This document shows, one piece after another, positions 1 to 36,917 of a stretch of 36,917 nucleotides of DNA (positions are counted from its first letter, which is position 1; every line of letters begins with the position of its first letter). The position numbers and the translations under genes are program-made. The notes below the pieces were generated by a model that saw only the letters and a list, made by a program, of their open reading frames with translations, had not been told where the DNA came from and did not search any database. Where the stretch lies: contig JAGVTS010000171.1 of NCBI GenBank assembly GCA_019136685.1, positions 1-36,917 of the forward strand. The letters are read 5' to 3'. This stretch comes from Bacillota bacterium (lineage in GTDB: Bacteria; Bacillota; DTU025).

Positions 1-63
1 CCCCATGGCAACATCGATGAAGCCTGGACGGAAACGGCCTGGGCCAAGATAGTTGCCGACCAG

Positions 64-108
64 CCTGGGGCGCCTCCCAGGAATCCTCGGACTTCAGTCC
101 GGGGAGGA
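64..108 (+). repeat. Tandem hairpins, possible IS200/IS605-type right end
   Basis: Two adjacent hairpins are visible. The first is a 6-bp stem at 64-81. The second is a 9-bp stem with one G-U pair, arms 84-92 and 97-105, closed by the loop TTCA, and followed by GGATGTCAA. A GGACTTCAGTCC-like hairpin just before a short GTCAA tail resembles the subterminal hairpin at the right end of IS200/IS605 elements, which is also the 3' part of TnpB-associated RNA. No tnpB is recognisable in the 63 bases to the left, so at most the edge of such an element lies here. The rest of 1-372 shows no gene I can support. Confidence 0.3.
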
Positions 109-372
109 TGTCAATATCAGCGCTATCATGATGAGGCAGATAGGGCTCGACAGCATTCCCATCGCCAAACGCCCTACGTCGCCATGTGCCAGAGCCATAG
201 CCCGTGCCAATTCGCCTTTTGCTCTGAGCACGTCCGCGCAGGAAGGAGAGTAGGTGCAAATAGCGTCATGGGGAAGCCATGGGTCAACGTGGCAGGCAGG
301 AGGCCGGACCGTTGAAACGCTGTGGCCACCTGGATATCGCAGTGCGGAGTCGGATGTGTGATTGGATCTTGC

Positions 373-1089
373 CTACGCCTTCACATCCTGCCCCAAGTAA
401 GCGCGTTGGACCCCTTCGTCATGCAGCAGGTCCTCTCCCTTTCCCTCAAGGGATATGCTCCCTGATTCCATCACGTAGCCGTAGTCGGCGATGGCCAGGG
501 CGGCCTGGGCGTTCTGCTCTATTAGGAGCACGGTGACGCCCTCTGCGTGGATCTCCTGAATGACGCGGAAGACCTCTTCTACGAGTATCGGGGCGAGGCC
601 CAGCGACGGTTCGTCCATGAGAAGAAGCGAGGGCCTGGCCATGAGACCTCTGGCTATGGCGAGCATCTGCTGTTCTCCGCCCGACAGGGTCCCGCCTTTT
701 TGTGAGGCACGTTCTTTCAGCCTCGGGAAGAGGGTGAACACACGCTCCTGATCGCGGGAGATCCCGTCCTGGTCGGTCCGGGTGTAGGCGCCCAGGCGGA
801 GGTTTTCCATGACTGTGAGATCGGGGAAGATCTGCCTTCCTTCAGGCACCATGCTTATGCCCGTCTGGACTATCCGAGTCACGCTCATGTCGAGGAGGCT
901 TCGCTCCTGGAAACGGAGTTGGCCGGATGACGGCCTTTTCAGCCCGCAGATTGTCCTCAGCAGGGTGCTCTTTCCCGCGCCGTTGGAACCTACCAAGGTG
1001 ACCAGAGCACCCCGGGGCACCGTCAATGAGACTCCCTTTATCGCATGGATTCCATCGTAGTACACTTGGAGGTCCTTAATTTCTAGCAA
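373..1089 (-). CDS. livF: LivF-type branched-chain amino acid ABC transporter ATPase
   Basis: This is one of the two cytoplasmic ATP-hydrolysing subunits of a branched-chain amino acid importer. The 238-aa protein has Walker A GSNGAGKST, the ABC signature LSGGEQQ followed by MLAIARG, Walker B LLLMDEPSLGLAP, and the LIEQN motif that replaces the H-loop histidine in LivF. Its length is normal for the family. The start is a TTG at 1087-1089, preceded by a G-rich Shine-Dalgarno inside the 3' end of livG; the two genes overlap by 14 nt, so coupled translation is likely. It is the last gene of the liv operon, and no clear terminator is seen in 300-372. The substrate could also be another hydrophobic amino acid or an amide. 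Confidence 0.93.
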   Translation of the reverse strand: MLEIKDLQVYYDGIHAIKGVSLTVPRGALVTLVGSNGAGKSTLLRTICGLKRPSSGQLRFQERSLLDMSVTRIVQTGISMVPEGRQIFPDLTVMENLRLGAYTRTDQDGISRDQERVFTLFPRLKERASQKGGTLSGGEQQMLAIARGLMARPSLLLMDEPSLGLAPILVEEVFRVIQEIHAEGVTVLLIEQNAQAALAIADYGYVMESGSISLEGKGEDLLHDEGVQRAYLGQDVKA

Positions 1090-1867
1090 CTGCTCCGCCC
1101 CCCAGATAGGCTTTGATTACCCTTTCGTTGCGCTGGATCTCCTCCGGGGTCCCCTCGGCGATGGTCTCGCCGTGGTCGAGGACTGTCATGCGCTCGCAGA
1201 TGCCCATCACCACTTTCATCTCGTGCTCTATCAGGAGTATGGTAAGACTGAACCTATCACGGATATCGGTGATAAGGCGCATGAGGTCCTCCGTCTCCGC
1301 CGGGTTCATCCCTGCTGCAGGTTCATCCAGCAGAAGGACGGCGGGCTTTGTAGCCAGCGCCCGGGCGATCTCCAGGCGGCGCTGCTGGCCGTACGGGAGA
1401 GCGCTGGCGCGGTAGTGGGACACATCCTGAAGACCAATCTCCTCAAGCAACTGGGCTGCCGTGGCCGCCATCTGCGCCTCTTCCGATCGGTGCCGGGGCA
1501 GCGCCAGCAGGGCTTCGGCAAGGTTGGCCTCGCGCCGTAGATGGAGCCCGACGAGCACATTGTCGAGGACTGTGAGGTTACGGAACAGCCTGATGTTCTG
1601 GAAGGTTCGGGCGATTCCGCGATGCGCGATGCGGTCCGGGGTAAGCCCGGCTACATCTGCGCCGAAGAGCTTGACAGCCCCGGACGAAGGGCACAGGACG
1701 CCGGATACGATGTTGAAGACCGTGGTCTTGCCGGCGCCGTTGGGCCCTATCAGACCGTAGAGGGCTCCCTGCGGCACCCGTAGGTTGAGACCATTTACCG
1801 CCGTGAGCCCGCCGAACCTCATTGTGACGCTTTCGCAGACCAGTGCGGGAATGTTTGTGTCGGCCAT
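1076..1867 (-). CDS. livG: LivG-type branched-chain amino acid ABC transporter ATPase
   Basis: This is the second ATPase subunit, partner of the downstream LivF. The 263-aa protein shows Walker A GPNGAGKTT, a signature region LPYGQQRRLEIARAL, Walker B LLLDEPAAGMNP (the AAGMNP form is typical of LivG) and an H-loop with LLIEHEM. The C-terminus AYLGGG is also characteristic of LivG. The ATG at 1867 lies 6 nt after the livM stop, so the gene is in the same transcript. The length matches the family (about 255-265 aa). No defect is visible. Confidence 0.94.
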   Translation of the reverse strand: MADTNIPALVCESVTMRFGGLTAVNGLNLRVPQGALYGLIGPNGAGKTTVFNIVSGVLCPSSGAVKLFGADVAGLTPDRIAHRGIARTFQNIRLFRNLTVLDNVLVGLHLRREANLAEALLALPRHRSEEAQMAATAAQLLEEIGLQDVSHYRASALPYGQQRRLEIARALATKPAVLLLDEPAAGMNPAETEDLMRLITDIRDRFSLTILLIEHEMKVVMGICERMTVLDHGETIAEGTPEEIQRNERVIKAYLGGGAVARN

Positions 1868-1873
1868 CTCTCT

Positions 1874-2953
1874 CTACCCCTGTTTGCTCGTATTTGCGCG
1901 GCGTACCCCGGCCGCGAACCTCTTGACCCGGTCAAGCGAGAACTCCCGGTCTCCCATGAACCCTTTCGGATAGAACAGAATGACTATCATTAGTGCGACT
2001 GAGAAGACTACCATTCTCATCCCCGGGACGCCCGGGATGGCCAATCCCAGAATGACCCTGGGCTCTTCGAGCACGCGGAATGCCTCCATGGCGACGGTGA
2101 CGGCAGCTGCGGAGATGACTGTGCCTGTGATGCTGCCGAGGCCTCCGAGGACCGCCATCATCAGGACGGTGAAGGTGAGCGGGAATCTGAACATGTTCGG
2201 GTCGATGGTGGTTATCAGGTTTCCGAGGAGCCCTCCGCCCACGCCGGCCATCATAGCCGAAACGACAAACGCCAGGTTTTTGTGGAAGAAGAGATTGACC
2301 CCCATAGCCTCCGCCGCCACCTCGTCATCGCGAATGGCCTTCAGGGCCCGCCCGTAGGTAGTCCGCATGAGTCTCACCATGACGGCTATGCAAACAAGAG
2401 CAAATCCCCAGCTCCACACCAAGTTCGTGTGGGGCGGGATGCCCTTGAGGCCCAAAGCGCCGTTGGTGATGGGCACGATGTTTGTGAACACGACGCGGAT
2501 GATCTCGGCAAACCCCAGGGTAGTAATGGCTAGGTAGTCGCCGCGGAAGCGTATGGCCGGGGCGCCTACGAGGAAGCCCACGATCCCTGATACGACGGCT
2601 GCCATGAGCAACGAGGGCAGGAAGCCCCACTGAACCGAGTTGAGCGGATATATCAAAGGCTCAATGAAGAAGACCGCCTGCTTTATCGCTGGAGACATGG
2701 TCAGGAGCGCAGTGGTGTAGGCGCCGACCGCCATGAAACCGGCGATTCCCAAGGAGAACTGGCCTGTGAATCCGTTGCAGAGGTTAAGGCCGAGGGTTAT
2801 GCCGATGTATATACCGCAAAGATTCAGGATGCGGACTGTGTAGGCGTCCCAATGCTCCTGCCCCCACGAAAGGAGCAGGAAGAAGAGGACGAGCGCTCCG
2901 CAGACGGCCGCTATCTTCAGTGCTGGGTGAACGACTCTCTGTTGCGCCATCAT
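1874..2953 (-). CDS. livM: LivM-type branched-chain amino acid ABC transporter permease
   Basis: This is one of the two membrane-spanning subunits. The 359-aa protein is strongly hydrophobic with about ten predicted transmembrane segments. It carries the LivM hallmarks GLNLCNGFTGQFSLG near residue 55, the segment RFRGDYLAITTLGFAEI near residue 135, and an EAA-like loop ALKAIRDDEVAAEAMGVN near residue 205, which contacts the ATPases. The first of two consecutive ATG codons (2951-2953) overlaps the stop of livH in an ATGA arrangement, with AAGGGTG just upstream. The length is slightly above average because of the N-terminal helix. Confidence 0.94.
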   Translation of the reverse strand: MMAQQRVVHPALKIAAVCGALVLFFLLLSWGQEHWDAYTVRILNLCGIYIGITLGLNLCNGFTGQFSLGIAGFMAVGAYTTALLTMSPAIKQAVFFIEPLIYPLNSVQWGFLPSLLMAAVVSGIVGFLVGAPAIRFRGDYLAITTLGFAEIIRVVFTNIVPITNGALGLKGIPPHTNLVWSWGFALVCIAVMVRLMRTTYGRALKAIRDDEVAAEAMGVNLFFHKNLAFVVSAMMAGVGGGLLGNLITTIDPNMFRFPLTFTVLMMAVLGGLGSITGTVISAAAVTVAMEAFRVLEEPRVILGLAIPGVPGMRMVVFSVALMIVILFYPKGFMGDREFSLDRVKRFAAGVRRANTSKQG

Positions 2954-3843
2954 ACTTTCACCCTTTGCTTATCGCCAAGTAGGCCTGTTGGCCGTACCAG
3001 GAGGATCAGGATCAGAACGATGAAGGCGAAGGCGTCCCTGTATCCGGCGAGCCCTGGAAGGAAGGCCACGAGCATGATCTCTCCAAAGCCGAGTATGAAC
3101 CCTCCCAGCACTGCCCCGCTAATGTTGCCTATCCCTCCGAATACGGCAGCTATGAAACATTTCAGGCCTGGAAATAGGCCCATGTTCGGGTTGATCTCCG
3201 CAAACCTGAGGCCCCACATAATGCCGCCCACCGCTGCCAGGGCCGAACCAATGGCAAACGTGATGGAGATTGCGCGGTCGACGTCTACGCCCATGAGGCG
3301 GGCTGTGTCGAAATCCCACTGGGCGGCCCTCATTGCCAGGCCTGTCTTTGTCCTGTAGACGATGTAGTTGAGCGCGACGAGGAGGACGGCTGTGAGCAGC
3401 GGGATGACAAAGAAGAGCGCCACTACTCTGACTCCTCCGAGTTCGATAGGGGCCTGGAAGATGGGAGGCCGATAGAAGGTTTTCGGCCTCCCGCCGAATA
3501 TGACTAGACCCAGGTTGGCCATGAGGAACGAGACGCCTATGGCGGAAATCAGGGCGGAGATCCGGGGCGCGTCCCTGAGGGGCCTGTAGGCTGCGCGTTC
3601 AATGACCACTCCCAGCAGGGCGGTGAGGATGATCGCAGCGACAAACGAAACCTGCCATGGGAGCGCGAAGATCGCCGTTCCGTAGAAGGCAAAGTAGGTG
3701 CTGATCATGAAGATCTCGCCGTGCGCGAAGTTAATGAGCCTCAGGATGCCATAGACCATGGTGTAGCCTATGGCCAGTAATGCGTAGAGACTGCCGAGAG
3801 TAATCCCATTTGCCGCGTTCTGCAGGAAGATCTCCAAAGTCAC
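2950..3843 (-). CDS. livH: LivH-type branched-chain amino acid ABC transporter permease
   Basis: This is the other permease subunit, pairing with LivM. The N-terminal region reads NGITLGSLYALLAIGYTMV and then INFAHGE, both diagnostic of LivH. The EAA-like loop is near ARLMGVDVDRAISITFAIG. Two starts are possible: TTG at 3852, only 1 nt after the AGGAGG at 3854-3859, and GTG at 3843, which is 10 nt after it. I choose GTG on spacing, giving 297 aa. The 111-nt gap to the binding-protein gene (3844-3954) has no gene and may hold a processing or attenuation site that favours expression of the binding protein. Confidence 0.93.
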   Translation of the reverse strand: MTLEIFLQNAANGITLGSLYALLAIGYTMVYGILRLINFAHGEIFMISTYFAFYGTAIFALPWQVSFVAAIILTALLGVVIERAAYRPLRDAPRISALISAIGVSFLMANLGLVIFGGRPKTFYRPPIFQAPIELGGVRVVALFFVIPLLTAVLLVALNYIVYRTKTGLAMRAAQWDFDTARLMGVDVDRAISITFAIGSALAAVGGIMWGLRFAEINPNMGLFPGLKCFIAAVFGGIGNISGAVLGGFILGFGEIMLVAFLPGLAGYRDAFAFIVLILILLVRPTGLLGDKQRVKV

Positions 3844-3954
3844 CGTCGTCAAGCCTCCTGTCGGACACTGCGCCGCATGCTATGCAGGGCCGTCCCGTAG
3901 CAGTCGAAGTCCCATCCTGCCGTTGCCTCGTCCCCTAATGGCGGCGACTTGTGT

Positions 3955-5100
3955 CTAGCGTGGATGTACGACATCGACCAGTTTGAACTGGCCGTCCTTG
4001 ACTACGAGCACAACCGCGCTCTTCGTGGCGTCGCCATTGGCGTCCAGAGTGATGATGCCTGTCGCGCCCACAAAGTCCTTGGTCTTGGCCATGGCGTCGC
4101 GGATTGCTTTGGGATTGGATGAACCCGCGCGCTCTATGGAGTCGAGAACCAGGTTGTAGCAGTCGTAACCTAGCGCTGCGAAGGTGTTCGGGGCGGTCTT
4201 GAACTTGGTCTTATACAGAGCCACGAACTTCTCCGAGGTAGGGGTCACGGGTGCGTCGGCGCTGTAGTGGGTGCTGAAGTAGACGCCTTCGACATTCTTC
4301 CCGCCTATCTCGATGAACTCAGGCGCCTCAAAGGTGTCGCCGCCGAGGAAGGGCATCTTGAGCCCCAGCGAGCGAGCCTGAGTCACGAGAACTGCTGCAT
4401 CGGCGTAGTAGCCGGGGGCGAACACTACGTCAGGCTTGGCGTTGGCCACATATGTGAGCTGGGCGGTGTAATCGCGGTCGCCTGTCTGGTACGAGGTGAA
4501 CGCTACGATGGATTTCGGGTCGCCTGTCAACTCAGTGAAGGCCTGCTTGAAGAAGTTTGCAAGGCCTACCGCGTAGTCTTGCGCGATATCCTGGATGATC
4601 GCGGCCTTGCGTGCGCCGAGCTTGTCGTAAGCAAACTGGGCCATCACGCGGCCTTGGAATGGGTCGATGAAGCAGGCGCGGAAGTAGTAGTCGTTGCCCA
4701 GGGTGACCAGGGGGTTCGTGGGCGAGCATCCCATGACTGGGACCTTCGCCGACTGCGCCACCGGCCCGCCCGACATGGATAGGGCGCTTCCGTAGCTGCC
4801 GATGATGGCGCATACCTTGTCCTTCTGGATGAGTCGAGTGACCGCGGTGGCGGCTTCCACCTTGTCGCTGCGGTTATCTACCAAAATGACTCTGACGGGA
4901 AGCCCAAGGACGTTCGGCCTCTGCTCATGGGCGAGTTCAATTCCCTCCATTGTCATCTGCCCGCCCGCGGCCATAGCCCCAGTCATAGGTTCGTAGACGC
5001 CGATCCTGATCTCAGTCTCCTTCTGCGCGGTTGCGATGCCGCCGAGGCCCACGAGGGCCAGACAGAGCAATACCATCATTAGTCGCCTATGCAGTGCCAT
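3955..5100 (-). CDS. livK: Branched-chain amino acid ABC transporter substrate-binding protein
   Basis: This is the extracytoplasmic amino-acid-binding protein (type I periplasmic-binding fold, Leu/Ile/Val family) that delivers substrate to LivHM. Residues 1-25 form a signal peptide (charged start, hydrophobic core, ATAQ end) without a lipobox cysteine. The mature part begins EIRIGVYEPMTGAMAAGGQ, the usual start of LivJ/LivK proteins, and includes YDCYNLVLDSIERAGS near the C-terminus. The 381-aa length is typical. The ATG at 5100 is preceded by AGGAGG with 8-nt spacing. It is the first gene of the operon. The exact ligand (Leu/Ile/Val, another amino acid, amide or urea) cannot be read from sequence. 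Confidence 0.9.
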   Translation of the reverse strand: MALHRRLMMVLLCLALVGLGGIATAQKETEIRIGVYEPMTGAMAAGGQMTMEGIELAHEQRPNVLGLPVRVILVDNRSDKVEAATAVTRLIQKDKVCAIIGSYGSALSMSGGPVAQSAKVPVMGCSPTNPLVTLGNDYYFRACFIDPFQGRVMAQFAYDKLGARKAAIIQDIAQDYAVGLANFFKQAFTELTGDPKSIVAFTSYQTGDRDYTAQLTYVANAKPDVVFAPGYYADAAVLVTQARSLGLKMPFLGGDTFEAPEFIEIGGKNVEGVYFSTHYSADAPVTPTSEKFVALYKTKFKTAPNTFAALGYDCYNLVLDSIERAGSSNPKAIRDAMAKTKDFVGATGIITLDANGDATKSAVVLVVKDGQFKLVDVVHPR

Positions 5101-5197
5101 CTGGGAAACCTCCTCTTCAGATCAGATTGATCCAGGAGCGCCGTTTCCACCCTTCACATGAAGGCCTTCGGGGAATGCGGCGCATATGATTACATGT

Positions 5198-5203
5198 AGT
5201 ATA
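5198..5203 (-). promoter_or_regulatory. Possible -10 box of the liv operon
   Basis: On the minus strand this reads TATACT, about 100 nt upstream of the livK start. No convincing -35 hexamer lies 16-18 nt further upstream, so the promoter, if real, may be activator-dependent. The adjacent direct repeats at 5226-5261 are a candidate activator or repressor site. Confidence 0.3.
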
Positions 5204-5225
5204 GCAAATGAAGGGTACAAAGGCT

Positions 5226-5261
5226 ATAGAGACCATGCGCTGTGTAGAGACTATGCGCTGT
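5226..5261. repeat. Two tandem 18-bp direct repeats upstream of liv operon
   Basis: The 18-mer TAGAGACCATGCGCTGTG at 5226-5243 is followed directly by a copy differing at one base at 5244-5261. A third partial match (CCTGCGCT) follows. The repeats sit just upstream of the possible liv -10 box, where a regulator would bind. The 18-bp period is not a whole number of helical turns, so a simple local duplication is equally possible. Confidence 0.5.
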
Positions 5262-5384
5262 GATCCTGCGCTTTCGCCCCGGCGGCGAGGCGCGTGAGGC
5301 TGTCCGTTTGAGTATCGATTTGACGAATAATGTCGAATAGATATGAAGAATGAAGGGTTGCGTGTTCGCTGTGACATGGCCATC

Positions 5385-5905
5385 TGCATAGCTCCTTCGA
5401 AGGTGCCAGTGCCGATGAAAGCCGTCTTGCGCATACATTTCAACAAACCGCGTTTAGCAGGGAGTTAGCGGACCTGCAACAATACGGTACGGCTTTTGCG
5501 CGAACCGTCTCAGAAAGTACTAGGTTTTGACGGGCCAGGGAGGCAATCGGGCGAATTTGGGGCTTACTGGGGAATCGGAGGTCGTCCGGGGCCCTCCCGG
5601 GAAGGCTTGGGAGATACGCGCGCGTGACCATATTGTGTAACCCGTCTCTGCCTGCGGATTTGCCACGGGCCTGGCTCCAGAAAACGGATGCGCCGCTGGC
5701 GGCGCGAATTCAGATAACTCGTACCTGCTCAACCGTGCCGAATCCGAGAAGGTTCGGCGAAAAACCGTCTCAGAAATGAGCAGGATGCCGCACAGTCAGC
5801 GACGCCGGTGAGCGCATTTGCTATTCGGGCCTGTACGCCCAGAAAGCTCCATGGATGTGGGTAGTGCATAGCGGAAAATGCACAGGTGATGGGAGAGGCC
5901 AGGAA
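5385..5905 (+). repeat. Dispersed non-coding element, copy A
   Basis: This stretch aligns by eye with the reverse complement of 18170-18800 (copy B) and with 30820-31405 (copy C). Shared landmarks are CGTTTAGCAGGG near 5450, the block TGTAACCCGTCTCTGCCTGC near 5635, a palindrome-like hairpin GCGCCGCTGGCGGCGC at 5690-5705, GAATTCAGAT at about 5706, and AAAACCGTCTCAGAAATGAG near 5762. The right end carries GATGTGGGTAGTGCATAG (5854-5871), which matches the right terminal repeat of copy B. The left terminal repeat is missing. No reading frame is convincing. It fills the space between the liv promoter and the PLP-enzyme gene; 5906-6129 holds nothing else I recognise. Confidence 0.75.
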
Positions 5906-6129
5906 TTACTGCGGGAGCCGATGGAGGGCTCTGCCTCTGCTAGACGAACTGAGAAGTCCTAGAATGAGATTTCGAGTGTGCTTGCGAAGACGCAACAGCC
6001 AATCGAGCGGACAATGTTAGCGAGGCGACGTGACATTCCGGGAGGATGTTATGGGGCGATGACCAATACTAGCTTTGACGCATGCCCGATGCTGCAAGGG
6101 GCGAATGCTAGGAGAGATGAGGCAATCCG

Positions 6130-7320
6130 ATGAATACTAGAGATAAGCATTTTGAGACGCTGTCGATTCACGCCGGGGGCGAGGATAGAAATCCTAAGAA
6201 CGCGCTGAACTATCCTATCTTTATGACCTCTGCCTTTGAATTCGATTCTCTGGAGCACGCCGATGCCACGTTTGGGTTCGAAACTCAGGACTATGTGTAT
6301 ACCCGCGGGAACAACCCTACCCTGAAAGTGCTTGAGGAACGCATGGCGGTGCTGGAGGGAGGCGCGGCCTCGGTTGCCTTCGCTTCAGGCATGGCGGCTA
6401 TAAGCTCCGTGTTGATGTCGCTGCTGAAGCCGGGCGATGAGGTTGTCGCTCACCGGATGCTGTACGGCTCAGCCTGGGACTTCATCAAGAACATACTGCC
6501 TCAGTACGGTGTTGGCTCACGGCTGGTTGACCTCACGAACATCGCCGACCTTGCGGATCAGATCACTGCAAGAACAAAGGTCGTGTATTTCGAGACCCCG
6601 GTCAACCCCAGCCTGGAGATTATCGACATTGCGGCCGTGTGCGATATCGCCCGGGCTAAGGGTGCGAAGGTTGTGGTCGACAACACTTTTGCCACGCCGT
6701 TCTTCCAGCGTCCCATGGAGCTCGGAGCGGATGTGGTGGTGCATAGCGCGACCAAGTATATCAGTGGGCACGGTGATGTCATTGCCGGTATCGCTGTGGC
6801 CAAGGATGAGGATTACGCTAGCGAGCTGAAATTCGGCTGCATGTGCGAATTCGGCGGTGTCATGAGTCCTTTCACCGGTTGGCTGCTGCTGAGGGGCCTG
6901 AAGACTCTGGCGCTCAGGATGCGCCAACATGAGAAGAACGCCCTGGCCGTAGCTAGGTATCTTGAGCAGCATCCCAGGGTGAATAGAGTCTACTATCCCG
7001 GCCTGCCCAGTTCACCCGGCTACGACACGGCAAAGGCCCAGATGAGCGGATTCGGCGGGATGGTCAGCTTCGATATCGACGGAACGTTACCCCAGTCCAA
7101 ACAGGTGGTGAACAGCATGAGGCTGTTCAAGCTGGCTGTGAGCCTGGGCGACTGTGAGAGCCTGGTTCAGCACCCCTTCGCCATGACCCACAGAGGGTAC
7201 ACCGAGGAGGAGATCTCTGCCGCCGGCTTGACTCCCAGCATGGTGAGGCTCTCCGTCGGGCTGGAACACCAGGATGACCTAATAGCCGACCTTGAGCAGG
7301 CGCTTTCGGTGATGGGGTAA
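6130..7320 (+). CDS. Methionine gamma-lyase-like PLP-dependent enzyme
   Basis: This is a Cys/Met-metabolism PLP enzyme (cystathionine gamma-synthase-like fold), cytoplasmic, probably releasing methanethiol, ammonia and 2-oxobutyrate from methionine or splitting related sulfur amino acids. The PLP lysine is K209 in HSATKYISGHGD; the ring aspartate is D184 in VVDNTF. The phosphate-binding SGMAAISS lies near residue 86, and Y112 in LYG stacks the cofactor. The overall pattern, including YYPGLPSSPGYDTAKAQM and SLGDCESLVQHPF, is closest to methionine gamma-lyases. However, the position of the catalytic cysteine after LYG is serine (S114), so cystathionine gamma-lyase or O-acylhomoserine specificity is possible. 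Length 396 aa is normal. A GAGG ends about 8 nt before the ATG. Confidence 0.85.
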   Translation: MNTRDKHFETLSIHAGGEDRNPKNALNYPIFMTSAFEFDSLEHADATFGFETQDYVYTRGNNPTLKVLEERMAVLEGGAASVAFASGMAAISSVLMSLLKPGDEVVAHRMLYGSAWDFIKNILPQYGVGSRLVDLTNIADLADQITARTKVVYFETPVNPSLEIIDIAAVCDIARAKGAKVVVDNTFATPFFQRPMELGADVVVHSATKYISGHGDVIAGIAVAKDEDYASELKFGCMCEFGGVMSPFTGWLLLRGLKTLALRMRQHEKNALAVARYLEQHPRVNRVYYPGLPSSPGYDTAKAQMSGFGGMVSFDIDGTLPQSKQVVNSMRLFKLAVSLGDCESLVQHPFAMTHRGYTEEEISAAGLTPSMVRLSVGLEHQDDLIADLEQALSVMG

Positions 7321-7516
7321 GGGGGATAAGGTAGTACCTGTGCGAGGCGCATGCCATCAGCTACGCTGCAGAGCTAGCATGCCCGAATGCCGGTCTTGAA
7401 CGATAGCGCTTCACATTGCCAGGTGATCGAGGGCGACGCGGCGAATAACACACGCCGAATAACCACTGAGCATCTGCGGTACAGCTGCTTGACTGAATGC
7501 TGAGGAGGCTCGTCGG

Positions 7517-8401
7517 ATGAACGTGCTCGAGTACTTCGCCACCCCGGGAGCGATGACTTTTCCCGGCGGCTACGCGGCCCTGTTTGACTGCCTGCCCAGT
7601 GAGATCGGCTCTCTGTGCAGGGTTGTCCAGGGCTTGATGATCCATGTGCACTGGCTCGAACGGTACGGGGCGCAACTTCCGAAGCCACGGCTTGACGAGG
7701 TGCAACTGCGTTCGGTTGCCGCCAAGCTGGCGCGCATCGGCGAGCTTGACCCGCGCCCACTCACTGAGGCTCGGGCCCTCGACAGACGCCTGGTCGGCAA
7801 CTGTCGCGACTTCTCGGTGATGCTCGCTTCAATCCTGCGCTATCAGGGAATCCCGGCGCGGGCACGGTGCGGCTTCGCGCGCTATTTCCTTCCCGACCAC
7901 TATGAAGACCATTGGGTGTGCGAATACCGGAGCGCAGAACTGCAGCGCTGGACTCTGGTCGACTCCCAGCTTGACGACTTGCAGCGCCGTGTGCTGGCGG
8001 TGGAATTCGACCCGCTGGACGTGCCGCGCGATCAGTTCCTGCCTGGAGGCGAGGCCTGGCGGCTGTGTCGGGCCGGGCTGGCCGACCCGGACAAGTTCGG
8101 CATATTCGACATGCACGGCCTGTGGTTCGTTCGCGGCAACCTCGTCCGAGATGTAGCGTCGCTGAGCAAAATCGAGCTTCTGCCCTGGGACTGCTGGGGG
8201 TTGGTTGATGCGCGCGAGGAGGATCTGTCGGCGGCCGACCTTGCCTTGCTGGATCAGGCGGCTGAGCTTACCTCCGGTGATGTGCCGGAGTGGGAGCCGG
8301 TGCGGCAGCTATACAAGAGTGGCGAGCGCCTGCGCGTGCCCAGCGTGATTCGCAGCTACACGGATGCGGGAGTGCAGGAGGTACGGCTGCCTGAGCTCTA
8401 G
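7517..8401 (+). CDS. Transglutaminase-like superfamily protein
   Basis: This 294-aa cytoplasmic protein (no signal peptide) has the papain-like transglutaminase core. The apparent catalytic triad is C96 in GNCRDFSVML, H132 in YEDHWVCEY and D149 in RWTLVDSQLDD, in the correct order and spacing. In bacteria such proteins act as proteases or amidases, or in peptide modification, rather than as cross-linking enzymes; the substrate is unknown. The C-terminal half includes a tryptophan-rich stretch (LLPWDCWGLVDA). The start ATG follows GAGGAGG by about 9 nt. It lies alone on the plus strand, 196 nt after the PLP enzyme, and converges with the hutD-like gene. No neighbour clearly suggests a pathway. 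Confidence 0.8.
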   Translation: MNVLEYFATPGAMTFPGGYAALFDCLPSEIGSLCRVVQGLMIHVHWLERYGAQLPKPRLDEVQLRSVAAKLARIGELDPRPLTEARALDRRLVGNCRDFSVMLASILRYQGIPARARCGFARYFLPDHYEDHWVCEYRSAELQRWTLVDSQLDDLQRRVLAVEFDPLDVPRDQFLPGGEAWRLCRAGLADPDKFGIFDMHGLWFVRGNLVRDVASLSKIELLPWDCWGLVDAREEDLSAADLALLDQAAELTSGDVPEWEPVRQLYKSGERLRVPSVIRSYTDAGVQEVRLPEL

Positions 8402-8650
8402 ACCGGCCGCGGGAGTGGAGGAAGTGCGGCTGAGGGCTCTGTGGTACTCAGCCGCTTTGTCATGCCGCAGGTCGCCACGACGCCCGAGGGCAATCCAGCC
8501 ACACGTATCTATCTCTTCAGGCGAAATCGGCTCTTCGAGAAGGGAACCGAGGGCATCAAGTATCGGATCTGCAGCCTGTGACTGCTGTCGGGCGGTCTCA
8601 CGCAAAAGGCCTGGCTGGGTTGGATGATCCGCTGGATTTGGGTACAACAC
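8309..8650 (-). CDS. Possible small hypothetical protein downstream of hutD-like gene
   Basis: A GTG at 8650 with AAGAGG 5 nt upstream opens a frame 23 nt after the hutD-like stop. The first about 60 codons look protein-like (ADPILDALGSLLEEPISPEE, then a basic stretch GRRGDLRHDK). The frame then runs antiparallel into the transglutaminase gene for its last 93 nt, which is unlikely for an intact gene. It could be a short real gene whose stop was lost, or chance. If it is not a gene, 8402-8673 is simply a convergent intergenic gap without a visible terminator. Confidence 0.3.
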   Translation of the reverse strand: MLYPNPADHPTQPGLLRETARQQSQAADPILDALGSLLEEPISPEEIDTCGWIALGRRGDLRHDKAAEYHRALSRTSSTPAAGLELRQPYLLHSRIRVAANHAGHAQALATLV

Positions 8651-8673
8651 TGGAGCCTCTTGCAGGAATGCCT

Positions 8674-9303
8674 TTAGGTCCTGACACTTCGCCCTAGCGA
8701 CTCCCGGGCGACCGTGACAAGCACGAGGGTCGCCTGGCCTTCGCCTTCATTGACCATATCGAACGCTCCCAGGCGCTCCGCATGGGACGTTGCCCACAGC
8801 AGATCCCCTGAACCCAGGCTATACGCGGGCATCTTTGCAGGCGTGATCAAGGTCTCTCCGTGCCGGCAATAGGCCAAGGCATGCTGTGCGGCGTCGGCGG
8901 GGCGCCAGGCGCGGCGGTCTCCCGGGGCCAGGACGACGTAGGCGAGGTCTCCCTCCCAACCCGGGCCGAGCATTAGGTTGAAGTCCGTTGCCAGCCCGTG
9001 ACTGGTTATGGGAGTATCGCCTCGAAAGGCGTATTGCTCGCCTGGATGTAGGATCGTTTCTCGGTCGCCGGCCGGCTGAAGGCGAAGCTCGCCCGCCAAT
9101 AGGAGTAAGCGCCTGTTGTAGCCCGGCAGGCGTGTGAACTCACTGGTCTCGGATGTTACCGTGGCTGAGCTCACGCGCCAGCCGAAATCGCGCGCCGCGT
9201 ATCGGCTGTGGGGAGGGAAGATCGCTATCTCGGTCGTTTCGCCTCCACTCCAGGCGCTGGTGCGGTGTTGGGGTCGTCGAATCACCCGTACGTCTACAGA
9301 CAT
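8674..9303 (-). CDS. HutD/Ves family cupin protein
   Basis: This is a bicupin-fold protein of the HutD/Ves family (DUF886), a family linked to histidine utilisation or temperature-responsive functions but without a proven reaction. Family features are the opening with VIRRPQHRTSAWSGGETTEI, then IFPPHSRYAARDFGWRVSSA, and TRLPGYNRRLLLLAGELRL, followed by FRGDTPITSHGLATDFNLML. An open frame extends further upstream, but the ATG at 9303 has AGGAGG seven nt before it and starts exactly at the domain, giving 209 aa. No other hut genes are nearby. It is divergent from the DmpA-type peptidase; the 226-nt gap must hold both promoters. Confidence 0.82.
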   Translation of the reverse strand: MSVDVRVIRRPQHRTSAWSGGETTEIAIFPPHSRYAARDFGWRVSSATVTSETSEFTRLPGYNRRLLLLAGELRLQPAGDRETILHPGEQYAFRGDTPITSHGLATDFNLMLGPGWEGDLAYVVLAPGDRRAWRPADAAQHALAYCRHGETLITPAKMPAYSLGSGDLLWATSHAERLGAFDMVNEGEGQATLVLVTVARESLGRSVRT

Positions 9304-9529
9304 GCCGTGGCCTCCTAAACTGAACTGCAACCGCTGTGACGGGGTTGCAGCTATTGGAGCCGGACCTGAATTGGGGCCCGGATTGGGATGAGTATTCGCC
9401 AACCGCGAGAGAAACGCCTTTTCCTCGGAGGAAACCACTGCACGCGACGATTCAAGGTAACCTGGCGGGAAAGGCGAATATGAGGTAGGAAAGCGGAGGA
9501 AGGCGAAGGACAGGGAGGGGGAAGTGGAC

Positions 9530-10741
9530 ATGACGGATGCGAATGGCGCCCGGCCCCGCGCCCGGGACATTGGGATAGATATCGGGATATTCAGACCAGG
9601 TCGATGGAATGCCATCACCGACGCTCCCGGAGTCATGGTCGGCCACGTAACTCTGGTAGAAGGAGAAGGAAGACTGGTTCCGGGGCGCGGCCCTGTAAGG
9701 ACTGGGGTAACCGTGATTCTACCGCACAGCGGAAACTTGTTTGGGGAGAAGGTCCGGGCCGCGGCGTACGTCCTCAACGGGTTCGGCAAGTCAATCGGCC
9801 TACATCAGGTGAATGAGCTGGGCAACCTGGAGACGCCCATAGCGCTCACCAACACCCTGAACGCCCCGATCGTGGCAGACGCGGTGATTGAGTGGTCCAT
9901 CAAGCACAGCCCCGAGATAGGGATCGGCACGGGCACTGTCAACCCTGTCGTCGGTGAGGTCAATGACGGTATCCTCAATGATATCCAGGGCCGTCACGTC
10001 CGGAAAAAGCACGTGTTCGAGGCGATAGCCAACGCCATGTCCGGCGCCGTTCAAGAAGGGTCGGTCGGAGCAGGCACGGGAAGCGTGTGCATGGGATGGA
10101 AAGGCGGCATAGGCACGTCGTCCAGGGTGCTCCCGCCCAAACGCGGCGGCTACACGGTCGGAGTGCTGGTCCAGACCAACTTCGGCGGTGTGCTCACAGT
10201 GAACGGCGCTCCGGTCGGCCGCGAGCTTGGGCGTTACTCGACCAGCGCGGACTTTCCCTACGAGACGCCTGAGGCCAGGGATACTGAGGGCGCAGATCCC
10301 GAGATTGGAGTCCCCGGGATCAGCAACCCCGATGGATCCGTTATGGTCATCGTGGCCACCGACGCGCCTCTCGATCAAAGGCAGCTGGAGCGGCTGGCGA
10401 AGCGAGCAGGCCTTGGGCTTGCCCGCACCGGCTTCTACAGCAGCAATGGGTCCGGGGATTTCTTCATAGCCTTCTCCACCGCCGGGCGCATTCCACATGA
10501 TAGCCCCCTGACCGCCAAGGCCGAGGTGATGTCGAACGATGCAATGTCTCCCTTGTTCCTGGCGGTCGTCGAGGCCACCGAAGATGCCGTCATCAACTCG
10601 ATGATCAAGGCAACAACGGTTGTCGGGCGCGACGGCACAATGGTCGACGCCATCGATATCGACCAGCTGCTCGAAGTTATGAGGAAGTACAATGCATTGA
10701 ACTGGAGTAGAACACTTCCGCCGTGGGGCGGCGGCGAGTAG
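9530..10741 (+). CDS. DmpA/P1 family self-processing aminopeptidase (S58)
   Basis: This is an N-terminal-nucleophile aminopeptidase of MEROPS family S58 (D-aminopeptidase/L-aminopeptidase D-esterase or beta-peptidyl aminopeptidase type). Proenzymes of this family cut themselves before a serine; here the expected site is G269-S270 in NPDGSVMVIVATDAPL. Other family blocks are NAITDAPGVMVGHVTL, TGVTVILPH, QVNELGNLETPIALTNTL and SVGAGTGSVCMGWKGGIGTSS. An in-frame GTG at 9524 is too close to the GGGAGGGGG at 9513-9521; ATG 9530 has 8-nt spacing and is preferred (403 aa). Substrates are probably short peptides with D-, beta- or small L-residues. No signal peptide is seen. Confidence 0.9.
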   Translation: MTDANGARPRARDIGIDIGIFRPGRWNAITDAPGVMVGHVTLVEGEGRLVPGRGPVRTGVTVILPHSGNLFGEKVRAAAYVLNGFGKSIGLHQVNELGNLETPIALTNTLNAPIVADAVIEWSIKHSPEIGIGTGTVNPVVGEVNDGILNDIQGRHVRKKHVFEAIANAMSGAVQEGSVGAGTGSVCMGWKGGIGTSSRVLPPKRGGYTVGVLVQTNFGGVLTVNGAPVGRELGRYSTSADFPYETPEARDTEGADPEIGVPGISNPDGSVMVIVATDAPLDQRQLERLAKRAGLGLARTGFYSSNGSGDFFIAFSTAGRIPHDSPLTAKAEVMSNDAMSPLFLAVVEATEDAVINSMIKATTVVGRDGTMVDAIDIDQLLEVMRKYNALNWSRTLPPWGGGE

Positions 10742-10864
10742 AGATTCACGCCCAAATCCGCTAGCTATCATTGCTCCCCGGTCTCACTGCAGCCACCCTT
10801 CGACCCGTCGATGGTGGTCGCGGTTTCCCGCATGCATCAATACGTAGCAGGTCACGGTTATGTA

Positions 10865-10893
10865 TTGTGTGTTGTGCATCAAAACGTTACAAT
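10865..10893 (+). promoter_or_regulatory. Putative sigma-70 promoter of the XRE-ImmA-PIN operon
   Basis: The -35 hexamer TTGTGT (10865-10870) and -10 hexamer TACAAT (10888-10893) are separated by exactly 17 nt, 41 nt before the XRE start codon. An AT-richer patch than the surroundings supports it. The XRE protein may autoregulate from here, but no clear operator palindrome is visible. Confidence 0.5.
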
Positions 10894-10934
10894 AGTGGCG
10901 AGGAAGCGTGCTAAGGAATGGGGGGTGAACTACG

Positions 10935-11279
10935 ATGGCGGTATCATATCAAGAGATCGGGCGGCGAATTGCAGCATACCGCAGCGAGCTCGGGTTGTCG
11001 CAGGAAGCTATCGCGAAGCGGATGGGCATAACCAGGGCAGTTCTTGGCAAGATCGAGCTCGGGCAGAAAGCGATCAACGCCATGGAACTGCAGGGAGTCT
11101 GCGATGCTTTAGGGCTGAATTTGGATGCGTTGACTGTCGAGGAACCGCGTAGCCTGGCTCTGGCGTTCATGGGCAGCGCAAAGACTGACTCGGCCAAGCA
11201 GGCGATTGAGTGCGTTGATAGACTTGCAGAAGAGTACCTGTGGCAGCTGAGGATCGCCAGGGGGGAGTCGCCGTGTTGA
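10935..11279 (+). CDS. XRE-family helix-turn-helix regulator
   Basis: This small DNA-binding protein (114 aa) has an HTH_3/XRE domain at residues about 7-62; the recognition helix region is SQEAIAKRMGITRAVLGKIELGQ. The C-terminal 50 residues form a short helical tail. The start ATG is preceded by GGGGGTG with about 8-nt spacing. Its stop overlaps the next gene by 7 nt, and a good promoter lies just upstream. XRE regulators paired with ImmA/IrrE proteases are usually repressors or antitoxins that the protease removes by cleavage; that role here is inference from family and position. Confidence 0.88.
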   Translation: MAVSYQEIGRRIAAYRSELGLSQEAIAKRMGITRAVLGKIELGQKAINAMELQGVCDALGLNLDALTVEEPRSLALAFMGSAKTDSAKQAIECVDRLAEEYLWQLRIARGESPC

Positions 11280-12079
11280 CGGATGATCGCGTGGCCGAAA
11301 TACGCAGGAAAGCCGACGACAAAAGAAGTCAGCTTGGGTTCGGGATCTATGCTCCGATAGGCGCGAAAGTCTTCAACTGCCTGGATCGGCAAGGCATACT
11401 GATTCTCCAGTTTCCGGTCGACGATATAGGCCTTGCTGCTTTCATCGGGCGTCGCGACGGCCGGAATGTAGTCTTCATCAATACGGCTCTCCCAAGGGGA
11501 AAACAGCATTTCGCGGCTGCTCACGAGTTGTACCACGCATGGTTCGATGACGACGCCCTGAGCAGCTGGAGTAGTGTGTGCGAAATCGAGTACAATGGCG
11601 GATCTACCTTGAGAGAAATGCAGGCTAATCGTTTTGCGGCGGAGTACCTTGTGCCGAGGTGCGGCATGAGAGACTACCTTGAATCTCTGCCGGCGGAGTT
11701 CGACTCGGTCGATCAGATGGTCCTGCTGAGCGATTACTATGAAGTACCGGTCAAGACAATAGTACTAAGGTTGGAGGAAGAAAGCTACATTTCGGCGAAA
11801 GACAAGGACAGATTGCTATTGGATCCAGCCATCTATGCTGAACGAAGAGGCGAACTTGGGCTTACTGGAACAATGGAGGAGGCTACTTATCACAGGAGCG
11901 TGTCGCCTGTCTTCCGTGCAGTGATGCGAAGTAACCGGGTTGGCGGTCGCATCAGCTCGGGCAAACTCGAAGGACTCCTCGACCTGCTGAATTCCATGCC
12001 GAGCGATCCGAATGAAGGCGGGTCGTCCCCTGTGAGTGTTGGAGGAACGGTCCATGGCGGGAGTCGCTTGTGTGGTTGA
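11273..12079 (+). CDS. ImmA/IrrE family metallopeptidase (COG2856)
   Basis: This is a zinc metallopeptidase of the ImmA/IrrE type, known in phage-like elements (ImmA cleaves the ImmR repressor) and in Deinococcus (IrrE/PprI cleaves DdrO). The zincin motif HELYH is at residues 84-88, and the third ligand is probably E115 in REMQANRFAAEYLVP. The frame opens at 11240, but GTG 11273 has GGGGGAG 6 nt upstream and is the better start, giving 268 aa. It overlaps the XRE stop. The C-terminal third (KDKDRLLLDPAIYAERRG onwards) is unlike the minimal family. Expected target: the adjacent XRE protein. Confidence 0.87.
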   Translation: MLTDDRVAEIRRKADDKRSQLGFGIYAPIGAKVFNCLDRQGILILQFPVDDIGLAAFIGRRDGRNVVFINTALPRGKQHFAAAHELYHAWFDDDALSSWSSVCEIEYNGGSTLREMQANRFAAEYLVPRCGMRDYLESLPAEFDSVDQMVLLSDYYEVPVKTIVLRLEEESYISAKDKDRLLLDPAIYAERRGELGLTGTMEEATYHRSVSPVFRAVMRSNRVGGRISSGKLEGLLDLLNSMPSDPNEGGSSPVSVGGTVHGGSRLCG

Positions 12080-12701
12080 TACTTCCACAATCATTCGTTT
12101 GGGAGACGAAAACATCTTCGGGGTTATACGCTGGCTGTTTGAATGCACCATAATACCAGTAGAGGTCCTGGATGAGATAATCAACCACCAGGCGCTCAAA
12201 GATGAGATTGAGGAGTATCGAGCCGAAGGGAAGATAAGGGTTGCGGCGCGCAATACCATGGATAGATTCGAGAGGGCTTCGTATGATGCTGCAATGGACT
12301 CGATGCGCCCGTACCTGAGTGACCGCCGGGGCCTACGCTCTAACATAGGTGAGATGTCAGTAGTTGCGACCGCCGCGGCGTTGGCAGTTCCGATTGTGCT
12401 GATGGATGATTCAGAGGCTGAAGGGGTAATAGCACGTATTGAGGGCATCCGCGACCAGATCGGCATATTCCGGAGCGTGGCTGTAGTCAAAACTGCCAGG
12501 TTCTTTTATCAGATCCCACGCAAGACTGAAAGAGCCTGCTTGTCCTCACACGGGTTCAGTCGAAGACCATCGCATGCAGCCCAGGGCGGCGTACCTGAAG
12601 GAGGAGCGTTGTGGAAACCAGGACTGAGTTTGTGTCGGTGTGCGGTGGAGCGACCCTTGCGACATCTGTTGCCCTGCCGGGCAGCGGCGCCTACCCCGTG
12701 A
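12054..12701 (+). CDS. PIN-domain nuclease, third gene of XRE-ImmA cassette
   Basis: This is a PIN-fold protein resembling predicted nucleases of the COG2405/DUF3368 group. The acidic residues are D9 in CVVDTSTII, E41 in VEVLDEI, E100 in NIGEMSVVATAA and D118/D119 in LMDDSEAEGV, the usual order for a metal-dependent RNase. The start ATG has GGAGG with 8-nt spacing and lies 26 nt inside the ImmA gene, so the three genes are a tight operon. The PIN domain ends near residue 150. The remaining tail is arginine- and proline-rich and runs 91 nt into the next gene in a different frame, which suggests the original stop was lost by a deletion or frameshift. Toxin function is inferred. Confidence 0.8.
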   Translation: MAGVACVVDTSTIIRLGDENIFGVIRWLFECTIIPVEVLDEIINHQALKDEIEEYRAEGKIRVAARNTMDRFERASYDAAMDSMRPYLSDRRGLRSNIGEMSVVATAAALAVPIVLMDDSEAEGVIARIEGIRDQIGIFRSVAVVKTARFFYQIPRKTERACLSSHGFSRRPSHAAQGGVPEGGALWKPGLSLCRCAVERPLRHLLPCRAAAPTP

Positions 12702-14428
12702 TTATTGTGCGGACGGTCTATGGACGTCGGAATCTACAGACTATCGGAGACATCTTTGGGAGTCATGGCTATGCCACTGTGATCCAGGATGTTCGTGGAA
12801 GCGGCGAGTCGTCGGGGCAGTTCGGATTCTTGGCTCAGGAACCAAAGGACGCGGTTGAAACCGCTGAGTGGGTGCTTGACCAGCCGTGGTGTGACGGTAG
12901 GCTCGCTATACTGGGCACTTCCTACCTTTCGGCGGCTTCGATTGCCATTGCGGCCGAATTCTCCGACGAGGTGAAAGCGGCGGTGTGGGTTACGGTGCCT
13001 GTCAGGAAGGATCTTCTCTGTTTCCAGGACGGAGCGCTTCGTCTCCATCACACCTTGCCCTGGGCGTATATGAGAACGGCTTCTCTTAGCGGCTTCGATC
13101 CCGAACTTCTCTACCACAAAATACCCCTGATCGATGCCGTTCCGCAAAGCACAGACCCTTTGTGGGCCGCTGTTCTGGAGGAAGGCCCCAGGTCTAGGTT
13201 CTGGAACGGTCATGATCTATGGGACTACGTCCGGAGAACCCGCGTTCCCGGGCTTCACCTCGGTGGATGGTTCGATTTCCTGCTCGACGCTACCTTGGTT
13301 CCGTACTCCGAGATGGTCCAGTCTGGAGCGTCCCAGAGGCTTGTGCTAGGCCCGTGGAGTCACAACGGCACGATCGGCGGGTCGGAGAAAATATCCGGCG
13401 ATGTGTCATACGGGTATTGGTCCGGGCAGCGTGAAGACGGTCCGGTTGGTCCGAATGAGGATCAGGTGGACATGTCTTCTCCCTTCATTGAGGAGTGTGT
13501 ACGTTGGCTGGACTTCTGGGTGAAGGGCACAGGCGATTCGCCGGCGAGGTCTTCTGTGAAGTGTTTCTTCACGGGGCACAGGCCTCACTGGGCTGAGCTG
13601 GAGGCGTGGCCTCATCCCGGGGCTTCGGACGTGAGGATGTACCTTGGGGCTGCAGCTGATGCGCGTTGCTCTGATCATGACGGACGGTCTGAGGCCGGCG
13701 GCCGAGGCGGGGGCGTCCTCTCTGTCTTGTCCGCGGACGCTACCTCCGGCGAAAACCCTGTGGCTGCCTGTGAGTCGTTCGTGTACGATCCGGATGATCC
13801 TGTCCCGACTGAAGGCGGCGCGGTGTGGGCATTTCCCAAGGTAGGGCTGGTGCCTGGCCCTTCAGTGTCGTCTGCTCATTTGCGCGAGGATGTTCTGACC
13901 TACGATTCTGAAGTGTTGGGAAGTCCACTGGAGATATGCGGCATTCCGGAGGTCGAGCTATACGCGTCGTCAGACGCGCCCGACACAGACTTCGTCGCGA
14001 CACTGCTGGATGTGGATGAAGACGGTGTTGCGAGGTACGTTTCGGACGGCATAGTGAGGGCCAGGTATCGCAATAGCCTTGACCGGGAGGACTTCCTGGA
14101 GCCCGGCCAGATCTATCTTTTCCGCATACGCATGAAGGGGTGCGCGCACGCTTTCGGCCCAGGCCATCGGATACGACTCACAGTCACGAGCTCGAACTTC
14201 CCGAAGTTCGACCGCAATCCGAACACAGGAGAGCCTATCTATCGAAGTCAGCGAATGCAGAAGGCCGTGCAGACAGTCTACTATGGGCCTGTGTGTCCAT
14301 CGGCCGTCGTGCTCCCTGTGCTGAGCGGTGAGTGCGAGGTCGTCACTCTGAACAGCTTGCAGCGGGGGGCGGCCCCGGGAGATACGGCTGGGATGGTTCG
14401 TGCGGGCACTTTTCGGGTACGGGGATAA
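12611..14428 (+). CDS. CocE/NonD family hydrolase (S15 peptidase-like)
   Basis: This 605-aa alpha/beta-hydrolase is of the CocE/NonD type, related to Xaa-Pro dipeptidyl-peptidases, cocaine esterase and glutaryl-7-ACA acylase. Domain order: alpha/beta-hydrolase with nucleophile S104 in LGTSYLSAAS, a helical cap, the acid residue probably in GGWFDFLLDATL, the catalytic histidine in LGPWSHNG, then a C-terminal jelly-roll domain with SDAPDTDFVATLLDV and GHRIRLTVTSSNFPKFDRN. The GTG start follows AAGGAGGAG with good spacing. There is no signal peptide, so it is probably cytoplasmic. The physiological substrate (ester, amide or Xaa-Pro peptide) is not deducible. The 3' tail of the PIN frame overlaps its first 91 nt. 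Confidence 0.9.
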   Translation: METRTEFVSVCGGATLATSVALPGSGAYPVIIVRTVYGRRNLQTIGDIFGSHGYATVIQDVRGSGESSGQFGFLAQEPKDAVETAEWVLDQPWCDGRLAILGTSYLSAASIAIAAEFSDEVKAAVWVTVPVRKDLLCFQDGALRLHHTLPWAYMRTASLSGFDPELLYHKIPLIDAVPQSTDPLWAAVLEEGPRSRFWNGHDLWDYVRRTRVPGLHLGGWFDFLLDATLVPYSEMVQSGASQRLVLGPWSHNGTIGGSEKISGDVSYGYWSGQREDGPVGPNEDQVDMSSPFIEECVRWLDFWVKGTGDSPARSSVKCFFTGHRPHWAELEAWPHPGASDVRMYLGAAADARCSDHDGRSEAGGRGGGVLSVLSADATSGENPVAACESFVYDPDDPVPTEGGAVWAFPKVGLVPGPSVSSAHLREDVLTYDSEVLGSPLEICGIPEVELYASSDAPDTDFVATLLDVDEDGVARYVSDGIVRARYRNSLDREDFLEPGQIYLFRIRMKGCAHAFGPGHRIRLTVTSSNFPKFDRNPNTGEPIYRSQRMQKAVQTVYYGPVCPSAVVLPVLSGECEVVTLNSLQRGAAPGDTAGMVRAGTFRVRG

Positions 14429-14588
14429 CGGCGAACCCTTCTTGGGCGAAGTGCCTACGGGCGAATTCGGAAGTCCGGGTGCGTGCTTCCGGTAAGGGGT
14501 GGCACGGGCCGGTCTGGACGACTTAAGAAGGTATGATGAGAGCAATCTATGACTGAGTGCGCTAGACTGAGTCTGGAGACGAGGTGTC

Positions 14589-15932
14589 ATGTTGCAGTAC
14601 GACGCGGAGGACATCAAGCGGATGGAACGGGAAAGCAACCGCTTGATCCGGAAAATGAGGTACGCTGAGGCTGAGGTCATATTGCGGGAGGCAATTCAGA
14701 TCATGCCGGTGCCTCCGGTTCTGAACAACTTGGCTTTCTGTCGCTTCAGTCAGGACGATCCTGGCGAGGCATTCGAGATACTTCAGCCAAACCTCGCGCC
14801 CGAAGCTCATGAACCTTTCGCTCAGGCATTGGCAGCTCAGATAAGTGTTGCGCTAGGGCGTCGAGCGGAGGCTGAGGAGTACTTGGAGGGCGCGATTCGC
14901 GAGTACGAAGCTGGTATTCCCAAGATGCGCTTGGCCCCGGATGCAACAGCCAAACCGTGGTATGAGTACAGTGCGGCTCTAAAAGCGGCAGCCGGCGACC
15001 TCGGACATCATCAACTAGTGCTCGATCTGTACCGTCGTCACGAGACCTACAGTGCCGGAGCATCGGATCGCTTCCTTGCGGGTGTCGCTTCGTTCAACCT
15101 TGGGAGGATGGAACGAGCTGCTTCCTACTGGAGGAGAGTGCGACTGCAGTTTGCCGATGATTACGCCTATGTCGCTCAGGCAGTGGAGATGGGCTTGGTT
15201 CCTCGGTTCTCGCTCGAGTATCGTGTGCCTGACCTAGGTGTTGGTCCCAAAGCACTCAAGACAGGCGCCGGCCGCATGTTTATCGCTCATTTCTTGCTGA
15301 CAAGGCAGGCGCCCGAGGGAGACATCGGTACAGCCGGCGGCTTTTTCAAGGTGGCTGTGGACATGGACTCTGAGTGGGGTTTGCAGTTCGCGAAGAACAT
15401 CTTGAAACACCCGGCGGTATCGAAGGCGCTGAAAACGGCTGCCCTCGATACTCTGGTGGAGCATGGTGTATACGAAAAAGGCCAGCCTGTCGATGTGGTA
15501 GACGAACATGGGAGAGAGATTCGCATGTCTGTTGAGGCATGTGTGGTCACTATGGACGTTAGCGAACACGATAGGGAGATCATCAATCGAGGAACTGAAC
15601 TGGGTCGCGCTGAACGGTACGATGAAGCGATCGAGATCCTGAGTGAAGCAGCCGAGGCCGACACGGTAAGTTTCCGAGTGTTGCTTATCCTGGCGTCGAT
15701 GTACATGTTTAGGGGCGACCTTGACCAAACCTACGAACTACTCTCCGTGCTAAGTGCGATAGAGCCCGACGACCCGGCGCTTTTGCTCATCCTTGCGGAG
15801 TACTACATGCGATCAGGAAATGTGGGTAAGGCGATTCGCCACCTGAATCAGATAGACGTTTCCCGTGCATCCTCGGCAGTCCGAAGGGGAATCGCGGATC
15901 TTCGGGGGGAACTGGAAGGAAGTTCGCAGTAG
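14589..15932 (+). CDS. Tetratricopeptide repeat protein
   Basis: This 447-aa soluble protein contains helical TPR-like repeats: near residues 15-50 (MRYAEAEVILREAIQIMP), 55-110, 150-190, and a C-terminal group near 345-440 (AERYDEAIEILSEAAEAD and GNVGKAIRHLNQIDV). The middle segment (about 200-340) is less repetitive and may be a separate domain. There is no signal peptide or membrane helix. The ATG follows a GAGGTG closely. TPR arrays mediate protein-protein contacts; no partner can be named. The gene ends 8 nt before the left end of the insertion sequence, so anything once downstream has been replaced. Confidence 0.78.
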   Translation: MLQYDAEDIKRMERESNRLIRKMRYAEAEVILREAIQIMPVPPVLNNLAFCRFSQDDPGEAFEILQPNLAPEAHEPFAQALAAQISVALGRRAEAEEYLEGAIREYEAGIPKMRLAPDATAKPWYEYSAALKAAAGDLGHHQLVLDLYRRHETYSAGASDRFLAGVASFNLGRMERAASYWRRVRLQFADDYAYVAQAVEMGLVPRFSLEYRVPDLGVGPKALKTGAGRMFIAHFLLTRQAPEGDIGTAGGFFKVAVDMDSEWGLQFAKNILKHPAVSKALKTAALDTLVEHGVYEKGQPVDVVDEHGREIRMSVEACVVTMDVSEHDREIINRGTELGRAERYDEAIEILSEAAEADTVSFRVLLILASMYMFRGDLDQTYELLSVLSAIEPDDPALLLILAEYYMRSGNVGKAIRHLNQIDVSRASSAVRRGIADLRGELEGSSQ

Positions 15933-15940
15933 AGCCGCCC

Positions 15941-17639
15941 TAAGCCCGTTTTCCGCAGTAGAAAAGGCTGAATCTTCGGAATATTAGCAGAATATTCCGA
16001 GAAGGTACTGGCGACACTTATGTCGAACATAACCCCGATACAGAAGCGGGGGGTCGGCATGGCGCTCAAGAATCCAAAGAAGCAGCACCGCGGCACCTTC
16101 AACCCGTATCCATCGGGCGTTTTCACGAGGTGTGAATCGAAGGTGATCGGGAACATCTTTTGTCCCCTTGCCTCCAACAGGGCCAGCATATCGGTAGGCG
16201 AGGTCTGCAAGATACTCGTCCTAAACAGGCTCAACTCTCCCAAGCCGCTGTACAAAGTAGAGGATTGGGCGGATCACGTATCCACCATTGACCTCTTCGG
16301 GATACCTTCCTACCTGCTAAACGATGATAAACTGGGGCGTTGCTCTGCCTCAAGCTCATACGCAACTTCGGGGTCTCCCCTGAGCTCGTGATATGGGATA
16401 GCACATCGTTCTACTTCGAAGGCGCGTACGACGACTCCGAGTTGGTAATGTTCGGATATGCCGTGGAAGGACGAACCGACGCCAAGCGCGTTCGCATCGG
16501 CATGTGCATGGACGCCGGCGCCGGCATACCCCTTACTAGCAGTCGAGAATCAGGCAAAAAGCCCGATTCCGAGCTCGTCGTCGATAACCTTGAGACCTTG
16601 AAAGCCACGTTCAGCGCCGACTATGTTGTGGTAGCAGATAGGTCCCTTGCAAGCGTGAAGAACGTGTTCCTGCTGGACTCAAAGGGCACGAAGTTCGTAG
16701 CCCCGGCCGACGATGACGACTGCTACACTCGGCTGATCCTCGGGACGAGCGACGACGAGTTCCAGGAAACGGACTACAGGTCCAAGGACGGCAAGTCCTT
16801 CTTCATCGCTGAACGGGGCATATGCCTCCATCGGAAGCTTGACGGCGAAGAACGGCAGTACGAGTCCGGGTGGTTTCGCGCAATCGTCATCAAAAGCCCA
16901 AGCAAACTCAAGGTCGACGAGATGAAACTATCCAAAGAGACGGAAACCGTCGACGCCTGGCTGCGCGACGTCCGCGACAACAAGATAAACAGGCGCCGCT
17001 ACAAGAAACTCGAGTATGTAGAAAAGCGGATAGACGCTTTCTTCAGCGGCCCGCTGCGCAGGTATCGAAACATCTATAACCCGAAAGTGATAAGCGACGG
17101 CAACCGTCTCGACTTCAGCTGGTCCATGGACGAAGAGGCACTGCAGAGGCTCATTGCCTTGAACGGCAAGTACGTGGTGATCTCAAACCAAATGGCCCCC
17201 GTCGTCAGCGCCGCCGACATATTCCGCGCTTCCAGACGACGAAGCCATATCGAAACGAGGATGCGATACCTTAAGAGCCAGCTCGAGGTAAGGCCGGTGT
17301 TCCTCGAATCGGAGATGCGGATAAGGGGACTTGCGTTTGTCACGAACCTCGCCCTCGTCGTCTACTGCCTCCTCGAGCACATGCTGAAACAGGCCGCCAT
17401 AGATGAATCGGTGCGTGAGCTGTTCCTCGATTTCGATCAGATCGCCCTGACCAAGGCCAAGCTGCCCAACGGCGCCGAGGTAAGCCACGTTGAAAACGCC
17501 TTGCCCTTTCACTACCGCACCCTCGACAAACTCGGACTCCTGATCGGGGAGTACCATCGCCCTCAAGGGTGATCGCCTTCCATTTCCTCCGTCCTGTGAC
17601 GATCAATTCGATAGGCCCCTACTGCGGAAAATGGACTTA
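15941..17639 (+). mobile_element. IS1634-type insertion sequence (about 1.7 kb) with inverted repeats
   Basis: The ends are marked by imperfect 21-bp inverted repeats, 15941-15961 and 17619-17639. The inner 13 bases TTTTCCGCAGTAG (15949-15961) match the complement of 17619-17631 exactly. The single gene inside is an IS4-group (IS1634/DUF4277) DDE transposase. No obvious target duplication flanks the element. To its right the sequence immediately reads as the middle of an aldolase gene, while to its left lies the TPR gene, so the two sides do not match. That is best explained by a deletion next to the element after insertion. Confidence 0.85.
16020..17572 (+). pseudogene. IS1634-family transposase, frameshifted by internal deletion
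   Basis: The first frame (16020 to about 16330) encodes the DUF4277 region, including LVLNRLNSPKPLYKVEDWAD and LLNDDKLGR. The second frame (from about 16333) resumes at ALLCLKLIRNFGVSPEL and carries the DDE core: D in IWDSTSFYFEGAY, D in VVVADRSLASVKN (usually DRG), and E in HIETRMRYLKSQLEVRPVF. Intact relatives have roughly 15-20 more residues between LNDDrLGR and the LKLI segment. The join near 16333 therefore looks like a small deletion with a -1 frame change. No slippery heptamer is evident. The element is probably unable to move on its own unless frameshifting rescues it. Confidence 0.82.
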
Positions 17640-18007
17640 GAACGGGTATAGATGCGTTGGCGCCTGCTGTCGGGACTGCCCACGGGCTGTACCGGGAAGT
17701 CCCGTGCATCGCACTCGACCTGATATCCGCCATTCGGGATTCGGTGAACGTGCCTCTTGTGCTTCACGGAGGATCCGATCTTTCGGAGGCACTGCTCCGG
17801 CAGGCCATTCGGGCCCGGATTCGGAAGGTGAATGTAGGGACCGACCTGCAGGTGGCGCACGCCAAAGCGCTACGCCGGGCCTTGGCGAGCGACCAAGTGG
17901 CTCCGAACATGCGCGCGGTTCATGCAGCAGCCGCCGCTGCAGTGTGCGATGTGGCCCGCGCCAAGATCAGGATCTGCTCCGGGCGAGGGGGTGGAAACAT
18001 GGGTTAA
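17640..18007 (+). pseudogene. 3' fragment of class II (FbaA/GatY-type) aldolase gene
   Basis: From the very edge of the insertion sequence an open frame reads TGIDALAPAVGTAHGLY, then VNVPLVLHGGSDLSE and KVNVGTDLQVAHAKALR. These are the C-terminal blocks of zinc-dependent class II aldolases (fructose-1,6-bisphosphate or tagatose-bisphosphate type). HGGS carries the third zinc-binding histidine and NVGTDL the phosphate-binding loop. Roughly the first half to 60 percent of the protein (active-site HxDH region) is missing, and no start signal exists. The C-terminus (VARAKIRICSG...) looks intact. It is a truncated, non-functional remnant. Confidence 0.85.
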
Positions 18008-18169
18008 ACGGGCCTTATAGTGATCCGTTCGTTCTGTGAACGCATTTCCGGGATTGTGTCGCCAAACCGAACAATGGCTGATGGATTGTAGACATGCATT
18101 CATATATGCACCACTATCTGTCAGGACTTCTGCGGTTCGTCTGGCAAAGGCGGACCGCACCCGCAATTC

Positions 18170-18800
18170 CCATGGGTTCTACCAGCCCGCCCCATCACCT
18201 GTGGGTTTTCCACTATGCATTACCCACATCCATGGGCATTCCTGGGCGTATGGGCCCGAATAGCATGTGCGCCCACCTGGTGCGAAGGAATAGGGCTGGG
18301 CGCCACATGCCAGTACCGGAAGGGGGTCTTGATGCACTCTGGAGCATCCTGTCCGTTTTTGAGTAGGTTTTTCGAGCAACCTACCCGGATTCTACGTGGT
18401 TTGCTGGGTGCAAGTTATCTGAATTCGCGCCGGCAACGGCGCATCCGTTTTCTGGAGCCAGGCCCGCGGCAAATCCGCAGGCAGAGACGGGTGACATAAT
18501 ATGGCCACGCGCGCATATCTCCCGGGTCTCCCCGGGAAGGCCCCCAGGCGACCTCGGATTCCCCAGGAAGCCCCAAATCCGCCCGATTGCCTCCCCGGCC
18601 CGTGAAAACCTAGTACTTTCTGAATAGGCTCCGCGGAAAACCGTACTCTTTTCTCACAGGTTCGCTAACGCCCTGCTAAACACGGCTTTGCCTAAAGACC
18701 TGCGTAAGGTCGCTTTCGCCGACAACTGACGCCTCCGGGCGTAGGCAGGCCCCCGCGCATCCTTTCCGGCGATGTGGGTAATGCATAGGGGTTTTCAGTA
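18170..18800 (-). repeat. Dispersed non-coding element, copy B, with terminal inverted repeats
   Basis: This is the most complete copy. The left terminal repeat CTATGCATTACCCACATC (18213-18230) and its exact complement (18771-18788) delimit about 576 bp. In minus orientation it aligns with copies A and C: CGTTTAGCAGGGCGTTAGCG (near 18680), the GTCTCTGCCTGCGGATTTGC block (near 18480), an imperfect GC palindrome near 18430, and GAATTCAGAT. Sequence outside the repeats also matches copy A for about 40 nt on the 18170 side. Its size, inverted repeats and lack of coding capacity make it MITE-like. The DNA between the aldolase remnant and this copy (18008-18169) shows nothing recognisable. Confidence 0.75.
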
Positions 18801-19346
18801 TGGCCTTTGACGAGGCCGTACTGAGAATCGTACGGTTCTGCACACACAGGTTTCCCCGAACGCAACCGGCGATGGAACTCACCTTTCCCAGGCGATTGGT
18901 AATCAGCGAACGCGCAGCTAGAACCGCCATAATGATACAGCGCCTCGATAGTGGTCCGCCGGGAACCGCCACCCCCGGGGCTCTGCGATCCCCAAAACGC
19001 CCCCGATCTACTACCATGTGTTTCAGGCGCATCATAGGCAGGATTCATCCCGTACTAGAGAATATGTTCCCCCACAGACTCAACGGTATCATGAGCCGGC
19101 GCAGGGAGCGAGTAGCTTCCGGGGAGTACTTCCGGGGAGTACTTCCGGGGAGAGTCTCTGGGGAGACCTTCTGGGTAGTACTGTGCGACCGTTCGCCTGA
19201 TGTGTGAAGGTATGGCCATGAAGTAGGTCGAAACATCTTCATGTATGTGCGTGGGCGTCACGTTCGGCAGTTCGCATGCACGAGCAGGCGGAGCTGCGAG
19301 CATCATGAGTGCGAAATCGCCCGGGCTTTTGGAGGGTCTGTGCAAG
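18801..19346. other. Intergenic stretch without a supported gene
   Basis: Open frames exist on both strands here, but none shows family motifs or a convincing start. Part of 18801-18920 on the minus strand weakly resembles sequence left of copy C (about 30830-30900), so it may be decayed mobile-element DNA. The promoter of the glycosidase gene must lie in the right half; I could not place it. Confidence 0.5.
19111..19175 (+). repeat. 13-nt short tandem repeat
   Basis: The unit AGTACTTCCGGGG occurs about three times head to tail from 19111 (the first copy has one extra base), followed by two more degenerate units (CTCTGGGGAG, CCTTCTGGGTAG). It lies about 170-235 nt upstream of the phosphodiester glycosidase start. 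It could be a slippage-prone spacer or a multi-site binding region. Confidence 0.6.
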
Positions 19347-20465
19347 ATGATAAGCCGAAAGACGATAGGAGTCCCTGCAGCCCTAGTGGCCCTGCTCGTG
19401 TTGGTGGCGTTGAGCGGGGCCGGGACGGAGTGCGCAACCGCAGCTCTGAAAGGCGCGAGTATCGTATCCGGATCGCAGAGTGTGAAGGTTGGGAGCAAGG
19501 CGTTCCAGGTGAACTACGTCCGGGTGGACCTGGGCGACCCCAGGGTCGGTCTTCGTATGGTTCTGGGGCAGGACAGGGTTGGCGGCACTGAAGACCTTCT
19601 TTCCATGGCGGCGCGAGCGGGCGCACAGGCGGCCATAAACGGGACTTTCTTCAACGCCTACGTCGACGGGCCCTACAAGGATCCTGTTGGAACGTTGATC
19701 CGGGACGGCGAGTTCGTTCACCGCGGAGCTACTGGAACGGTGTTTGCGGTTGCGGATGGAAACGAAGTGAGGATGGAACCTGCACGGTTCAAGATTGTAG
19801 GCGCAACTAACGGCCTATGGGCGTGGCCGGGGAACTGGTACTCGTATTGGATCAACCGGACGCCGACATCGCAGAATTACGCGGGGATTTTCACTCCGGC
19901 ACGAGGACGGCGAACTGGGGCGGCCGACGGAGTATCGGTGGTGGTTAGGGATGGCGCCGTCACCGCGATTGGCCGCGGTGAACAGAAGATCCCGGAGGAT
20001 GGCTACGTCATCAACTTCCAGGGAAGCGAAGAAGGGCTCGCTGCACGTTTCGCAGTTGGGGCCGCTGTCGAGTACAAGGTTGTGATGTCAGATGGCAGCG
20101 ACAGGATAGGGTTCTGGGGGCGAGTCAGCGAAGGCCTTGGGGCAGGCCCTAAGCTGGTGTCAGGGGGAAAGGTGAGCTATTCCGCTGAATCGGCCAAGGC
20201 GGAGGGGTTCACCGAGGCCAAGATCCTCTCCATGTCGTCGGCACGCAGCGGGCTTGCGTTGACGAAAGATGGAAACCTTCTGATGGTGACCTGCGCTGCA
20301 GCGACCATGGCCCAATTCGCCCAGATCATGCAGGCGCTTGGCGCTGTGGAAGCAATGAACCTCGACGGGGGAGCGTCCTCCGGACTGGTGTACGGAGGTA
20401 AGTACTTGACCAGGCCGGGACGCGCCCTCAGCAATGCCCTGGTGGTGCTGGTGGACGGACGGTGA
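19347..20465 (+). CDS. Secreted phosphodiester glycosidase family protein (NAGPA/DUF2233)
   Basis: This protein is of the NAGPA family, named after the enzyme that removes GlcNAc from mannose-6-phosphodiesters; bacterial members act on cell-surface or exopolysaccharide phosphodiesters. The chosen ATG (19347) has GGAGGG about 10 nt upstream and begins a signal peptide (ISRKTIGVPAALVALLVLVA then an ATA-type cleavage site), so the product is exported. Family signatures are AAINGTFFNAY (near residue 92), GTLIRDGEFV, and the C-terminal block EAMNLDGGASSGLVYGGK. Earlier in-frame starts at 19245 and 19305 would put a hydrophilic stretch before the signal peptide and are less likely. Length is 372 aa. 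It is monocistronic as far as seen. Confidence 0.87.
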   Translation: MISRKTIGVPAALVALLVLVALSGAGTECATAALKGASIVSGSQSVKVGSKAFQVNYVRVDLGDPRVGLRMVLGQDRVGGTEDLLSMAARAGAQAAINGTFFNAYVDGPYKDPVGTLIRDGEFVHRGATGTVFAVADGNEVRMEPARFKIVGATNGLWAWPGNWYSYWINRTPTSQNYAGIFTPARGRRTGAADGVSVVVRDGAVTAIGRGEQKIPEDGYVINFQGSEEGLAARFAVGAAVEYKVVMSDGSDRIGFWGRVSEGLGAGPKLVSGGKVSYSAESAKAEGFTEAKILSMSSARSGLALTKDGNLLMVTCAAATMAQFAQIMQALGAVEAMNLDGGASSGLVYGGKYLTRPGRALSNALVVLVDGR

Positions 20466-20524
20466 TGACCAGTGCATATCACCAGTTTGCTGTCAGGCAG
20501 AAGGAAACAGATGGATCATGTTGA

Positions 20525-20755
20525 ATAGCATCATCGGGGCAGAAAGGAAATGGCAGCTGGGAAGATGATGAAACGGTTCGGGTTCATGCCAGGATACAGA
20601 TTCCCGATTTGAAGCTGGACTGTTTCGCCTCTGCGTTCGCCAGAGCATTGGCGTACTACTGCGCGCGAAAGGGCATAGAACTTACTTCCGTTGAGATATC
20701 CTCAGGTAACGATACTGATCTCCCAGGGGCTGAGGGGGAGGCAGAGAATACATGA
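20525..20755 (+). CDS. Small ORF coupled to the next gene, start codon uncertain
   Basis: An open frame from about 20525 to the TGA at 20753-20755 encodes a compositionally ordinary peptide: RVHARIQIPDLKLDCFASAF, then ARALAYYCARKGIELTSVEI. Its stop overlaps the ATG of the next gene as ATGA, with GGGGGAGG before it, the classic sign of coupled translation. No in-frame ATG or GTG exists between the upstream stop (20522-20524) and the conserved-looking part. It must use a rare start (ATA 20525, TTG 20609, CTG 20615), or its 5' end has been lost. The family is not recognised. Confidence 0.5.
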   Translation: MASSGQKGNGSWEDDETVRVHARIQIPDLKLDCFASAFARALAYYCARKGIELTSVEISSGNDTDLPGAEGEAENT

Positions 20756-21315
20756 TCGCACAGTCGAGTAGGATACCACATGACGGCATCTGCCCCTGTA
20801 ACGATTGGACATTCTCCCCTGGTAAGGAACGCAATTGGGCCGGCGATCTTGTAGATATGCGGATCTGGGCAAGAGCTTCTGCGGCAAGCCCTGAAAACAA
20901 CCGAAGAGTTCTCATATCGCTGGCTAGTCATATGCTGCATGGTAGCGGATTGTGTCATGAGTCTCTGCGTAGATGGTTCGCGGGACCAGGGTTGACATGC
21001 GGGGTAGAGGACATGCGTTACGGAGAAGATCTATGCCCTCAGGCAGCTGTCGATTTCGTCCAGCTACTGGGCCGAAAGGGCATAACAGCTGAAGTATACT
21101 GCCTTCCAAGTGCCTGCTCGCACGAGCTAGTGCTGCGCGTGCTGTTTCCGTATAGACCTTCGCTTGAGGAACGAGTTGAGGTAGGCGATGCGATGGGTGA
21201 CCTAATGGACAGTTATCCAGCATTGTCGATCGACTTGATGACTCTGAACCCCCAGGAGCTTGCTCGTCGTCCCCTGCCGCCGTCCGCGGTGCGCGTGGAT
21301 CAGGGGGTGTTGTGA
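20752..21315 (+). CDS. Uncharacterised protein in HEPN-type cassette
   Basis: This 187-aa protein is not recognised as a known family. It has no signal peptide. It is cysteine-containing (CPCNDW near residue 14; CLPSACSHE near 118) with an acidic C-terminal half ending SIDLMTLNPQELARRPLPPS. That last part weakly recalls the C-terminal strand-helix pattern of minimal nucleotidyltransferases that pair with HEPN proteins, but the G-S-x10-DxD core is not visible, so this is only a hint. The ATG is coupled to the upstream small ORF, and the next gene starts 0 nt after its stop, so the three form one operon. Confidence 0.6.
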   Translation: MIAQSSRIPHDGICPCNDWTFSPGKERNWAGDLVDMRIWARASAASPENNRRVLISLASHMLHGSGLCHESLRRWFAGPGLTCGVEDMRYGEDLCPQAAVDFVQLLGRKGITAEVYCLPSACSHELVLRVLFPYRPSLEERVEVGDAMGDLMDSYPALSIDLMTLNPQELARRPLPPSAVRVDQGVL

Positions 21316-21663
21316 TTGCCGGTTGACACTGAGCACGAGTGGCAGGCAACTCATAACGCGCGGCTGCTATGCGAGCCACTTCTTGATCCTCGCAGCACGC
21401 AGTATCCGGATTGGGCAATCAATGTCATGTTCTACAGGGCCGTGCACATAATCGATAAGGCACTGGCCTGCCGCGGTGTTATTGATGTCCGCAACCATGA
21501 GCACCGTAAGAAAAGCATCGCCAGACACCTGCGTGGCTGCTTGGGGTACTTTCAGGCATTTGAAGAGCTGAGCCGGAAGACGCGATACGAGGTCATGAGG
21601 CCAACCCGTACTGACGTGGAAGATGCCCTTCAGCTCCTGAGTAACATCGAACGAGGCGCATGA
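21316..21663 (+). CDS. HEPN-like domain protein
   Basis: This 115-aa all-helical protein starts at a TTG directly after the preceding stop (TGATTG). The pattern PDWAINVMFYRAVHIIDKAL, then NHEHRKKS and FEELSRKTRYE, resembles small HEPN proteins (SAV_6107-like group). In these, a first helix with W-A...FY-A-H is followed by an H-x2-R segment and a Y...L-SR-x-RY helix. HEPN proteins are common RNase toxins or nucleotide-binding partners in toxin-antitoxin and defence modules. The canonical RNase motif R-x4-6-H is not clear, so activity is uncertain. It converges with the GGDEF gene, 35 nt away. Confidence 0.55.
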   Translation: MPVDTEHEWQATHNARLLCEPLLDPRSTQYPDWAINVMFYRAVHIIDKALACRGVIDVRNHEHRKKSIARHLRGCLGYFQAFEELSRKTRYEVMRPTRTDVEDALQLLSNIERGA

Positions 21664-21698
21664 CACGACCAAGCCCGGGACGCCGACGGGCGACTCAC

Positions 21699-23261
21699 TC
21701 ACGGATTGGACCTTGCGCTGCTCAGGACAACTGCGTTTCGGCCCGAGCGCTTGGCCTCGTACAGCGCTCTGTCTGCGTTTTTGATGAGAGACTCTACGTT
21801 AAGTCCGGGGCCTATCGTGCCGCATGCTACGCCAAAACTGGCAGTGACCTTGATTGACTGACTTTCGTAGATCTCCTCAAGGGCGTTGACACTCCTGCGA
21901 AGCCTTTCTGCCAGTGCCACAGCGCCATCTGCGCCTATGTCAGGAATCGCTATGATGAACTCCTCTCCTCCGTATCGTGCGAGGACATCCTGGGCGCGTA
22001 TGTTCTGACTCAGCAGCGATGCGATTCTCTGAAGCACCATGTCGCCGGCTTTATGCCCGTAGGTATCATTCACTACTTTGAAATGATCGATATCCAGCAT
22101 GATCATGGATATAGGGCGGCCGACTCGCTGCCCGACGGTCAACTGCTCCACCTGATCATGGAACGATCTGTAGTTCGCAATTCCGGTCAGTCCGTCGAGA
22201 TCGGCGAGGTCTTTCATGGCTCGAACCATGGTCATCTCTTTGGTGATGTCGGTCATGGTGAGGTACTTGGCGAGCGTTCGTGTGCCGTTGCGCCTGTCAT
22301 TGGGTCGTACGGCGCGGAGGCGCGCCCTGAATACGCGACCCGAGCCATCGTCCAGCGCAATGGCGGTTTCGCTGTCCCGATTCGCCATAGCGAATTCCGC
22401 AATCTCCGGGTTCTTTTCGAAAACTTGAGGGAGAAACTCGCTTGCATAGTCCCTGCCTCGTTTCGGTACGATCTGATACAGCGCCGGGTTGTAGTCGGCA
22501 ACTCGGTTGCTCCTATCGATGATCACTACGATGTCGTCCATGCCGTCGAAGACCCGGCTCTTCGCGATTGACACCAGGTCAAACACTTGACCAGGGCTCA
22601 GCCCTATGAGGAAAAGCGCATTCATGACCATGAACCCGTATGGTGCAAGATCCACGCCATAGGGGCTCAGCCCTGCAGCATATGCGTTGCTGCTCAGCCC
22701 CATCAAGGCGAATCCCGCAAGGAAAAGCCAGTGCCCAGGCCTGAGGTCAGCCGGCGCAGTAATGGCGGACCGAGCCACTACAGCAGCGCCCAAGATAAGG
22801 GCCAAGTTCGCGTATGTCATGGCCACCGTGTACCAGGGGCCGCGCGTGATCTGGACTATGGTCAGCGCCCCCACCTTGGTAAGCAGGAGGTCGGCATAGT
22901 ACAGGTGGTGGAGGTTGGTGGTGTACATACCCACTAGGGTGAGTGTGGAGAAGGCGAGCACGGCCATTACCAGTTTGCTGCCGGGGCGCCGGCGATCGCC
23001 TGCGAACTCAAGGGCGGTAAGCAAGCCGAATGTGGGCAGGAAAGCAACACCCAAGTACTCGATTCTCATACAGACGAGTGCCTCGCTCACTGTGTGCGCA
23101 GTGAGTTCGGAGGCATAGCCGAATGAGTACACGGACGCGGCAATGGCCAAACACGAGAACCACAGGTTCCTTCCTCGCCTGCCCTGAATCATCACGTAGA
23201 TGCCGATGCTTAGCTGAATGATCCCGGATAGTAATAGAGCGCCCACGATCGCGTATCCCAT
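21699..23261 (-). CDS. Membrane diguanylate cyclase (7TM sensor, PAS, GGDEF)
   Basis: This predicted c-di-GMP synthase has an N-terminal seven-helix membrane sensor of the histidine-kinase N-terminal 7TM type (residues about 1-215, including LSPYGVDLAPYGFMVMNALF). A PAS-like segment follows (about 225-345, DDIVVIIDRSNRVADYNPA), then a GGDEF domain with active site GGEEF at residues 431-435. The inhibitory I-site RAQD lies five residues before it, so product feedback is expected. The ATG at 23261 starts at the first membrane helix; the open frame extends upstream without a membrane or domain match. It lies 106 nt downstream of the HAD gene on the same strand. Confidence 0.9.
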   Translation of the reverse strand: MGYAIVGALLLSGIIQLSIGIYVMIQGRRGRNLWFSCLAIAASVYSFGYASELTAHTVSEALVCMRIEYLGVAFLPTFGLLTALEFAGDRRRPGSKLVMAVLAFSTLTLVGMYTTNLHHLYYADLLLTKVGALTIVQITRGPWYTVAMTYANLALILGAAVVARSAITAPADLRPGHWLFLAGFALMGLSSNAYAAGLSPYGVDLAPYGFMVMNALFLIGLSPGQVFDLVSIAKSRVFDGMDDIVVIIDRSNRVADYNPALYQIVPKRGRDYASEFLPQVFEKNPEIAEFAMANRDSETAIALDDGSGRVFRARLRAVRPNDRRNGTRTLAKYLTMTDITKEMTMVRAMKDLADLDGLTGIANYRSFHDQVEQLTVGQRVGRPISMIMLDIDHFKVVNDTYGHKAGDMVLQRIASLLSQNIRAQDVLARYGGEEFIIAIPDIGADGAVALAERLRRSVNALEEIYESQSIKVTASFGVACGTIGPGLNVESLIKNADRALYEAKRSGRNAVVLSSARSNP

Positions 23262-23367
23262 GCTAACACCCTGTCCGGTCTTTGGATTTCGTGCGCAGTC
23301 TGTGACAAACTGTACAATTCGCGTTATCCTCAGCATTTCCTCTGAGAATATTGATGTGCAGCTGCGC

Positions 23368-24291
23368 TCACGTGTCGCGGTATTTGAGCCGGTCCAGGAA
23401 CTCGGGCAGCTCGCCCAGGGCGCATATGAGCGCGTCGGGCTGGCAATCTTGGGGCGACGCTCCGTATGCGTCGGCGGCCATCGTGGTTCGGAATGCAGCA
23501 TCGCGGATCGAGGCGAAGTCCGCGGCGCGGGGCCTGTCTTCAGGGAGCAGGCTGCGCAGGCTGCCTGGAATGTCTCGTCGCAGCCAGATGGAGTAGCCCC
23601 CCGCCGTCTTCGCGCCCCAGGCGTCGTGGATGATGTCGTCTCCTACGTGTATGGGCGGGCTATCTCTCTCTCTCCAGCCTGTCCAGGCCATGTGGAATAT
23701 GCCGGGCTTGGGCTTGGCCGCCTTGGCTTGTTCGGGAGTGATGATCGCGCTGAAGAAGTCGGCCAGCCCCAGGGCTTCCAGCACCGGCGCCTGGTACTTC
23801 AGGTAACCGTTGGTGACCACAGCAAGCGTGTAACCGGCGCTTTTAAGCGCGTCCAGCGCCTCGTATGCTCCTTCGAGGCGCGCTATCATGCCCGGCACTG
23901 TGCAGTAATGGCGTACCAGGGCGGCGATGTCGAAACGGGGGATTTCGGGGAGCACGCCGGGGAGTGTGATGGGCCGCACACCGGAGGGCGACCCGGAGAG
24001 CGCCACGCTCTGCGCTTCTAGGGCTTCAGCCCGAGACGCCAGGTCCACGGCGACGCGCGCTACGATGTCGTCCCAGTCGTAGGCTTCCACGATGCGTCCC
24101 TCAAGCAACCTCTGTCTTGCCTCGTCTATTATCAGCTGCAGCACAACTGCCTCCGGATCCGCGCCTGTTTGGCCGGCTGCTGTGGCCGAGGCGTATGGTT
24201 CCAGCGTCCGTACTACGTGCGGGAACACGCCCCGTCGGAACGGGTTCCGCATGAGCACTCCGTCTAGGTCGAAAGTCACCAGAGCATCCAC
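23368..24291 (-). CDS. HAD superfamily hydrolase
   Basis: This is a cytoplasmic phosphatase of the haloacid dehalogenase superfamily. The four motifs are present: motif I TFDLDGVLM near the N-terminus (nucleophile and general-acid Asp), motif II VTNG, the lysine in AAKPKPGIF, and motif IV HVGDDIIHDAWGAKTAG. A large helical cap lies between motif I and motif II, as in subclass I enzymes. Two GTG starts are possible. The one at 24300 abuts the GAGGA; that at 24291 has 9-nt spacing and gives 307 aa. The C-terminal extension beyond motif IV is about 70 residues. The substrate is unknown. Its divergent partner is the ABC transporter operon, separated by 187 nt. Confidence 0.85.
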   Translation of the reverse strand: MDALVTFDLDGVLMRNPFRRGVFPHVVRTLEPYASATAAGQTGADPEAVVLQLIIDEARQRLLEGRIVEAYDWDDIVARVAVDLASRAEALEAQSVALSGSPSGVRPITLPGVLPEIPRFDIAALVRHYCTVPGMIARLEGAYEALDALKSAGYTLAVVTNGYLKYQAPVLEALGLADFFSAIITPEQAKAAKPKPGIFHMAWTGWRERDSPPIHVGDDIIHDAWGAKTAGGYSIWLRRDIPGSLRSLLPEDRPRAADFASIRDAAFRTTMAADAYGASPQDCQPDALICALGELPEFLDRLKYRDT

Positions 24292-24478
24292 CGATACCAC
24301 TCCTCACAGAAGGAACTAGATTCCCATCGCCGAAATACAACTAGGCGAGGCTGCGCAGGACCGTGCACAAAACATCAACTCATGCACTGCATTCCTGCAA
24401 TTTGATTCGCGCCCCAGATGTCTAGTCCTGCCTACAAGCGGCCAGTTCACAGAATACGCCTAGAGGAGGGGGTCACGG

Positions 24479-25837
24479 ATGTCCAGACGCGTGCTTATTG
24501 CTATCGGCATTGTCTTCATGATCGCTCTCGGGGGCTACCTGCCTGCGGTTTCAGTCGCTGCTCCTGCCAAGCCTATCACTATCACCTGGTGGATCAACCC
24601 CTGGAGGATCGCGCCGCCCGGTTTCCCTGCCGACAAGGCGCCTACCGCCGAGGATTTTCCCAAGTGGGCAAGCGATGAGTTCATGAGGCTCAACCCCGGT
24701 GTGACTGTCAAGTACGAAGTGGTCACTAACACCGGATTCGACCAGAAGATCGCTGCGGCGATTCTGGCAGGAAACCCGCCCGATGTACTGCGACCCATCG
24801 GCTTCAAGCGTGAATGGGCCAAGCAGGGGTTGCTCGAGCCGATTGACGACTACTTCACCGCCGAGGATAAGCAGGACTTCTACCAGTACGCCATGGACGT
24901 TGGCAGAGTCAACGGGCGCTACTACCTGTTCCCGTGGAACAACAGCAACAACGGCATGGGCTCGACGTTTCTGATCAACCCCGCCATTTTCAAGGAGTGC
25001 GGCGTGAGTATCCCGCCTCTGCCTGAGAGGGGCTGGACTGTTGACGAGTTCATGCAGATCGCCCAGAAGCTTACCTTCGACCGCGACGGCGACGGCAAGA
25101 CCGATGTCTACGCACTCAGCTTCCCCGCCAAGGAACTCTTGGTGATGATGGGCTGGATGCACGTGTTCGGCGCCCGCCTATTCAACGCGGACCAAACAGA
25201 AGTCGTGCTCAACAGCCCCGAGGGCGTCCGGGCGCTCCAGTTTATTGTGGATGCCATCTACAAGTACAATGTAGCCCCCGAAGGCGCCGCCGGCATGGGG
25301 ATCTACGATTCCATCAACATGTTCCATCAGGGCAAGACGGCAATGGGATACGGCGGACCCTACGAGATCGGCCGGATCGATAGATACGTCAAGGAGGGCC
25401 AGCTCAAAGAGGCGTTCCCGGTACATATCACCCAGTATCCTCATCTACCGGAGATTGGGCCCATTGCATACCACACGAGCGGCGGTTTCGTTGTGTTTAG
25501 GCAGCGAGATGCCGAGAAGAAGAAGGTCGTAATGGACTTTGCACGTTTCCTGACGAGCAAAGACAATATGGCGCTGCTCAAGTCGTTGCTCTATGTCACC
25601 GCCCGCAAGTCGGTGAACAAAGGCCTCTACAAGGGATCAACATTTGAGAAAGAGATAGACGTGTACACGCGTGCGCTGGACTACGGCATCCCGTATTTCG
25701 GTACCGACATCACGACCGACCCAATAGACAAGCACTTGCAGGCCATGTTCGAGGCGGCCCTGGGTCGGACGAAGACTCCCAAGCAAGCGCTGGACGATTT
25801 CGCTCGTGAGGCGAACAAGATCCTGTTCAAGAAGTAA
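24479..25837 (+). CDS. CUT1-type ABC transporter substrate-binding protein
   Basis: This is the solute-binding protein of a carbohrate-type (CUT1 family) importer; given the operon partner, the ligand may be a nucleoside or related glycoside. A signal peptide occupies residues 1-28 (MSRRVLIAIG..., ending SVAA) without lipobox cysteine. The mature N-terminus reads PITITWWINPW, the usual first strand, followed by EVVTNTGFDQKIAAAILAGNPPDVLR and, later, FHQGKTAMGYGGPYEIGR. Length 452 aa is in the family range. AGAGGAGGGGG precedes the ATG by about 7 nt. First gene of a four-gene operon. Confidence 0.87.
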   Translation: MSRRVLIAIGIVFMIALGGYLPAVSVAAPAKPITITWWINPWRIAPPGFPADKAPTAEDFPKWASDEFMRLNPGVTVKYEVVTNTGFDQKIAAAILAGNPPDVLRPIGFKREWAKQGLLEPIDDYFTAEDKQDFYQYAMDVGRVNGRYYLFPWNNSNNGMGSTFLINPAIFKECGVSIPPLPERGWTVDEFMQIAQKLTFDRDGDGKTDVYALSFPAKELLVMMGWMHVFGARLFNADQTEVVLNSPEGVRALQFIVDAIYKYNVAPEGAAGMGIYDSINMFHQGKTAMGYGGPYEIGRIDRYVKEGQLKEAFPVHITQYPHLPEIGPIAYHTSGGFVVFRQRDAEKKKVVMDFARFLTSKDNMALLKSLLYVTARKSVNKGLYKGSTFEKEIDVYTRALDYGIPYFGTDITTDPIDKHLQAMFEAALGRTKTPKQALDDFAREANKILFKK

Positions 25838-25852
25838 GCGGGGCTGGTAAAC

Positions 25853-26734
25853 GTGCAGACGGTCATGCGGAGGCTCTACAAGGATCGCTGGGGTTATGCC
25901 TTCATCGCGCCAAGCTTTGCGCTTTTCGCGGTGTTTTTCCTCGTGCCGGTGGTATGGGGGGGCTACCTCAGCCTCCTTGACTATCAAGTGTTCAACAAGG
26001 AATGGGTCGGGCTGCAGAACTACAGGGAGATCGCACGCGACTCCGTCTTTTGGCTGTCGTTACGAAACACGGCGCTTTACACGCTCGGACTAGTGCCGCT
26101 GTGGCTTGGCAAGGCGCTCGTAATATCCGCGCTGATATTCCCCCTTGCCAAGCCCATCCAGACATTTTTCAAGGGCGCGTTCTACCTTCCCCACGTGACG
26201 TCGTCGGTGATCATATCTATGGTGTGGCTTTGGATATTCAACCCGCCTTTCGGCCTCCTGAACTACATCATGGAGTTACTGGGGTTCGCGCCCCACGCAT
26301 GGCTGGGCGATGTGCGCACTGCGCTGCTGTCGATAATCCTCATGCAGGTCGTCATGGGTGGCGGATCATCCATCGTGTTGATAACTGCGGCCATGGGTAG
26401 CATACCGTATCACCTGTATGAAGCTGCATACCTTGACGGAGCCACCAAGACTCAGGCCTTCTTCAGGGTCACTATACCGCTTCTGCGCCCCACAATACTC
26501 TATCTTCTGGTTACAGGCACTATATCCAGTTTTCAGGTGTTCACCAACGTGTACCTGATGACACAGGGAGGGCCGCAGTTCTCCACGATGACCCTGGTGT
26601 ACCTCATTTACGACACAGCTTTCAAGCAGTTCAAGTTCGGCCTCGCTTCAGCGCAGGCAGTTGTGCTGTTCGCAATCGTATTCGCGCTGGCGATTGTGCA
26701 GTTCAAGTTCCTGGGGCAGGAGGTGGAGTACTGA
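25853..26734 (+). CDS. ABC transporter permease, MalF/UgpA-like
   Basis: This is the first inner-membrane subunit of the CUT1-type importer. The 293-aa protein has six predicted transmembrane helices. The EAA loop that docks on the ATPase reads EAAYLDGATKTQAFFRVTIP near residue 190. The start GTG at 25853 lies 15 nt after the binding-protein stop, preceded by GGGGCTGG, a weak ribosome site, so translation may depend on coupling. The pairing with the next gene and the overlap at its end (TGATG) fix the operon. Confidence 0.9.
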   Translation: MQTVMRRLYKDRWGYAFIAPSFALFAVFFLVPVVWGGYLSLLDYQVFNKEWVGLQNYREIARDSVFWLSLRNTALYTLGLVPLWLGKALVISALIFPLAKPIQTFFKGAFYLPHVTSSVIISMVWLWIFNPPFGLLNYIMELLGFAPHAWLGDVRTALLSIILMQVVMGGGSSIVLITAAMGSIPYHLYEAAYLDGATKTQAFFRVTIPLLRPTILYLLVTGTISSFQVFTNVYLMTQGGPQFSTMTLVYLIYDTAFKQFKFGLASAQAVVLFAIVFALAIVQFKFLGQEVEY

Positions 26735-27603
26735 TGCTCACCTCTGCGCAGGCAGGCGTCGCGCCCGGGCGCGTCAGGATCAGGCGAGTGCGGGTAGGGG
26801 AGGCAATCGCCATAGCCATCGTTGCTGCCTTGGCTATCATGTCGCTGATGCCGCTCTACTGGATGGTGGTCACTGCTATCAAACAGCCTACCCTGGTCAT
26901 GAAGATGCCGCCGGAGTGGTTCCCGAGGCAGCTGAGCCTGGCCAACTTCAGGGACTTATTTGCCCGCCGGCTCCTGGGGCGCTGGACTCTGAACAGCGCC
27001 ATCGTAGCCACGTCGGTCACGGTGGCGCAGCTTTTCGTGGCGTCGCTTGCCGGCTACGCCTTCGCGAAGAAGGAGTTCGTCGGTCGAAACGTCCTGTTTT
27101 GGCTATACGTAGGCTCCATGATGATTCCGGGGCAAGTCACGCTTATACCGCGCTACATCCTGATGGCGAAGTTCAGGTTCATCAACACCTACTGGGGACT
27201 GATACTGCCGTCCATCGCGGCGCCCTTCGGAGTGTTTCTCATGAAGCAGTTCATGCAGACTCTCCCCGGAGAGATCATCGACGCAGGCAAGATCGATGGG
27301 GCGTCGGAGTTCGGCATATACACTCGCCTGGTGCTGCCGCTTTCCAAGCCCGCCTTGGCGGTGCTGGGGATCTTCACCTTCGTGAGCGAGTGGAATGACT
27401 TCCTGTGGCCACTTGTAATCACGAATTCTTCGGAAATGCGTACGCTTCAGGTAGGCCTGGCCATGCTGCAGGAGGAAGTGCCCATGGCCTTCGGCCTCCT
27501 CATGGCAGGCGCCACCTACGCTGCAATACCTATAACCATCGTGTTCCTGGCATTCCAGCGGTACTTCCTCACAGGGCTCACAGTGGGGGCGCTGAAGGGA
27601 TGA
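26734..27603 (+). CDS. ABC transporter permease, MalG/UgpE-like
   Basis: This is the second membrane subunit. The 289-aa protein has six predicted helices and the EAA-type loop EIIDAGKIDGASEFGIYTRL near residue 185. The conserved SEWNDFLWPLV follows, typical of MalG-type permeases. The ATG overlaps the last base of the preceding stop. No ATPase gene follows, so the complex must borrow a shared multi-sugar ATPase (MsmX/UgpC type) encoded elsewhere; that is inferred from absence in this window. Confidence 0.9.
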   Translation: MLTSAQAGVAPGRVRIRRVRVGEAIAIAIVAALAIMSLMPLYWMVVTAIKQPTLVMKMPPEWFPRQLSLANFRDLFARRLLGRWTLNSAIVATSVTVAQLFVASLAGYAFAKKEFVGRNVLFWLYVGSMMIPGQVTLIPRYILMAKFRFINTYWGLILPSIAAPFGVFLMKQFMQTLPGEIIDAGKIDGASEFGIYTRLVLPLSKPALAVLGIFTFVSEWNDFLWPLVITNSSEMRTLQVGLAMLQEEVPMAFGLLMAGATYAAIPITIVFLAFQRYFLTGLTVGALKG

Positions 27604-27637
27604 GCGACAGGCGGGGGTACAAGGAGGTCAGCGCCGC

Positions 27638-28999
27638 ATGACAACCCTCCTTATTAAGAACGCGGAAGCGCTGGTCTCCATGAATGAGACTTGTGAGATC
27701 CTGCACTCGGTGGACATCTACTGTGAGAGCGGGATTATCTCCAGGATCGGGCATGACCTTGATGTTGTCGCCGAAGACGTTATCTCGGGGTCAGGGATGT
27801 ATGTGTATCCCGGGCTTATCAACACGCACCACCACCTGTACCAGACCTTCACTCGCAATCTACCCGGTGTACAGAACCTGGAGCTGTTCGACTGGCTCCG
27901 AGCGCTGTACAGGATATGGCGCGGGTTGACCCCCGAAATGGTGTACTACAGCGCTCTCACAGGCTTGGGCGAGTTGCTCAAATACGGGTGTACTACTTCA
28001 GTGGACCACCACTATGTCTTCCCCAGGCAAGCAGAGCCTACGTTGATCGACCGTCAGATCGAGGCCGCGGCAGAGCTGGGCATGAGGTTCCATCCCTGCC
28101 GCGGCAGCATGTCGCTGGGCGAGAGCGACGGCGGCCTGCCTCCGGATGATGTGGTGCAGACCACGGACGAGATCCTCCGGGACTCCCAGCGCTTGATTGA
28201 GCGATACCATGACTCCGAGCCGGGCTCGATGTGCCAGATAGCACTGGCGCCGTGTTCACCCTTTTCGGTCTCGGCGGATCTTCTGGAGCAGACCGCTCTA
28301 CTTGCGCGCGAATACGGGGTTCGCCTACACACTCACCTTGCGGAGACACTGGATGAGGAACGTTTCTGTATCGAAGCGGTAGGAATGCGCCCGCTGGCAT
28401 ACATGGAGTCGCTGGGTTGGCTCGGGCCGGACGTATGGTACGCCCACGGCATTCACTTCAGCGACGAGGAGATCAACCTCTTGGCCCAAACCCGAACCGG
28501 AGTGGCGCATTGCCCAACTTCCAATGAGAAGCTGTGCTCAGGCCGGGCCCTAATAGAGAGGCTACTGCATGCCGGCGTGCCCGTTGGGCTGGCGGTAGAT
28601 GGCAGCGCCAGCAATGACTGCTCCAGCATGCTGGCCGAAATCAGGACCGCATACCTTCTTCACAGGATGGCAATGGGCAACCAGGCTCCGACTCCTGCGG
28701 ATATCCTGGAGCTCGCCACAAAGGGTGGAGCCCGGTTGATCGGGCGGCCTGACTTGGGTTCCATAGAGGAAGGGAAGGCGGCGGACATGTTCCTTGTGAA
28801 TGCTGATACGCTCGAGTGGGTTGGAGCGGATTTCGACCCCGCATCGGCGCCCGCCACCATCGGCCTCCACAGGCCCGTAGACTACACCATCGTTGCCGGC
28901 AGGATCGTGGTGAAAGACGGGCGCCTTGTCAATATCGATGAGACCGCTGTGGCGAGGAAGGCAAGAGAGTTGTCGCGGCGACTATGCTCGGGGCGGTGA
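27638..28999 (+). CDS. 8-oxoguanine deaminase-like amidohydrolase
   Basis: This cytoplasmic zinc amidohydrolase of the TRZ/ATZ (chlorohydrolase) branch is closest by pattern to 8-oxoguanine deaminase, which converts 8-oxoguanine to urate plus ammonia; hydroxyatrazine-type enzymes are the alternative. Metal ligands lie in NTHHHLYQ (H64, H66), LHTHLAET, YAHGIHF and VDGSASND. The segment FHPCRGSMSLGESDGGLPPD is highly characteristic of this enzyme group. Length 453 aa is standard. AAGGAGG precedes the ATG by about 9 nt. Placed 34 nt after the second permease, it probably acts on a purine delivered by the transporter. Confidence 0.88.
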   Translation: MTTLLIKNAEALVSMNETCEILHSVDIYCESGIISRIGHDLDVVAEDVISGSGMYVYPGLINTHHHLYQTFTRNLPGVQNLELFDWLRALYRIWRGLTPEMVYYSALTGLGELLKYGCTTSVDHHYVFPRQAEPTLIDRQIEAAAELGMRFHPCRGSMSLGESDGGLPPDDVVQTTDEILRDSQRLIERYHDSEPGSMCQIALAPCSPFSVSADLLEQTALLAREYGVRLHTHLAETLDEERFCIEAVGMRPLAYMESLGWLGPDVWYAHGIHFSDEEINLLAQTRTGVAHCPTSNEKLCSGRALIERLLHAGVPVGLAVDGSASNDCSSMLAEIRTAYLLHRMAMGNQAPTPADILELATKGGARLIGRPDLGSIEEGKAADMFLVNADTLEWVGADFDPASAPATIGLHRPVDYTIVAGRIVVKDGRLVNIDETAVARKARELSRRLCSGR

Positions 29000-29011
29000 G
29001 GCGCTCAGAAT

Positions 29012-29425
29012 GTGTGGGGTGGCCCGCAGGAACTCATCAGTAACCGCAAACCCGCGCTGGCCGCTGTGTTGATCCTGAGCCATGCGGCCTGAATAGCCAC
29101 AATGCCTATCCCAGCCGTGGTTCTGACGGGCCTCGGGCTGAAGACGCCATACGTACAGGCCATGGGGGTAACCATTATCCTCTACCTCGCGTCCGCCTAT
29201 GCCCCAACGCCGGGATCCAGCGGCGCCGCGGAACTTGGCTTCGTCGGCCTATTCAGTTCGATAGTTCCCAGGGCTGTACTGGGTCTGTTTGTGGCCGTAT
29301 GGCGCATGATCACCTACTACCTCAACCTGGCCTTGGGCGGCGCCCTGATGACGTTGAGGTTCATGTGCCGCAACTCCGGACCTCCCGGCCGCCTCACACA
29401 GGCCGGCAGCTCAGACGCAATGTAG
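29012..29425 (+). pseudogene. Fragment of YbhN/LPG-synthase-type membrane protein with nonsense codon
   Basis: The frame from 29102 reads GLGLKTPYVQAMGVTIILYL, then SAYAPTPGSSGAAELGF and GLFVAVWRMITYYLNLALGG, the C-terminal blocks of the UPF0104/YbhN flippase-like family. The same frame continues to the left through an in-frame TGA at 29090-29092 (LILSHAA-stop-IATMPIP) into further membrane-like sequence (NRKPALAAVLILS). The stop therefore replaced a residue, probably tryptophan. About two thirds of the protein is absent because the deaminase gene ends at 28999. Its 3' end overlaps mobA antiparallel by 32 nt. It is a dead fragment. Confidence 0.75.
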
Positions 29426-30080
29426 CCTCCGCTTCTGCTAAGTCCTGCCTGGTGTTCACGTTGAAGAAACAGCGCAGGTCGGGGTCGAATGCCTCGCAGA
29501 CCTCCCGCTCGAGGTAGAGAGTACGCACAACGTCAAACAGCCTCGTAACCTTCCTAGGCCCGATCGCGAGCATGGAATCGATATGCGAGACGCATGACCA
29601 CGAGTAAACGGCGCACAGGGGTTCCAGCGCCGCTCCGGGCCCGAGTCGCGGCGCCACAGCCTGAAACCCGCGCGACCGTACGGCCATGTATCGCAACAGA
29701 GGAGCAGACAGAAACGGCATGTCGCATCCGACCACAATGCACCTTGCGTGCGGCGATGCGACAAGCCCTGCCCTGATTCCCGCTAGCGGGCCCAGACTCC
29801 CTTGCCCAACTCCGACTGCCTCGCCCGTGACGATTCCGGCTCCATCCCACGTGCATATCAGCTCGCATCCGGCGGGCAACGTCACCGCCTCGGCGATTTC
29901 ACGGCTTTTGTGCGGGCATGACCCCACGATCACCAAGGTGTCGACGATACTTCCGAGTCTGTCCACGGGATACTGGATCAGCGGTGTTCCTCCCAGCTTC
30001 ACGAGGGCCTTGCTCCCTCTCAGTCGCTTGCCCGCGCCCCCGGCAAGAACTACCCCTGCAACGCCATCGACGACTCCCAC
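29394..30080 (-). CDS. mobA: Molybdenum cofactor guanylyltransferase
   Basis: This enzyme adds GMP to molybdopterin (Mo-MPT + GTP) to make the MGD cofactor used by formate dehydrogenases and DMSO-reductase-family enzymes. The N-terminal nucleotide-binding loop is VVLAGGAGKRLRGSKALVKL, the metal-binding aspartate is in VVGCDMPFLSAPLL, and the C-terminal FFNVNTRQDLAEAEA is diagnostic. Length 228 aa is slightly above E. coli MobA. The start is a GTG at 30080, since an in-frame TGA lies just upstream; the ribosome site is weak. It is in the same direction as fdhD and the C1 operon but separated from them by mobile-element debris. Confidence 0.85.
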   Translation of the reverse strand: MGVVDGVAGVVLAGGAGKRLRGSKALVKLGGTPLIQYPVDRLGSIVDTLVIVGSCPHKSREIAEAVTLPAGCELICTWDGAGIVTGEAVGVGQGSLGPLAGIRAGLVASPHARCIVVGCDMPFLSAPLLRYMAVRSRGFQAVAPRLGPGAALEPLCAVYSWSCVSHIDSMLAIGPRKVTRLFDVVRTLYLEREVCEAFDPDLRCFFNVNTRQDLAEAEATLRLSCRPV

Positions 30081-30312
30081 TGCCGATCAGGCCTTTCTTG
30101 TCCGAATCGCCAGACGAGCAGATCGCCGCCTGGTACCATCGGCCTCCAATAAGCCCTCCTTCGCCACGCTGGGCAAGATTCCCTCTTGCACGCCCGATCC
30201 GCTCTCCGCAGCAGCCGTGATTGCTGAACCGGCACACTCACCTGCCTGCTGGCCAAACTTCCGCACTCGGGCACGAGTTGTCGCCTGATTTGCGGGAGGG
30301 CGTAGACTGAAA

Positions 30313-30770
30313 GCCGTGGTAGAACGCATTCCGTTTGCAGAGATCGTTAAGAAGGTCAAGGCCCGAAGATCAGGGCATGTGCCCGTGGAAGACACGGCCT
30401 CCGCGATCTCAGACGACGCATCGGCGGAAAAGCGGCACGGAGCTGGTCAAGCGCCGGTCACTGCGCCCGAAATCGTGTCGGTGATCGCCGATCGGACTGC
30501 AAGCGGGTCGTGTTGGGGATGGTAGTCAACCGAGACGGCTTCACCTGTGCGCACGAAGTCTTTGAGGGCGGCCGACAGGACGCGAAGAGCCCAAACAACA
30601 TGATGGATATCCTGGAGAAGGGAACGGGAAGGCTTGAGGGAAGCACGATCATTGTGGATCGCGGGATAGCTCTCGATGAGAACCTGGCGGCGATCAGGGG
30701 GAGGGAGTGCCACTACATAGCTGACCAGGGCAGAATCGGCCTTCAGGGCAATGAAGAGCCCGCTTTCTGA
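30313..30770 (+). pseudogene. Second IS1634-type transposase remnant
   Basis: The frame from about 30492 to 30770 reads CKRVVLGMVVNRDGFTCAHE, then VFEGGRQDAKSPNNMMDILE and TIIVDRGIALDENLAAIR. This is the middle of an IS1634-family transposase, including the second catalytic Asp in the DRG motif. The first catalytic Asp region and the entire C-terminal part with the Glu are missing, and the sequence to the left (30313-30490) is only vaguely transposase-like and out of frame. It is not the same lineage as the element at 15941-17639. 30081-30312 has no gene I can support. Confidence 0.7.
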
Positions 30771-30819
30771 AAGACCCATATTCCATCAGACAGTCACAGT
30801 GGTCCTTCCTACGACCAAC

Positions 30820-31405
30820 AGAGGAACCCTCAGAATCCGATGCGGTTCGGCGTGGAAGCCCACGTGTGTGTGCTGCAGAGCGCGCTTGATGCCCTATCTC
30901 TTGGACTGGGCATTACCCACATCGCTGGCAGGGAGGCGAATCTTGCTCATGGGGCAAACACCTTGGGAGGAGATCAGCCCATACTCGAAGGCGCCAGTAT
31001 CGATGAAAGCGGCCTGGCGCAGGTATTTCGGCGAAATCGCGTTTACCAGGGGATCAGTGAACCGTTAATAATATGACACGGTTTTTGAGCGCACCTTCCC
31101 AGATGTGACACGGTTTGGGCGGGAAGGAGACAAGAACCGGGCTTATGTGGGAGTTTCCGGGTAATCGGAGGTCGTCAGAGGCCCTCCCCAGGGATATTCT
31201 GGAGGTATTCCGGGGGCACACGAGTGCAACCACATTATGTAACCCGTGTCTGCCTGCGGATTTGATGATGGTGTGGCTCCGCAAAAATGAGGCGCCGCTA
31301 GCGGCGCGAATTCAGATGACTCATGCCTGTTCAACCGTGCTGGATCCAAGAAGGTTCGGCGAAAAACCGTCTCAGAAATGAGCAGGATGCCGCACAGTCA
31401 GCGGC
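30820..31405 (+). repeat. Dispersed non-coding element, copy C, ending inside fdhD
   Basis: A left terminal repeat resembling that of copy B, CTGGGCATTACCCACATC, lies at 30906-30923 (16 of 18 bases). Homology to copy A then runs to about 31405: CGAAGGCGCCAGT...GATGAAAGC near 30988, TGTCTGCCTGCGGATTTG near 31247, a perfect 16-bp palindrome GCGCCGCTAGCGGCGC at 31292-31307, and a block ending in AGCAGGATGCCGCACAGTC near 31398 nearly identical to copy A. The right terminal repeat is absent because the match stops where fdhD coding sequence begins. Weak similarity to copy B extends left of the terminal repeat to about 30820. Confidence 0.75.
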
Positions 31406-32194
31406 ACCGGCGTATACGTTGAAACGCCCATCGCGGGCGAAACCCACCAGGGTCAGTCCGCGGTAGGCGGCCATGTGGACAGCCCGGTCAGTAGGAGCGG
31501 ATGGGGATACAAGTACGCGAACGCCGAGCCTGACCGCCTTGGCTACTGTCTTACCGAACACCCTCCCGCTTGTGGCCAGCATCGCCCGTTCCGCGTTCAC
31601 AGCGCTCAATAGGCAGTAGCCTGCCGCCTTGTCGATGGCATTGTGCCTGCCTATGTCCTCCCGGAACACGATCAACCCGGATTCGTCCGCAAGCGCCGCC
31701 GAATGCGTGCCTCCGGTGCGCCGAAACACGTCTGAGTGCTCGCGCATCACCGCCATGAGTCTGTCCACCCGCTCTGGGTCGACCGCGAGTTCGCGCGTGT
31801 CGGACTCAAGTTCCGGCTCTTGCCGTGGTTCTCGCCCCGGCTCCGCCTCCGCTCCCAGTCGCGGCAATGATTGCAGCATCGACGATGACTTGACGTCAAT
31901 GCACACCGCGCCATGCGCCTGCAAGTCCAGGTCGATCCTGTCGATGTCCACTGGACCTCCTATGACGCCCTCGCAATACAGATGCCCTACAGCCAGCTCG
32001 TCCAGGAATTCGGGCGTAGCGGACACCGCGGCCGCTGTGCGGCCGTTGAGGCGGATCGTTGCCAAGACCTCCCGAACCACCATGTCTTCGACATCGGTCC
32101 ACTCTCCCCGCGCATACCTGGCTATCTCAACACGCCTGGTGATCTCCGCGAGCCCATCCGATGCAGCGTCTACCTCAGGCGTGATGAGGCGCAT
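31331..32194 (-). CDS. fdhD: FdhD-like formate dehydrogenase accessory protein lacking CxxC
   Basis: This is an FdhD-family protein; canonical FdhD transfers sulfur from a cysteine desulfurase to the Mo/W-bisMGD cofactor. Family blocks: TRRVEIARYARGEW near the start, DELAVGHLYCEGVI, RRTGGTHSAALAD, FREDIGRHNAIDKA, and MLATSGRVFGKTVAKA. The loop that normally carries CGxC is replaced by SSSMLQSLPRLGAEAEPG and an acidic/arginine stretch without cysteine, so the sulfur-relay cysteines are missing. The C-terminus after GRFNVYAGA is encoded by the dispersed element (about 22 residues, two cysteines). It starts at ATG 32194, overlapping the CitG-like gene by 25 nt. It may serve the formylmethanofuran enzyme. 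Confidence 0.82.
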   Translation of the reverse strand: MRLITPEVDAASDGLAEITRRVEIARYARGEWTDVEDMVVREVLATIRLNGRTAAAVSATPEFLDELAVGHLYCEGVIGGPVDIDRIDLDLQAHGAVCIDVKSSSMLQSLPRLGAEAEPGREPRQEPELESDTRELAVDPERVDRLMAVMREHSDVFRRTGGTHSAALADESGLIVFREDIGRHNAIDKAAGYCLLSAVNAERAMLATSGRVFGKTVAKAVRLGVRVLVSPSAPTDRAVHMAAYRGLTLVGFARDGRFNVYAGAADCAASCSFLRRFFAEPSWIQHG

Positions 32195-33066
32195 TCTCGA
32201 TCCCTGCCTTTCTTCAAGAGCGATTCACACCCATGCTCCGCAAACAAGACAAACAGGGCGGCTGTGATCAAGTCTGCAGTGGTTCCGGGATTGCGCCGGT
32301 TGCCGTCCGCTCGCAAATATGCATCAAGCTCCTCCACAGCACTGCGCCAGGCGCACGACCCAGGCGGCCCTGAGCGGATCGTTCGCCCTGCAAGGCGCGA
32401 TGTCTCCTGCGCCGTCTTCCAGCCGACCTTCCTGGCGATCAGGGTATCGGGCACTTGGGCAAGCGCTATCAGAAAAGTCTGAACAACTGCCGTCTGCCAC
32501 GACTCGCAATCTGCCGCGGCTTCCAGCAGGGCAGGGTATACAAGCTCAAAGGTCAGTTCATAGCAACTGCAGTATTCTGAGGCCACACTGTCGCGGGACT
32601 TGGCAACGTCCATTGCTTGGAGCAATGTGATCGTGGGCTCGTCTGAAACATCGTGCTCGTCGATGCGGCCCAGCCCCCCTGGATGCGCCTCTCGTATGGC
32701 CGCGTAAGCCAGCGAACAGTCGCGAACGGTGAGGCCGTCCAGCACGCGCCGGAGTCTATCCCGCAATGACCCCGGCGCCCGCTGCACTGCCGCTTTGGCA
32801 AAGGGAGCAAGCAGAAGGATGATGCCCAGGTTGGTGTTGGCGCTCACGAACCTGCTCGTCGCCCGCCTGGCTCCCAAGATCAGCTCGCCCACGGAAAGCT
32901 CATGGGAGCGGGCAAAAACAGGCGCAACCGCCCAAGCACTCACGAGGAAGTTCTCACACGTTGTGTCGGCAAAGTCGTGATCTCGGTTGACATTCCCCGG
33001 CTTGGGCGCCATCACGTCAACGATGCAAGCCAACTCGACCGCTCGGGCTACATCCTCGGGGATCAT
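32170..33066 (-). CDS. CitG-like (triphosphoribosyl-dephospho-CoA synthase family) protein
   Basis: This 298-aa protein is of the CitG/MdcB family (COG1767). The N-terminal VMAPKPGNVNRDHDFADTTCENFLVSAW contains the PKPGnV nucleotide-binding hallmark, and AHPGGLGRIDEHDV follows near residue 145. True CitG makes the citrate-lyase prosthetic group precursor, but no citrate lyase is here. Homologues sit in bacterial H4MPT gene clusters and are thought to help build the methanofuran or H4MPT cofactor, so that is the likelier role. ATG 33066 overlaps the ATP-grasp stop in an ATGA arrangement with GGGAGG upstream; a longer frame to 33132 lies inside the upstream gene. Confidence 0.82.
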   Translation of the reverse strand: MIPEDVARAVELACIVDVMAPKPGNVNRDHDFADTTCENFLVSAWAVAPVFARSHELSVGELILGARRATSRFVSANTNLGIILLLAPFAKAAVQRAPGSLRDRLRRVLDGLTVRDCSLAYAAIREAHPGGLGRIDEHDVSDEPTITLLQAMDVAKSRDSVASEYCSCYELTFELVYPALLEAAADCESWQTAVVQTFLIALAQVPDTLIARKVGWKTAQETSRLAGRTIRSGPPGSCAWRSAVEELDAYLRADGNRRNPGTTADLITAALFVLFAEHGCESLLKKGRDRECASSRLR

Positions 33067-34007
33067 TCGCCTCGCCTCCCCCCTTGCGCCATCACGAAGG
33101 AGGCCACTTCCTCCGCGATGCTGAACGGGCATACTTGCTGAAGACCTTGCCAGCCCGGAATCCCGTTCACCTCTACTACAAACATCTCGCCGTCTTCCGA
33201 GGACATCAGATCGACGCCCGCGTAAGGAGCGCCGATGACCCCTGCCGCGCGAATCGCAAGGTCCTCCGCCTCAGGGCTAAGCTCGATCCAGCGTGCCGTT
33301 GCGCCTTGCGCTACGTTGGTCTTCCATGACTGCCCAATGCGTTCCATGGCGGCCAAAACCCGGTCGCCCAGGACGAACGCGCGAATGTCGCGGTTCGCAT
33401 GGGGAATGAATTTCTGTAGGTAGAACACGTAATTGCCCATCTCCAGCGCTTGGAAGACCCGGTAAGCTATGTCGGCGCTCTCTACCCTCACCATGCCCCG
33501 TCCCATCGAGCCGAAGAGCGGTTTGACCACCACATCCCCGCCCAACTCTTCAAAGGCGTCCATTGCAGCCTCGCGACCCTCAACCACAATCGTGGGCGGC
33601 GTAGGCAGGCCCGCAGCCGCCAGCAGGGCCGAGGTGTAGTACTTGTCCACCGTGGTTTCGATCACTCTTGCGGGATTAAACACCGGGATGCCGCCGAGCT
33701 CAACGATGCGTAGAACGTTCATCCTGAAGATGATCTGCTCCAGCGAACCTGCGGGAATAGATCTCACTACTATGATGTCGAAGTTGTCCAGCCCGCGCTG
33801 GATCGGAGTCGTTGGGTCAACCGGCCTCGAGGCGGCCTCCGTTGCCGATCCCAGTCTCCCCATTTCCCCATCGGCCGTCTCCATTCCGCAAACCGCCGCC
33901 ACTTCGGTGATCTCGCGCCGGGCGACATCAGCGCCGCGCGCGGCGAATGCAGAAGCCAGTTCCTGATAGTACCAGCTGCCATCGGCGGCCAGAATGCATA
34001 CTCTCAC
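33063..34007 (-). CDS. RimK-like ATP-grasp ligase in H4MPT cluster
   Basis: This 314-aa ATP-grasp carboxylate-amine ligase (COG0189) is related to RimK and to MptN, the tetrahydromethanopterin:alpha-L-glutamate ligase. Features: KYYTSALLAAAGLPTPPTIV near residue 120, the phosphate loop VVKPLFGSMGRGM, YLQKFIPHANRDIRAFV, and the magnesium-binding DLMSSEDGEMFVVEVNGIPGW. A segment of about 30 residues near 45-75 (ADGEMGRLGSATEAASRP) appears inserted relative to RimK. The start GTG overlaps the mch stop (GTGA). Position between mch and the CitG-like gene supports a cofactor-glutamylating role, for H4MPT or methanofuran side chains. Confidence 0.83.
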   Translation of the reverse strand: MRVCILAADGSWYYQELASAFAARGADVARREITEVAAVCGMETADGEMGRLGSATEAASRPVDPTTPIQRGLDNFDIIVVRSIPAGSLEQIIFRMNVLRIVELGGIPVFNPARVIETTVDKYYTSALLAAAGLPTPPTIVVEGREAAMDAFEELGGDVVVKPLFGSMGRGMVRVESADIAYRVFQALEMGNYVFYLQKFIPHANRDIRAFVLGDRVLAAMERIGQSWKTNVAQGATARWIELSPEAEDLAIRAAGVIGAPYAGVDLMSSEDGEMFVVEVNGIPGWQGLQQVCPFSIAEEVASFVMAQGGRRGE

Positions 34008-35098
34008 CGTGAATACACTCCCATCGACTCAAAGCACGTCTTAACACACTCTTGCAGCATGGCGAGCGATGGCTCTCCGGCCTGCAGCACATCGCCCGTT
34101 TCAAGGTTGTTCACCACTACTTGGGCAGGACTGAACGTTAGCGGGTCGATTTCGCCGAATCCGCCGCACGAATCGAGTAGACTGAGAAAGGGTGTCCCGA
34201 AGGACGGCGACGAACTCCAGGGAACACGCCCAAGGACTGAGTCGATCTCCCGGCCCCGGTCGCGAAGCGTCAGCCGGCACTGGCCAGTGCTGGCAATCGC
34301 GTCATTGGCCAAGCCCATCGCGAGCCTGTCATCATCAGCGTAATCTCGGGCATCATCCCGAGCGCCATCTCGGGCGCCATCCCAATCACCATCCCGACCG
34401 CTACATCTCGCATTGTCGCGAACTCCAATCCCATTCTGAACCAGAGGGGCCAGCGCGCATACCCCCGATGCCGACTCCACGCGGCTCACATCGTACCCAA
34501 GGTGCATGAGCTTGTGCAGAGCCGTCTCAACTACTCGCGCCGCGATCTGGACTAGACCTGCCCTGCTCGCAGTGGGCGCCAGGAGAAGCCAGAGGTCGCT
34601 CGGCGAAAGACGGCGCTCCGCGGCGATCCGGGCGATGATCTCCTGAGGTGGAAACCGCCGCCCCTCCAAGACCAAGACTCCCACATCGGATTCCTCGGAG
34701 TAGTCAAGCAGTCGAGACGGACCGCCAGCGGCGCCGGCGGCAAGGAGTTGAGCAGGCCCCGAGCCCATGACCGAGCAGCCCTGGGCCGGGATCGACCAGC
34801 CTGCATACTGCGAGCCCAGGCAGGCAAGGGCGGGCATGCGCACGTCTACCTTCACCCCGGGAAGCAGCGCGCCTTCTAGCAACACCCAGGTCATCTCGGC
34901 TCGGCCGAGACCGCCAAGGCACGCCTCCGCCAGCAGAAGCCCGGCCTCGGCGCTCCCCGGGCACCGTGCCCCCATGTCCACCAGATTGGCCTGTCCGGGA
35001 ATGGACACCGCATGTACGCCAAGGTATCCGCGGGAGGCCAGGATTCTGCCCACAACCGCCCGAGCGTTCTCATTCAAGCATTGTTCTCGGTTTGGCAA
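34004..35098 (-). CDS. mch: Methenyl-H4MPT cyclohydrolase
   Basis: This enzyme interconverts 5,10-methenyl-H4MPT and 5-formyl-H4MPT in the C1 pathway between formaldehyde and formate/CO2. Family blocks are clear: CLNENARAVV, NLVDMGARCPGSAEAGLLLAEACLGGLG, ALACLGSQYAGW, VMGSGPAQLLA, LLLAPTASRAGLVQIAARVVETALHKL and GLANDAIA. The TTG start at 35098 has AAGGGAGAG 8 nt upstream; it overlaps fwdC by 25 nt. Between the APLVQ block and the MGLANDAI block is an extra stretch of about 30 residues rich in Asp, Arg and Ala, absent from normal Mch (about 315-325 aa). Total here is 364 aa. Confidence 0.93.
   Translation of the reverse strand: MPNREQCLNENARAVVGRILASRGYLGVHAVSIPGQANLVDMGARCPGSAEAGLLLAEACLGGLGRAEMTWVLLEGALLPGVKVDVRMPALACLGSQYAGWSIPAQGCSVMGSGPAQLLAAGAAGGPSRLLDYSEESDVGVLVLEGRRFPPQEIIARIAAERRLSPSDLWLLLAPTASRAGLVQIAARVVETALHKLMHLGYDVSRVESASGVCALAPLVQNGIGVRDNARCSGRDGDWDGARDGARDDARDYADDDRLAMGLANDAIASTGQCRLTLRDRGREIDSVLGRVPWSSSPSFGTPFLSLLDSCGGFGEIDPLTFSPAQVVVNNLETGDVLQAGEPSLAMLQECVKTCFESMGVYSR
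34341..34400 (-). repeat. 12-nt degenerate tandem repeat inside mch
   Basis: About five 12-nt units of the form CCATCYCGRGCG lie head to tail on the plus strand. On the coding (minus) strand they give repeated D-x-A-R-D-type tetrapeptides (DGARDGARDDARDYADDD). The unit is a multiple of three, so length changes keep the frame. Confidence 0.7.
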
Positions 35099-35951
35099 AG
35101 CAAGATCTCTCCCTTGCCCCGATCATTGGCATCTCCCAGATATCGACTGTATAGCCCGTTCACCTGCCGCGGCTGAATCCAACCCTCCAGGCCTATGCGC
35201 CTGAGGCGCTCCCACACAAGTCTCAGAAAGAAGGGACGGTAATCGCAGCTGTAGGCGAATGTCGGAAGCAGCTCCAAATCGCCCGCGCAGACCAAGACGC
35301 CATCGGTCATGCCTGCGCCGGCGCGCCGACCTGCGTTGCCGCAGACCGCCAAAATGCCTCCGCTCATACCAACTCCGGCAAAGCGGCCGCAATCGCCCGC
35401 AACCGCGATGAGCCCGCCCGACATTGACGCGCCCACCTCGCCGCCCGCATCGCCGTGGATCAGGATGCATCCGCCGCTCGCGCCCTGTTTCTCTCCGGGC
35501 AAGGTGGCGCCGACCAGATTCCCCGCGTTACCGCGAACGCGGATCATTCCTCCACTCATCTGGGCGCCGACCCAATCGTCCGCGTTGCCCTCAACCTCGA
35601 TAGCGCCGCCTGCTATTCGCTCTCCGAGATGCATCCCGGCCGACCCCCTTATGCTGAGGGTCCCCCGATCCATAGCAAATCCCAGATACTTCACTCTGGA
35701 AAGGTCGCCTTCCACCACAACCCGCTCAGCCTGAGAGCCGTCCGCCGGCGAGCTGCCTTGCACATCGAAGAACTCTCCAAGCTCTACACATTCCCGGCCG
35801 TGCAGAAGCGGAAGCCGTGTGATCTCATCCGTTGACTTGCCCCAAATGTGATCTCATCCGTTGACTTGCCCCAAAACCCCGTGGGCGAAATGCATTCCGC
35901 TTCAAGCGGCGCAATCGGCGGTTGCTTGAGCGCAAGGTGTAGCCACCCCAT
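35074..35951 (-). pseudogene. fwdC: Formylmethanofuran dehydrogenase/Fhc subunit C, frameshifted by 29-bp duplication
   Basis: This is subunit C of the formylmethanofuran dehydrogenase or bacterial formyltransferase/hydrolase (Fhc) complex; it binds subunit A/B and the formyltransferase. From ATG 35951 (2 nt after the ftr stop) the frame reads LALKQPPIAPLEAECISP and GFWGKSTDEIT, the family N-terminus. It then breaks at the exact 29-bp tandem duplication 35818-35875. Removing one copy restores TRLPLLHGRECVELGEFFD running into GSSPADGSQ and a complete 282-aa protein. The rest is the GxxGxxxG-rich right-handed beta-helix (SGGMIRVRGNAGNLVGATL and so on). As given, only a GTG restart at 35763 could make a protein lacking the first about 55 residues. 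Confidence 0.88.
35818..35875. repeat. Perfect 29-bp tandem duplication in fwdC
   Basis: The 29-mer at 35818-35846, beginning TGTGATCTCATCCG and ending CCCCAAA, is repeated exactly at 35847-35875. Because 29 is not divisible by three, it shifts the fwdC frame; with one copy the gene is a whole number of codons (849 nt). Confidence 0.97.
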
Positions 35952-35953
35952 CT

Positions 35954-36907
35954 TCACGACCCCTCTTCATTCGATGCGTCCGAGCCCGGCGGCTGCATCA
36001 CCCTGTGCAGTTCCAGTCTGTGCGGCCCGATCTTCCCATCGTGGTTGACGGCGGTTATGCGCAAAATCCCGTGCCCGCGGCATGCAGCTGCGATTCCGGC
36101 GCGAAGCGCATCCTCCACACACTCGATCCCCAAGCCGCTCACTACCACCTGCACTGCAGCGTGAGCCCCGTCAGGGAGAGATGATTCCGCCTGGCCGCGC
36201 AGAGCGGGGCAGAAAGATGCGCAGGTCGACACGGGCTGCGACTTGTAGCGTGACCCAATGCGGAGACCGCTCCTGTGCATTCCGGAAGGGTAGGGCAGAA
36301 TCACTCCTGCCACTTTCGAAATGGCGCCCACGGCATCGCGGCCCGCCCGTATCGCCGCATCCAGGGTATCGCCGCAGATCACGAAGTTGGCGCCGCCTAT
36401 CCCATCTGTGCAGCCAAACGCGGCTTCGACCACAAATTCGCCATCCATTACAGGAATACGCCAATAGCGATTGCCTTCCAGCACGATGTCGCTCTGCCAA
36501 CCATCGCCGAACAACCTGAGGTCGGTTCCTACACTGATCTGAGTTTCGGACTCCAGCCCGTTGTAGCACGCGCTGGTAGGGCAGCTCATCACGGATTGGC
36601 CGATCCTGGCCGCAAGCTGCGTTCGAAGGCTCTCCTGCGATGAGGCGAAGAATAACGCGGCAACGCCCGGGCGCCCGTCGGGCGTGGGCATGCCGGGTCC
36701 GGCCGCGTTGGGCCAGGCTTCGTTGCGCATGGGCCCCTCGATTCCCGCTTCACACTCGCACGCCGCTATCGATGTAGCGAAGCCCGTGAGGTTCGTCGCA
36801 GCGGCGCAGGCCAGCTCAAGGCTGTCCGCGGTGATCTGCACCCTGGTTCCCACAAGGTCGTAGGCTTCGGAGACTGCGTTGTCTATCCCCACCCCGTCTA
36901 TCTGCAT
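35954..36907 (-). CDS. ftr: Formylmethanofuran:H4MPT formyltransferase
   Basis: This enzyme transfers the formyl group between N5-formyl-H4MPT and methanofuran; in bacteria it is FhcD, subunit D of the Fhc complex. Family blocks: MQIDGVGIDNAVSEAYDLVG, TNLTGFATSIAACECEAGIE, TPDGRPGVAALFFA, RIGQSVMSCPTSACYNGL, FGCTDGIGGANFVICGDT and GVILPYPSGMHRSG. A short insertion (PMRNEAWPNAAGPGM) follows AGIE. The 317-aa length is slightly above usual. The ATG at 36907 is preceded by AGGTGG, at the window edge. It is the first gene visible here; fhcA/fwdA and fhcB/fwdB are expected beyond the right edge. Confidence 0.94.
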   Translation of the reverse strand: MQIDGVGIDNAVSEAYDLVGTRVQITADSLELACAAATNLTGFATSIAACECEAGIEGPMRNEAWPNAAGPGMPTPDGRPGVAALFFASSQESLRTQLAARIGQSVMSCPTSACYNGLESETQISVGTDLRLFGDGWQSDIVLEGNRYWRIPVMDGEFVVEAAFGCTDGIGGANFVICGDTLDAAIRAGRDAVGAISKVAGVILPYPSGMHRSGLRIGSRYKSQPVSTCASFCPALRGQAESSLPDGAHAAVQVVVSGLGIECVEDALRAGIAAACRGHGILRITAVNHDGKIGPHRLELHRVMQPPGSDASNEEGS

Positions 36908-36917
36908 GGTACCACCT

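Follow-up and report, generated by a model that had tools for sequence, protein, structure and literature searches.

Three short plus-strand genes between NAGPA and 7TM-GGDEF genes

The window, the whole stretch of 36,917 nucleotides that was analysed, comes from a Bacillota-like bacterium whose draft genome measures 2.9 Mb. Its cassette is made up of three short plus-strand frames, lying between a NAGPA gene and a convergent 7TM-GGDEF gene, with the following features:

19245–20465: NAGPA (phosphodiester glycosidase) gene, the upstream neighbour of the cassette
20465–20524, plus strand: short in-frame ORF (MTSAYHQFAVRQKETDGSC, then stop), whose ATG overlaps the NAGPA stop (TGATG)
20525–20755, plus strand: gene 1 remnant, the C-terminal ~66–76 codons of a ~100-aa DUF3467-like gene, with the 5' third missing
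20752–20755, plus strand: ATGA, in which the start of gene 2 overlaps the stop of gene 1 (relatives have GTGA here)
20752–21315, plus strand: gene 2, the HEPN partner protein of 187 aa, opening with the ATG of ATGA; relatives in genomes G003 and G007, and also in G234
20752–21024, plus strand: N-terminal region of gene 2 (~91 aa), variable and modelled with low confidence
21025–21312, plus strand: predicted MNT-like C-terminal domain of gene 2, without GSX10DXD (from AlphaFold2, Foldseek, hhalign and a motif count)
21313–21318, plus strand: TGA of gene 2 (21313–21315), directly followed by the TTG start of gene 3 (21316)
21316–21663, plus strand: gene 3, predicted HEPN domain of 115 aa, with invariant W33, Y40, H61, R90 and Y91
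21699–23501, minus strand: 7TM-GGDEF gene, the convergent neighbour of the cassette

Both junctions, ATGA at 20752–20755 and TGA/TTG at 21313–21318, are exactly as an earlier, sequence-only reading had given them, and the TTG start of gene 3 aligns with the start methionine of its relatives. Across 28 loci the gap between genes 2 and 3, which lie on the same strand, ranges from −50 to +50 nt with a median of 2.5 nt, and it is likewise zero in G234, G003, L043, L044 and L054; the coupling is therefore not due to chance. At these 28 loci the partner gene, in the antitoxin position, lies upstream of the HEPN gene and is coupled to it. Genes 1 and 2 overlap elsewhere too: the nearest relatives have GTGA, and a cyanobacterial CRISPR locus has ATGA. 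Of the three coupled short genes proposed from the sequence, the coupling thus stands and recurs across loci, whereas the first 'small gene' is the remnant of a gene for ~100 aa. A scan for promoters and terminators returned nothing above chance.

The frame of gene 1 is open from 20525 but has no plausible start and, as had been remarked, no ATG or GTG; truncation explains this, the frame being what is left of a conserved DUF3467-like gene. Residues 36–101 of intact gene 1 (queries from G234, G003 and G007) match positions 20552–20749 in tblastn (E = 5e-18), and the N-terminal block has no match in any frame of the window upstream of 20552. NAGPA homology in relatives stops at 20451–20457, directly upstream of the remnant, and positions 20465–20524 form a junction zone where the 5' portion of gene 1 is either lacking or scrambled. 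Gene 1 of the window corresponds to the C-terminal two thirds of a conserved ~100-aa gene, truncated at its 5' end, although an assembly error in the draft genome may be an alternative source of the truncation. A genuine small ORF was rejected on the tblastn match to the longer gene. A plain frameshift was considered as well: tblastn found the missing block in no frame, and only inspection by eye picked out, in a different frame, 'EGNRW' as a degraded echo of the conserved 'EANTW'.

Neither neighbour was retained as part of the system: in G001 and G007 the NAGPA gene is located elsewhere, without the cassette, and relatives of the GGDEF gene sit on other contigs. Further upstream, positions 16340–18007 hold genomic debris, namely a transposase-like ORF and, after it, what looks by eye like a piece of a class II aldolase-like gene, and positions 19116–19180 hold four degenerating copies of a 13-bp tandem-like repeat (CTTCCGGGGAGTA).

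A HEPN fold and an MNT-like partner, without their catalytic motifs

The AlphaFold2 model of gene 3 consists of five helices (pLDDT 94.5, pTM 0.88). Its top five PDB matches in Foldseek are all HEPN proteins or the HepT toxin, with matches to AF_0298 (2hsb), ST0689 (1wol), TT1696 (1ufb) and the HepT toxin SO_3166 (5yep, 6m6u) at probabilities of 0.96–1.00 and TM scores of 0.55–0.71; the E-values are 0.02–0.4, none falling below 0.02. Sequence profile searches of the PDB yielded chance matches only, and PF05168 is matched weakly, by 5 of 33 family members (best 6.8e-5) and not by the window protein. Aligned by hhalign with 17 PF05168 proteins of related genomes, the family gave P = 0.0016 over 120 columns with the H and RY positions paired, a score of 24.9 compared with at most 16.2 in 100 column permutations; the cross-control against MNT proteins gave P = 0.5. 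The third gene had been called HEPN-like, and the agreement of AlphaFold2, Foldseek and hhalign bears this out: gene 3 has the all-helical bundle of 100–120 residues that marks a HEPN protein, and no outcome lacking the HEPN fold was seen. As modelled and aligned, gene 3 is a HEPN domain.

All 33 members have H61, R90 and Y91, which align with the H and RY positions of PF05168; W33 and Y40 are also invariant, and H44, R64, N14 and S86 are near-strictly conserved. RX4HXY occurs in none of the 33, and the Rx4-6H RNase motif has no column-conserved instance in the family, in which the only conserved histidines are N-terminal (H44, H61). RNase activity of gene 3 is uncertain because the HEPN domain lacks Rx4-6H. 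AF0298-like HEPN-T and AbiV proteins vary in the same way, and for them an alternative active site has been proposed in which the R acts together with an H upstream of it (Anantharaman et al., PMC3710099). Like them, gene 3 keeps the R, has lost the H of Rx4-6H and has another conserved H N-terminal to it; they differ in having other partners, and AbiV is likened here by its description alone. H61 and R90 are thus candidate residues for an alternative active site in place of Rx4-6H.

Gene 2, which is 52% identical to its relatives in G003 and G007, was modelled confidently only over its last ~95 residues (AlphaFold2, pLDDT mostly above 90 from residue ~92). This C-terminal domain, of the order helix-strand-strand-helix-strand (α-β-β-α-β), is common to all relatives. 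Some contain little else, such as the 84-aa protein of G002, in which the N-terminal region is missing. The top Foldseek matches include the MntA protein SO_3165 (5yep/7aer, probability 0.97), 6m6w (0.92) and HI0073 (1no5, 0.94), but the scores of OsmC, BolA and MAT folds are just as good; since MNTs are mixed with these domains of similar build, the fold search alone is unspecific. Matches of single members to AMMECR1, DinI, UzuA, HamA and others were set aside as chance, and no BFVD structure matched at E ≤ 0.001. Profile alignment by hhalign with 13 MNTs of related genomes was more informative: it gave P = 0.0017 and a score of 22.6, compared with at most 11.6 in 100 permutations, whereas controls against HEPN (P = 0.31) and OsmC (P = 0.24) were negative. 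By sequence the relationship is nevertheless weak, with an hhalign probability of 15% and P = 0.065 for the non-Bacillota subset alone.

GSX10DXD is absent from all 30 gene 2 relatives and present in all 13 MNT controls from related genomes. The hhalign alignment shows a deletion of ~8 residues at the MNT G-loop, and in the AlphaFold2 model the gene 2 strands that align with those flanking the loop are joined by a short turn; there is no conserved Asp pair. The C-terminal domain is probably a degenerate MNT, an ancestry in which we have moderate confidence. The middle protein had been described as unrecognised and a possible new partner family: that of the window matches no Pfam, NCBIfam or PADLOC family, yet its C-terminal domain resembles the classical MNT partner, which makes it a variant of that partner without the catalytic motif rather than a wholly new kind.

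These residues bear on whether the locus is an ordinary HEPN/MNT (type VII) toxin-antitoxin system, in which a gene 2 with a diverged active site would AMPylate gene 3, possibly on Tyr91. The gene order, HEPN fold and MNT-like domain are the same, Y40 and Y91 are invariant, and the HEPN toxins of Class II keep a conserved Tyr (PMC7641770). We consider such AMPylation unlikely, given the uniform absence of GSX10DXD from a family whose true MNT counterparts all have it, the short turn left at the G-loop position and the missing Asp pair. Since the motif that transfers AMP is missing, gene 2 would instead silence gene 3 by binding.

Distribution, genomic settings and exchange of gene 1

The gene 3 profile matched at 19 places, spread over 17 of the 398 genomes sampled from the phylum, and each phylum locus that was read has a same-strand partner ORF upstream of the HEPN gene. 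Genes 2 and 3 occur together in G003 and G007, of the same bacterial family (50–52% identity), and in G234, of another family of the phylum. The trio is conserved too: genes 1–3 are intact together in these three genomes, and the first ORF of the window is a remnant of that conserved gene. The HEPN protein of the window is 55% identical to that of G234, from the other family, and only 33% identical to that of G001, from the same genus; this far greater distance within the genus points to horizontal transfer. A scan of GTDB contigs added Poribacteria, Acidobacteria, Planctomycetes, Cyanobacteria, Chloroflexi, Bacteroidetes and Halanaerobium, and the gene 2–gene 3 pair occurs in six other phyla. 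These distant relatives were reached only with the HEPN alignment A2; a scan of genome contigs with gene 2 alone and a scan of viral contigs with one HEPN sequence found nothing. One locus (L051) has the HEPN gene without the gene 2 partner, and the window and its relatives are mostly draft MAGs. In G007, an apparent classical PF05168 HEPN and MNT pair (GSVARGDFNQASDIDMI; L014, contig C213, 574–1424) lies ~2 kb from the non-catalytic cassette, convergent with it and beside an S41-peptidase-like gene.

With neither catalytic motif present, the two proteins could form a non-toxic regulatory complex that acts by binding RNA or protein, as has been proposed for the inactive HEPN protein MtlR. We regard this as improbable: the strictly conserved H61, R90 and Y91, with the near-strict H44, R64, N14 and S86, resemble an active site, and the patchy, mobile distribution is unlike that of housekeeping regulators. 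A toxin and its neutralising partner are the preferred reading.

Several settings are those of mobile or defence DNA. In Microcystis phage Mea-Yong924-1 (MZ447863, 2398–3408) the pair lies directly beside the integrase gene, annotated only as hypothetical proteins, and it is also carried on the Dolichospermum plasmid pAfl69. In Iningainema tapete (L047, 2947–6220) and cyanobacterium UBA11370 (L057, 722–6706) it lies amid type III CRISPR-Cas genes, surrounded by csm3/cas7 (III-D-like), PD-DExK, csx21 and cas6 and preceded by a small protein, which in Iningainema is ATGA-coupled. The pair is a possible unlisted accessory CRISPR effector at these two loci; neither family has a convincing PADLOC match, both are absent from the NCBIfam release searched, and the consulted passages of the 2025 CRISPR classification make no mention of the pair. 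Apart from the weak PF05168 matches, no member could be convincingly assigned to a Pfam, NCBIfam or PADLOC family.

Gene 1 is the variable member. Its intact relatives, ~100 aa long in G003, G007 and G234, align with DUF3467 (PF11950) over 66 columns in hhalign (probability 94%, P = 1.3e-7; score 44.0 compared with at most 17.5 in 100 column permutations), a comparison that used only two DUF3467 sequences; a search against Pfam models gave no match at E ≤ 1. The two DUF3467 genes examined differ in having no recognised HEPN neighbour, and a literature search found neither a function of DUF3467 nor a paper pairing it with HEPN. A DUF3467 assignment for the cyanobacterial gene 1 is unsupported (P = 0.41). 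Gene 1 is also broken in G029, was not found at many other loci, and in G052, G095, G090, the second copies in G234 and G131, and L052 its place is taken by an unrelated protein of ~210–250 aa. Because it is broken, replaced or not found in relatives, gene 1 is accessory, and genes 2 and 3 are the core. The replacement family, members of which lie at L025 324–962, L035 286–918, L034 2335–2988 and L052 3598–4269 and also in L036 and L037, has no Pfam, NCBIfam or PADLOC match among the members scanned. In Halanaerobium saccharolyticum (L049, 2761–4996) an apparent IS110-type transposase occupies the position at which a related Halanaerobium strain has a long gene 1, with genes 2 and 3 intact.

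The variability of gene 1, the phage-borne copy and the position of the pair amid csm3/cas7, PD-DExK, csx21 and cas6 genes in two cyanobacteria would also fit an RNA effector that serves defence or is CRISPR-associated, in place of an addiction module: infection would activate a HEPN–partner complex, and gene 1 or the CRISPR effector would be the sensor. This is a minority possibility, less than probable in view of the CRISPR context at only 2 of ~35 loci, the window cassette with no CRISPR or other defence neighbour recognised beside it, and PADLOC, to which no member is known. Silencing of the HEPN protein by a bound gene 2 remains the reading that we prefer.

Relation to known HEPN/MNT systems and a proposed binding-based model

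The cassette follows the usual MNT–HEPN order, partner then HEPN (PMC3710099). With HepT/MntA (Class I, type VII toxin-antitoxin; PF01934 or PF08780 with PF01909) it shares a two-gene operon with the MNT-like partner upstream, and Foldseek matches to both HepT (gene 3) and MntA (gene 2). It differs in that its HEPN protein lacks RX4HXY and its partner lacks GSX10DXD, and in its extra gene 1 and the variable N-terminal extension of the partner. Class II systems combine a PF05168-type HEPN without RX4HXY with a partner carrying GSX10DXD, and had no reported biochemistry in a 2020 study (PMC7641770). Gene 3 fits the HEPN half of this class (PF05168 HEPN with PF01909 MNT), sharing the conserved H, R and Y and the lack of Rx4-6H, and its top structural match, AF_0298 (2hsb), belongs there, although beyond the H and RY positions it is strongly diverged (FYxALH instead of QQAxEK). 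Gene 2 does not fit: partners of both classes keep GSX10DXD, the motif by which HepT is AMPylated in Class I (PMC7641770), whereas the gene 2 family has lost the motif throughout. Because the motif is kept in both classes and absent here, the gene 2–gene 3 family resembles a third, non-enzymatic HEPN/MNT class.

On balance, we favour a HEPN/MNT-like toxin-antitoxin module of a previously unnamed class, probably directed against phages, in which gene 2 neutralises gene 3 by binding. Gene 3 would be the HEPN effector, likely an RNase or RNA-binding toxin. Gene 2, whose product is made immediately beforehand, would keep it inactive, with the MNT-derived domain binding it stably and occluding it. 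Gene 1, truncated in the window genome, would be an accessory open to exchange, one that adjusts or sets off the release; the HEPN protein would be freed once gene 2 is lost or altered, perhaps by way of gene 1. A toxin-antitoxin or antiviral role had been suggested from the sequence; the architecture, the patchy spread and the phage, plasmid and CRISPR contexts agree with it, and the toxicity itself we infer.

A more specific and more tentative form, which we hold to be somewhat doubtful, is that of a mobile tripartite module shared across phyla. Here binding alone would allow the pseudo-enzyme MNT to silence a HEPN toxin whose alternative active site is H61/R90, and the swappable gene 1 proteins (DUF3467-like, the ~210–250-aa family or a type III CRISPR effector) would sense infection and release the toxin.

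So far, neutralisation in HEPN/MNT systems has been described as AMPylation by the GSX10DXD motif. A family that keeps the operon and, according to the profiles and models, the folds, with the enzyme motif lost everywhere, amounts to a natural experiment. The pair, present in two type III CRISPR loci and a temperate phage, is also a candidate defence effector that the searched releases of PADLOC and NCBIfam do not contain. Tests should use intact relatives and not the window locus, in which gene 1 is broken, and the family could show whether MNTs neutralise HEPN proteins by binding alone and what role a HEPN protein without Rx4-6H has.
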